Shown piece after piece: positions 1 to 64,000 of a stretch of DNA of 64,000 bases. Below the pieces are notes generated by a model that was not told the origin of the DNA, searched no databases, and was given only the letters and a program-made list of their open reading frames with translations. The translations under genes and the position numbers were made by a program. This stretch comes from Stictocephala bisonia (taxonomy: Eukaryota > Arthropoda > Insecta > Hemiptera > Membracidae). Position 1 is the first letter of the stretch, and each line of letters starts with the position of its first letter. Location of the stretch: the NCBI GenBank assembly GCA_035578905.1, contig JAQJVL010000325.1:372001-436000 (forward strand), in the 5' to 3' direction.

Positions 1-2105
1 TATATGTTTATTTTCAATCCTGACATGAATCCTACATGATCCTTGGATTCAACTCCCTGTCACGCTCCAGAGAAAGGGATGACAAACACTAAATTGTTAG
101 TTCAGTTTACATTGAGTTTACAATGTGATTTGGAGAAGTAATTAAGTAGTGAACATATTTTTAATTTCGTCCACTTATAACAAGGAAGAAAAACGAATGG
201 TTCAAATTATTTACTAAACTTTGACGGTGGTTGAAAGTAGACACAATCCACAGGATGAACATATTTTTAATACATAACAGTTATATTTTAAAAACTTACT
301 ATTGATGTGAGAAACTGTGACTATTACAACAACAATTAATATACATTATTGCAAAAAATACACAAATACAATATTACATTAAGACATAAAATATTACATT
401 TAGGTGTAGGAGAGGGTTAAATAGCCCTAACCTTACTAGTTAACCTATTTATGTTAAATAACGAATTTTTTAATTTTATTTCGTATTCTTTAAAACACGT
501 TTAATGTATAATACTTCTAACGTTGAAAAAACTAATATTTTTACAACACTGAAATTACGTTTACTTTAGATGTAACATTGTAAGGTTTCGATATAAAAGC
601 CTGATTTGTACGTTTCAACGTAGATCATTTTATGTATCTTGGATTATTTAGTGTATATAAGCATAAAGCTCATGTCTATAGACTTAGAAAATATTATAGT
701 TTTGACTGTGTTTTCTTTGAAACGGTGATTTTTTTATAGTATAGGAAATGCGAAGATGATTACACAAATTAAAGTACATTAATGCTTGCAATATTTAAAA
801 TATGTATGTTTCTACATCATTGAAAGATAAGATCTTTCATTTCTAATATTGATTCCCTGTATTTTGCTCATTTTAAATACGAACAGCTAAAAAAAGTATA
901 TAAAAGAACTATTTTTAGCATACATTTTGTTATATGGCAATGCAGAAAAAAATTTAGAAACAAGTTTTCACACTGTTACCAATTCCATTAATTTTTTCAA
1001 GCAACTTACGCAAATATTGATATAATAAAACTAAAATTCTATTAGAAAACATTTTAAAGCTCATTTTAGAGATATATATTACAATAAATTCTTTTATTTT
1101 CAGTGCATAGCATACTACATTACTTCAGTCTGTCAAATTAATTAACATAGAAATATAAAATTAAGTATATTAAAACAAAACCACAACAAAAACAAAATCC
1201 ACAATTAGTATGTATTAAAACTACGTAATAATAAGCTGAGATCTTTTTCTCATCACCAAACTCTATTAAACAAGGGAACAATAAACTTCTACCTAAGATT
1301 AGCGTGGTTATTGTGTAAATTTCGATAAAACTTTACAAGCCACAAAGTTTGCTAACTTTCCAGCTCGTACAAGAGCTTGTTAAAGTTGCAAGATCAGAAA
1401 CATGTCTAGATAATGACTCAGTTTTAATCATTTTAATACAATGTTTTCGTAACAAAACACGTTATTCTTATAGCGTTTTTAAACAGATAAAAGACATTTA
1501 AACCCCATGAAATTCTTTCTTTACAGTTGAAAAACAAATTCTGTTAGTAGAATTTAAAAAGATTATCCACTGGCTCATTTATATTGGTGACGTGGCAGTT
1601 TCTTCGACACTCGCAAAAAATATTGTAGAAGTTCGTGACGGGAACTCGAGAGATCATTCCTCTTTGTCCCACCGCCAGGCTTGTGATCCTTTCCTCTGTG
1701 GTGGAGGACCATTACTTACATCCGTCATCGCTATTGTGTAACAGGAGTTCTTTAGATCCCAGCCACAAGACGCCCCGGACATTCTCCTATATGATAGTAA
1801 TATGTACAGTACTATTGGTATATTGATCTATTACAGATTTAATAGTCAATATTATACCTTGAAATAAAGTGTAGAAAAGAGACAACAGTAAGGTGACATT
1901 TAAATCCCAAAAATTCAAACCATATGCTATCAATAATAATAATTAATCTTCATTTTAATTTTAAAATTTCAATAAATGTATTGATATAATTTAAAATATA
2001 CATTTAACAAAACAATTTGTAATAAGTTTCAGTGATTTGATATTTCCACCCCAAAGTTCTGCTAATAAATACGTAATCCTAAATTCTACACTTTACCATT
2101 ATACT
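1..2105. other. AT-rich sequence without a recognisable gene
   Basis: No coding exon, RNA gene or known repeat was recognised. About 1625-1800 is clearly richer in G+C than its surroundings and carries a 63-codon plus-strand open frame (1635-1826). That frame has no family signature I recognise, and I treat it as a fragment of an unidentified repeat or chance. Confidence 0.5.
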
Positions 2106-2109
2106 CAAA

Positions 2110-2710
2110 ATAATGGTTCATTATCTTCAATTTCGGGGCAGTAGTTAAGTAAATGTTTGGTATAAGTCTGGAAGATCCATTAACGATAGTTTTTGTCTTG
2201 CTTTAGTTTAGTTTTAAACCATGTCTTTGAGCCCAAGAAATAATAGAAGTAATGTCAATGTTAGTATTATTTATGTATTGAGAAAGTTGGAAACGGGGAA
2301 ATGTTGATAAATCTGTAGATCGAACGGCGTATAAGTGAAAATGTGAGTGTTGTACAACAGTAGTTACATCGTTAATGTACAGTGAAAACAGTAATGGATC
2401 CAAAACAGAGCCCTGGGGCACCCCTAGGTGACAGGCCTTCAGCAAGACTCGTTGTTGTACGTCATCACACAATGACGGCGATTTGACAAATAACAGACTC
2501 AACCCAATCAATGTAACTCTCTGAGAAACCAACAATCTTGAGATTAAAAAAAAGAAGTAGGTGATATACGCAATTAAATGCCTTTGAGAAGGCCAAAAGT
2601 GTTAAAACAGTCATTTATCCATTGCAGATCGAAATTCCTGGGTTATTTTGAGAAGGTCACTTGTGAACCTGAGCTAAGATCAGAGGCCAGATTGAATATT
2701 TGAAAGCATA
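2110..2710 (-). pseudogene. Non-LTR retrotransposon reverse transcriptase fragment, decayed
   Basis: This is a broken piece of a LINE reverse transcriptase read on the minus strand. From high to low coordinate it shows a weak FQSG-type finger segment, then the motif A region FSKAFNCVYH (near 2580-2620), then motif B GVPQGS followed by LFSLYINDV (near 2375-2435). The motif C position reads LYAVRS where an active enzyme has YADD, so the catalytic aspartates are gone. It continues with SWAQRHGLKLN (near 2210-2240), a segment typical just after the palm. Frames shift between these blocks and there are stops upstream of 2535. The same segment order and near-identical words occur in the longer plus-strand copy at 16.1-18.3 kb, so both belong to one family, CR1/L2-like by motif style. 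It is truncated at both ends and not functional. Confidence 0.88.
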
Positions 2711-5700
2711 TTGTTATGTTTGATGTAAGAAGACATTTTTGTTGACGAACAAACTCGCTGACGGAAGACGTATTTAATAACAATGACTCTAAAAGCAGCA
2801 TAAATCTTAAACCAACTAAATTATTTGCAATATAGTAAACAATTTTGATTACTAAGAAAAGTTCAGCTGATTTATAAAGACTAATTTTATCTATCTAAAA
2901 GTAGCTCTATACAATCACAATTAACTCCACCACGTCAAATCTACCTAATGGGGTGTAATCACGTCTACGATGGTGTAAACCCCCACTTTACCTTTGTGTA
3001 TCCTTCCTTTGTCAATTATATTACTATATTACCAAAGTTTACCGGTGTGAAGAGGGGTTTACCAAGAACATCCTCAACACCTGCATTGAAGTTTTAGTAA
3101 TTTTAGTTAAAAGGGACCTACCACAAAACAATAAATATGGCCTTAAGAAAGTGTATTTTTTCAACTATTATAAGTCCTTTATCACACAAATATTAAAGTT
3201 ATATTTATTGCATCTCCTCAGAAAGTTCCTTGGAATTTGTTTCCGCGAGTTTATATTATAAAAAAGGAGTCACTGTGAATACAGTTTGTTTAGAGTAATT
3301 TAAATAGGTTATTGGTTTATATATGACACTCAGTATATTTTAACCTTCCAAGGAAAGTTATATCTTCTACTTATAAGACTATAGTAACATTTTTGTTGCA
3401 ACCAAAATATGCTGTAAAAAATACTAACAAGGAATTTTGAATATGATTTAAGTTTGCGAATATTAAATAGACGATAAGCAAAATTAATCGTAAACATTTG
3501 TTTTTTTATCTTAACCATAGTGTTTTGTAAGCTGAAGTTGTAATGTTATCAATGTATTCATCACAACACTCCTGGTTACATTTTATCCTCTGCCAATTCC
3601 TTAGTAAGTCTATAGCAGTCAATAAGTACGATACCCAAGTGTGGGGATCAGAGACGGAAATGGGCTAAGGGAAGTAGTTAACTCCCGGATATATCATAGT
3701 AATTAGAGACTACTTGGTGCAGGGATGGGGTCAAAAGTTACTGCTTGGCTAAGTTGCAAACATACGCTGCGCTCACACCAAGTACACGTCTCACACGACA
3801 TAGTCTTTGGCGAAACGCCTTATCTGTATGTTGTATACTGCGGTGCAAATATACACACTACGCGCGTATAACATTTTATGATAACGGACCAACTATCCAC
3901 AGTAAATATTGTTCTGATAATAATTAAGTTATGATAATAAATCAATTTTCGTTGTATATACGTTAACATATTTAAAGTAATATTACAGGAAAAAGAGAGA
4001 CAGTTAACTTTTGTCAAGAGTGTTTTTGTAAAGTTCTAAACAAGCTGGTTTTGTATTACTTGGTTTCGCTGCCGTAAAGAAAACAGACAGAGAGAAAATA
4101 TATAATGAAATTTAGACATACACGCGAAAAAGGAGGTAAGTCAATGTGATACAATCATGTTGGCAGCACTGTCCTCCAGCTGTTTTGACCGTGTTTATCA
4201 TGGTTTTGAAGTCCAGCTGGTGATTGCTAGTTGAAGTTAAGGTTTATTTTTTAATACTGCTTAGTGATGTAAATCAAGTAGTGTTTTATAGTTTAGTTTC
4301 AATAGTTTGGAAAAAATAGTAGTGAACTGTAAGAGGAAGAAAAAAACTGCTATCTTCAAAGAGGAGGAAACATCTAGTAAGTAAATTTGTCAATTAGATG
4401 AAAATAGAAGTTTATAGCGCTTTCTGTTTTCAGTATAAGGGTCAGATTTAAGTATATTAACTATAGTATAGCGTCTAAGTCACATGGATAGTTGGGTTCT
4501 TTCCACTAGCTATGTATTACCACAGAGAAGAAAGAGGTCACATACGAGTTAGAAACTTCCCCAGTTCACCTTGTGGATGGCAGGGTCACCACCGTTGTCA
4601 GTTCTTCCCTTTTATCTCCCATAAATCTTTAGTAATAAACGTTTAATTATTACTTCAGAATTTAAAAGATGTAAATTATTTGAAATCTAATTCTACACTC
4701 AATTTTACAAATGTCTCGATTTTACAAGAGCGTATTTAGAGGCGTTTGAGTGAAGCTCAGACGCGTAGAGTTGTCAAATGAACATTGTGTTTCAAAATAT
4801 ATTACAATATATAAACAAGACAATATATATATAAACCTCAAGACATTATAAACAATAAGAAAATCTACAGTCGTAAATTTATTACTTGCTACAAAGTCAC
4901 ACATTCAAACGAGAAGGTTATTGGACAGCTGGAGAAAATTATTAAAGCGTATCAACCATGCATGGCATTAAACTGTTGTTGTGGTTATGGCTGGCTGATA
5001 TCGCCACGCCATTGGTCTAAGCATTCCTAAACTTCACGTAGTTTCGGCATTTGCTATTGGGGTACTCTGAAGTCAAGTCTGGTTATACAGTGCATGTACG
5101 TTAACTGTCTCTGAGGAAGTATAATTTAAAGATCCTTAAACTGCATTCATAAATGTAATTAAATTACTTTAAAATAAATGTAATAATCGAACATTGACAT
5201 ACCTTAATTATAATAACTGCTTACCTGTAAAAAACACATTTATATTAATAAGTAGAACTTCTTAATTATTGCTAATTAAAATAAAAATACTAGTCTACAG
5301 AGTTTGATCAAACGATTTTCAAAGTTGAGATATTATTTTTATTACAGAAGGTAATGTGAACATTTCTTTGTGATGTTCTAATTACCTTATGACAATGCTT
5401 AATAATTTTGAATGTTGTTATTAGCTTAAAATTGTATAAATTAATTCAGTCATTAGATATTAGTTAATTTTCCGTTTTTTTAAATGTATTTATTTTTTAC
5501 ATGGAAGAGAATACAAACAATCTTATTTATACTGTTTTATAATAATTAAAACTTTATTAGAAGTAGCAGGGGTTTGTTATTACTGTTTTAATTTATTAAT
5601 TTAAAGTTAGGCAATGAAAATACAGAATAGACGAAAATAATTAGTTCAACAATTTTAATTCAAGGCTTGAAACTAATATAGTAAACACAATTTTCATTGG

Positions 5701-5960
5701 TGTTTATTTCTGTAGGCACATATTTTCTAATTTAGTAAATATTTACTAAACTTAACTTATGAACTATATAACTATTTCAAATAGTGAATATATTTAGTAG
5801 TTATGATGATAGATTAAACGTTTACATTAAAAATCAGTACAATATTAATAATTATACATTTGAATTAGTCTTGATTACTTTGGCTAACTAAATGTCGTTG
5901 AGATATTAAACCTCGTAATTCAAACACTCGCACTTTTAATATGTAGAAATAATCAGAATG
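2711..5960. other. AT-rich intergenic sequence, no gene seen
   Basis: No exon or RNA gene was recognised. About 3595-3790 belongs to dispersed family E: it shares the words around GCAAACATACGCT with 13230-13270. Several open frames of about 60 codons here (3330-3518, 3745-3927, 3820-4017, 4722-4904) are unsupported by any domain, and the second and third overlap each other on opposite strands. Confidence 0.5.
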
Positions 5961-5975
5961 TAGTTAATAAAAAAA

Positions 5976-6003
5976 ATAATAAATAAATAAATAAATAAAT
6001 AAA
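5976..6003. repeat. (AAAT)n microsatellite
   Basis: A short run of AAAT units, followed by A-rich sequence to about 6017. Confidence 0.85.
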
Positions 6004-6546
6004 AACAAAAAAAAAACATAAAATCAATGGAGTGGTAATAAAAGCGTGATATCTATATTGAAAACAATAATAAATAATACTAATATTATTATTAAAGTAA
6101 GTGTATTAAAAACAATTGAAATTTACAAATTAATAAGATATTTGTAATAATAAAGAATGTTATTATAACTGTACAACATCTACGGAAAAGCCACCCACCC
6201 ACCCTTTCACGCACAGTGATAATACATTTTATAAAAATAAGATTAAGTTTACAACAAATCGTTATGAAAGTACAAATAAATCTATAATATTGTTTAAAAT
6301 AATACTAGGTAACCTTACTACAATTTGATATTATATACAATTGATAATACTACAGTTGATATTATATCCAACCGCTTTTCAAAATATTTATTCATAGAAT
6401 TATAGGAACATATCACTAATAATTAAAAACAGTCTTAACAAATATTTCAAACAAACAGACCCATTTTACATAGAACAAGATTGTAGGCAACCTGAATTAC
6501 ATGATTGATATGGATCTGACGATGATCCGGAAACTTCAGTCCTCGG

Positions 6547-8143
6547 CACGCTTCTCTGTAAACTCATCCTCAGACAAACAACGAGGGACACACTCCTCCC
6601 CTCCCCACGGTCATCCCCTATCGACAATAGTGAGTATCTGAGCTTCCGGGTAGTGAAACACGCTTCTCTGCAGACTCATCCTCTGACAAACAACCAGAGA
6701 GAGATACACTCCACCCCTCCCCACGGTCATTCCATATCGACAATAGTGAGTATCTGAGCTTCAGGGTAGTGAAACACGCTTCTCTGCAGACTCATCCTCT
6801 GACAAACAACCAGAGAGAGATACACTCCACCCCTCCCCACGGTCATTCCATATCGACAATAGTGAGTATCTGAGCTTCAGGGTAGTGAAACACGCTTCTC
6901 TGCAGACTCATCCTCTGACAAACAACCAGAGATACACTCCGCCCCTCCCCACGGTAATCCCCTATCGACAATAGTGAGTATCTGAGCTTCCGGGTAGTGA
7001 ATCAAGCTTCTCTGCAGTCTCATCCTCTGAAAAACAATCAACCCCTGAGGAACACACCACCCCTCCCCACGGTCATCCCCTATCGACAATAGTGAGTATC
7101 TGAGCTTCCGGGTAGTGAAACACGCTTCTCTGCAGACTCATCCTCTGACAAACAACCAGAGAGAGATACACTCCACCCCTCCCCACGGTCATTCCATATC
7201 GACAATAGTGAGTATCTGAGCTTCAGGGTAGTGAAACACGCTTCTCTGCAGACTCATCCTCTGACAAACAACCAGAGAGAGATACACTCCACCCCTCCCC
7301 ACGGTCATTCCATATCGACAATAGTGATTATCTGAGCTTCAGGGTAGTGAAACACGCTTCTCTGCAGACTCATCCTCTGACAAACAACCAGAGAGATATA
7401 CACTCCACCCCTCCCCACGGTCATTCCATATCGACAATAGTGAGTATCTGAGCTTCAGGGTAGTGAAACACGCTTCTCTGCAGACTCATCCTCTGACAAA
7501 CAACCAGAGAGAGATACACTCCACCCCTCCCCACGGTCATTCCATATCGACAATAGTGAGTATCTGAGCTTCCGGGTAGTGAATCACGCTTCTCTGCAGT
7601 CTCATCCTCTGAAAAATAATCCACCCCTGAGGAACACACCACCCCTCCCCACGGTCATCCCCTATCGACAATAGTGAGTATCTGAGCTTCCGGGTAGTGA
7701 AACACGCTTCTCTGCAGTCTCATCCTCTAACAAACAACAAAGAACACACCGCCCCTCCCCATGATCAACCCTATCAACAACAGTGAGTATCTGAGCTTCC
7801 GGGTAGTGAAACACGCTTCTCTGCAGTCTCATCCTCTAACAAACAACAAAGAACACACCACCCCTCCCCATGATCAACCCCTATCGACAATAGTGAGTAC
7901 CTGAGCTTCCAGGTAGTGAAACACGCTTCTCTGCAGTCTCATCCTCTAACAAACAACGAGAGACACACTCCATCCCTCCCCACAGTCTTCCCTATCGACA
8001 ATAGTGAGTACCTGAGCGTCCGGGTAGTAAACCACGCTTCTCTGCAGACTGATCCTCTGACAATCAACAAGGGACACACTCTACTCCTATCCATGGAAAT
8101 TCCCTATCGAGAATAGTGAGTATATGAGCTTCCGAATAGAGAA
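6547..8143. repeat. ~116-bp satellite array, about 14 copies
   Basis: The word CACGCTTCTCTG (or a one-base variant) recurs at 6547, 6659, 6775, 6891, 7003, 7121, 7237, 7353, 7469, 7585, 7703, 7812, 7922 and 8033, so the unit is 109-118 bp and mostly 116. Each unit also carries CCCCTCCCCACGG, a TATCGACAATAGTGAGTAT block and TCTGAGCTTC. The central units (7121-7585) are nearly identical. The units from 7703 onward lack several bases and have diverged more, as expected at an array edge. Open frames inside (6877-7089 and 7421-7642 minus, 7916-8116 plus) are translations of the repeat and not genes. Confidence 0.95.
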
Positions 8144-8970
8144 ACTTCCAACTCAGTGATTATCTCTGCAACCTCATACAGAGGCAGACAATTAGGGACA
8201 TTTTGAGTTTAGAACATGGACAATATTGATTGTAAATCATAAACATTACAAACTCTGACTTTTTATGCATTCACTGGCCTGCATTGGTTATTTTAACACC
8301 ATTTTAATTTATACATACCAGATTCAGGCATATTAATGAAAACAAGCTTTAAAATATTAAAGAGGAACCTGCATGAAAATGTGACAATCACTTTTCATTA
8401 ATTACGACATAAAAACTTACTTTGTAAAGCTCATACGAAAATTTAAATATCATACTGGAACAACGCAAAGTGGTATAAAGGGATGTTCCAACAGAACTCG
8501 ACCCATGTCAAGGGCCTCAGAGAGCTGTATATCTGAACTTTGCCATCCCAACTTACTGTGCCTGAAGTCTCAAATCACGTCTCTCCTAGTTCATATACTC
8601 TCACTCTGATTTTGAGTAATCTCTTACGGATTACAACCTTAATGCATCTCGACCGATTCTAAACAAATATGCTTTTCCTTGAAATGTGCATAGATCAAAA
8701 TACCATGTGATTCTTCATACACTTGCCTAAATACAATTCCTCCACTCAATCATACACCACCTAACTGCCATAGTATATCATAAAGGTGCGTCTACGAATT
8801 TATTTATAAGATCTAACAATGTTATTGAAAATTTATATATATTGCCTTACAGGAAAGTGACTGTCTATACACAATTTGCTATATATGAGTGGTAGTGTAT
8901 ATGCCAATGAAATAGATGAAAATATGTAGTGACAAAGATCCACAGACATGGAGGTAACAGAGATAGTTTT
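8144..8970. other. No gene seen
   Basis: Unique-looking AT-rich sequence. The region around 8470-8600 is slightly richer in G+C but shows no recognisable exon or repeat. Confidence 0.45.
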
Positions 8971-8974
8971 CTTA

Positions 8975-9450
8975 AGCCCGTAGTAGACGACTCAGTGGCA
9001 GTTAGAATTTAGGCTGGTATATCGAAAGGCTCGTTGATCGACAGGGAACTGTATTAGTTAGAAATAGTTTGTTAGAGGAGAAGAGAGACTGCTGTCGATA
9101 TTTGAAGTAAATGTGAAATAGGAGAGAGAGGAAAAGACTAATAATGTAGAGAAGGGTTTGGAGGGGATATTAGAAGGAGAGGCTGACGATGGTGCTGCCA
9201 TTGCTCCTCCGCCACGAAGAACTATAGAACTGACTATTCGACACATCAAGTTCCTTATTCGACACATATTCAGCGCACTATCAGGCGCGACCTCTGGTTC
9301 TTCCTTCAAGGTGAAAGAGCCCAGCAGTCATCTGTTGAATGGCCGAAGGATGTGTACGCTATGACAACTGTGCTTCGTCAGTGCGCGTGGTCCACAATCG
9401 CTTAATGCACTGTAAAGCGGACAGTCCACAAACTACAGCACTTTTTAGTA
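8975..9450 (+). repeat. Dispersed repeat family D, longest copy
   Basis: Parts of this stretch recur elsewhere. The block from GAGAGGCTGACGATGG to GCGACCTCTGG matches 40105-40225. The block ending GCGGACAGTCCACAAACTA (9418-9436) matches 14690-14710 on the plus strand and 58725-58800 and 12249-12310 in reverse complement. Opposed open frames at 9058-9309 (minus) and 9158-9364 (plus) lie inside the repeat and are not credible genes. The class is unknown; no terminal inverted repeats or poly-A tail could be fixed. Confidence 0.7.
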
Positions 9451-12137
9451 GAGACTACCATTCTACATATTGTTGGTTGGTTTGTGCTTGAAGGCTTTCA
9501 TGTTCTCCCAGAATAAGGGAATTATCAATCAAAACCTACTTTCTCAACATAATGTAGCTGATAGGTTCTTACAACCACAATTATTATAGAGATTTCTAAC
9601 AACCATTTTCACAAAGTCTACGTATACAAAGATGTTGAGGCCCAACAAACCACTCTCCAATATTACAAATCATCTCCAATTCATGCCCCGGCTGATGTCA
9701 CACATATGTGTAATAGCTACATGTAATTTAAACTATTTACTTTAGCCTAACCCTAACCTGATAACACAAAGTATCTTAAAATAAATTTATTTGTTAGCCA
9801 TAAAAAAATTTACCATTTCCAGGAAACAAATTCAAGCATGATACAGTAATTATTATATGAGTATATGTAAATGTTTTAATATTACTGCGTGGAAAAATGA
9901 ATAAATTGGATAACAACTTTACTTCGACGCAATTAAAAAAGTTAGGATTTCATAAAAAACAACAAAAATAAATAAACAGTACGATAAAAAATGTACATAA
10001 TAGCTATAGTTAACACTGAAATAAATCCTATAAATTAAGAACACCGAGTTTAAATTTATCGCGTCATAAATTTTCGTATGAAATTTAATCCGCAACTCAA
10101 GGATGCGTTTCGACGAGAGTTTAATGTGAAGAATATACCTAAAGTAGTTTTAAAGTGTGCTCAGATACCTAACTTGCACGTGATGTCTAGGTAAAACCCT
10201 ACTGTTGTTGTTGTTGATGAAATATACCGCTATTATTTATTACTCGTTATTTTAGTAACGTATCACTATTGCCATGAAAAATTATTTTTTTTATTCTTAT
10301 CTATAGGTATTTGTTTCATTAGATAGGTTTTGTGTCATAGTAGAAGGTTCTCGATTTGTGGGAAGCCCCACTCTTAAACGTTTGAACAAACTGGAAACTA
10401 TAATCTCTTTGTTTGTAAATTAAAAAGTGAAATTACTTCATAAATTATTTCAATGAGTTTTCTTCCACAAAAATTGAACTTAACTGTATAACGAACTGGC
10501 TACTAGAAAATTAGAAAAAAGTTGTTATAATAAAACAATTAAATTGAAGCACCAAAATGTTATGTGATCGCGTATAAAACCCCCCTCAACTTTCCTTCTG
10601 TGCAAGCACATTTGTCACGGTATCAACTGATTCAGATCACTGTTCAAAGAGAATTTAGTCGAGATAAAATATTTACTGGAACCCCTTCTCAGTTAACCAC
10701 AAAGTGGTGGCAATTACCTCGTGGTTTATTCAAGCATTACTCCCTTTTTGTAAGAGCCTACTTTGATGAATCTGATGTTATCCAACTTATTTGCTAAAAT
10801 AAGGTTTAATCTTATCAGCTTCTACATATTTATTTTTTAATTAATGAAGGAATGTAATCATTTCAGCTATATATTACGAGTTGTGACCCTTATACTCAAC
10901 AGTGTAGCCCTAAATTGTTATATTCTACCTCTCAACGATCTCTCACATTCACCTTTTCGTAAAATAGTTATTTTAATGTAATGCTTTCTATTTAATAGTA
11001 TGGTGACTAAATAAATATATTCACTTTCCAAGAAAAGCTTTTAATACTTTAGCTTCTATATTACTGACTTCTAGAGTTTTTTAATGGACGCTTGTTTACT
11101 CAATGATTTACATACAAAATGTATATTAGATGCTGTGTCATAATATGATAGCGATTGTCAATATATGCTTTTAAAAGTTCAGCTATCCTTTTGATAGCCC
11201 CTCGTATTTGGCCAAATCTTGACAAGCAGCGTCTTTTAATAATGAATAACAATGTACATTGATATAATATTATCTGCGGAGTAGTTCCGAAATATAAATA
11301 CGATATTACAAAATTTAATTTTGTTTTGAAGAGGAAGAAAGGCATCACATGAACTTGTAAGGACTTAGCCGAAAGGCGAGTCACAAACCTGTGACCTACT
11401 TACTAAGCCAGCTTTTGTCTACTGCTCCACGCGCACCTGGAGAGTGTTTCCTTAACTAAACCCTTCTTGTTCTCTTACAAATATAGACAAAAGCGTCCTC
11501 CTTCAATCTATTAAGGGAAGTTGGTGGGAAAAAAAAAATAATATTTAAAAATATGTATAGCTTTACATCAGATAAGAGGAGTAAAGATGGTATAATTTGA
11601 AGTATATTGTAGATAGTACATTGACGCAGTTGTCACCAGAAAATGTAGATTCTAGTTATTACACCGGCCGCTTAAGCCGAAGTTTGTTATCATTAATTAT
11701 CCATCACAAGTCTTCTAAAATTAATTGTAGAACACACAATAAGACATGGAGTGGTATACGGTGTCACTTGTTCTTGGCAGTTATTTCAAAGAAGATTGAT
11801 GATTTTACAAAAAACACCTTAATAACATTTAATCAATATCAGCTAAAAGACATTGTTTAATTAATGAAGAAATGTTTTTGGTAAGTAAAGCATTATTGTA
11901 ATTACTTATTATTTTGAAAATGAAGTAACATTTTAAACGAGGTTCTGTATTTAAATAACAGTGTTTGAAGAACAAATAACAACACAAACACTAATGATAA
12001 TTACGAGCATATATTTATCTTAATGAAATACACTATTAAAGAGTTATCAAAATAATTAATCTTGTTTAGAAATAATTTATTATTAAGAAGCATTTCAATA
12101 TTAAATCGTTATCTTACAAATATTTTACGATACCAAC
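9451..12137. other. AT-rich sequence, no gene recognised
   Basis: There are open frames of 77-94 codons at 10564-10797 (plus), 11100-11384 (minus) and 11597-11860 (plus). None has a domain, signal peptide or splice context I recognise, and the first has no ATG at its 5' end. They may be chance. Confidence 0.45.
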
Positions 12138-12181
12138 TGGTTTATTAGTCAGACTCCAATAAACAATAGACTAATAAACCA
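12138..12181. repeat. Perfect 13-bp inverted repeat
   Basis: TGGTTTATTAGTC at 12138-12150 pairs perfectly with GACTAATAAACCA at 12169-12181, leaving an 18-nt loop. No terminator role is expected in this genome context. It could be a small foldback or a protein-binding palindrome. Confidence 0.8.
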
Positions 12182-12244
12182 TGTTGCTTGCCTCCATGAT
12201 GACTTCAGAAACAGTGTCTAATTTCATTAGTTTGGGAAATGCCC

Positions 12245-12345
12245 GCGTTGCTGCGCGTCGAGCGTTTGTGGACTGAGCGCTGTTGTCAAACCGTGCTTTT
12301 TCATTGTTCATTCAACGGACAACCAACAATGATGAGCGTATAAGG
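12245..12345 (-). repeat. Family D fragment, reverse orientation
   Basis: It shares GTTTGTGGACTGAGCGCTGT and flanking words with 58760-58800, and in reverse complement with 14645-14700 and 9375-9436. Confidence 0.7.
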
Positions 12346-14490
12346 TATTCCAACTTTTTCACTCTTAATGCATTATGGCAACGCATGGATTTCCGGAGAG
12401 AGTGCTTATTCCACAAATGAATAACGAACAGTTTTCCCTACACCATGAGTAATCTTTGTGCATTTAAATAATTGCTAAGCAAAGTAGGAATCATTCCAAA
12501 TACGAAAACAGCTCGGTAATACCTGACCGGAAAATAGGTTGTTTTAGAAATTAGTATTGTTTATATTTTAGTAAATGAGCTGCATCAGCGTAGCGATAAA
12601 TCCAAAACAGGTAGGTTCAAATTACTCTTTCCATTTCCACGCCAAAGTCAAATTCTGTTCATATCTCCACATCGGCTGGAGAAAGTCCCAACAAAGATTT
12701 GTCTTTGTCAGCGAGGAAACATAAATGTTTAGAAGCAACAATGTGAATCAAACAAGAATATACACTGTTAAGTCCTACTGTATAATTCGGTGAGCATTAA
12801 TATCTCTTTAATTTTTAAAATTAATTTTCTGACCCTATTTTTATTTTTTTGAAGCTGGGTTTTATTGGGTCGAATTCTTCAGTTGCACGACTGTTAGCTG
12901 CAATTTTGGAAACTAATAATAAATCATTAACTGCATTACATTGTTGTTGTTCCTCTAATCCATCTAACTTATTTTTAGATTTTATTATAGTAAAACGTTC
13001 TCTTTACGTCGACAGTGGTGTATACCTACAATGCATCGTATAGATAGCCAGATTAAAAGCAATTAATCTCTCAATCTTACGTTATGGAAGTCATAGTAAT
13101 TGAAAGGGGAGGGTGGGTCAGCTGAGGAGGAGTTAAGCCCCTATTACGTTAGAAGCAGAATATAATTGGCTGGTAATCCGGAAAGTTCTGAGAGGGTAAT
13201 AGGCGCATTCTTGTCGGGAGGGGGAAGAAAGGGTCAGGATCTACAACTTGGCCAACTTGCAAACATACGCTAGTGCGGCATCGTTTAGAGTTAGTCGATT
13301 AGCGCTAAGTCGAGTGTAAACTCCGAATTATTACGGCGCCACATCGGTTTACTGCGAAATCGCCACATTCGAATACAGTTATTTTATCTTATCGTCGAGT
13401 GTGGATTTAACAAACCGAATGTTTTTTGGGGGAAAACACGTTAGAATCGACTCTAGTAGTCAGAGACGATATAAATTCAACTGCATAGTATTTTATTATT
13501 CGGTATGTATAATTGGTAAACATTGAATACGATACGGATTATCGAACCACATAAATACTGAACGGTGTTTTTATTACCGCACCCCTGCGGGATGCCATCG
13601 AATAAATCAAGCCTTGTTTTGTTATTTGTGCAGCAATTCGTAGCCCCTAGTGATGGACCGCTTTATTATTATTTCTTAATAACAAGATAAAAATCAATAT
13701 TGGCCAGTCGCTTTCGAAAACAGTTATTCGGGGTGAATAATCAACTTGGTGATGTTTTGGTTTCTTTAATTGGAGATTGCAGGGGTTAATAATGAAATAA
13801 TCTCTACAAAGTAAATATACCCTCATGAGGTAACTGGATTTAAGAAAAAAAAAAGAAAAAATGGTTTAGTAAACTAATTGTACGATATAGAGGAAAAACA
13901 CGGTAATATTTTATTTTATCTTATATCACAACTTCAATTAGAAGATGGTGACATATTTGATTTTTATTGCTAAAACTTATTTTCTACTCTCGTCAATTAA
14001 AAGTAATTTCTCTGATTTGAACTTCAACATCAGACGTAATTTCTTACACGAGTCATCTCATCATAGGGAGTCACTTTTGGATCTCCACTGCTCACGTTTA
14101 GACGTAACAGCTCACATTTCCACAATTAACTAGTGGTTATTAGTTAATGATTATATCGATGGAAAAGTTTGAAAATTAGTAATCTTCTTCATTTGAATTC
14201 ATTTATAGGACCTCAATCCTTTATGTTTTATACGAAACTGATGTAAATCCATAAGATGAAAACGTGTATATAAGTGTATGTTTGAACATAAATATAATTT
14301 AAATTTACATGGAATACATGAAAAAAATTAAAAATCGATTAAACTACAAATCAAGAGTTAACTTTCATATTTAATCTTGCAAATCCTACGATTATAGTTA
14401 GGTCAAGAACTAAACTGGTTGATTTTTAGACAATTATAATGTTTTCTTAGGGACTAGCAGCACATAGTTAACACAGAATGTTCATGATAT
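12346..14490. other. No gene seen; family E repeat at about 13080-13290
   Basis: About 13230-13270 repeats the words found at 3745-3770 (AACTTGCAAACATACGCT-like), so a second family E fragment lies here. The remainder is AT-rich. A 62-codon open frame at 13945-14133 has no recognisable feature. Confidence 0.45.
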
Positions 14491-14499
14491 AGTGGAAAC

Positions 14500-14725
14500 T
14501 ATGCACGTTATCACCTGTAACATAACCCTCTTATCTGCTGGGCCATGTGTGCAGCGTTGCCAAAAAGGAATGGAGGAGAGAATAGAAAGAGAATGCACCA
14601 TTGTAGGCTACATCATTTTTGTTTGGCCCTCTATGGACTGGTACGGTCTGACAACCGCGGTGAGTCCACAAAAGCTCGACGCACTGCAAAGCGGACAGTC
14701 CACAAACTATAGAAAACAGTCGGAT
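14500..14725 (+). repeat. Family D copy
   Basis: The segment GGTCTGACAACCGCGGTGAG (14644-14663) through GCGGACAGTCCACAAACTA aligns with the reverse complement of 58725-58870 and with 9375-9440. Opposed open frames across it (14492-14764 plus, 14531-14839 minus) are consequences of the repeat. Confidence 0.72.
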
Positions 14726-15367
14726 ACTGCTTACCATGAAAACCAGAAATTTGTATACAGTTAGTATATCTCTGCTTACATGGAAAACACAAAATAATTT
14801 TCTTGTATTAAAAAGTGTGATATACACAGTATTTACCAAGAATTCCTCATAATTTTGATATTTTTAACTTATTGGCTATCACTGGTCCTCCTCTGCAGCC
14901 CCTCCAGTTAGGGCAGTTTTTAGTAAGCCATTGAGTCTTAGTCTATATATACGATTCAAATTACCCACCAAGATGATTTCTCTTTGTTCGACAGCTATTT
15001 ATTACACCCTGACCTGTCTCTATTGCTGAAAGTCACTTCCCTTGTCCTGCGTTTGTCGCACTCCATACAATACCTTACTTCCAATACAACTGGGAAAAGG
15101 CCCAATCCAACCCAATTTTAAGATAAGCGTTATTTAAAACAATATTGAAGAGAAAAATATTCCCTTGCTCGATATGAATATTCTTATCAATCTTTCCAAA
15201 CTAAATTTAAGGTTTGAAGTATTAACAATTTAACAGTGCATTTACAAACACGATCTATAATATTGATCATAATATATACATCCTTGCATATAATACATGA
15301 AGCTGTTTTTTAACTCCTCCAATTTTCTATTTCAATGATAGAGGTGTTCATTGAAATAGAACTTCTA
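14726..15367. other. No gene seen
   Basis: AT-rich sequence without a recognised exon, RNA gene or repeat. Confidence 0.4.
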
Positions 15368-15840
15368 ATCGTAGTTGTCGGCACTGGTGGCTCAGTGCTG
15401 TAGCCCAGCTACTTGGGGACAAAGTGTTTTGGAGATTGTAGGCGATAGGTTAAATGCTCGGTCTTATTAATGCCAACACGGCGTCCGCTCAATGGTTGCC
15501 ATCGACGTAGACACTGCTAGAGAAGTCTGGGGTGTCCAAGTTGGATGGTAGTCAAGGTTCAGATGTCGTGTAGGGAAGCGAACTGAGTGTCAGATTTGTT
15601 AGTTAGCTGTAAATCAGACCAACACCACGTGGTTCGGATTCCACATAAAACTGTAGGTCCCACAGTTGCTCTGGCTATTGAGCTATTAATAAATAGTCCT
15701 TTTTTGAGCTAAGTCGAACTCAGATAGTAACAATAACTACACTCGTTCATCTATACTCATCACACTCATTCGAAATCCATATTCGCCCATATCTTGATGA
15801 TTTGCGTCTTAAGAATAAATAAATAAATAATAACAAATAA
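15368..15840 (+). repeat. Dispersed repeat family C, fullest copy (possible SINE)
   Basis: This copy begins around a tRNA box-A-like TGGCTCAGTGCTG and ends in AAATAAATAAATAA repeats (about 15813-15846), which is how SINEs and LINE-mobilised RNAs end. Internal landmarks are the ACCACGTGGTTCGGATTCC block (15624-15642), CTATTAATAAATAGTCC and GAGCTAAGTCGAACTCAG. The same landmarks recur at 32695-32885 and 41330-42165 (plus strand) and at 37595-37690 and 59280-59590 (reversed). A clean box B was not found, so SINE origin is only a suggestion. Confidence 0.72.
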
Positions 15841-16079
15841 ATAAATAGTTGTCCAGTAGGATCTTCAATGTTCAATATTTTCACCTTGAGATTTTTGGAC
15901 GTTTTTTAAAAATGTTTTTGCAAGTAGAATTTTAAGCGTGATTTTATACACATTGATTCTTGAGGGCTGTGTTCCACTGGCCTTTAAAAGTGCAATGGTA
16001 ATCTGATGGAGTTATTTTATCTATCAGCTGTGTTACAATTAATATTGATAAAATATAATTTTTAAAGATATTGGTAAAA

Positions 16080-18330
16080 TCAGAGATTATAATATCATTA
16101 ATTTTGATTCATTTATATTTGATACAATGTCCCTCCCATGGAATGATACTCTTCAACTAACCAATATTGCCACAATGGTCAGTAAGTTCAACGTATTTAT
16201 AAACTTCTTGATCAATATGCCCCACCTAAAAAAAAGCCCGCACCCTGGATTAATCATCAAATACGTAGAATGCAAAAGCAACGAGAAGCATGCTTCCCAA
16301 AGGCAAATAGATCTAAGTGTACCTATGATTGGGATGCGTATAAAAGATTAAGAAACCAAACCCAGCAACTGATCCGTAATTCTAAAATTAGACATTATTA
16401 CCGATCATTATCTGACAAGAATAAGTTCTCTAAATCACTCTGGACAAAGGTTAAGGAGCTGGGGATTGGGAAGTCAAATATTAATTCCATTAACATAAGC
16501 TTTGATGATTACTTCACTAATATTCCTATTGATTTGTCAAAAGCAAACATTTACTTCAATGAACTATTCAGTTCTCCTTTTCTAAGGCATCATACATTCT
16601 CATTCCGTTTGGCTACTGATGGAGAAGTTCTAAAAGCCTTGAATTGTATAACCAGTATTGCAGTCGGAGCTGACAGTATTTCAATAAAATTTATAGGACA
16701 TCCCTACCCGTTACACTAGCTATCATTACATCAATATTTAATTATACTTTAATGACAACTACTTTCCCCAGTTCCTGGAAATTTGCTATTGTTCAATCTC
16801 TACCCAAAACTCCAAATCTTCTATGTCCCTCTGATTTACGGCCAATAGTATTCTTCCCGCCTTGTCCAAATGCCTTGAAAGAATTGTTCATAAGCAAATA
16901 TATAATTATCTTTCAAACAGTACACTAATATCTATCTTTCAATCTGGGTTCCGTCCTAATCACAGCACTACAATAGCCTCTTGAAAATCACCGATGATGG
17001 AACAGAGGAATTTTTCAATATTAACCCTTTTTGACTTCTCTAAAGCTTTCGACTGTGTTTACCATCCCTTACTCCTTCTGAAACTAAAACATATGAGTTT
17101 TCTGATAGCTGTGTGGACTGGGTTGGGTCCTACTTGTCGGGTCCTCGCCAGTGTGTGCGTACTGGGGAGGGCACGTCAGGATGGAAACCTGTGATCCGAG
17201 GTGTGCTTTTAGGGATCCGTTTTAGGACCCTGCTTTTCTCACTTTACATTGACGATGTAAGATCTGACATATTTTTCTCTAAATATCACTTGTACGCTGA
17301 TGACTGACAGATTTACCAACATTTTCCTACTGCTGAGTTTCACCGAGTTGTTTCACAAATGAAACTTGATATTGCTGCAACAACTGCTTGGGCACAGAGA
17401 CATGGACTAATGTTAAATCATGATAACACCAAGACTATTCTTATTGGACATTTTAGACTGCTTCGCCAAATCAATTCAACTGACTTTCCTAGACTGAGAC
17501 TAAATGAGAATACTCTCGACTCCTCCGACAGTGAAAAGAATTTAGGACTTACTATGACCAAAACTTTCAGTTGGAGTGATAATGTTACGCTGGTGTGAAG
17601 TAAGGTGTTTCCTGCCATTCATAGTCTTAAACGGCGTGCTTCCTATCTACCATTTTCTGTTAAAGTGGTGCTGGTAAAAACTCTAGTGCTGCTTCACTTT
17701 AACCACTCTGATGTGTTGATCAATAACATGGCTGTTAAGCTCTCGGACAAGCTTCAAAGAGCACACAACTACTGTATTAGATTTATTTTCAATTTAAGAC
17801 GGGACGATCACGTTACTCCATTTTTTAAACAATGAGGTATGCTAAACGTAAAAAAATTTCGTGCATACCACATCCTTATTTTGATGTTTAATATATTAAA
17901 CACTAGATCTCCCGAATACTTGTCCGAGCGTTTCAAGTTCATCTTTAATATCAGCACCAGTAATACACGCCAGGGAGCCTCCATACTATCAGTCCTATTC
18001 ATTATACGACTCTTTATAGCAACTCTTCTACTATTTCTGCTTGTCGCTTATGGAATTTACTCCCTGACAATATCAAGGCCATTGATAAGTGCGCTCGTTT
18101 CGGGTTGGAAGTGAGGGACCTGCTTCTGCGAGGCCTGTGGGCGTGGGTGGGAGTCGCGGTGGTTGTGGTTCATGAGTCATTTGTATGTGTGAGGTATGAA
18201 CGAAAACGAGTAATGTTTTATATCTGAATATTTACTTATGCCTGAAATAATTTTATGCATCAGTATTGCAGTTTTGCCATTTTGATTTTTAAAGTGTTTT
18301 ATATATATATAAGCTATTGATTTTATTAGT
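16080..18330 (+). pseudogene. LINE (CR1/L2-like non-LTR retrotransposon), frameshifted copy
   Basis: This is the longest retrotransposon remnant. In order there is the linker between endonuclease and RT (WDAYKRLRNQTQQLIRNSK near 16340-16395), the fingers (PSDLRPI near 16830, FQSGFRPNHST near 16937), motif A LFDFSKAFDCVYH (near 17026-17064), a damaged motif B (GVLLGIRFRTLLFSLYIDDV, 17199-17258) and motif C YADD (about 17293-17304) followed directly by a TGA stop. Then come AWAQRHGLMLN (17386-17418) and the C-terminal region to about 18220. The apurinic endonuclease domain and 5' end are missing. At least five frame changes or stops separate the blocks, so no protein is made. It is the same family as the minus-strand fragment at 2.1-2.7 kb. 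The 3' end is not sharp; AT-rich sequence starts by about 18300. Confidence 0.92.
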
Positions 18331-18360
18331 AGGAATCATGAATAGATGTTTTTTATTTAA

Positions 18361-18468
18361 TTTCCTATCAATATTTGTAAAAGTCAAAATAACGAGGCTA
18401 GAGGCGAGGTGTTTCAAGCGCAGCTATTAACATTTTGGCACGCGAAGCGTTCAGGGGTATCCCCTAGT
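18361..18468 (+). mobile_element. Helitron-type 3' end
   Basis: The sequence GGCACGCGAAGCGTTCAGGG continues into GTATCCCCTAGT. ACGC-GAA-GCGT forms a small hairpin, GGGG-TAT-CCCC forms a second, and the end reads CTAGT, matching the CTRRT terminus of Helitrons. A related end is at 51621-51651. The 5' end of this copy was not found, so the start given is nominal. Confidence 0.55.
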
Positions 18469-18689
18469 AATACATTAACCTAATTTCAAACAAGTTTACT
18501 TATTTAAAAATATCAATTCTGTTTTTTGAAAATATTTATATATTTATACTGGGAAAACAATTATTTGTAACATTTCGTTAAATAGCCATTTATATCTCTG
18601 AATACTTTTCTTGTAATTGGATCTAAATTCTTTCATGCAAAAATTAAAGAGTTGAAACATTGTAAATTTGATAAGGCAAGAAAAACAAT

Positions 18690-18790
18690 GGACGAAGTCA
18701 CAATGGCTTAGGGATTAAAAGATTAGGCCTTTCAAAACCTTTGCCTTTAATAAAGAGGCCGGGGATTTAACTGAGTGTCGTTTCACCTTT
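18690..18790 (+). repeat. Possible tRNA-derived SINE fragment
   Basis: ATGGCTTAGGG (box-A-like) is followed about 60 nt later by GGGGATTTAACTGAG (a degraded box-B-like word). No second copy was recognised in the window, so this is tentative. Confidence 0.3.
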
Positions 18791-19650
18791 CACAATATTG
18801 TTCGGGAAACTCAAGTTTTCATTTCTAATTTATCTCAGAAAAGAGAACAGTTTTATTAAATCAAGAAGATTTAAACATGCGTAAGAGTTTTATTTGTTTG
18901 TAGGTTACTTTGTAAGAGTTCACGTCTATTTTTATAGAGGTTTTCTATATTTTATCGACCTTTTTTATTATTTATGTTTTATGTTATTTATAGTCATAAA
19001 TAGCAGATTACAACATATTACTAGTTTTAAAATGAACCTGACCGATTTTATATTTTATTTTGAAAGTTATTAAAAATTATTTGTTAATTATATATCTTGA
19101 CGATAATTAACTGAAATAAATTAAAGCGTTATATGAAACACGTTTGTGTAAAACAGCAAATTTCGCGAATAAAGCATGACCAATTTTTTTAATTTTACAA
19201 AGACCTTTAATTAATTGAAAAACAACCCTAAACTGTCTTTTATTTACAGCTTAGTATGAATGGAACTACAGTATCTCATTCATAATTTAGGCGTACTTTG
19301 AAAGTAATTGATGTATTTATAAGCCCTACAACCTAAAAGTGCAGATACTATTCAACATGAATCATTTAACGGAACTAACCTTCAACCATTCTATTACAAG
19401 TACAAGCACTTATCACAGTTCTAGTGTATAAATATGGCATTGAACATGCCCTCCATAACTGCACTGCAGTTTCACTTAGGTGAGTTAGGGGATGAACAAC
19501 CAAAAAGTCTAAGGCTCTTAATAATAATGGATCTGTGATTTTTGAAGCAAATATATGATTTACATTTTTGAAAATTAAATAAAAGTAATTTTATATAAAA
19601 ATGGAGGGCAAAAGTGCCCACTGGTTGGTTATGGAGAAGAGATCACACTG
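18791..19650. other. No gene seen
   Basis: AT-rich sequence with no recognisable exon or repeat. Confidence 0.4.
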
Positions 19651-19654
19651 TTAA

Positions 19655-19905
19655 AAGTTAAAAAAGTTAAAGATCGTCTTATTTTACCAGGCGAAGTTAG
19701 GGCAAAGAAGCCAGCCCTATCTCACTCTTAACCTGGGGACCAACGGCTAAAAGGAGACTTGCGAACTACCACCAGTGACCGGGCAAGTGGGCTGCGTGCA
19801 AGGACGTGACACCACGGTCACCCATCCAAGAGACAGCCACGCTCGATGTTGAGTCTGTTATATTGCGATAACGTCGGAACCCTTCGGTAACAGTTCATAG
19901 GCCCT
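19655..19905 (+). repeat. Dispersed SINE-like family H, copy 1
   Basis: This stretch aligns in reverse complement with 21785-22020. Shared words include ACCAGGCGAAGTTAGG, TTAACCTGGGGACCAA, GCCACGCTCGATGTTG and GCGATAACGTCGGAA. It is compact (about 240 bp), markedly richer in G+C than its flanks and bounded by AACTTTT-type sequence on one side, which suggests a SINE. The promoter type was not determined. Confidence 0.7.
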
Positions 19906-20142
19906 TTAGAAGAGGAAGTACGTCAGGCTTACAATTCACCCGGAACACCGATATTATGTTATGCTGACCGATATTACTAAAATGCTAGATATGACCTAGC
20001 AAGTACACGTAAATCCTCAACGTCCACCGTAGTCTGTGGAAGTGTCCCAGTTACTGTAGGTTAGATTAATGGGTTATGTTATTTTAATCACCATCTTTTT
20101 TTTCATAGTTTCAATAAAAGGTTATTTTACAATTGGTTTGAT

Positions 20143-20317
20143 ATTTATTTTCACCTTTGTTTAAAACACTCGCAAGATATCTTGAAGGACTCCAGGTGAG
20201 TCCGGAGGGCGGTCACTCGTCCAAGTGGGCAATATCGGCGCGCTTAATAAACCATACGTCTGACCAGCTAATCAGTGACTTGGAGGGACATTAATTTTTT
20301 ATTTATTTTCACCTTTG
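20143..20317. repeat. 141-bp GC-rich segment between 17-bp direct repeats
   Basis: ATTTATTTTCACCTTTG occurs exactly at 20143-20159 and again at 20301-20317. Between them lies a 141-bp segment that is far richer in G+C than its neighbours and contains CTCCAGGTGAGTCC, a perfect splice-donor-like word. The plus frame 20142-20292 is open for 50 codons to a TAA (…ARYLEGLQVSPEGGHSS…), with no family I recognise. The direct repeats look like a target-site duplication, but no poly-A tail precedes the right copy (it is T-rich), so ordinary retroposition is not shown. Confidence 0.5.
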
Positions 20318-21215
20318 CTCTCTTAAAAAAATAAAAAAAAACAAAAAAAAAAACAACAACAAAAACATATAGTACTCTGTAACTCGAATCGAAGGAAATT
20401 TGTCATTATTTCCCCGTCAAGGTAATGTTTACTATTATCAATTTAGTACAAAAAAACAAAAATAAATGTTCAGTATATATTACAAAATATTATAGAAATA
20501 TAGTTACTTATATCTTTAGTGCTTTCTAGTTATTTAATGCCCTTAGTTCTGTATTTGTTTGTCGCACCAACACAACATTGCCTAAAATGGGACAAACTAC
20601 TAAAGACCCGAACACAATGATTTGATATCAGAGAATATATTGTTTGGAAATTGTTCTAATGTAACATGGATATGGCACTTGTTGAGGGTCTTTGTTTGTA
20701 CCTCCAAATTGACTCCCAACCTAAAGTTTTAAATAAGGGAGAACATTTAAATGCATGACCACAAAAAGGCTTTAACCCTTTTAGCCTCCTGGTAGGCTTG
20801 CTTGGAAATCGCCATTATGGATGCAAGATGGCGTCTCTGACTCTGGGGACTTCCTCTTCCTCCAAGTCTTGATCCACAGGTGAATTTAAATTCTTAGTCA
20901 GACAACAAATTTTAAAGTAAGTGTGCAAATATTTTTTATATCATTCTACATTCAGAATCGAAAGTCTGTTCATGTTAGGCTACAATTTTACTTTTTAATT
21001 AAAGGCTAGGAAGGAACTTTTCACACAGTTCAACATCTATATTATTTACTTTCATATCTCTTACTAAAATATAATTTCTTTTGTAGTTTTTAACAACTAG
21101 ATCATACATCATCATTGATTTGTTTAAATTTTACTTAGCTACATTTTTGTTATTCTCTATTTAGGAGTGCCTTTATCAAAATAATAGGACCTGTTCTGTT
21201 AAAACACTACCACTC
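20318..21215. other. No gene seen
   Basis: Simple A/C-rich sequence (about 20325-20365) followed by unremarkable AT-rich DNA. Confidence 0.4.
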
Positions 21216-21221
21216 CTTTTT

Positions 21222-21521
21222 CCGTTAATTCACTATAAATACATTTTTTATCGCAATTATAGTTAGGTTAAGTTAGGTCAGGTTAGATGGCTACGAATGT
21301 TAAACTATTAAATCCAATGATTTACTTGCCACCGAATGCCATCCGTGCGTAAGTTCATGGAAAGCGATAAGACAAGGCCAGTGATATCGGATTCCTAGCG
21401 AATAAGGAATACCACAGAGGACGTAAAAATGATTGGAGCAACAGTTTTTAGAGCAATAAAATATTTATCCAGCGACAGTGAAGTAACGGAATGAAAAAAA
21501 GTAGTGATAGTGAATTAACGG
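21222..21521. mobile_element. 300-bp MITE with CCGTTAATTCACTA termini, copy 1
   Basis: The left end CCGTTAATTCACTA (21222-21235) is the reverse complement of the right end TAGTGAATTAACGG (21508-21521). The body matches the element at 36880-37169, including CCAATGATTTACTTGCC, GGATTCCTAGCG and AAGGAATACCACAG. A short TTAGGTTAAGTTAGG run (21263-21277) sits inside the left part. No transposase is encoded, so the element is non-autonomous. The superfamily was not determined because a clear target duplication was not found. Confidence 0.85.
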
Positions 21522-21784
21522 TAAAGATCCTAATTTCGTCTTCTGGAAAAGTAAATTTAAAACTAAATACATCATTTTAACATTTTAGAAATGATGACTG
21601 CTATACTTTCTAGTTGTAAAATACAGTTAAATAAAATTATTTATTTTTACCAACAAATAATTTGAGCCTAATATAACCAGTACGGGTCTGATTTTTTCAA
21701 TTAATAAGAGTAATCAATTAAGTAATTTACATATCTTACCAGAGATATTAAATTACTTAAATTAAATTAAATTACCAATGGCAT

Positions 21785-22020
21785 TGACCAGAGAGTTCCG
21801 ACGTTATCGCAACAGAAAGCAACATCGAGCGTGGCTGTCCTTTGGATGTGTGACCGGCTGAGCGATCCTGTCCTTGCTGCAGCCCGCCTGCTCGGTTACT
21901 GGTAGTGGTAGTTTGGAAGTCACCCTTAACCCATTGGTCCCCAGGTTAAGTATCAGAGAGGGCTTCTTAGTCCTAACTTCGCCTGGTAAAATAATACGAC
22001 CTTTAACTTTTTATTTATTA
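21785..22020 (-). repeat. SINE-like family H, copy 2 (inverted)
   Basis: Reverse-complement partner of 19655-19905. It includes CAACATCGAGCGTGGCTGTC and CCCCAGGTTAAG and ends at ACTTCGCCTGGTAAAATAA. An open frame at 21874-22092 runs through it and is not a gene. Confidence 0.7.
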
Positions 22021-25000
22021 CTTGAAGTTAGTATACATATCTTCTTCAAAATTGAAAATCAGAATGTATTTATTCATGTTTTTGCGTGCTAGTTAAATAG
22101 TTTTATAGGCAAGTGATAAAATTATTTTTCGAATGTCCAGTCAGAAATAAATTAAATATTTCATAAATTCTTTTTCACCACCCCAAAATTTATGAATTTA
22201 AACGCGTTAGAATGTACATTTCAATGATGACTACTAGATAAATTACTAGGCCTACAGATATTCATTTCTGAGAAGGAACAGCGGCAGCGACGTGAAGAAA
22301 TAAGGGAGTAAATTAACCAAGGAACGTTCTCCGATGCACCTTGACGCATAAATAACGAGGGATGGTTTGCTATAAACGACATGGGGTGGGGCGGGGGTCG
22401 TTCCAAGAGCTTTAGCGCATTACTCGTGAGCCTGTTCCAGTCGGAGCAAATGAATTATATTTCAAATACCCAACATAATAACACAAGCTTACTTTAAAGC
22501 TGATTAAGGGCTTTTGAGGGGGGAGGATGACGTATATGATTCTTTTTATTCCTGGATAATTACCATACTTTGTAGCATTTACTGGCTTTTATCTTTCTAA
22601 CACAGGGTTTTTGACATACTGAACTGAATAATTTATCCATTCATGGTCTAATTTCTTTTTTCAGTGTTAAATGTAATTTCTTAATAGGCCTAATGGACAG
22701 ATAGCAATCTCCACACAACAGATTTTACTATACAACTTGACAAATATAATAGTTGTTTGAAAGTTATTTGTTGTCATTGTATTGTTTATGATTGGCAAAT
22801 TTGTTGGAGGTTTCCGACGCTTAGAATGTTTTATAAAAAACAAATTTTAATAATTCTGCTTTTTCTGAAACATAAAACTAGGTGATATTTTCGTAGATAT
22901 TTAAATAATCAAAAGTTTAATCTAAAACCAATTTATGTACAGTATTTTTAATTTACAGAAACATTCAATTACCTTAATTATCACTTTTCAACGTCTTTTG
23001 CTAAAGGGCGCAATCTACCAGTGACAAAAGCCAACTATTCGAGACGTGTTGAACTGAGTAAGTTAGTGAATGGTAGGTGTAATTATGTTAGGTTAGGTTA
23101 TGTTAGGCGTTGACTCTAATTACTACTGCAGCGCACACTCAAACTATTCACTGTGTGATGGAAAGTGCCTTCAAGCGAACCGATGTCTTCTTCATATAAT
23201 AGAATTCTCGTTTAAACGCAAATACAATGACTGAACATTATACTGCCCATTCTGTGACTGAATACAGCTGGATATAAGGTTACAAACCAGTATCAAACAG
23301 AGCTGTTTCAATTACAGAATCAGAAAGAAATTAACAGGATAAATTTAGGTTTCCGACACTTGAAAATGCAAAAATTGATTGTACGTTAGTCTGTTTTACA
23401 GTATATTTCCAAAGATAAAAAGTAAGGATTGAAACGTTCTGCAGAACAATTATCTTTATTGATGAAATAAAACATACATAATTCATTAAATTTTAAACCT
23501 TATAAAACAGTAAAAATAAAATAGTCTTCATGTTAGCACAGAAATTATGTGCACCCGAGTTTGAAGGTTGTTTACTAAGAAACTATGACGCCTATGACAA
23601 ATCAAAACAAACCATAGTTTTTTTTTTAAACTATACGTTATGTTATGTGTATTTTAAAACACACCTGTAAACTATGTTTAAAAATATAAATGCGACATAT
23701 TAACGAGTTTTTGAGTAATAAAAATTCAAAGTTAATACAAAGTAAGAGTTTGTTCAAATTCTGGTACTATTTTGGTTACAACTAGGGTAAAAACTATTAA
23801 AATTTATAATAGAATTTAAAAATGCATACGTCATGACGTACAGTTAACCGAGGAAGACAATGGTGTAATTTTTCTATACCTCATAGTTTCTTTGTAAACA
23901 AGCTACACTTAATTTTTACTCCGACAGTATTCGGAACGTAGCGAACCTTGTTAACTTTATTAAAAACTAAATAACTATTAATTTAAATCAAGGAAACCAT
24001 TAGGTTAATTAATGTAACAGTAATTTCCGTACGTATGTTTCAAAGAGGGATAACGGTATAACACGTGTAAATTCTGAAAACGCCATTCATTGAAGTTGTT
24101 AATTTGGTCCTTTTATTGATTCCCTGACTTCAAAGGCATTAAAGGGGCAGTTTGAAGGGTTCAATAGCTTCTCAGTAAGGTGGAAAGGGTTTTCCATGTC
24201 AAAGCGGCCACAAGAGGGTAAAAGGTGACCAAATAACGCCTGCTAGTGTGTAAGAGGTGTACAGAGAGGTGAAATTAATGTAAAGACCTATATGGACAAT
24301 TTCGGGAATTCTTCTTTAAATTAAATATTTTTAATGAGTTCATCTATGTTTCACGCTTATTTTTGAATAAAAATTAGTCTGTAGTTATATTTTCATGAAA
24401 GACGTAAAAAAATATATAGAATTTAATATCAACGAACTTAAATATAGTTAAATCATACAAAAGTAGGTAAGTTGTAACATAAAAATAAATGAGTTCAATT
24501 ATTTACGAAATCACCTAAGCCCACTTTTCGTAGCAAAAGCACACATCTCTTAGTAAACATTATTAAAAATGAAAATTTTAGAATGGAATTTCTTAAATTG
24601 CCACTACACTTGTGAATGATGTAAAATAGTGTCATAAATATCGTAAATAATATTTTACTAATAGATAATAAAAACTGAAACTCTCTGTTGTTTTAATTCA
24701 TTGACTCCGTAAGTAAATCTACAGTTTAATCTATGCAGGATTACCTGATCTTAACGTTAGGATCTAAATTTAACATAGATTTACATCAAATTCATCATTA
24801 ACATTCATCAAGTGCTTGTCAGGTATACATTATTTTGCAGAACTCAGGTAGTGTAAACTAATGTTACGTTCGTACACGGTTCTATATAGACTAATAAGAC
24901 AATTCCACTTTGTGACCACCAACCGTTTTTTTTTTAACACACCAACTAATTCTCACAACATGACATACAAATATAAATAAATTGATACTACTTTAGCACT

Positions 25001-25391
25001 TGAGAATAAACCATACTTATTTACTGTTATTACTTTCACTTGAAAACTGAATAGTTTGTGTTTATTCAATATTTGCCACACTTAATTAACTGTCACATTT
25101 TAGCAATCATCACTTTAGTATCACAAGTAAAGTTCCACTTCAGACTTCTGACTGACTAATCGGCCGAAAAGTGTATTTTTATTAGTCGCCGCTGCAATTC
25201 TGAAGGTTCAAGAGATTTGATCTGGAATCTACTCAGACCCGTTGTTGGCTGTTTTGGACCCATATTGTGAAAATTGTGGACCCATGGCTACACTTTAAAA
25301 AAATGTTAAAATGTTTGAAGAACAAATGATTTCATTTTTTGATTATTGTTGTGTAAAACTGTAGTGGTTCGTGTAAAATCCAAATTTCCTT

Positions 25392-25396
<5 letters not shown>
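22021..25396. other. Long AT-rich stretch without a recognisable gene
   Basis: No exon was recognised. A degenerate TTAGG-like run (TTAGGTTAGGTTATGTTAGG) occurs at 23089-23108. About 22220-22440 and 24120-24260 are richer in G+C and look less random than their flanks, but nothing identifies them as exons or enhancers. Confidence 0.4.

Positions 25397-25427
<31 letters not shown>
25397..25427. repeat. (TA)n microsatellite
   Basis: About 15 TA units between T-rich and A-rich sequence. Confidence 0.9.
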
Positions 25428-25431
<4 letters not shown>

Positions 25432-28120
25432 TTTTTTAAATCGTGATCAAACAAAGATATGAGTATTAGAATTGATTCAGTCATGTTTTTATCCAAAAAT
25501 GATATGTTTTAACCTTAAATATATCAACAAGTTTTAATTTAATTGATAAAACTGGCAATAACTTTACTTATTGAGTATAAATTTACCTTTCTAATGAGAC
25601 CTTACAAATGAAAATATATTTAACAGAAAAATGGTTATTGATGAAAAGCAGTTTTTTTACAATACAAGTTTAGTAAACCCTTCGAAACTGATAATTTTTT
25701 AACAACTAATTTTATATTTTTCACATAAATTTATTATTTTAAAGTTGATAGATAAAAAAGCTGATTGTATCATATTTTCAATTTTCACAACTGACAACAA
25801 GATTATTATGAATGTTTTGATGTTTACACGTTTTTTGTAAAATTTTTCATGCCAGTAGTGAAACATAAAATATTGGGTATCGAAAATTGTCCATTAGCGA
25901 CTCGAATTTATATTTTTATGTAGCTAAAATTAAGAACAATCACCTCAAAAACCCTTTCTAAACTACTTTTAAGAACAAATTCAATTATCATTTTTTAAAT
26001 TTTCCAATTACGATTGATTGAGATTTCGAAATTTTGCACAATTCATCAAAATCACCTTTCACTACAAACTTACACGTTAAAAAATAGCAAACATTTTAAA
26101 ACCAACAATAATTTTATATAAAAAAAGAAGAGAAATCATAAACAATAAATTTTGATAATCATAATTTATTTCCATTTGCAAGTTGGATTTAAAAACTTAG
26201 TTCTAATTTTATTAAACACTTTTTAAAAATATTTATCAGCCTGTATAAGGCTCAAATATCTTTATAAACTTCACCTTAAGTAACATTTTATAAAAAAAAA
26301 CCTCAATTATTAATCAACAGTTTGTTTGTAAGAAAAGAGAGAGAAAAATCCTGTATTGAAATTCCCAGTTTTCCCAGTTTGTAATAGGCTTATTTCCAGT
26401 CCCAAAGAAGGCTAGCAATAATAAGGCTAATTTTATTCCAGTCTCATATTTAAAAGTTAATTATAACTCAATACTTCATCAACGAGGTGAAAAGTTCCGC
26501 TTCAAATTGATTTAATCATTTAAAATTATGTAGAATTCAGCTCGCCAAGGTAAATAAAAGAACACGTAAATAGGGAATTAATTTTAAAGTTAATTAAAAA
26601 TGCAACTAATTAACTTTGTTTAAATGTGCTGAATCATTTTTCTGAAGACCTCTTCAGCTTGCTGAATGCTATACCTAAAGACGAAAGGTCCTATGATGAA
26701 AAATTAGAAACGATTGTCATGGGTCGCATGAATATAAATAATTAGTCATTCAGATGAACACAATGCATGGAACACTAATAATTAAGTGGAAACTGTTGTA
26801 ATTACAAAGACAAAATTAGGGCCAAAAAGCCCTCGATTACATTTAACCTATTAAATAACTATGCAAAGTAATTTGATTAATAACACTGGTACTTTATGTA
26901 AAAACAAATAAATAAAATAAGTAAAAAAAAACGAAAATGATGTATTAGGGGTAAAAAAAAAAACTAAGCAAACACTCGTATAACCCAATCACACCGACCG
27001 TTCAGCTCCAGCACAACCAGGGCCTTCCTAGTGAGAACTCACATCCTTCTTGAAAATCAACCGAATTTAATTTAAATACTGCAACTATTGCGAGAAACTC
27101 TAACATATTAAATTAGGGAAAATACCAGTGATGTATATGATAAATTGCAGTTAATAATATAAATAAAAATATTTGTTAATTAGACAATGAGTTAGAGGTA
27201 AAAAACATAAAAAATGCTCCTTTAGTTTATTTATGGAATGATTCCTAATCCCGACTTGACTTCAGAGCGCTCTTACAGCAAATGCTAGAACTACGAGGAG
27301 TTTGACAATGTTAAGGGGGTTTTTACCTCAACGTTTTAGTGTACCTTAAGTTAGCAACGACAAATCTTATCCGCTATAACGTAGCGTGTAGACAGCAAAA
27401 CGTACGTTTTGTGGACACGGAATGAAAACTAAAGATGGATATGAAAACTGACGAGGCGAGCAGCCGAGAATTGTGATAACTGTAACGATAAGACGGAGCG
27501 TGTGAACACTCGACCTTGTTGAACACAAAAGAAAACGGACGTTTTCTATGAAAGTTAAAATGAACAGTAAAACGTTGCGAGTAAACTCCCCTTTAGGAAC
27601 CAATGGCGAGGCCAATGGTCTTATGTGTTCGTTGTTATTGCCATCTTAGAGCCTTCCCTAGGAGCAAATGCACACCTCAAAACACCGGTGTGTGCGCTCG
27701 GAAACCTATCGCAGCGTCTTATGGCCAGCGCTCGACCCAGTGGTATATACGATTATATAGATGGTTACTATTACAAATAGACTGTCATATTGAAAATAGA
27801 CACATTTTCTGTTCTGGTTTATCAGACTGAAGTGAGTTGCCGAATTAAAGTGTTCTAGTTCAATTCTAAATTCCAATACAGCTTCAAATTTAGATATAAT
27901 AAAACTATATGGGCCAAAATAACCACATAAACGTTGATGTTTTTAAAAGTTGCTTAGTGAAGCAACACACTTTTAAGAATTACTTGCACGGTGTCTGGAT
28001 ATGAGGGAAGAATGGGAAAAGGAAGGAGTCACATAGAACATTGTGGGGGGGGGGGTTGAGGAAAAATCCCCAACTAGACAAAACTTAGGTTAACCACAGA
28101 GATACAGAAACAGAGGACGC
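25428..28120. other. No gene recognised
   Basis: AT-rich sequence. Two opposed open frames around 27367-27830 overlap a G+C-richer stretch but show no domain, signal peptide or conserved motif I can name. A run of nine G residues occurs near 28045. Confidence 0.4.
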
Positions 28121-28124
28121 TCTC

Positions 28125-28265
28125 TTATGGCTACGCCGAACGGCTCAGTGCCCGTTACATAGAGATTACAACTATTACAAATTATAGAGGTTACATCTAC
28201 AGTAATAATAACTACGTCTATCCTTGTGGATTTGGTGGGAAGACGGAGGGGTCTGAGAAGCGCGC
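28125..28265 (+). repeat. Family D related fragment
   Basis: ACTATTACAAATTATAGAGG and AACTACGTCTATCCTTG followed by GGATTTG correspond to the left part of the copy at 40005-40115 (TACTACGTTTATCCTTGGGG). Confidence 0.5.
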
Positions 28266-30420
28266 TATTAGATACGAGCTCTGTTTATTTCATTTCTGTG
28301 GGTTAACCTATAGCATTTATGTAAAGTACTTTATTTTTAAAATATCTAGTCAGAACGGTAGAATTTATGTTAAGCAAGAACAAGCCAACGTTTAGGGTTT
28401 CAAATTACGTATCATCTCAATAAAATTAATAGCCTTGCATTTTCAAAGTATCTGATAAGCTTTCGTAACCTGAGACTCCTCTTTCAAACTAAACTGCCAG
28501 GCAGAAGGAAACCAACGGCAAATTAATCACGACATCAACATTTCATCTTGGATATTATCTGCAAGAAGCTTTTAAGTAACTTAAAACTAGTTTATTGTGT
28601 TAAATGCCAAGAAAAAGTGTTTATTCTATAGCCAATGGGTGCATATCTTACTTGGTTTTATATATCCGACTGTTTTGTATATTAGTTCCTAAAATGTTAT
28701 ATTTCTATGGTTTTTTAAGTTAAACTTTGCTAGGCCTTAAAAATTGCATACTTAACATAGAACATTATATTTAAGGTTTACAAATAGTGTTCATAATGCG
28801 GTCACTAATGAATTGTTTCTTTAATCACACAATTTTGTGCGTCACAGAATATTAAGTTTAATGTAGTATTTAGGCCTATATTATAAATAACACAAAATGT
28901 ATTTTTATCAATAAACACAGTTGACAGTATTATTTGTTTATTTGTTTTCATCTGTTTTTTTATTTAGTTTTTTAATTATAAAATACAAAAAAGATAAATA
29001 TAAGAAAAAATATAAACATCGATTAAACATGTTTCTGTACACACTAAAATCAAACAAGAAAAATGTATAAATAACATTGAACAAACAGAAATCTTGTCTA
29101 GGGTAAAAGGGCAGATTTTCGTTTAGGCTTTATTTTTATATTGAAGTTATCAATTTAGAATGCCACTTTTTCGGAACTTTAAATTCTACTTTAATTTTAT
29201 TCTTGTATTGAAGTTTATATTACTACAACTGTATATAAATATTATACAAATACAAACAAACAAACCTATCTTTTTAACACATATAACAGAAGTAAAAATG
29301 TGATATAGAGCCTACTACATCAATACAAAAAGGAACTGTTAGATAAAAACACAGAGTAATACAATTACTCGTAAACTTGATTTACATTGCATGTCATGAA
29401 AAGGTATACTCTATATCTTAGTTTATAACCACAGACAGATAACTATTCTAAATGACAAAAACCCACACTTCCTCTACTTTTAAGATATCTACAATTCCTG
29501 ATGTATTGTAATAGGCCTGAACATAAGAAAACCTTAGAATATTGTCCCTTGGTTATGGTGCTGCAAGATTCTGCTGTAGTCCTGAGGGGTCGGCTTTACA
29601 AGCCTCCTGGGACTTGATCGTCCCGGTCCGTAAGTCCGCTTAACTACTGCATAAATTATATTTCACTATGTCCATCCTGGTATTTATAGGTTGTTATGAA
29701 GTACAGACTAAATATATAGTTCAATGTAAATTAACTGGCGGGGAACACCTAAATTGTTGTTAGACCTAGCATAAAATGGACATATTACTATTTAGAACAA
29801 AATAAATAAATAGGTAAAAAAGTTACAAACAAAACATTTCAAAAATCTTACAAACGGAAACTCTTGACGTTTAAAAGAATAACACTTTAAATGGAGATGT
29901 TAGTTTTAAAGAATTGATAAACATTCGTTTTCATAAAATCGACGTTTGCCTATATTAATTATTAATGTATTTATTGATTGATAAATAATATATTAACACA
30001 TATCAATAATTCATTGATTTATAATTATGATTTCTTTATAAATGAAAACAAAAATTAACATAAATTTAATGCAACTTAAATATTTTTTTAAGTTCGTAAT
30101 TAAAATTATTTTAAATTTTTTGTTATTAGAAGAATACTTATAAAAGTAAAAGCTCTTCTAAATTTAATATTAAAAAAGAGAATAAAATAATACTGAATAA
30201 TTGCTAGATCCAAAGGCTTTTCAGTAACACAAGTAAATAATCTTTTTAGACTCTTAACTATTAATTAAAATAGTAAATATGAACTAAAAAAATTCGATTA
30301 ATTTAAAAAAAAACACAAATTCTGTACAGTAGACATTATTCGGAATTTGGCGTAAGAAGGAGGCCAATAGTAAGTATAATTTAGTCAACTTATATATGTT
30401 GATAGATGATTTTAATGTCT
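28266..30420. other. No gene seen
   Basis: Very AT-rich sequence. About 29570-29640 is G+C-richer with no recognisable element. Confidence 0.4.
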
Positions 30421-30428
30421 CCATGAGT

Positions 30429-30545
30429 TGCCGGCGTGTTGCTCAATGGCTAAGAATTCTAACTGTGAAGTGCTTGGCATGGTTCGAGTCACCAACTTCG
30501 AACAAAGCTAACGGTCGGTGTACTACACTTATTGAATCAGATTCC
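30429..30545 (+). repeat. tRNA-derived SINE, family S1, copy 1
   Basis: It has a polymerase III box A, TTGCTCAATGG (30439-30449), and a box B, GGTTCGAGTC (30481-30490), at tRNA-like spacing. These are followed by the family-specific words CACCAAC and CTAACGGT. The same order occurs at 49531-49630 (plus) and 48625-48740 (minus). It is a retroposed relative of a tRNA gene and not a working tRNA: no acceptor-stem pairing is visible. Confidence 0.75.
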
Positions 30546-31080
30546 CGTACAGGCTTACAGGCCCATTGCATACAATTTGATACGTATTGTAACTTCTCAG
30601 CAGGCCTACTACGAATACTAACAAGTTTTTAAAGTATACAATTAAAGTCGGGAATAGATCTCAAACATAGTATAAAAAATGTAAATAGCTATAAGAGACA
30701 TTTAACATAGGCCTATGTAAAATAATTTTTTTCAAACAATTAATTACTACACTGTATTTTTATTATTTACAGTAAATATTTGTGTAGTAAAACACTTACG
30801 ATTAATTACATCCTACCCTAGGCATAACACTTAAACATATAACAAAGTCCTACGTTTTTTAACTAGTTGAAAATGCATTTAACGTTCCTCCATGCATGAA
30901 AAAAATAAAAACGCCTTGATTTGTAGTGCAAATAAATAAATTAATAACAAATATATAAAATAAGTAAATATGATAGGAACGAACACATAAGACCAAATTC
31001 TGTAAGGACCTACACTGTAAGGGGAATTTTAAATTGATTATATAGGAAACTATCAACAGATCAGAGATCAATTATCAAGA
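30546..31080. other. No gene seen
   Basis: AT-rich sequence without a recognisable exon. The minus-strand open frame at 30859-31071 is unsupported. Confidence 0.4.
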
Positions 31081-31084
31081 TATT

Positions 31085-31325
31085 TTAAATATACACAATA
31101 TAAGTAAACGTCACACAACACAAATTTATTACAATACAAGCACATAGGCCTAATGCACAAATATATTACAATACAAGTACAAAATACACAAATATTATTG
31201 TACTCGATTTCGATGAACCATAATGTTTGTGCATTTTGTACTTGTATTGTAATATATTTGTGCATTTTGTGCTTATATTGTAATAGATTCGTGTCGTGTG
31301 AAGTTTACTTGTATTGTATATGTAC
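31085..31325. repeat. Foldback element with internally repeated arms
   Basis: The left arm (about 31085-31200) is an imperfect reverse complement of the right arm (about 31210-31325). Within each arm the word TATTACAATACAAG or its complement occurs twice, 40-50 bp apart. The loop lies around 31195-31212. Opposed open frames at 31068-31265 (minus) and 31153-31347 (plus) start with the same peptide because of this symmetry and are not genes. Confidence 0.8.
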
Positions 31326-32690
31326 CGACACGTATTATGATAATTAAAAACAATTTTTAAATAACCCTAATCACATTTTTAAATTTTTAATCATTCCTCT
31401 TCTTTTTATTTTTTAACGACTCTATATATTCAAAAGAAGTAAGCTATTGTTGAACTTGAATGAGACTAATTTATTTTTGATATTTACTACCTTTAGTTAC
31501 AAGAACACTCAAATTTTCATCAATAAATTTTAATCTGAGTTGAAATTAGTCAGTGTCTTATTTCATCGCTTCCTTTATTCTCAAAGGCAGTTTCTTATCA
31601 TGAGTTCTGAGATAAAACAAGACAAGTGTCAACTGCATCCGCTTTATATCAGTTGATGATTGCAGCAGTAGGCCCAATGTTTCACCAAGATTGCTAAACA
31701 ATTATAATATAAAAATAATATTTCAAAAAACATGTTAGGCCATATGAGTACATGGTAGAGTAAACATTATAGATTCCTTTTTTTAATAGCAAATGTTACA
31801 GGCCTAAATGTTTAAGGAACACGTATTGCGTAATTAATAGACTATGGAATACAGGTTTAGCAGAAGATATTTGATTTGCCTATTCTAACATTTTTACTGT
31901 CCAAAAGACCGAATTTAGTCTTAATTGGTATCGAAGCTATTAGCCAATATCTGTCTCTTACAGTTGTGAGTCTCGGTAAAAATTAACAGAAATATCTTAT
32001 TTCGTTGCGGTTTTGAAAATGTACATTTAATCGTAGTTACAGAATTTCACTGGACTGGCAAGTACTTTATGTGTATAAATAAAATTTAATAATTCAGGAT
32101 TAGGGAGCTTTCAATATTTTTAAGCTGCACGTTTGGGCACATTTAATGTCTTAAATTAAACAAAATAGGCACACGTAATGTATTTTCATCGATCACCAAT
32201 AAATCTATCTTCATAGTCTTAAATAGCCTAAGTTCTTTCAACCTTTAAAAAAATAATGCAGAATTGAAAAAGTGATAAAATATATAATAATTCACTCTTG
32301 AGTCTACCTTATATATTGTCTGAATGTATAATTATAGCGTAAAATTCAATACTTGTTGTTTGATGAAAAAAAATAAGTTTTGTAGGTCTAGAGGATAGAT
32401 GATTTTTTCGAGATAAGGCCTAGAACCAATTGACGAAAACGAACCTATTAACGAATCAAACGAGTGTGAAAATATTTCTATTTTCTTTTTAGTACTAAAA
32501 ATATTAACAAATAATTATATAATCCTTGTAAAATCTTAAAAAGATTATAAAAGTCAAGGAAGGCAACCCTTTCAGATATTCTGTCTATAACATGGTCAGT
32601 TTTAGTCTTTTTATGCTTTTTTAAAAATATAGTTTATCTAATTTTATTGGTATTGTTCTCCTTCATAATCAAACCAGTTGCTCATAAAAC
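31326..32690. other. No gene seen
   Basis: AT-rich sequence with no exon or repeat recognised. Confidence 0.4.
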
Positions 32691-32694
32691 ATAT

Positions 32695-32885
32695 ATTTAT
32701 TAACGTTGCCCTGGATATTGGGCTATTAATAAATAGTCTACTCTTTTTATTACTCTCTGAGCTAAAACGGACTCATATAGTAACAATGACTACACTCGTT
32801 CAACTACACTTATCACACACTCATTCGCTCCCCATATTTACCTATATCTCTACGATCGGCGTCTTAGAAATGAATAATGAATTCC
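32695..32885 (+). repeat. Family C fragment (3' part)
   Basis: GGGCTATTAATAAATAGTC, GACTACACTCGTTCA and GCGTCTTAGAAATGAATAA align with 15677-15815 and with the reverse complement of 59290-59465. The open frame at 32678-32893 is the repeat in translation. Confidence 0.75.
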
Positions 32886-33747
32886 CTTGTTAGGCTTATT
32901 TTAAAACAAAGACAGGCATTAGACAATATTTCATTGTTGCAACGAAGAAAAGTTTCACATAATAAATGACTTGTCAGTGCTTGGCTTATAAGAGAAAACA
33001 TTCTTTCATAGAACTAATTTTGTAGCGATGACTTTTTACCAAGCGCCATTGGATACAGGGGAGGGGGTGAACTTTGCCAATCGTGACGTGTTCTTACGGA
33101 ACGATCGCTGTTTTTATGTAAAATAAAACGCTAATTACTCGGCGACTAACATGCGATCTTGTCAACAACGGGGAAACTCGCCTGCATCGTGACTCGCCGG
33201 TCAGGCGAATTTCACCCGCAGAAATTAATAAAACTTGAATCGCGTGATTTTTAAAGTTACGTGGTGATATGTACATAAAAAAGTCTGCCAAGTGCGGTTA
33301 AATCTTAACAACTTTGTTAATAATACTTGGAGTAAAGTGTTAATATTGTACGAACAGCTGGTGTAGAAACGTTAAACGCTGGCCTAAAAACACTTTGGTA
33401 AAATGTTTTTATTTATCCTACAGTAAGTATGAATCAAAATGCCATACATTTTTAGGAAATAAAATACTAAGATAGTTAACGAATTAACGTGAACAACGAA
33501 CGTATTAGTTAAGTTTAAAGTTAGGATATATTTTAAAAAAATGTTACGTAGTATAATTTACGTGCGATATGTGAAACCAATTTATTGAAAAAAGATTTAT
33601 TTTGCACAGTCAACCTCTTTAGTGTTAGCTCAATTTATGTAAACTATAAATCTTTGTATAAGGCAGTCATAAAAATATATGAGAATGTGTTCATCAACTT
33701 TTTCTTCATCAATAAGTTTATTGTAAACACTGAGAAACACTTTAGTA
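32886..33747. other. No gene recognised; G+C-richer patch at 33030-33270
   Basis: The patch 33030-33270 contains several CpGs and could be a conserved non-coding element, but no motif identifies it. The 65-codon minus frame across it has no recognisable domain. Confidence 0.35.
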
Positions 33748-34775
33748 CAGTTACTAAAGTGGTTATTTTTAATAATGGAAACATGTTCTTGAGCGTTTAT
33801 TTTAGGGTTAGTTTTCATTCAGTGAGATATCTAGGAAATATAAAACTGAGATAGGTACTGTACTATATTGTCAACTCTCAGATATGTACTGTACTATTGT
33901 CAAAACTAAGATAGGTACTGTACTATTGTCAAAACTGAGATAGGTACTGTACTATTGTCAAAACTGAGATAGGTACTGTACTATTGTCAAAACTAAGATA
34001 GGTACTGTAATATTGTCAAAACTGAGATAGGTACTATACTATTGTCAAAACTGAGATAGGTACTGTACTACTGTCAAAACATATGTAAGTACTGTACTAT
34101 TGTCAAAGCTAAGATAGGTACTGTACTATTGTCAAAACTGAGATAGGTACTATACTACTGTCAAAACTGAGATAGGTACTATACTATTGTCAAAACTGAG
34201 ATAGGTACTGTACTACTGTCAAAACATATGTAAGTACTGTACTATTGTCAAAGCTAAGATAGGTACTGTACTATTGTCAAAACTGAGATAGGTACTGTAC
34301 TACTGTCAAAACTGAGATAGGTTCAAAACTGAGATAGGTACTGTACTATTGTCAAAACTGAGATAGGTACTGTACTACTGTCAAAACATATGTAAGTACT
34401 GTACTATTGTCAAAGCTAAGATAGGTACTGTACTATTGTCAAAACTAAGATAGGTACTGTACTATTGTCAAAACTGAGATAGGTACTATACTATTGTCAA
34501 AACTGAGATAGGTACTGTACTACTGTCAAAACATATGTAAGTACTGTACTATTGTCAAAGCTAAGATAGGTACTGTACTATTGTCAAAACTCAGATAGGT
34601 ACTGTACTATTGTCAAAACTAAGATAGGTAGTGTTCTGTTGTCAAAACTGAGATAGGTATACTATTGTCGAAATTGAGAAACGATTACATGAAAATGGTT
34701 ATTTTTAACAATGTAAACATTGCTATTGTGCTTTATTTTAGGGTTAGTTCTTTTCAGTGAGACCTCTAGAAAATT
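33748..34775. repeat. 29-bp tandem array with 145-bp higher-order unit, between direct repeats
   Basis: The array proper (about 33843-34678) consists of about 29 copies of a 29-bp unit whose core is AGATAGGTACTGTACTATTG. A variant carrying ACATATGTAAGTACTG recurs at 34080, 34225, 34387 and 34532, spaced 145, 162 and 145 bp. This shows a five-unit higher-order repeat with one 17-bp disturbance near 34318-34334. Both sides are flanked by copies of the same ~90-bp sequence (33753-33845 and 34695-34775), recognised by GGTTATTTTTAA and TTTATTTTAGGGTTAG. Confidence 0.93.
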
Positions 34776-35490
34776 TTATTTTTAAATCGTATACGAGTAA
34801 ATTTTATAAACATTCACATGTACATTCAAATGTGAGTAATATCACTTTTGTACTTGTCTATTGGACTGGGTACACTACATATGTAATTTATAATGGTTGT
34901 GCATATCATAGTATACCTTAAAGAGTATTATCTTATATCATGTAGCAAAGTAAACATATCTTTGGTATTTCAATAATTTATACTAGTCATAAGTCATCTA
35001 TCAGCGTAAAATCGCTTAATTCGTTCAATTTATTTAATCAACGTTGTTGCTTTTATTTTATTATATTAGGGTTATGTTTTCTACTATTGATCTAATCTTT
35101 AACTCTGCAGGATGTTGTTTCTTATAACGTTATATCCTTATTTATGGTTATTACTTATATTTTACTTATTATTGTTTTATATTAAGTATTATTGTTTCTA
35201 TTGTCATTTGATATTTAAGCCTACTATAGTAATTGATATAAAATTATTTATGATAGGGCCCATTTTTATTTGGTAACATTATTTTCCTGTTGATTAAATA
35301 ATTTACTTATCTTGTGGCCTTTTGTTCCATTCTTAGCGTTGTGTTTAGAATTGCATGCTATACTTAATTAGTATATCAGTAGTTTTTATAATGTACTAAT
35401 GTCATCTTCTAACATACAACATTGTACTATAAATGTATAAACGGTATATCATTTTGAAAGAAAAGTACCTAAATAAATAAAGCTATCGTG
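34776..35490. other. No gene seen; AT-rich
   Basis: This follows the exon below on the minus strand and would be the first part of its intron. No second exon was recognised. Confidence 0.4.
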
Positions 35491-35501
35491 AGTAACATTA
35501 C

Positions 35502-35667
35502 CTTTATGATGTCTAACATGTCTCTTGGTAGCACAGCAGGGCTGCTCGTAGTAGGTAGCCCAGTGGTTCCCATACTCCGATCCATCCTTGAGCTGAGCCC
35601 AGACACCCAGCTCATCCAATAGGAACACAATCAACACAACCCGGAGAGCAAGCAACACTCGGGACAT
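35502..35667 (-). CDS. First coding exon of an unidentified secreted protein
   Basis: The ATG at 35667 has an A at -3 and an in-frame TAG 24 nt upstream, so it is the first possible start. The exon encodes 55 residues. Residues 1-24 form a signal peptide (MSRVLLALRVVLIVF then LLDELGVWA), so the product is probably secreted. The mature start reads QLKDGSEYGNHWATYYEQ, followed by an adjacent Cys pair (residues 44-45) and a His/Arg/Lys-rich segment ending RHVRHHK. The exon ends AAAG|GTAATG at 35502/35501, a reasonable splice donor in phase 1; beyond it the frame runs into AT-rich sequence. I cannot assign a family. Two adjacent cysteines so early suggest a disulfide-rich secreted factor or peptide precursor, but that is inference. 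A CpG-rich region lies just upstream, as expected for the 5' end of a gene. Confidence 0.68.
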
Positions 35668-35729
35668 TATCACAACACAAACAAAACACTAAAACTACGA
35701 GGAACTATCGACGCATGAAATGCCCTATC

Positions 35730-36320
35730 ACATGCCGGGTGTAGCAGATGGCGTGAATAATGCGCTAAGGCCTGGCGAAGTTGAAAGCGCCTGGTGTGAG
35801 CATACCGCAGCCGCCCGGCGAGCGAAGCTAAAATAGCCGAAGCCGATCCTCTCACGGGGAACAAAGAATTGTTCGAAAACTACGTCTAAACTGGGGAGTT
35901 CACACTTTTATTTCATATCGATAACAATATACACACTAGAGTTATGCAACAAGAAGATCAACAAAGTATTGAAGCTTGAAATTAATAAACCATGAGAAAA
36001 CGCGAAACGCGGAGAAACTCGTCGGTACCTCCTCACGTTATGGAGGTTTGTAAACAACTGCCGCTTACAAACGTGAACTCAACAAAGCCGCTCGGAAATG
36101 GTCGGGTGTTTCCGCTCTGTTGTGTTCGGCGACACTCGGGTGTTGTCGGCGCAGCTGCCTCGCGCCCGCCCTGGCGGCAGCGGCAGGCTCACAGTACAGT
36201 CTGGTCTGCCAGTAATAGACGGTCCGCCAAGAATGCGATAACCTTCTACTTCCTTTTCTGCCGAGACAACTTTTATCCTTCCCCTCCCCCACCCGATTCA
36301 GAACGAGCTCGATTACTTCA
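35730..36320 (-). promoter_or_regulatory. CpG-rich island upstream of the secreted-protein exon
   Basis: CpG dinucleotides are dense at 35750-35860 and 36000-36260, unlike the AT-rich surroundings, and the island lies immediately upstream of the minus-strand start codon. It probably holds the promoter and 5' UTR. No TATA box at a suitable distance from an initiator was found. Overlapping open frames on both strands (35670-35864 and 36065-36430 minus, 35992-36330 plus) are best explained by base composition. A small real exon cannot be excluded. Confidence 0.5.
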
Positions 36321-36430
36321 CACTTGGTAGATTTCAGTCTCACGACTTCAACTTTATCCCTGCGCTGGGACTCTTTATTCACTTCTCTCTTTTGACTTCT
36401 GCCCATTTTTCTGACAAGTAAGAAACGCAC

Positions 36431-36879
36431 GCAATTTCACGCCTCTGAAAATACTCAGCCAACAGTGCCTGTATGATGTTTTGTATGGCTTGTATTTAAT
36501 TTTATCAGAGTAGAAGACGAGTTAACACTAGCTATAGGTCTAATACTACCTTATTTTTAATGTATTGTTAGGTACGCAATCAAAGTTTGTGTGTTTCTTA
36601 AGTTTATGTTTCCTAAACATAGTTAATAACCATTTATAACATTTTAGTTACGTACTCAAAATGAATATCTAAGGTACAAGTCAGGTGTTTGTAAAATTAA
36701 ATATTATGGTGAATTATTAATTTTACTTACAGACACATACCAAACTAACAAAAAGAACAATAACATTTGTCTATGAGATAAAAATTAGAACAGTATGTTT
36801 TCGGCCAGTTGTTAAAATTATATTTAGCAGTAGACCATACTAGTAAAAAATGTAAAATAATTAATTCCACAAACCTTTT
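36431..36879. other. No gene seen
   Basis: AT-rich sequence between the CpG island and the MITE. Confidence 0.4.
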
Positions 36880-37169
36880 CCGTTAATTCACTACCACTAC
36901 TTTTTTTATCGCAATCACGGTTAGGTCATGATAACTAAAGTTGATCACAAACTGGTAAATCCAATGATTGACTTACCGCCGAATGCGCTCTCCGTGTATA
37001 AGTTCTTGGAAGGCGATAAGATAAGGCCACCGATATTGGATTCCTAGCGGATAAGGAATACCACAGTGGACGTAAAAATGATTTGGCAACAGTTTTTAGA
37101 GCAGTGGAATTTTTATCAAGTGGTAGTGCATTAACGGAAACAAGAAAAGTAGTAGTAGTGAATTAACGG
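36880..37169. mobile_element. 290-bp MITE with CCGTTAATTCACTA termini, copy 2
   Basis: Ends CCGTTAATTCACTACC (36880-36895) and GTGAATTAACGG (to 37169) are inverted. The body matches 21222-21521 (CCAATGATTGACTTACC, GGATTCCTAGCGGATAAGG). Both copies are followed by a GATCC-AATT-like word, so the true element may extend a few bases beyond the palindromic core. The TTAGG-like run of copy 1 is reduced here to a single GGTTAGGTC. Confidence 0.87.
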
Positions 37170-37409
37170 AGAAGATCCAATTACACTATCTTATCTTTTT
37201 CGTATATGGACAAAATGACTTAATGAAGCTAAGTGTAATAATAGACAAATACTACAATTAAATATGTTTAGATTGAATTACGATCGCAGGTTTAGTAGCT
37301 ACAATATCATAATATAGGTTGATTTAATAGTTTTTGTGTTAAATATGAGATTCTATATTAAAATCACACGTATAAATCAAAGAATTTATGATCAAAAGTA
37401 TTAGATTTA

Positions 37410-37690
37410 TAAAAAAGTAATTACCATCATTGTAATTGTGTTTGATTTTACATTTTAATTAATTAAACGACGATGGTCATGACGACAGTAGTTGGTCAAT
37501 GAATGTAGTCTGATAACTAACTAAGGTCAACTGATTCTTATAAGAGCCAAGTATTAATAACCCAATATCTATGAAAACAAGGAACATAATGCTTAATTTG
37601 GAATCCGAATCACGTAGTATTGGTATGATTTTAGTAAACTAACTAGCCTGGTACTCAGTTCTCTCCCTTACACAACATCTGAATCTTAGC
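37410..37690. repeat. Family F fragment followed by family C fragment
   Basis: Positions 37410-37540 resemble 57610-57735 (ATTGTGTTTGAT, GTAGTTGG, AACTAAGGTCAACTG-like words); this pair is named family F. Positions 37595-37690 contain GGAATCCGAATCACGTAGTA, the reverse complement of the family C landmark at 15622-15643. Confidence 0.55.
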
Positions 37691-38560
37691 AACCCTCCCT
37701 AACGGATACCTCAGACTTTTCTAATTATATCCACTTCGAAGGCGACTATGCAGCAAATGTTGTCAATGTTAGGATCGAAAACAGATCCCATAAACTCCTC
37801 AAAATTAGCCAAAAACATACCTGGATTACAGCAATACCACATCGCTTGGAATTGCTTTCTAAAATAGAACTTTTGTTCTAATAACCCCTTCTAGGCGTGA
37901 AAACAACTCAGATCTTTCAGGAAAGGTCCTTCTCATATCAACACTGGTTTTTATGTAAAACAAAACTAATAAAACATCAATGAACACTCATTAACAAATT
38001 AAAGCCAATTTTGACAGTGTAGGCTATGTATATCCTGTTCCCCATCACGTAGGAGAAATCCCTAGGGATGGTAGAAGGATTAACCGATCACGTCCGAGTG
38101 GGAATTGGAAAAATGTCATCAGCTGATAATCCTTCCCGCCAAAACCAATTATCCCAGCAGTGCAGGAGGGAAATGATAAATGGTAGGATTCATTGAAGTC
38201 TTAGAAGTCTCACGCACGCTTGGTTTCTCGATGGGGAGAAAAATTGGAGGCTTAATCACGTTGATTTAATAAAGGTGGATTGGTCTGTAATTAAAGGATA
38301 GATGCATGTTTTTTTATTTATTTCATGTCCTAAAATTAATATTATTGGTTGCTCAAATAAATTGTAAGACCACGACAATTAATAGTAAGGTTTCTATGTA
38401 TCATTTTTCTTTGTAACCATGTACAAAAATAAAATAAGAGAGAAAAGGAAAATTGTAACTACAAATATAATATCTACATATAAAATATGCACAAGAAACT
38501 AATTTAATCATAGCGTTAAAATATTGATATCCCATTACAAAGTGTAGTGAAAGTTTCACA
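37691..38560. other. No gene recognised; G+C-richer patch at 38040-38290
   Basis: The patch 38040-38290 includes a CAGCTG E-box within TCATCAGCTGATAA and homeodomain-like TGATTTAATAAA. It could be regulatory, but the sequence alone does not show this. Confidence 0.3.
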
Positions 38561-38562
38561 AT

Positions 38563-38564
<2 letters not shown>

Positions 38565-38621
<57 letters not shown>
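38565..38621. repeat. (TA)n microsatellite
   Basis: About 28 uninterrupted TA units. Confidence 0.95.
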
Positions 38622-38627
<6 letters not shown>

Positions 38628-38754
38628 CGTATGGTTTTTGTCAGCTACTATTTTTTTTTTTATTTAAAATTATGTAAAAACTGAGTTTTATAGTTGGACA
38701 ACAATCCAAAAGTCATTACACTGTAATACAAATTAAAAATAAATAAATAACAAA

Positions 38755-39470
38755 TGTTCTCCTGTCAAGCTAAATCTAGTCCATCAAGCCTTTTTAGACC
38801 CACCTCACTGATTATATTTATGCTAGCTAATCCCTTCGTAAAACAGCGCAAGGAGCACTCTGTAACTATGTGATCCATTGTTTGGATATACTTCCCGCAA
38901 TCACATGACTAATCTACTGTTAATCTCCATTTGTATTTCCAGTAGTTACATCTGCCTACGCCAGTTCGGAACCGATTCAATAATGTCCACTCCCTACGAG
39001 GGAGGTTCATCCCACCTACAGGTATTGATGGATCGTTGATAAGGAACTTATTTCCTCCATCAAAACTGTTCCACGCCATGGCCCAGCTAGTATTGGGTGA
39101 GACATTTTATCTATTCAATTGGAAAGCAGTACGTAGAGGTGGGTTTCGAGATTTTAAGCGACAGTTTTGACGTTGGAGATCCTGGGTAATGGGGAGGTGC
39201 GGGGCATTCAAGATCTTATTGAATTCTTTACGTAGTGCCTCCTGACGTCTTATTTCTGGAGGTGCTATAATGCACAGCACCGGGAGCCAGGGTAGTGGAG
39301 TTGCCATGAGAGTACCACTAATAGCTCTCATGGCTCTATTAAGTTGGGCATCAATCGATTTTGTACGTGCGCTGTTTAGCCATACGGGAGCGTTGTATTT
39401 AGCATCTGAATAAACCAGTGCCAAAGCGGTAGTACGCAGTACGTGTGCGTAGGCTCCCTAAGTTTTTCCA
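38755..39470 (-). pseudogene. LINE 3' coding tail, copy 1
   Basis: Read on the minus strand, this is the region C-terminal to a non-LTR reverse transcriptase. From high coordinate it has YNAPVWLNSARTKSIDAQLN, then ISGTLMATPLPWLPVL and IRRQEALRKEF (39107-39424 open), then LNRFRTGVGRCNYWKYKWR, a stop, and a Cys-His knuckle CDCGKYIQTMDHIV (about 38862-38905). This order and the CDCG…H motif are characteristic of insect LINE C-termini. RT motifs A-C are absent. One in-frame stop lies between YKWRLTVD and the knuckle. It ends near 38755 without a clear poly-A. Confidence 0.88.
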
Positions 39471-39478
39471 GCAATGTG

Positions 39479-39830
39479 ACCTAGTACATTTGCCCAGGTT
39501 TTAATTTTAGCTGTTGTATTTCGAAGATAGTTCACAACGATACATGAACGCAATGGGCAACTATGTTATCCAAAGTTTGAGTTCCACATCCGCAATCACA
39601 TGACCTTTCTTACTCATGCTGTAGTTGCACTTTACCACACCTGTCTACTTCTTACGAGGTGGTTTTTATGCCACCAATAAAAATCATAAGGGCTGATACC
39701 AGAAACTTATCTCGATTGTTAAACATATCCCAAGTTAACGCCCAGCTGGTTTTTGGTAAGAACTTCTTTGAAATTAACTGGAAAGGTATTCGAAGGGGTG
39801 GTTTTCTGTAACAAAGTCACCCAGCACGTT
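39479..39830 (-). pseudogene. LINE 3' coding tail, copy 2
   Basis: A second, more decayed copy of the last part of the same LINE C-terminus lies directly upstream in the same orientation. It shows the RDKFLVSALM-type segment and the CDCG-knuckle region (near 39580-39605) with several stops. The plus-strand words CCGCAATCACATGAC (39590-39604) match those at 38896-38910 in copy 1, confirming that the two are homologous. Confidence 0.78.
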
Positions 39831-40004
39831 GTGGGATACTTTACAAGATGGGAAGATTTTGAGTAGAAATGGTTAAACTCCATAAATAATGCAATTTTGT
39901 CATGTATTTTAGGAACGATTTTGTATTGAATGAAGGGACTACATTTTTAAATTATGGTGTATCCACAACAATAAAGAGACATATGTCACTTTGTTATAGC
40001 CGTA

Positions 40005-40230
40005 GCGAACGTCTGAAGCTATAAATAGGTTTCAACTAATGTTTATCTTTATAAATACGAACAATTACTACGTTTATCCTTGGGGATTTCAAAGTATAAA
40101 GGGAGAGGCTGACAAGGTGATGTCCCTCCCATCCACCAGACAAACTGGAGAAACAACACTTGACACACATTCAGCGTACTGTTGAATGCGGCCTCTGTTT
40201 CTTTCTTCTCTGTGTGGTACCAAACGAAGG
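40005..40230 (+). repeat. Family D copy
   Basis: GGGAGAGGCTGACAAGGTG and CACACATTCAGCGTACTG align with 9175-9300. The overlapping minus open frames (40049-40289) are repeat translations. Confidence 0.65.
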
Positions 40231-40764
40231 ACGATTGGGAAGACTTGTCCTTTGTTTTTACTGTTATAAAACAGAGCACAATACGTCATCGATAGGGCCG
40301 ATTATAGTTTATTCAAACTGATCCACAACAATTACCTATAGTCTTATTCAAATATTTCTCGAACATTTTTGGAAGTTAATTTTTACAATACACGATTATA
40401 GTACAAGCTCTAGAGCTTCACAGATTAACTGTTTAACGTAAAATCACAATATTATATTTATTTACAGTATCTCACTCACACTACTTGCGTTGCACCTATT
40501 TATTAGTATAACTAATACCCTAAGGTATTACTTAGCCTTTTTCAAACTTGTTCAATTTATTTGTTCTTGTTTAACAGCCAAAGATAAAACTCATGGTACG
40601 TATAATGTTACAGATGGATTAATCTCAGAGCAGCTTTGCTATGTGGGATCAATATAGTACAATGTCAAACATACAAAAAAAAAAAAACATATTTATTTAT
40701 TTACAAAACAACTGTTATTAATTTACTAAAATCATCCAAATGTTATCCTTATGGAACAATCTTT

Positions 40765-40945
40765 AAGGGGTGGTTTCTACCCCTTAGGAGTACTTTATCG
40801 AGATGAAAATACTTTAGTTGTCCTATTTAAGACATAAAGGCACAATGTACAAATTTTCAGCTCTCTACCTACATGAGAAGTTGGAGAGTTAATGATGACT
40901 GAGTGAGTCAGTCAGTGAGGGTTTAGCCTTTTATGTATGTATACA
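40765..40945. repeat. Dispersed family G, copy 1
   Basis: AGGGGTGGTTTCTACCCCTTAG, a short inverted repeat, is followed by a block on changes such as CAAATTTTCAGCTC and ATGATGACTGAGTGAGTCAG. The same layout occurs at 45765-45915. The class is unknown. Confidence 0.55.
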
Positions 40946-41325
40946 TATATATTTCTGGAAAACTGTTTTTAACTTACGAAATTTACTTTCAAACCATCTT
41001 CTGCCCATTTTTTCAGATATTTATAGGTAATACCCTTCTTAATAAATAATGATAATGAGTTTGCGTTGAAAAAATGTTGTTGTAAAATGCCTAAACCCCT
41101 GCTCACTTCAAATACGAGTATGTTTCATTTTATAGGCCTTCACCATATAATAATAATATCTATAAACAAGTCTAAATTACAAAATTAACAAAGATTTATT
41201 AAGATGAAATTAACAAATTGAGTTACGTGAAAAAGAAGAATTTTTAATTATTATTACCATTGGCACTAATTAAGTAGTGTTGTGATTCAGCTACTTTAGG
41301 TCAAAATACTTTATTGTGGAGATCA
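40946..41325. other. No gene seen
   Basis: AT-rich sequence. Confidence 0.4.
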
Positions 41326-41329
41326 AAGG

Positions 41330-42165
41330 TGTTAGATTCTGAGACCATTTAATACAAACACTTTGGTCACTCAATGGTTACCACCTTTATGTAATGTACT
41401 AGATAAGTTTGGAGTGTCCGTGTTTGATGGTAACCTGGGTTTGGATATTATTAAACAATCTTCTCCACTGAAAACAGTGTGCTCAATCGAGTCTGATATT
41501 ACTACTCGCAACTCCGTCGACTATCAGAAGAACATTTGACGTTTGTCCGTCCATCTCCAAACAATTGTGTGATTTGAACAGTCTTGTCAGTTTAATCTCC
41601 TTCCTTGCTTGGCCACCAGGTAGCGCCAGCTATCAGTAGCTGACGCCCGTATTTTTCAGTTGAATATTACTTCACTTGAAAACGTTCTACGCTTACATTT
41701 GTTAATATGTGTATTTATAATGTTAACATGCTTTTTAGGACAAGTGTGACCAATGCCATCTGTGATAAATGGTTTGTAACTGCTTTGGTTTACTAAACAA
41801 AAGTTATTAGTAGGCATCTAAAACATAAATCAAGGGATAAAAGTAAAATCTGATCCTAGGTGGCTCTAGACAGTTATAAATAGAACTGATTATTGTGGGA
41901 ATCAAATCCAATATGACGGCAGATGTATTAGAGAAATAATTTATTAACGTTAGGATTGTTAGTTATACGAAAATCAGACTAATACTACGGGGCTCGGATT
42001 GAACAGGCAACTGTAGGTCCCTTAGTTTGTCAGGCTATTGCGATACTAATGAATAACTATCGGGCTATTAATAATGTATATAAAAATGCCTTTCTGAGCT
42101 TAAGTTGGACTCAGTTAGTAATGAGACTACATACACTCACTATATTCACCCAAAAGCTGTGCTGG
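41330..42165 (+). repeat. Family C copy interrupted by about 500 bp
   Basis: Positions 41333-41460 match the 5' half of the copy at 15430-15570 (CTCAATGGTTACCACC, GGAGTGTCCGTGTTTGATGG). Positions 41960-42160 match its 3' half (GGGGCTCGGATTGAAC, CTGTAGGTCCC, TTGGACTCAG). The intervening 41470-41955 is absent from the other copies and carries no recognisable element. Confidence 0.65.
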
Positions 42166-45100
42166 CATCTCAAACCAGAATGAGTATTCTACTATTAGAA
42201 GTTTAATATATACAATTTAACATATTGATGCTGTAATATCGCAGTCAACAAATCCCTCTGTATATACAACTAGATAATTACCCCACTCCCCAAACCGGTG
42301 CGAATCAAAGGTGGGTCTATAAATAGACACATTACAGGTAGGTGTGCTGAGGCAGTGCTGAACTAGTTCGGCTGTTTGCCTTCCACCAATTAATTCCGTG
42401 CTCAAACAGCGTCAAATGAACCGTTCCAGCAGCTGATATGATTACATAGAATAAACTTTGTTGTAGACGTCAAATTTTCGGTAACATTTATTTTCAATCC
42501 TTTTTTTATTTAAATTATCATACTGCAATTGAAGTATGCACTGTAGTAACTAACCAAAGATTAAATACAATTGGGAAATGCCCCCCCCGTCCAAACAGCG
42601 ATCACGTGTACTAACACAACAGTTTATGAAGGTATGTTACATACAATAACCTTTATAGAAGAAATTAAGTGTACAACTAAACAACCCATATAATTGTAAT
42701 AAATAACTTTCAAAAGCAACTTGACAGCTGAGTTTCAAAAAGTTGTAGATCTTAGAGACTATTCATGTATTTATTGTTATTAGTCACATAGTTTTTATTA
42801 AAAATCATGCATATTTAGTTTCCGGTACAATTTTACGTGATTATAAAAAGTATTTTTACTGCTATTGTTGAGTGAAAGCAAAATATGAAAGGGGGGTTGT
42901 AGTTTATGTTTTTAAAGTTGTTATTCAAATTCATGAGAGTAAGATGTGTCTTAACACATATAAGAAAAAAATTTAAGACTATGTTAATAACTGGACACAG
43001 GGAGTATCTATGGGCTGAAAATGATAATAAATTTAGTCATATAGTTCTCAAGTACTTAACATTTAGTCATTCATTTGATGGTCTCCCCCTCTCCCTACCA
43101 ACCTTACATCATATGCCTATGCTTTAATCAATGTTCACTACACTTAAAGTTCATACCAATGAAAACATAAGATCAATGAATAACAATGTAAACAACTACC
43201 TTCAACATTTTTAACTTACGCGGAGTAATTGCCGCTTTGAAAATTACTATCGGTCTTGCTACAAGCTGAAAACGTTTAAAATCAGATTTAAGAAATGTCA
43301 TGCAACTCAAAGTTGCATTCCATAAACAATATTGAAACCGTTGAAGGGTGGCCTTTTAGACTGAAACAACAGTCTTGTGTGATTTTAACTATTAGTTAAA
43401 TTTACGTAACATTTCTAGGTCATATTTCCACTGGTCTGAAGTTAAAAATTCAAAAGTTTAATATCAATTCAATAACAAAATTAAATGTGGATACTATAGC
43501 CTATCATTGTATATATATTTATAAAACATAATCTTATTCCAGCACAAATACATGAATTAGGGGGAGGGGGGTAGTGGTCACCCATTTAAAATGTTTTCTC
43601 CATAAGACTAATGCTAAACGGAAAAAAACAAATTTTTGCGTATTTCTCTCAATAGTTTGAATTTTGTATGTGCTATTTTGTAAGTATTGTGAGGTATTAA
43701 ATATTATTTATCTTAAATTTTGTAAGAATACGGTACTTAAAAGTTCGAAAACGATTTCAGTTAAAACAAAAAACATATTAAAAATATAAAAAACAATCAA
43801 CATTTAAAATTTATTAAAATAATTGTCAATATTTAATCTATAAAAATCACCCAGGTAATAACGCTTTGAAGGGCTGCCACGAGACCTGTTTTTGGTTGAT
43901 TTGAGAAAATTTAACACTGGTGTTATGGAGAATGAATACGTGTTGGTGTTATGAAGCCATATGACAGTGAATGTAAAGAAAATATAAAAATATATAACTT
44001 TAACAACAGGAACACGTTTAGTTTTTGAAGGAAAACACGTCGTACAGGAAATTCAAACGTATTCTGAAAGAAAATTTGATTAACAACTACAAAAAAAAAA
44101 AAAAATCAATGTAAAAAGTTTGAATTTGAAGTCAAACAATACATAATTAGTAGGGGAATCACTATATTCTATAATGAATATTTTGTTATTATATTATTTT
44201 AAATTACTTATACTAGACATAAAATAGTATCTATATTTTGTATACATTATTGGATTGTAATGTAAAAACTCTTCCTTTTAGTATGTTTTTACGTAATTTT
44301 TAAATCAATAAATAAACTTCAGATCCCTCCAGCCTACCCTTATCTAGTTGTTTTCAATTGTTGATGTGTCTATTTCAGGATGGTGTACATAGCTAATAAC
44401 CCAAGTAATTATTAGTTATCGTGAGTATACTAATATTCATATAGTAGCCTACTTGACGTATTTTTGAACATATCTTGTGCATACTTATTACTTAAAAGTG
44501 TTTTTCGTAAAAAAAAGAAAAACTAACAAAACCATCTGAAAATAGCTCTTCGAATTTAAATAATTGGATTCGTTAAATTTTAATTACAGAGTTAACTGCA
44601 TTACTAGCATCGACAAGAGAGGGAATTGAATGTATATTTCACTGACAAATTGACCCCCCCTACAATCAACTAATCAACTTACAGAACGTAATCGCATCAG
44701 CTTCTTCAACGGTTGATTTGTCGCTGTTTGAGTACTGAATTGATGAATCGACAAACTACAAACTGTTATCCATTGGCCTAAATTGTGTTACGTGTTTCGA
44801 ATTTAAACCAAATTTGTACTAAGGGACTGCGGAAGGTGATTGAAGGGATTGAAGAGAAGTGATTGAAGTTTTAGTTTTTGAAGTAAAGAATATGTTAATT
44901 CCATTATTTATTTTTAAATAATTGTCTGAAACAGACACAGTTGTACAAAGACAACATCAGTTAAATAATCAGTAACGCTTCAAAAGGTCTAACAATTCTT
45001 GTCGTCAGGTGTTACTTCTCCTACATTTCAATTAAAAGTGGACTTTTAAGGATGTGTTTAGCAATATCATTATCAAGAAACATTTCATAAGTACATTCTT

Positions 45101-45764
45101 ATACCCTAAAATCGACTCTAAAATAAATTCTCGTCTTCCTATAAACTATTACAAATACAAAGAAATAAGGAAACAATACAAACAACAAAATATCGAATGA
45201 TATCAATTAACAAACTGTTGATATGATTGAAAGATCTTCTAAAAATATTATAAAAATCATCTTTTTAGACATTGTTAGTTTATAACATTTTATATATTTT
45301 GTTTTTATTGGTTTTTTATTGTCTTTTTTAAACTTATGGAAACGTTTGTTTTTTTAATACTAGAAGAACTATATTAATTTTAAATATAAGAAAAGTCCAA
45401 AGTCAAACAAATAACAGCTGTTGAACAGCTTTAGTTAATCTTGATTGTTATAAGTAACTAACCGGCAGTCCTTCTTAGGGGTGGTACTCTTCGCTTGCTA
45501 ACCCTTCCCTCCCTAGTTATCTCCAATCGCAGACTGCTGCCGTTCTCCTAGTTAACGTTTTATAGCCTAGAAAACCCTACAATTTTACTTTATCGGGCTG
45601 CAAAGTAGTGTAATCATTCCAGAGATATTAGAAATTACCAATAAAATTCACAATGAAAACCAAATAAGCGAGATTTTATGTCATATTTATGTTTTTTATC
45701 AGCTGTTGAAATAGATTATTAAATTAAAATAATGTCAATGTTACTACTAAGGAAATAAGACACG
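42166..45764. other. Long AT-rich stretch, no gene recognised
   Basis: There are open frames at 42217-42405 (minus) and 42906-43127 (plus) without recognisable features. The remainder is AT-rich with small poly-C and poly-G runs (42581-42588, 43560-43571, 44654-44660). Confidence 0.4.
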
Positions 45765-45915
45765 TTTAGGGGCTGTTTCTACCCCGTAGGATTATAATTT
45801 CAACAAATCTTTTCTTAGAAGCTTTATATGATATAAAATCATCCCTCCAAATTTCATCAAAACATCTTGAGTGGATCCGGAGATTTTGTGATGATTGAAT
45901 ATTTCGTTTTTGGAT
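45765..45915. repeat. Dispersed family G, copy 2
   Basis: TTAGGGGCTGTTTCTACCCC is followed by CCAAATTTCATCAAAACATC and GATGATTGAATA, paralleling 40770-40910. Confidence 0.55.
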
Positions 45916-47585
45916 TTTATGTTAAGAAAACCTGTTTACGTTTATCCTACTTTTAGGTAAATTTTGATAGATTAATTTCATTACCTATTAAGGTGAGAAT
46001 CTATTATAATAATAGCTTATAAATAATGTGTCCAGAAATATTTTTTGTAAAATATAATCATTAGTGTTTTTGTAGGCATATCTGAGAAATTGTGACTAAC
46101 CAATAAAAATAAAAAGTAAACAAAAGAAAAAAATAATAAACAATAAGTCAGGTGGATTAGTTTAGAGGTTCTTATTTTGAAAAGCAAACGTCATTGAGAT
46201 AAGCAAAACATCAAAGAGATTCATTGCCTCGGAAAGAAGAATACCATTTTCCACAGATATTCTCAATGTGTCTGGCTTATTTTTCCCTTGGTTTACCCTT
46301 GATTATAAAACTCGTATAACTGAGTAATATAATCAAGGTGTAACCAACAAAACAACGTCATTTTCTTTAATCTGTTAAATGTCAATGTATGAAACAGCTG
46401 ATCGATGTTTATACGTGTTAGTTAGACAATCTGGCGCTAGAGTGCAGCTAATGTAGTTTAGTAGATGCAGCACCCATTCCCTATCGTACAGACGATCTCA
46501 AGTCTCTTCCGTCCTCTACTTATCTGAAAAATACCTATACAAGTATCTTAAAAGTTGCACGATTTTTCCCTTTCACAATGCGTTAAGCGTTAGTTTTAAT
46601 AGTATTTCTAAATAAGTTAAAAAAATCTTCTAAAATTCATTCATGCAAGTTTCTCGCATTTTGAGCATTATTCAGGTTAATCTAAATATAACTTTCAGGT
46701 TAATCTTAGAATAGCTTTGTCAAAGTGGAAAGTTTTACACAAAAGACAAAATTACGTGGAAAGTTACCCTTGTCACAACAAACACTGACAAGATAATGCT
46801 CTTACCGAAGAATATTTAGCAAGCGTATAACGCCTCCTACATATGTAATTCCAGTCTTTGTAACAACATGTTTAAAACATTACTTTAATGTCCTTTATAT
46901 CACTTTAGATAATTTCTTTACATATTTAAAATACACTTTAAAACATTGCATAAATAATATAACTAACTTGTATTAATCATAACTTTTGCACTAGACTACA
47001 TTACATTTATTATTGTTTACGTTAGTAAAGTCTTGTCTACACTTGACATTGGAAATAGGCTACACATACAACAATACATTTTACTAATGAATGTATTTAT
47101 TCTAATACATCAGAAATAATGTAGTCGTGTTACTTAGAAGTAAAAAAAGCAAACTATAAACTTGGATTTTCAAACTGGAGCACATTAAGGCAACAGCATT
47201 TTTTAGGATAGTTCTAAGAGGGTAACAGGAAAAAGGACCGCAACAACTTGGTCTATTGAAAGAAAGAGGGCTCATTCGGAAAGACTGAAATATGTTTGAG
47301 TTCAAAGAATGCTCCAAATAAACAAATCAGTGCAGACTGTACGACTGGCCCACATTTGAATTATAATCTTAATGAATTAAGATTGTATTCGTTTATCACC
47401 CAGGGTTATTAAAAAAATATAGTCCCTATCATGCTCTTACTTTTTTTTTAAATTCAAATCAAATTAGTACACGTAATTGTTATTGCAGAGTACACGTAAA
47501 TGCATTGCAAAAGTCAAAATATTCTAAAAATAATTAAAAGTTTGTCATCAATCATGAAATTCATTCATACATACAAATGTAGGAA
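45916..47585. other. No gene seen
   Basis: AT-rich sequence. The open frame at 47102-47317 (minus) has no recognisable domain. Confidence 0.4.
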
Positions 47586-47589
47586 ACAT

Positions 47590-48540
47590 TCACTCTTTCA
47601 ATTAATCCCACTTTCAGCACCGGTGACAGCTTACCAACTATACTGTCTCCCAGCTGTTCGCCAAAAACTCATCCACGTCATAAAATGCGAGGTAGGCTAA
47701 AAAGAGTTTCGACGAGTTCAGAAGGCTTTAAGATTTGTGATTATTTTCATTGAATTGGGCAGTCTATTGTAGACATTAACACCTGCTTCCGAAGGTAAGT
47801 GCCCAAACGTTACCATTCCATATCTCCCAGTCCTATTGTTCGGCTCTTAGTCAAGGAACATTTTGAGATGAAAAAGTTATTGTTTTATGAACGTAGAGAG
47901 GTTAACGTTAATATTTTCAAATGTTTAAAAATTGGCCTGCAATAGTCTCTGAAGTTGACTTTTGCGATTATTCGTATTGCTTTTCTCTGTAATCTGAACA
48001 ATCTCAAGATTGACTGTTCACATAGGACCCCCACAACACTACGCCAGAAGCTAAGTGAGGATATATCAAGCCATAATACGCCGTCATCAGGACCTGAATA
48101 GGCCAGTATGTAACTAAAGTCCTAAAAACAAATATGCCTCATGTTAATTTAGCGCAAACCATGTCAATATGGACATTCCATGTCATCCCTCATCCAGCTG
48201 TATTCCAGGGAATTTCCAATCATTTCTACAATGGTGACCTTCAACATCACATTGGGGCTTCATTCTAAGCCACAAGGCCGTAAGAAAATTTAAAAAAAGT
48301 TTGATTAGAAGTGTTTGCTTTTAGATCGAGGTTCTTGAAATGTTGAATGGATTTATTCAACTCTAAAAATGCTTGTTGTACTACAAGTTCCAGTAAGTTG
48401 TTTTTAAAACACAGGGTTGTATCATCTGCATACTGCACGATTTTCTCTTGTTGCAGTGATGCCCCAATGTCATTGACATAAACTAAGAACATGACTGTGC
48501 TGGGAATCGATACCTGAGGGACACCATAGCACAGGTTGAT
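47590..48540 (-). pseudogene. LINE reverse transcriptase fragment from motif B to the C-terminus
   Basis: On the minus strand it begins at the palm with YGVPQVSI (motif B, Gly to Val damaged) and FLVYVNDI (48470-48535), then motif C VQYADDTTLCFKN (48394-48432). It continues through the thumb (LNKSIQHFKNLDLKAN) to a tail with LFHLKMF and YNRLPNSMKIITNLKAF-like segments near 47740-47900. Motif C keeps both aspartates, but frameshifts and stops follow. The 5' part ends abruptly at about 48540. Its tail style resembles the plus-strand remnant at 55 kb. Confidence 0.85.
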
Positions 48541-48624
48541 TAATTTAGAAGAATGGTTTCAGACTTGGATCAACTCAGTTCTTTGGCTGATGAATGAACC
48601 AACTCACCAGTTCACAAGGCTCTG

Positions 48625-48740
48625 TAGGCGTAAGCGTGAACCTTATTCCAAGAGTGAAGTTTCGACCGTTCGCTCAGTTGGGGATTCAAAACTTAGACCT
48701 TACCCTCCGTTGCCTTGGCCACTGAGCTACCACACAATTC
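48625..48740 (-). repeat. tRNA-derived SINE, family S1, copy 2
   Basis: On the minus strand, TAGCTCAGTGGC (box A, 48718-48729) is followed by GTTTTGAATCCCC (box B, about 48680-48692), then CAACTGAGCGAACGGTCG and CACTCTT, the S1 order. An open frame at 48536-48775 on the plus strand is the SINE read backwards. Confidence 0.78.
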
Positions 48741-49020
48741 TAGTTATTAGGAATATTAAAATACTGATTATATGAGAAAAAAACAACAACAACAAAATCA
48801 AGAATTGTAAGCATACTCTTTATGGGAGTTCCGTTCATTCGACCTTGAACAATGAATGGAATACAACTAAAATCTATGGTTATGATTGTATTTTGTAGAG
48901 TTAAAATTTTACATACTTCTTTATTTCAAATAAACTATCAGACAGAAAACATGAATATTATGTTTCTTTTGAACTGAATTTATTATTTGACATTTGTAGC
49001 TTATAGATTGCTTAATATAT
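48741..49020. other. No gene seen
   Basis: AT-rich sequence between the SINE and the foldback. Confidence 0.4.
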
Positions 49021-49022
49021 TT

Positions 49023-49200
49023 ATATATATAAAAATAACAACACTTAGCAATCTTTTTGGTGTTTTTAATTTTCAAGATCGATTTCATTCTCGTAAGACT
49101 ATTCTGTTTCTCAACTGATGATAGTCTTACGAGACTGAAATCGATCTTGAAAATTAAAAACACCAAAAAGATTGCTAAGTGTTGTTATTTTTATATATAT
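49023..49200. mobile_element. Long perfect-arm foldback element
   Basis: An 80-bp arm (49023-49102) and its reverse complement (49121-49200) differ by about one base and enclose an 18-nt spacer (49103-49120). No protein is encoded; the minus open frame 48921-49166 is symmetric noise. The right arm and spacer together contain a hammerhead core (next entry). The near-identity of the arms implies a recent origin or strong conversion. Confidence 0.93.
49111..49150 (+). ncRNA. Candidate type I hammerhead ribozyme, complete core
   Basis: The parts occur in the required order: UCAA (helix I 5', 49111-49114); CUGAUGA (49115-49121), the invariant CUGANGA box; one linker U (49122); helix II AGUCU/AGACU (49123-49127 with 49132-49136), closed by UACG, a UNCG-class tetraloop; GAAA (49137-49140). 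AUCGAU (49140-49145) follows and is self-complementary, then C49146 as the expected cleavage nucleotide (AUC), then UUGA (49147-49150), which pairs with the first UCAA. A two-base loop cannot close helix III within one molecule, so activity would need two RNAs paired through AUCGAU, as known for minimal hammerheads of Penelope-like elements. The left arm of the foldback lacks the CUGANGA box, so only this strand has a core. Activity is not shown. Confidence 0.62.
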
Positions 49201-49382
49201 GAATTTATTAGTTTTTTTTAATTGTATAGCATCTGAACAGTAATTTAGTTTTTGATTGTGATTTTATGTCACAAAAGTATTCATATCCATGCGCTGGGTC
49301 AGAATGCCACCAACACTTGACCTACCTGATGTTTATTCAGTGAGCTGGAACAGACTTAGTAATTAAAAAAAAGAAAAAAAAA

Positions 49383-49402
49383 ATATATATATATATATAT
49401 AT
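49383..49402. repeat. (AT)n microsatellite
   Basis: Ten AT units after an A-rich run. Confidence 0.85.
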
Positions 49403-49530
49403 GAAAACTCAAGAAAAATTACCTATATGATGTTGTTACTCTTAGAAACTGATTTATATACATATACATATATATCTTTTTTATGTATCTATAAAATAAA
49501 CTAAACTTTGAAGCAGTTAGAAAAATACAG

Positions 49531-49630
49531 GTGAAGCTCAGTCGCTAAAGCTTCAGACTGTGCAGTGCAGAGTCCAGGGTTCGAATCACCAACTGATCTA
49601 ACGGTAGGTACTTCACTCTTTGAACATTGA
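49531..49630 (+). repeat. tRNA-derived SINE, family S1, copy 3
   Basis: AAGCTCAGTCGC (box A, 49534-49545) and GGTTCGAATC (box B, 49578-49587) are followed by ACCAACTG, CTAACGGTAGG and CACTCTTTG. This is the most intact box B of the three copies. It is followed by an A-rich segment (about 49628-49650) that may be its tail. Confidence 0.8.
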
Positions 49631-49650
49631 AAATTAAAATTAAAAAAACG

Positions 49651-50840
49651 TTTATTCACACAAAAACATGTAACATTGCTACAGGAATTTTGATAATGAA
49701 TATTCTCCTATCTTAGACTCTTGATCTGTGTGTGGGGATCAGTTGTCAACAGTAAGTATACATAATAAAACATATGAACGACTAAAAATAACACCTTTTT
49801 GCAATTTTAAAATTGTTTATTTATAGAATACAAGCAGTTTCATCATCATAACAAAGTTAGCACTCCTTTGAAATGACTAAAGCACACCAGATTATTATAA
49901 ATATATTGAGTCGATCAACATAACCAGTTTCTCTTTTAGAAGAAAAATTTCTAAGTATAAATTTGGAACAACTCAGCACAGGCTTAAAGGTTGGAAAGGT
50001 ATTGGAATAAAGTTCAGCACAGGTTTGGAGGCTCGTATAAACTAACGAGTAAAGGTTTTATAAAAAAATACCTAAGTGAGCTCTTCACCCAGTCATAAAG
50101 GAAGGGATGACATCGGAAATAAATCCCAATCTGGATTATTTCGCCTCGGAAGAAGCTAATTGGTAAATCAAACAAGATTTCATTAGGTTTCGGGAGAATC
50201 AAATTCGATTATAGCTCAAGAGTGGGCTGAACTTCACCTCTTAATGAAATAAATATACACTCGAAATTGCTTCACTGCAGAGTGCGATGGGCAAATAAGT
50301 AATTTGGGCTCCCCTCCCGCACGTTTAAGTACTCGGGATATCAACTTTCAAAATTATGGTGCTGGACCGAGCTTTAATGAAGGCGTAGGAGCCGCCTGGC
50401 CTCTTGTTTCTTACTACAGACCATGGTCTGGGTCTTATCATTTGTATATATCAATAATAAATTATAACTTAACTAACTAATTTAACTTTAATCTGTGATT
50501 TATCAATAATAAATAAACATTATGACAAACATGAATTGGTATTTAACCTAACGACAATATTATCCAGATATCTTCTTTTTTTATTAATTAGTCCGGCTAT
50601 AGTTAATAATTAGTTACAAGAATTTGTATTCCCTTCTTTACCTTATATATTTATATATTGTATATGGAAAGCTGTTTTTTACTCACACAACTCCTCCCTT
50701 GTTTATTTCGATTTTAACAACCGAAGAGTCAAAACATTGTCTTCTATTCATATTTTTTGTTCAATAAGGTTTTCATTGTTCAATATTTTTACCATGACGG
50801 GTACGGAAAGCCCTCAAACTAAGATTTTTTGAAAATAAGA
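49651..50840. other. No gene recognised
   Basis: AT-rich sequence with a G+C-richer patch at 50270-50420. No exon was identified. Confidence 0.4.
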
Positions 50841-50847
50841 ATAACAC

Positions 50848-51001
<154 letters not shown>

Positions 51002-51159
51002 AATTTTCAAAAAGTAACAACTATCAAAATGTAAATAATGATGTTCATGGAATTTTAACAGCTTGTGGGATGTAAATAGTAATGTTTATGACATTGAAGA
51101 AGTTATAAATCTTTCTTTATGTTAAAGAGAGTTAAGTCTGATCGATCCAGTGGAATTTT

Positions 51160-51652
51160 TGTTTAATCAACAAATATACAAAGTGAATGCATATCTGTCT
51201 GTGTCTATGTTTGTTTGCCGTTTATACATTAGCCTACTACATAACTCAATCGATCGTCCTGGGACTTTGGAAGTTGCGTATATGTTCGCAGTGAGAATCA
51301 TTATATATACCTACCAAGCATAATAGGGGGCATAATGTATACCCCTGCACAACTGGCCTTCAACCAAATGGTGTTATTATATTTATTTAGTTAATCATAA
51401 ACTAATAAATAAAATAAACATTTTTGAAATAGGATAAGTAATAACATCGGGTGTTTATATTTAGAGTATATATAGGTTGCAATTGAAGTGCAGTGAGTGA
51501 CCTACTGTAAATAAATTTATGTATTTTGATTTTACTTAATATGATGTAAACCATTAATATTTCTAGCCAAGTTGAGGCCTAAAGCCAAGATATCACGAGT
51601 ACAGTAAATTACTCATTGTTGGCACGTGAAGCGTGCAGGGTGTCTCTTAGTA
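51160..51652 (+). mobile_element. Non-autonomous Helitron-like element
   Basis: The right end has GGCACGTGAAGCGTGCAGGG (51621-51640), containing the GCACG/CGTGC hairpin, and finishes CTTAGT, close to the CTRRT Helitron terminus. It parallels 18437-18468. The left part (GTCTGTGTCTATGTTTGTTT near 51200 and a CGATCGTCCTGGGACTTTGG block) is of the kind often seen in insect Helitron flanks. The left boundary is uncertain and no Rep/helicase coding remains. Confidence 0.5.
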
Positions 51653-52500
51653 TCCTAATATTTTGTGCCATTAATGCATCTCATTATATTTGTTATGTAC
51701 TTTTTGGAATTTCTTTTCTTTTCTACAGTTAAATAGTTTTTTGTTTGTTTTCTTTTAACATGCATCAAAACTAAAGGGGTTAAAACAAACGATTCATGAG
51801 TTATGCCTTAATCGCATATTTTCTATTGAATGGAGGATTTAAAATAAAAAAAATTTGTTGAGGGCAAACACATATATACATATAATTTAAATATTATTAG
51901 CATATTGAGTATAAGGATACTCAAGAGGGTTTTCATATACAAGGTGATATTCACTTAAATTCGAAAATCCATTAGTTTCGGAAAAGTAAAAATAGATATG
52001 TCTTATTCCACAAAATATTAATTCAGAATATCTTTAAAGGTGAAAAACGTAATGTTTCAAAACGTACATGAGTGATATATTACGTTAAAACCTTTTTTGA
52101 TAAGAAACTGAATATAAGAACAAAATATGACGGAAAATGAGAACAAACTGATGAACATCAAAGGTGAACCAGACGCGTTCTATCATAATAGATATTTCAA
52201 TTACTTTTTTTGAACAAAACTGATATAAAAATTAAACCCATTGTAGCCTTAAATTTGACAGCACATACAATAAATAGATTATAACATTGACATTGAAACA
52301 GACGAGTTGTCTACTGTGGCCAGACGTAAAGCCAAACCAGCTGTGGATGGTACTTTTTTCGTGCACCTTTACAGAAGTTCGAATTTGTGTTACGTAAACG
52401 GTGGCTGTTTCGGGTGGAAGTTGACGAGATAAAATAATTTTTCTATTATAATTGGGTAAAGATAAAACCAGAAACAATTAGTAACCATAGTTTTAGCTCT
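51653..52500. other. No gene seen
   Basis: AT-rich sequence. The minus open frame 52232-52477 is unsupported. Confidence 0.4.
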
Positions 52501-52520
52501 TCGACGGGCTGCTCTCTTCG

Positions 52521-52743
52521 ACTGACTGAACATTTAGTCTGTGCGCACGGCCTGGGACAGCTGGACATAGGTGAGGAGTGAAGAGGGGAATCTTTTTTGA
52601 AAACATTAACCTACTTAAACAGTTGTCTTGAAGAAGTGTTGAGTATCTATATTCATCATCAGCTGATGTTTGCTATTGTAATATGTTTATTAATACGGTT
52701 AGTAGCAACAATGCCACGCACACAGACTAACTGTTCAGTCAGT
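52521..52743. repeat. Inverted repeat with 31-bp arms
   Basis: ACTGACTGAACATTTAGTCT and the next 11 bases (52521-52551) are complementary, with about four mismatches, to 52713-52743. They enclose about 160 bp of AT-rich DNA. It could be a small TIR element; a target-site duplication was not found. Confidence 0.75.
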
Positions 52744-53990
52744 AACACTGGCAGGTGCTGACCTACGACAGCGCTATCTATGAGCTTTCTACTGAATCAC
52801 TTCAACTACTCATCATATGAAGGATAAATGACGATAGACTTAATTTATAATATGGAATTACGCTTCTTCCAATATAAGTTAAACTTAATTTTACCATCAA
52901 ACATTTTAGCAGTAATCCAGTGCACAACTCCGTGCAAAGAACGGGTAATCAGCAAGCGGAATTTATATCGAGTCAGGAAAACGTGAACTCTGCAGTGGTA
53001 ATTAGAACATTAATTCCCCCAGCTAGGCCGCCACTCTTGGGGGGAGGGGGGGGGCGTTAAAAATTAGCCTGGGGTCCCTAACGAGGGAAACTACCACCTG
53101 GGGAACTGCTGACTGCAGTACACGGTGACATTAGTACAGAAATCGATTACAGGAAAATCAAAGTAATTCAACAAACCTCCCCTCCTCTTAAACGCTGATT
53201 TCCTTATAACATTCATATTAGGATGAACTAAAACATAGCTAAATTGTTTGAGAGTGTAACAAGAATGTCAAATTATTTATATTCCTCAACGGCTGACGTT
53301 AGCTACTTATGTACCCAAACTTATAGGAAAAGATTCCCCTGCCTTTAGCACGACTTCGTAATTAATCTTTAATCTGTCCACATTTACACTGAGAAAGTTA
53401 GAAAATTAGAATATGTTGGCACTTCTGCTTCTAATGCACAGTGCCACTTGTTCTAATTCTACAATGTTCAGTTAAAATTTGCTGAAGCAGTCTAAGAAAT
53501 AATTATTACCATCTCTGTTCTTTATCAGGATTAACATATTTAATTTAAAGTATCAAATCACTTATTTAAAAACCCATTCTAAAGACAAAACAAACTAACG
53601 CCAATGATCTTCTTGATTATTTAAATAGTATAGATATAAAGTTTGTCGATATGAAAATAAATTAGATGTATACATTTATTAAATCCTAATATTTATGATA
53701 GGGTAATTGTTCTTAAATAAACACGTTGTAATAAACACCACAACCCCTTTTTTGAACAGCAAGTTGTTAGAGCATCAATAGATTTATTCAAACACCTTCC
53801 ATCGCGTCTGAGGGCTGAACCTTCCCTGCAAGTTTCAAGAAAAAATTATAAGTTTTTATTTTAGATAAGAGGCATTATTCTGTTCTGAACGTTTTATCTA
53901 ACTGGTAAATATTATAAGATATTAAATATTTTGTGTAGTTTATTTACCATTATTGACGTTTGAGGTGCGATGTAATATATTGTTAATCGA
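52744..53990. other. No gene seen; G-run at about 53039-53054
   Basis: AT-rich sequence with a poly-G stretch of about 15 bases interrupted by one A. Confidence 0.4.
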
Positions 53991-53995
53991 CAAAT

Positions 53996-54311
53996 ATAGT
54001 ATATTTCATAACAAGAGTGGAAAGTGGGGTTTTGCATGTTCGAGACCATATGTTTGAAGTGCGAGACTTGTCGAGCACTTCAAATGGTCGAGAACATACA
54101 AAACACTTTCACTCGAGTTTTGAACGATACTTTTCACTACACTACGGAATAAAAACAGGTGTTGTTGACTGTGGAAAGTTTTCGGTTGTAAACAATGTTA
54201 CTTTCGGTAGTAAACAATAGACAGCTGTTGAAAATATGATGTTTCGCAGGTTGTAAACACATAACGAAAACAGCTAAACTCATAGTAGTGTAGTGAAATA
54301 GTATATTTCAT
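53996..54311. mobile_element. 288-bp insertion with 14-bp direct repeats and an internal hairpin
   Basis: ATAGTATATTTCAT occurs at 53996-54009 and again at 54298-54311, consistent with a target-site duplication. The inserted sequence contains a long imperfect palindrome: arms about 54011-54062 and 54075-54122, including GTTTTGCATGTTCGAGACCA against its complement. The 67-codon open frame at 54017-54220 is inside the element. The class is unknown. Confidence 0.65.
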
Positions 54312-54980
54312 TTATTTATGTTACATTACTAATAGTAATAACACGCGAATGAACCCACAAGACCACGTGGCTCGGGAATTTGTCGTTAGCATTAGCAGAT
54401 CCGACACCATTAGTTCCAGCGTTTGTTACCAGGATTCGCTACTGAAGTCGTGATTTTCCAGTTGCCTCACAATGTTGGCCAACACCGAGGGACTTGAAAA
54501 ACAAGGGAATATACAATAAAAATAGTAAAAGTTGTTATGTAAAATAATACATGATCGTTTGTTTTTAATTTTACCATTTTTATAACTGTATTTAAGAGAT
54601 ATAACTCGTTCTTGATTAGTTTTCAGTCTATCGTTTCATTAATTGATTTAATACATCATACATTTATCAAGGGGTTTCTATTTATTTTTATTTTTAGTTT
54701 ATATTATAAATAAATTATATGATTTTTGATTAATGTTACACACTAGTAATTTCTTTAGGGGAGGGGGTCTAAAATAAATGTCAATAAATAAATTAAAAAT
54801 TGATTTGTTGATTTTATTCGTCATTAGTATATCAAATGTCTTATATTTTTTTAGTTTATAAATTTCTAATTAGTATTGCATAGAAGTAATATACTTTAGT
54901 GGGGGAGAGGGGGGATGGAGGTCAACCAATAATAAAAATAAAGAAATTACTTTATATGCCATTATTTTATTACGTGTCTT
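54312..54980. other. No gene seen
   Basis: AT-rich sequence with two G-rich patches (54760-54770, 54900-54920). Confidence 0.4.
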
Positions 54981-54984
54981 CTAT

Positions 54985-55750
54985 TTTCCCACTTTTCTTT
55001 ATATTATTTTGAGGTTACGCCATTACGCCATTCGTCAATTAAGTTCAATTGCCAATCTTAAAATTCTACTACTCGTGTATTGTTCTTATTTTCAATCATA
55101 CCTCTCATATGACATAATCTTTTGGGGCAATTCAGTTGAAAGCTATAAGATATTTAAATTGCAAAAAATGGCATTTTTATGAGTCATTGTACTCAGAAAA
55201 CATCTTGCAGACCTCTAATTCCAAAATATAAAATTTCCCCCTGTTTCCACTTTATTTGTATGAGTTACTTAGTTTTATAAAAACCAAAATAATTATTCCA
55301 AAAACAATAAAATAGATAATTACAATACAAGACATGGTGATTTATATCGCACTCCTAAACACCGTCTAGCACTCACCGAAAGAGGAGTATCCTATTTTGC
55401 AATAAAGTAATTCAATATGCTACCAGCCGAACTGAGAGAGGAATGTTCGTACTTAAGGTTTAGCAATAAGTTAAAATATTTTCTTTTATCTAGAGTAATT
55501 TATAATTACTCTGACTTTATGAATCTCTGCCTAGGTTCACCATGACCGAATACTATGCTAGAATAGAATTTTCCTTTGTAATCTTTTTCCCCATGTTAAT
55601 GTAGAAAAAGCTAAATTTATTCTTAGTTTTAGAGTTAAGATGAACTATAATATTAAGTAATTTAATTGTAGATTTGTAACTCATTTGACGAAGCCTATTC
55701 GGATTCTTTGTATCTGTCAATGGTGAATAAAGATATTTATTTATTTATAA
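54985..55750 (+). pseudogene. LINE 3' end: C-terminal coding remnant and 3' UTR
   Basis: The plus strand reads LLVYCSYFQSYLSYDIIFWG and then NSVESYKIFKLQKMAF, a stop, and later RTPKHRLALTERGVSYF-like and LPAELREECSYLRFSNKLKY segments, in the order typical of the tail of a non-LTR RT protein. Coding ends near 55545. A 3' UTR of about 200 bp follows and ends with AATAAAGATATTTATTTATT (55727-55746), the kind of short-repeat tail such elements use. The element is 5'-truncated before the catalytic palm, as is common for LINE insertions. Multiple stops make it inactive. Confidence 0.85.
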
Positions 55751-56395
55751 TTTAGACCAATGAATAATTAATATAAAGTTCAAAAAAGTTTAAAATATAA
55801 ATAAATGAATAGTTACAGTAATTTAAATGCATTAACCTATTCATTTGAATAGGCGACGATGAAGTAATTGTGTGAAAGAGAAAGGGGTAGTTCCAGTGGT
55901 GAATGGCGTAAATACTTTCTCCAGCAAGTAGCAGTCGACAGCCGGCATAATGGACCTGTCCGACAGATTTATACAGAAAAGCACTTTGGAAAAAAGCTTG
56001 ACCACTTGAACTTATATTACTACTTCCATTTGGCGCATACTGCTGCCAGGAACTTAGTATCTGCATCAAGGAAATTACGATGTAAGATACATTAGTGTTA
56101 TTGTGTTTATACTTGAAAAAACAATAACACTGATGAACAAGATAATTTACGGTAGTTTCTAAATGTATCGATTTACACAGATGTACTTATCTTTTTTTTA
56201 ATATAAGTTAGAACGTACTTTAAGGGTTATATTTACTTCAACCAATCCATTTAAACTAGTTAAAAAGAAACGTTCTTTTTTAATTTAATCGTATGACGCC
56301 AATTATCAGGATATAGGTAAATATCTGGATAAAATCATGGACAACAAACAAAACAAAACAATTAATTTTACAAATCTTATTGAACATATATTATA
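55751..56395. other. No gene recognised
   Basis: Opposed open frames at 55752-56069 (minus) and 55868-56095 (plus) overlap. Neither has a recognisable domain. Confidence 0.4.
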
Positions 56396-56399
56396 TAAG

Positions 56400-57532
56400 T
56401 AGACAGATACCATGAACATTGTATTGAATGACGACGATAGCAAGTGTGATGAACATTATATTGAATGACGACGATAGCAAGTGTGATGAACATTGTATTG
56501 AATGACGACGATAGCAAGTGTGATGTACGTTATATTGAATGACGACGATAGCAAGTGTGATGAACATTATATTGAATGACGACGATAGCAAGTGTGATGA
56601 ACATTATATTGAATTGTGACGATAGCAAGTATAATGAACAATTATATTGAATGACGACGATAGCAAGTGTGACGAACATTATATTGAATGACGATGGTAG
56701 CAAGTGTGATGAACATTATATTGAATGGCGATGGTAGCAAGTGTGATGAACATTATATTGAATGGCGACGTTAGCAAGTGTGATGAACATTATATTGAAT
56801 GGCGACGATAGCAAGTGTGATGAACATTATATTGAATGACGACGGTAGCAAGTGTGATGAAAATTATATTGAATGACGACGGTAGCAAGTGTGACGAATA
56901 TTATATTGAATGACGACGGTAGCAAGTGTGATGAAAATTATATTGAATGACGACGATAGCAAGTGTGATGTACGTTATATTGAATGGTGACGATAGCAAG
57001 TGTGATGAACATTATATTGAATGACGACGATAGCAAGTGTGATGAACATTATATTGAATGACGACGGTAGCAAGTGTGATGAACATTATATTGAATGGCG
57101 ATGGTAGCAAGTGTGATGAACATTATATTGAATGGCGACGGTAGCAAGTGTGATGAACATTATATTGAATGGCGATGGTAGCAAGTGTGATGAACATTAT
57201 ATTGAATGGCGATTGTAGCAAGTGTGATGAAAATTATATTGAATGACGACGATAGCAAGTGTGATGTACGTTATATTGAATGGTGACGATAGCAAGTGTG
57301 ATGAACATTATATTGAATGACGACGATAGCAAGTGTGATGAACATTATATTGAATGACGACGATAGCAAGTGTGATGAACATTATATTGAATGACGACGA
57401 TAGCAAGTGTGATGAACATTATATTGAATGGCGATGGTAGCAAGTGTGATGAACATTATATTGAATGGCGACGGTAGCAAGTGTGATGAACATTATATTG
57501 AATGACGACGATAGCAAGTGTGATGAACATTA
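56400..57532. repeat. 37-bp tandem array with 8-unit higher-order repeat
   Basis: About 30 copies of a 37-bp unit containing AACATTATATTGAATGACGA and GATAGCAAGTGTGATG. The variant TACGTTATATTG occurs at 56526, 56971 and 57267. The last two are exactly 296 bp (8 units) apart and lie in matching blocks that start AAAATTATATTG, so an 8-unit block was duplicated. The first is 445 bp from the second (12 units plus one inserted base). Open frames here are repeat translations. Confidence 0.96.
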
Positions 57533-57609
57533 TTATATTTTTAAATAAATTGTGATGTAATGTTAAGTATTATCTATAACCGTTTATAAAGATATAATTA
57601 TATTTTTAA

Positions 57610-57735
57610 AAACATACCATAATCGTTGTAGTTGTGTTTGATTGGGGGTTTAAATAAAATAATGCCGATCGTCAAGATTATAGTGGTTGGCGATTGGTAT
57701 TAATTAACATAGTAACTAATTAAGGTTGACTGTTC
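57610..57735. repeat. Family F copy
   Basis: It resembles 37410-37540: GTTGTAGTTGTGTTTGAT, GATCGTCAAGATTATAGTGG and AATTAAGGTTGACTG. No ends were defined. Confidence 0.5.
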
Positions 57736-57852
57736 ATTAAAAAAACTATTTATTAATATATTATTTCGTAGGCTTAAGAAGCTGGTATAGTAATTAATAA
57801 CTAAAGCTTGCGGGATCGACCGCGTAAAGGTGTTATCTACAATATTTACATC

Positions 57853-57895
57853 ACCAAACGTTTCGCCCATGCTATGATGTGGCATCCTCAGTGGT
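57853..57895 (-). ncRNA. Candidate hammerhead ribozyme, left arm
   Basis: Read on the minus strand: ACCA (helix I 5', 57895-57892); CUGAGGA (57891-57885), a valid CUGANGA box; one linker U (57884); helix II GCC-A-CAU…AUG-GGC with a bulged A and a six-base loop; GAAA (57864-57861); the ACGU palindrome for helix III; a U at the cleavage position; and UGGU (57856-57853) complementary to the first ACCA. Every universally conserved position I can check is present. Helix III is only four self-complementary bases, so a dimer would be needed. Activity is not shown. Confidence 0.62.
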
Positions 57896-57917
57896 TTTCT
57901 CTGAGACAGTCTCGGAT

Positions 57918-57963
57918 ATACCGCTGAGGATGCCACATGCATCATGGGTGAAACGTTTGGTAT
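57918..57963 (+). ncRNA. Candidate hammerhead ribozyme, right arm
   Basis: Plus strand: AUACCG (helix I 5', 57918-57923); CUGAGGA (57924-57930); linker U (57931); helix II GCC-A-CAUG-CAU-CAUG-GGU, with the same bulged A as the left arm and a terminal G-U pair; GAAA (57950-57953); ACGU (57953-57956), self-complementary; U57957 as the cleavage nucleotide; then UGGUAU (57958-57963), complementary to AUACCG over six pairs including one G-U. Helix I differs from the left arm but stays paired in both, as expected if the fold matters. Confidence 0.66.
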
Positions 57964-58025
57964 TGTAGATATTGTAAATAACACCTTGACGCGGTCGTTA
58001 TTGCAAGCTTTTGTTATTACTATTT

Positions 58026-58720
58026 ATCAATAAGCTAATATCCAGGGTACTAGGGTATCTACAACAACGTAGAATACAAACCACGTAATATTGATCTGAT
58101 GTTCGTAAGAGTAACTAGTGATATCCTCTATACATGTTCTAAATCATTCAGCCTCATTAAATAATTTAGGTCCATTTTATGTGTGATGATTGAATCAGAT
58201 TATTGGTCCAAAACGTTTATTAAATTTATACCGACATTAATTATGACACATTTCAACACTGTTCACTTCCAAGTAGTGTTGGTCAACATCCCCTCAGTGT
58301 TTCACAAATTTTCATTAATAAAGAAAAAGTTATTCGGATAAGTGGTCTGAAGGTAAACGGATCTCTTAAATGTTTTCACAATCCTAGTAAAATAAGACTT
58401 TACTAACTTAGGCTGGCAATGGCGACTGTTTATTCACACACCATTATTAATACGCATAGATCTCCCTTGTATAACACGGTATTCTGGTATCCTAGCGGCC
58501 AGTCCGCAGCGGTGTGTATATATACACTGTTTACATACCCAAGTTTACTGTGATTAGTAAATGTAAAATATCTGATGACTAATGATTTGTCATGGCTCTT
58601 TTTTACTGTTACTATTCCACTTATCTTAAGACACAATTGAATAAAACGGTAATTCTAGCTGGCAACTTGAAACACTGGCGTAATGGAAGTGTCGTGACAG
58701 TATATTTTAGTCTGTAGTGT
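58026..58720. other. No gene seen
   Basis: AT-rich sequence. The open frames at 58430-58636 and 58621-58818 (minus) lack recognisable features; the second runs into a family D copy. Confidence 0.4.
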
Positions 58721-58724
58721 AACG

Positions 58725-58870
58725 CTAATTTCTGTAGTTTGTAGATTGTCCACTGTGCAGCGTGTTGAGTGTTTGTGGACTGAGCGCTGTTGTCAGACCG
58801 TTCCAGTTCAACGTCCATTCAACAGAGGATCAACACTGATGTGCGAATGGTACACTCTCTCTCTCTCTGC
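58725..58870 (-). repeat. Family D copy, reverse orientation
   Basis: CTGTAGTTTGTAGATTGTCC, GTGTTTGTGGACTGAGCGCT and CCATTCAACAGAGGATC are the reverse complement of the right half of the 8975-9450 copy. A (CT)n run of about 6 units follows (58855-58868). Confidence 0.72.
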
Positions 58871-59159
58871 CACTCCCTGTTTTTTATAGAGTGCCTATTC
58901 CAACTGAACAACGCGTACCGTTTTATTGTTACATAAACCATCCATGTATCGTTTTAATATGTTCAACGAGGCGTCAGGAATCTTGAATCAGTACAATATT
59001 GGACGGAACTCACTGTTCATGGCAATGACGAACTGTTTTTCATATTTCTGTTGTCCTGTTTTGAGTTTTAATATTTATAATTTTGTAGCTTAGGCTAAAG
59101 TAGCCGGTGTTATAGCTTGAATTTATATTTTACGATAGCAACCACAACCACAACAAGGT

Positions 59160-59215
59160 GTAATTTACAGTATCAAATTTTCGCCGTGTTATGATGTGGT
59201 ATATTTAGTGGTATA
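59160..59215 (-). repeat. Decayed copy of the hammerhead-bearing sequence
   Basis: ATTTACAGTATCAAATTTTC and GTTATGATGTGGTATATTTA align with the left arm at 57845-57895. On the minus strand the catalytic box reads CUAAAUA instead of CUGAGGA, and ACGU after GAAA has become AAUU. This copy is therefore inactive, but it shows the motif belongs to a dispersed family. Confidence 0.65.
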
Positions 59216-59279
59216 GCTGATATTGAGATCGGTGAAGACCTTTCAGCTTATGAACACGTTGATGTGGTTCTTACTGAAA

Positions 59280-59590
59280 ATTATTCATTATTCATCTCTA
59301 AGACGCCGATCGTAGAGATATGGGCGGATATGAAGAGTGAATGAGTGTGATGAGTGTAGATGAACGGATGTAGTCATTGTTTGTCTGAGTTCGACAAACA
59401 ATGACTACATCCGTATCTGAGTTCGACTTAGCTCAGAGAGGACTATTTATTAATAACCCAATAGCCAAGGCAACTATGGGACCTACAGATTTACTTGGAG
59501 TCCGAACCACGTAGTGTTGGTCTGATTTTCACCTAACTGTCAAGTCTGACACTATGTTCTCTTTCCGACACATCATCCGAACCCTTATAT
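59280..59590 (-). repeat. Family C copy, reverse orientation, with an internal perfect hairpin
   Basis: AAGACGCCGATCGTAGAGAT, GACTATTTATTAATAACCCA and GAACCACGTAGTGTTGG are the reverse complement of family C landmarks at 15620-15815 and 32700-32880. Within it, ACGGATGTAGTCATTG and the next six bases (59364-59385) are perfectly complementary to 59393-59414, leaving a seven-base loop. Confidence 0.78.
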
Positions 59591-60860
59591 ATTTTAGTTG
59601 TTATTATTTTAAATATAACTAATATTTTCAATTGACATTTATTTAAAACATTCAGTACTGAAATTATTGTTGTATAGATCTTTCGTAGAAATCAAAATGT
59701 GTTTAATCATGATGACTTGTTTTGATTCCGACTTTTTAAATTTAACATTATTTAATGTAATGTAAGTTAAAAAAATTAATGTTACTGAGATGCCTTTATC
59801 AACGATAGCTAACTGTGATCACACATAATAATTGTTTATTATAATAAAATCCTTGACATAAAGTTGTTATTATTATTAGAGTCCTCTTCTGCTAATAGGC
59901 TTTTATTCCGTTACGCAACCCTCGCCCAATGTGTAGCCTGTCACAGTCTACTCACTGTAATTGGGGATGATGCATTTTTAATTTCCGTATTTCGCTTCTC
60001 TACGCTTTAGCACTGCTAAAAAATTTATTGATTTATTTTTCCCTCGACAGACGTATTGGCTGGAAGCTTATAAAGAGTTAACTTTATAACAATTAGATGA
60101 AAAGTTAAAAACTATATTGATACATACAAACAATTCTTGGCGATTTTTTATTTTAGCGTTTGAAGTTTAGATATACGAAGTTAATAAGTTTAGCAGATAT
60201 ATGGGACATCCTAAATATAGGATGTCAGGATCATAAGGCTATTTATATGGGAAAGTGCTACTCTTAAAATTATAGCACAGGAACAACAACAGCTTCACAA
60301 TGTTGCAAAGGGACTTCATCTCTTTTGGGTTACTTTTAATTTTGTACTAAAAAAATGTATCAAACACTAGATGTGCTTGTACTAAAGATAAACGTGAGAA
60401 AGGTGCATAGTTAAAAGTATTGAATAAAGAGTCTTATATTACTAAAAACATGTCACGTTTGCTTTGTATTAGATTCAAAACAAATCATTTTAAACTTGAA
60501 GATTTTCGAAACAATTGATTATTTAATTTTGTCCTGTTTTCATCTGATTGTGCAAATAAATATTCGCATGACATATCCTGCAGGATGAAAATTATTTCAT
60601 TTTATAAACAACGGAAGACTATTGCATTTCTAAGATGGAGGGAGGTATAAAAAGCTGAACTAGAAGACAAATGGCGTTTCTTCCATGCAATTTTACCTGC
60701 GAGAGCTATGGTTTGGTCTGACTCACGCGAACATTAATTCATTGCCGTGTATGAAATTACAGCCTGCACATTTTGTCAGTAATAATTCAGAAAAAAATCT
60801 GACATTGATAAGTTAATTTTTAACAATTAATGTTTATATTTAGTATAATTAAAAGGCAAG
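59591..60860. other. No gene recognised
   Basis: AT-rich sequence. A TATA-like GTATAAAAAG occurs near 60656 but no exon or initiator was recognised downstream. Confidence 0.35.
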
Positions 60861-60866
60861 TATAAT

Positions 60867-61445
60867 TAGGGATGACAACGATATAACTATATATCGGAAA
60901 TATCGATAAATATGTTTCGATAATATCGGACATATCGATATTTTGGTCCGATTTATCATATCACAATATAATGACTTTATTCTCTGTCCTCAAAATCATC
61001 GATTTCAAAAAAACACTTATAAATTGCCTTTTATACTTACTACACATACATTGAAATAATAAATTAACTTTATTTAGTTTTTTTACGTGATGTTAACGCA
61101 CTAAAATGTACTTTATTGTACATACAGTGGGTGGAAGACGTAAATGAACTTGTGTGTGAGTTGACAACGCTGACTCTAACATGCCTAATTTGAATGTCTT
61201 ATTGAAAAAAATAACAATATTGAAAAAATAACAATGTTATTATATTATTATTTTATGGTTGACAAAATAAATAAAGTTATATTCTTATTTTGATTCTTTT
61301 TATTTAATATCTCAGACCACAACTTGTTTCGTGTAGATAAGTGTATTTAATTTTTACATTCAGTAGGCTATTCTAAATTGTGGCAGCGAAACGTGTTTAT
61401 TTTTGGCCATGACATAAGAGTTAGTGCATAATTTTAAACAGATAA
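60867..61445. mobile_element. hAT-like non-autonomous element, copy 1 (3'-truncated)
   Basis: It starts TAGGGATGACAACGATAT and continues with tetrad-rich ATATCGATA sequence, then blocks shared with copy 2: CCTCAAAATCA, ACTTTATTTAGTTTTTT, CCACAACTTGTTTCGTG and TTTTTACATTCAGTAGGC. The shared part stops near 61445, and the right terminal inverted repeat is missing. Confidence 0.75.
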
Positions 61446-61920
61446 AACATTTACCTCCATTTCTCGACAAAACTCCAAGACAGCGATAAAACAGTCAGTA
61501 GCAGCATTTGCATATTTATTATTATGTTACTAAATAGCCTCTCAGCATAAAAACACCGCAGTACAATGAATAATGAAGACATTTATCTGTTACCCTCACT
61601 AGATTCATATGTAACGTCGAAAATGTACATAGTTTCGTAAATACATTAGTCAATACTCAAGTGAGGTGATCAGCGCCTGTAAAGTACATGATACTTCGTA
61701 TTGCTAGGTGAGTGAGGTCGGGGAGGGAGGAAGGCCGCGTCCTTGATTGGAATGCGGAAAGCTGGCACTAGGTTATCATATTGATTGTTATCAGTCGTTT
61801 AAATGGCTTAAAGGGATTTAAATGCCCGCGCCTCCTCCACTCACATCTTTAAATATTGTACTGTAAACGCCCTAAATGGTATTACTTGGGAGCTTGACTG
61901 CTACTCAAATTTATCATTGA
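61446..61920. other. Unique spacer between the two hAT-like copies
   Basis: No gene was seen. A G+C-richer patch lies at 61700-61840. Confidence 0.4.
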
Positions 61921-62546
61921 TAGTGATGGCAACGATATATATCGATATCGATAAATATGTTTCGATATATCGAAATATTAGTATCTAAATTTTATCTCGA
62001 TAATATCAGCCATATCGATATTTTCATATTCCTATATGTAATATCACTAAATATTGACGTTATTCTCTCTCCTCAAAATCAACACGATGCGAAAAAAACA
62101 CATTAAAATTGCCCCTTATGCTTACAAAACATGCATTGAAATAATAAAGTAACTTTATTTAGTTTTTTACGTGAGGTTAACGTACAACAATGTAGTTTGG
62201 TGAATTCATTTGTTTAACTTTTAGTGTTTTTAAGAAGCTTAGTTAAATGTGAAAAATGAAAATACCAATATTATTAAATTATTCTTTTATAATTAACAGA
62301 ATAATTAAAGGGATGGTTATTCTTCTTTTGATTTTTTTGTCACTGAACCCCACAGACCACAACTTGTTTCGTGTAGATAATGTATTTAATTTTTACATTC
62401 AGTAGGCTATTCTAAATAGTGACAGCAAAACATGAGTGTATTTTTTGTCATGATATAAGGGTTAGTTTTAGACAGCTACTGTATATAATTTACAATTCAA
62501 TATGGTTTGCGATATATCGATATGATGTAAATATTTTCCATCCCTA
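61921..62546. mobile_element. hAT-like non-autonomous element, copy 2 (both ends)
   Basis: The left end TAGTGATGGCAACGATAT and right end CCATCCCTA (62538-62546) form short terminal inverted repeats of TAGGGATGG type, each followed inward by ATATCGATA-rich sequence. There is no transposase coding. It is 626 bp long and lies in the same orientation 1054 bp from copy 1. An eight-base target duplication was not evident. Confidence 0.75.
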
Positions 62547-62955
62547 CATACTACAGATATATTACATTTTAGGTTATTTAAAACACTAAGCAATTTTTTG
62601 TGAATCAATATTAAAAAATTACTTGATAGATTGAAAGCCATTTAGGATGAGTTAGTCATATTAAAAATAGTTAATAAAAATATTTGCTCTTTATCACAAT
62701 CACTATAATACAATCGTTTTTTCTACACTATTGACAAACATTTGTGCATGTATCTTTGTAGACTGTAATTTAAAAAACTCTGTCTTACCTTTTTCTTTTC
62801 TTAATCTTTTTCCTTTTTTAATTTTTGAATATATTGTACCTATGGATAGAAGCTTTCTACACATAATAAAATGATACATTTTATATGAAAATTATATTAG
62901 CTGCAAGTAAATATAAAACTCAAAATAAACGCAATAGAACACGTGTTAAGTTTTT
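62547..62955. other. No gene seen
   Basis: AT-rich sequence. Confidence 0.4.
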
Positions 62956-63520
62956 ACCACTTAGGAAGCAATGTTCAAGAAGATATAAGATGTACATAGG
63001 ATATAAAGATAAGAATTCTTATGGCGAAGGAGATTTTAAGTAGAAGAAATTGTTTGAAGTATGCATCAATGATTGAGGAATTTAGAAAACAGTTATAAAA
63101 TATTATAGAAAGGAAAAACTTGGTCTCTCAGAAAGTAAGGAAATGGAAGTTGGAATTGGTAAAGATAGATATGCAGAAGGTCATTTAGAGTGACAGTTTT
63201 AGAATAGGGTGATAAATGATGAAGAACTGAAGAGATTAATTAAGTGAAAGGAGAAACACATTGAAGACTATAAAAATAATGCACGGTCGATAAAGCTTTA
63301 AATTGACAGAAAGTAGTATAGAGTTGTCGCAAACAAGGAAATTTAACTTGTTGTGACTGAGGATATTTTATGATAGCTATAGAGAGGAAGGATAAGAGAA
63401 AGATAGGAAGAGGAAAAAGGAGATATTAGACGAAATACAACTTAACGGTTGCAAAACTACAGAGAACTACTACAGGTTTAGTAGGTGGCTGCAGCAAGAC
63501 CAGCTTGAGGTCGAAGACCA
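62956..63520 (+). pseudogene. LINE C-terminal fragment (craniofacial-development-protein-2-like RT type)
   Basis: The frame starting at 62956 reads YHLGSNVQEDIRCT, stop, DIKIRILMAKEIL and FRKQL, the conserved YLGS…I..R…AK segment that follows the palm in this RT type. Later frames give TWSLRK, a basic region with RKIGRGKRRY, and finally LDEIQLNG…FSRWLQQDQLEVEDQ before stops at about 63525. The catalytic palm is absent and several stops and frameshifts are present, so it is a 5'-truncated dead copy. It is a different family from the CR1/L2-like pieces at 2 and 16 kb. Confidence 0.8.
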
Positions 63521-63844
63521 ATGATGATAATGAGACTAGCTGCTCAAGGGTTTGAAGATCTGATTTTGTACTTTTGAGATATAAACTCAGCATTAAGTTA
63601 CAAGAAAATCCGATCTTAAAAAAAAAAGAAAGACACAAACAAACGTACTGTAAATCTGTTTTGTTATTTTAGTCAATACAATTTTAAAGAAACGTTGGAT
63701 TTTATAAACAAAACTACATTTATTTGTCACTGAGCTTTCTTAGACTAAAATATTTGCTGAAACTGAATTTCAGCTATTTATCATATTCGTCAGGAATAAC
63801 ATTGTAAACTTTTCTTGTTAAATTGGAAATAAACAAACGAAAAA
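63521..63844. other. No gene seen
   Basis: AT-rich sequence. The minus open frame 63426-63638 overlaps the LINE tail and is not supported. Confidence 0.4.
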
Positions 63845-64000
63845 CTCCTTTCCGTCATTTCACTACCATAACCATAACTTAGGTTAACCTAACATAACAA
63901 AAACCAAACCTAATGTAACACAATTAAACCTAACCTAACCTAACCTAACCAAACCTAATATAACATAACCAAACCGAACGTAACATAACTATACCTAACA
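63845..64000. repeat. Left end of a MITE-like element followed by CCTAA-rich repeats (runs off the window)
   Basis: CTCCTTTCCGTCATTTCACT is close to the CCGTTAATTCACTA terminus of the MITEs at 21.2 and 36.9 kb. About 50 bp further begins degenerate CCTAA/CATAA repeat, with an exact run CCTAACCTAACCTAACC at 63931-63947. CCTAA is the complement of the insect telomere repeat TTAGG. The right end lies outside the window. Confidence 0.65.

Follow-up and report, generated by a model that had tools for sequence, protein, structure and literature searches.

Head-to-head hammerhead cores in a short foldback insertion of Stictocephala bisonia, a probable product of Penelope-like retrotransposition

Minimal hammerhead ribozymes reportedly occur in the pLTRs of Penelope-like elements (PLEs), as Cervera and de la Pena are said to have described in 2014. 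Reverse transcription of PLEs begins at two internal sites, the interval between which is called the 'tail', and in the PLE minimal hammerhead PAc the type I core overlaps the ORF start, cleavage takes place only with protein, and the cut lies ~26 nt past the start codon (PMC11167929). According to the available part of one account, PLE minimal hammerheads are without a stable helix III (PMC6155905). For the EN-containing Penelope elements of Adineta vaga, the available part of the description reports head-to-head pLTRs, an optional 31-bp one-sided tail, short target duplications and palindromes at the inverted junctions; in those elements, a complete or partial PLE, or captured DNA, lies next to the inverted pLTR, mention is made of solo pLTRs as well, and self-priming of the first cDNA is put forward as a hypothesis (PMC3846280). 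Animal non-LTR retrozymes, as far as the accessible text of their description goes, are short, non-autonomous elements that contain a type I hammerhead, and their duplications exceed 4 bp (PMC7229834). How the inverted pLTRs and one-sided tails of PLEs are formed, and what role the hammerhead plays, is unsettled in the available parts of the published accounts.

Herein, we compared these systems with a locus of the treehopper Stictocephala bisonia. Within the window, that is, the whole stretch of 64,000 nucleotides that was analysed, positions 57759-58018 are one 260-base foldback insertion, and both hammerhead cores form its arms (Table 1). The inverted repeat extends over 57795-57871/57943-58019 at 86%, plus 57877-57895/57920-57938 at 95%, and the insertion is flanked by a target-site duplication of 14 bp with one mismatch (93%). 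In this copy, both arms extend to the inferred RNA 5' end and are separated by a single base (GAGAC-A-GTCTC). The predicted fold of the whole foldback had an energy of -155.8 kcal/mol (z -21 versus shuffles). A 37-bp minisatellite of ~30 copies (56412-57533) stops ~210 bp before the foldback, and the right end of the window (63886-64000) is an AACCT-type repeat array.

Table 1. Features of the two foldback insertions in the window
Feature	Position	Strand	Basis or remark
target-site duplication, left copy	57745..57758	.	ACTATTTATTAATA; direct repeat and same tail boundary in other copies
one-sided ~31-bp tail	57759..57789	-	sense ...TTAAGCCTACGAAATAATA; aligned with tails of other copies
tail-bearing pLTR-like arm	57790..57907	-	inferred RNA 5' end 57907 to arm end
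minimal type I hammerhead core, minus	57853..57895	-	predicted cut after 57857
ATG (A9, extra U and first base of helix II)	57883..57885	-	ORF 57700-58023 (-); consensus MPHHSMGETFGDVNIVDNTLTRSLPEALVIS
tail-less inverted arm	57908..58018	+	inverted repeat and copy alignment
minimal type I hammerhead core, plus	57918..57963	+	predicted cut after 57957
target-site duplication, right copy	58019..58032	.	ACTATTTATCAATA; direct repeat
family-1 unit, predicted cut position			after GAAACGUU; 5' end predicted downstream of cut = UGGUGAUG
second, younger PLE foldback	48975..49213	.	duplication 48975-48988/49200-49213, tail ~48989-49012
second foldback, arms	49013-49102/49121-49210		97% complementary; outer ends overlap duplication
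second foldback, hammerhead core	49111..49150	+	TCAA CTGATGA T AGTCT TACG AGACT GAA ATCGAT C TTGA

In the plus core, helix I (AUACCG, 57918-57923), CUGAGGA (57924-57930) and an extra U (57931) are followed by helix II (GCC-A-CAUG/CAUG-GGU), GAAA (57950-57953), ACGU (57953-57956), U17 (57957) and helix I' (57958-57963). The minus core consists of ACCA (57895-57892), CUGAGGA (57891-57885), GAAACGU, U17 (57857) and UGGU (57856-57853). The core residues CUGANGA, GAAA, U16.1 and H17 are all present in both, and the two opposed cores had the coordinates and anatomy given in the preliminary description. Helix I is short (4-6 bp), with a G.U at 10.1:11.1 of the plus strand. In place of a stable intramolecular helix III there is just the self-complementary ACGU, which requires a partner copy; judged from their sequence, the cores are best placed with the PLE-type minimal variants rather than with the canonical type I ribozymes. 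For both cores and for the consensus, the predicted hammerhead fold was 1.0-1.5 kcal/mol less stable than the minimum-energy fold. It had also been proposed that the pairing of helix I survived divergence between the copies. Helix I does pair in both, but the two arms alone do not demonstrate compensatory change: one of the inner four pairs differs between the arms (A-U versus G.U, a one-sided change), and the outer two pairs form in the plus copy only. Unlike this arm-versus-arm comparison, the comparison of PLE families makes compensatory change in the helices visible.

The hammerhead ATG starts at stem II, and the predicted cut lies 26 nt past the last base of this codon and 29 nt from its A. 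The type I core overlaps this putative start codon and would be cut at about the distance given for PAc, for which it is ambiguous whether the ~26 nt (PMC11167929) counts from the last base of the codon or from its A. The frame from this ATG is open across the arm and the tail for 42 to 43 codons, a length that chance could give. As in the PLE minimal hammerheads of the available part of PMC6155905, a stable helix III is missing, and the head-to-head arms, the one-sided tail, the short target duplication and the palindrome at the inverted junction are shared with the Adineta vaga elements of PMC3846280, within the accessible portion of that source. The foldback differs from the published PLE pLTR hammerheads in having two cores on opposite strands, ACGU as helix III and no ORF attached. 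It also differs from the Adineta vaga inverted pLTRs in that the pair stands alone and belongs to a numerous family. For convenience, the foldback 57759-58018 and its genomic relatives are termed family 1, and the second foldback of the window (48975-49213) and its relatives family 2.

As the two cores belong to opposite arms of a single palindrome, they were treated as one event when chance matches were estimated. The loose pattern CTGANGA..GAAAC had 4 matches in the 64-kb window versus 0.68 expected. An RNAmotif-like descriptor, composed after the finding had been seen, consisted of CTGANGA, 0-1 nt, a helix II of at least 3 bp, GAAA, then A15.1-U16.1 over a 2-11-nt loop, H17, and a helix I of at least 4 bp. 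This descriptor matched three times in the window, namely at the two foldback cores and at 49115, each time with a palindromic helix III. A first-order Markov simulation of 1.274 Gb at the composition of the window gave 668 matches, 20 of them with a palindromic helix III, corresponding to 0.034 matches of any kind and 0.0010 with a palindromic helix III per 64 kb.

The Rfam hammerhead models had been suggested as a check on the cores, and they gave no match. There was no hammerhead in the whole window at gathering scores; at E up to 10 there was none in 57780-58040, nor in 19 further copies. The matches obtained at E up to 10 were mainly to microRNA precursors and small RNAs, all under the family cut-offs, and were put down to the hairpins. 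When the whole genome was searched with RF00163, five weak matches and none over the cut-off were found (best 73 of 163,965 candidates scored). However, Rfam also missed the PLE-linked 49115 core in the same window, so the negative result at the foldback is uninformative. Rfam hammerhead models can miss PLE-type ribozymes.

A genome search for GIY-YIG (best 150 of 4,772 candidates scored) revealed open frames of up to 810 aa, with a tandem spacing near 2.63 kb in some contigs. From the 150 scored loci, 30 were retrieved for the hammerhead search, and the architecture (CTGANGA, then GAA with a palindromic A...T and H17) was present in 27; the pattern was not matched in L055, L069 and L084. In 26 of the 27, the hammerhead was on the GIY-YIG strand, 450-512 nt downstream of where GIY-YIG starts. 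When the letters of the GIY-YIG loci were shuffled, 0.465 pattern matches per 30 were obtained. One extra nucleotide between A9 and the helix II register was common to all these loci and the foldback cores. Since the pattern demanded the core letters, their invariance in the PLE loci proves nothing; for the PLE-linked sequences it did not demand the pairing, the position or the spacer of one. Pairing was assessed in 21 distinct sequences, comprising 17 PLE-linked and 4 window or consensus rows. Helix II pairs 1-3 were standard in 16, 19 and 21 of these, respectively, and helix I pairs 1-5 in 20, 20, 15, 19 and 12, and at least two types of pair occurred at each of I1-I4 and II1-II3. Helix III was ACGU in the foldback 57759-58018 and AUCGAU or AGGCCU beside the GIY-YIG ORFs. 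The model R1, trained on ten PLE-linked hammerheads, additionally matched L069 and L084, and neither R1 nor R2 (both from PLE hammerheads) gave a significant match to the foldback cores. As general detectors the two models were rejected as too family-specific, R2 also missing the cores of L056, L059 and L060. Joint MAFFT alignments of the PLE hammerheads were out of register and were discarded.

The second foldback of the window is linked by its sequence to such an element. Its core (49115) has the helix III AUCGAU and the cleavage triplet AUC, and was matched by R1 with 69.3 bits (E 8.5e-13), R1 having been trained on its PLE-linked relatives. The foldback shares 96-97% identity with the pLTR and tail of the PLE locus L083, and 95-96% with those of L082. 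L083 carries RVT_1 (1.6e-14) and GIY-YIG within one open frame; its GIY-YIG was over the cut-off in the genome search, reached 4.7e-8 when its 85 residues were scanned alone, and was not listed when all 615 residues of the frame were scanned. An attached ORF with reverse transcriptase (RT) and GIY-YIG is thus present for family 2, and was not found for family 1 among the best-scored candidates. The tail of family 2 reads TAAGCTACAAATGTCAAA and ends ~90 nt past the predicted cut; that of family 1 reads TAAGCCTACGAAATAAAA, with 98 nt from the predicted cut to the tail end. In the family-2 copy L086, the arms match the PLE pLTR at 100% and form the loopless palindrome AAAAATTTTT. Elsewhere in the window, broken frames with weak, sub-cut-off RVT_1 matches were seen at 2203-2601 and 48265-48558, and a broken frame at 16052-18227 was reverse-transcriptase-like by eye, the scanned pieces being without such a Pfam match.

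In the 1.68-Gb host genome, family 1 had 82 matches at 40 places (best 40 of 3,962 candidates scored), all of which were retrieved and aligned. The arms diverge by ~10% from the consensus. A tail was present on one side in 38 of the 40 copies (34 with at most 5 errors and 4 with 8) and was not found in L003 and L047; none of the 40 had a second good tail. Weak tail matches with 7-8 errors on the other strand were noted in L026, L037, L046 and L048, of which that of L026 lies past a perfect 13-bp duplication and the others far from the arm end. Duplications scoring at least 8 were recognised in 22 of the 37 copies with both boundaries, versus 4.0% of 1,328 mismatched flank pairs, and ranged from 9 to 17 bp; the other 15 copies were without a duplication at score 8 or more. 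The junction between the arms could be read in 37 of 38 copies and was mostly copy-specific, the exceptions being L025 and L041, which are one base apart, and the near-duplicates L012/L013. The family-1 copies L091, L092, L098, L100, L104 and L106 have similar flanks on one or both sides, and here another repeat or a duplication apparently took the insertion with it. L108 (G000:C70:2845830-2846520) is a retrozyme-like tandem of four head-to-tail units with a period of 124-125 nt, the last of which ends in a normal tail.

The core letters were kept in 41 of 74 family-1 arms. A higher conservation of the core than of its flanks had been named as a test, and among the copies there was no significant excess (0.959 for core bases versus 0.932 for other non-CpG bases, p=0.19). 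Such a result is expected where copies decay independently, and for the same reason core conservation inside family 1 is no test of function.

To locate a source of family 1, the genome was searched with the 149-nt consensus of arm and tail (best 40 of 4,078 candidates scored), and 22 of the 40 places had a partner arm on the opposite strand. Seventeen of these partner arms stop at position 112-119 of 149, with no arm extending beyond 124; the inner ends of the partner arms range from 1 to 88. Of the 40 places, 18 were read, comprising 17 that lack a listed partner and one that has it. In these, similarity starts at AGTCTC (query position 1 or 2) and the upstream sequence differs, bar the flank-sharing loci; a short opposite stub of ~20 nt is kept at five, and none continues into a long frame. 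The family-1 arm matched none of the 30 PLE (GIY-YIG) loci, and a search with the N-terminal peptide gave open frames of at most 130 aa (best 150 of 10,608 candidates scored). An RT/endonuclease ORF attached to family-1 sequence was therefore not found in the 30 PLE loci, the 18 read places or the peptide search, and the full-length element with this terminus that the preliminary description had envisaged was not encountered among the best-scored places. Family 1 was thus encountered as short pieces only; its source may be scarce, may have been lost or left among the unscored candidates, or may be a different PLE that acts in trans.

The features expected of a PLE insertion, as listed in PMC11167929 and in the available part of PMC3846280, are pLTRs, a one-sided tail of 30-40 bp and target duplications. 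Inverted pLTR-like arms, a one-sided tail and target duplications were all found here, and the hammerhead lies near the pLTR/ORF start. It is thus very probable that the foldback 57759-58018 is a product of PLE retrotransposition, made up of two head-to-head copies of a PLE-type RNA 5' end. In this reading, each arm would extend from the RNA 5' end (AGUCUCAGAG..., which lies 22 nt ahead of the AUG) through the hammerhead to an internal RT start site, the distal site for the tail-bearing arm and the proximal one for the tail-less arm. The cores of the family-1 RNA would cleave weakly, as dimers or with protein help. The PLE-type inverted-repeat origin proposed earlier is upheld by the anatomy and the shared hammerhead; the term 'remnant' is better replaced by 'insertion made in this form'. 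As to how it was made, we favour the joining of two cDNAs over self-priming. A PLE particle with two sister transcripts would prime one cDNA on each target strand (double-ended target-primed reverse transcription), one at each of the two start sites, and the cDNA ends that correspond to the RNA 5' ends would then be joined head to head. Taken as a whole, with family 1 as an ORF-less, SINE-like PLE passenger whose hammerhead overlaps the start codon, this scheme is offered tentatively. The fixed but different outer ends of the arms fit two priming events at two start sites, and the missing loops and the fillers fit end joining. Since the insertions include sequence upstream of the predicted cut, uncut RNA would have been the template, in agreement with PAc in vitro (PMC11167929).

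Alleles that the two arms have in common could come from sister transcripts, self-priming or gene conversion. The old family-1 copies cannot decide the matter, so this comparison was made on young family-2 copies. In all seven young family-2 foldbacks (six retrieved and that of the window), the arms agree in their alleles at sites 80 and 89, which were picked after looking, 12 of 5,040 permutations being equally good; private differences accompany these sites in most of the copies. For family 1, the within-copy distance of the arms was 0.164 versus 0.172 between copies (permutation p 0.01). With the near-duplicates L013 and L034 left out, site 69 (G/A) had no arm association (14/7/4/4, p=0.43), and the non-CpG site 64 was associated (p=0.03). 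Both the seven shared pairs and the slightly closer family-1 arms are what a PLE foldback made by self-priming of the first cDNA, instead of two-cDNA joining, would show, although gene conversion between the arms could equally produce this likeness. A self-copied arm should also bear the tail, whereas no partner arm does; moreover, almost no loop is left at the inner ends in the window copy and L086, and the fillers are mostly copy-specific. Self-priming is a possible route that we would stop short of calling probable.

An animal non-LTR retrozyme, that is, a small element that has a circular RNA and a type I hammerhead and relies on PLE enzymes for its movement, would account for the short copies, the lack of a long ORF in those read, the hammerhead itself and the four head-to-tail units of L108, and the duplications exceed 4 bp as reported in the available part of PMC7229834. 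Yet the copies read are not tandem, save L108, and the insertions run from AGTCTC to the tail and not from the predicted cleavage site, so that uncut RNA was copied; in both respects family 1 departs from the retrozymes, as far as that part of PMC7229834 describes them. The open frame of ~43 codons from the hammerhead ATG, whose length chance could give, is a further point against a retrozyme, which we consider improbable. Long inverted arms, a high copy number and the lack of an Rfam hammerhead match would all suit a foldback DNA transposon or MITE with a coincidental likeness to a hammerhead, but the ends of family 1 are asymmetric, with a tail on one side, the 22 recognised duplications vary in length, and the junctions mostly differ among copies. 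Besides, 18 of the 40 consensus places are without a partner arm at E 0.001, five of the read ones keeping the ~20-nt stub, and the motif would be expected by chance 0.001 times per 64 kb. With neither symmetric TIRs nor duplications of a fixed length, and at this motif rate, the MITE and chance readings were rejected, a MITE being very improbable.

A read-through transcript is predicted to close into a long hairpin, and under the favoured PLE reading the cores in this genomic copy are for that reason most likely inert. The preliminary description correctly held that such a transcript contains one core in sense, and the predicted hairpin would additionally mask that core. With the cores on opposite strands and the transcript a predicted hairpin, cleavage within this insertion is unlikely. 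Since helix III is only ACGU, catalytic activity would need a tandem second copy or protein help.

PLE hammerheads, inverted pLTRs and tails are already published. For an ORF-less, high-copy foldback family like family 1, a limited literature search, covering parts of the sources, found no published description. The many short foldbacks, some of them nearly undamaged, are a natural record of single insertion events, in which the inner ends suggest the RNA 5' end, the outer ends suggest the start sites, and the arm alleles are relevant to the number of templates, one or two.
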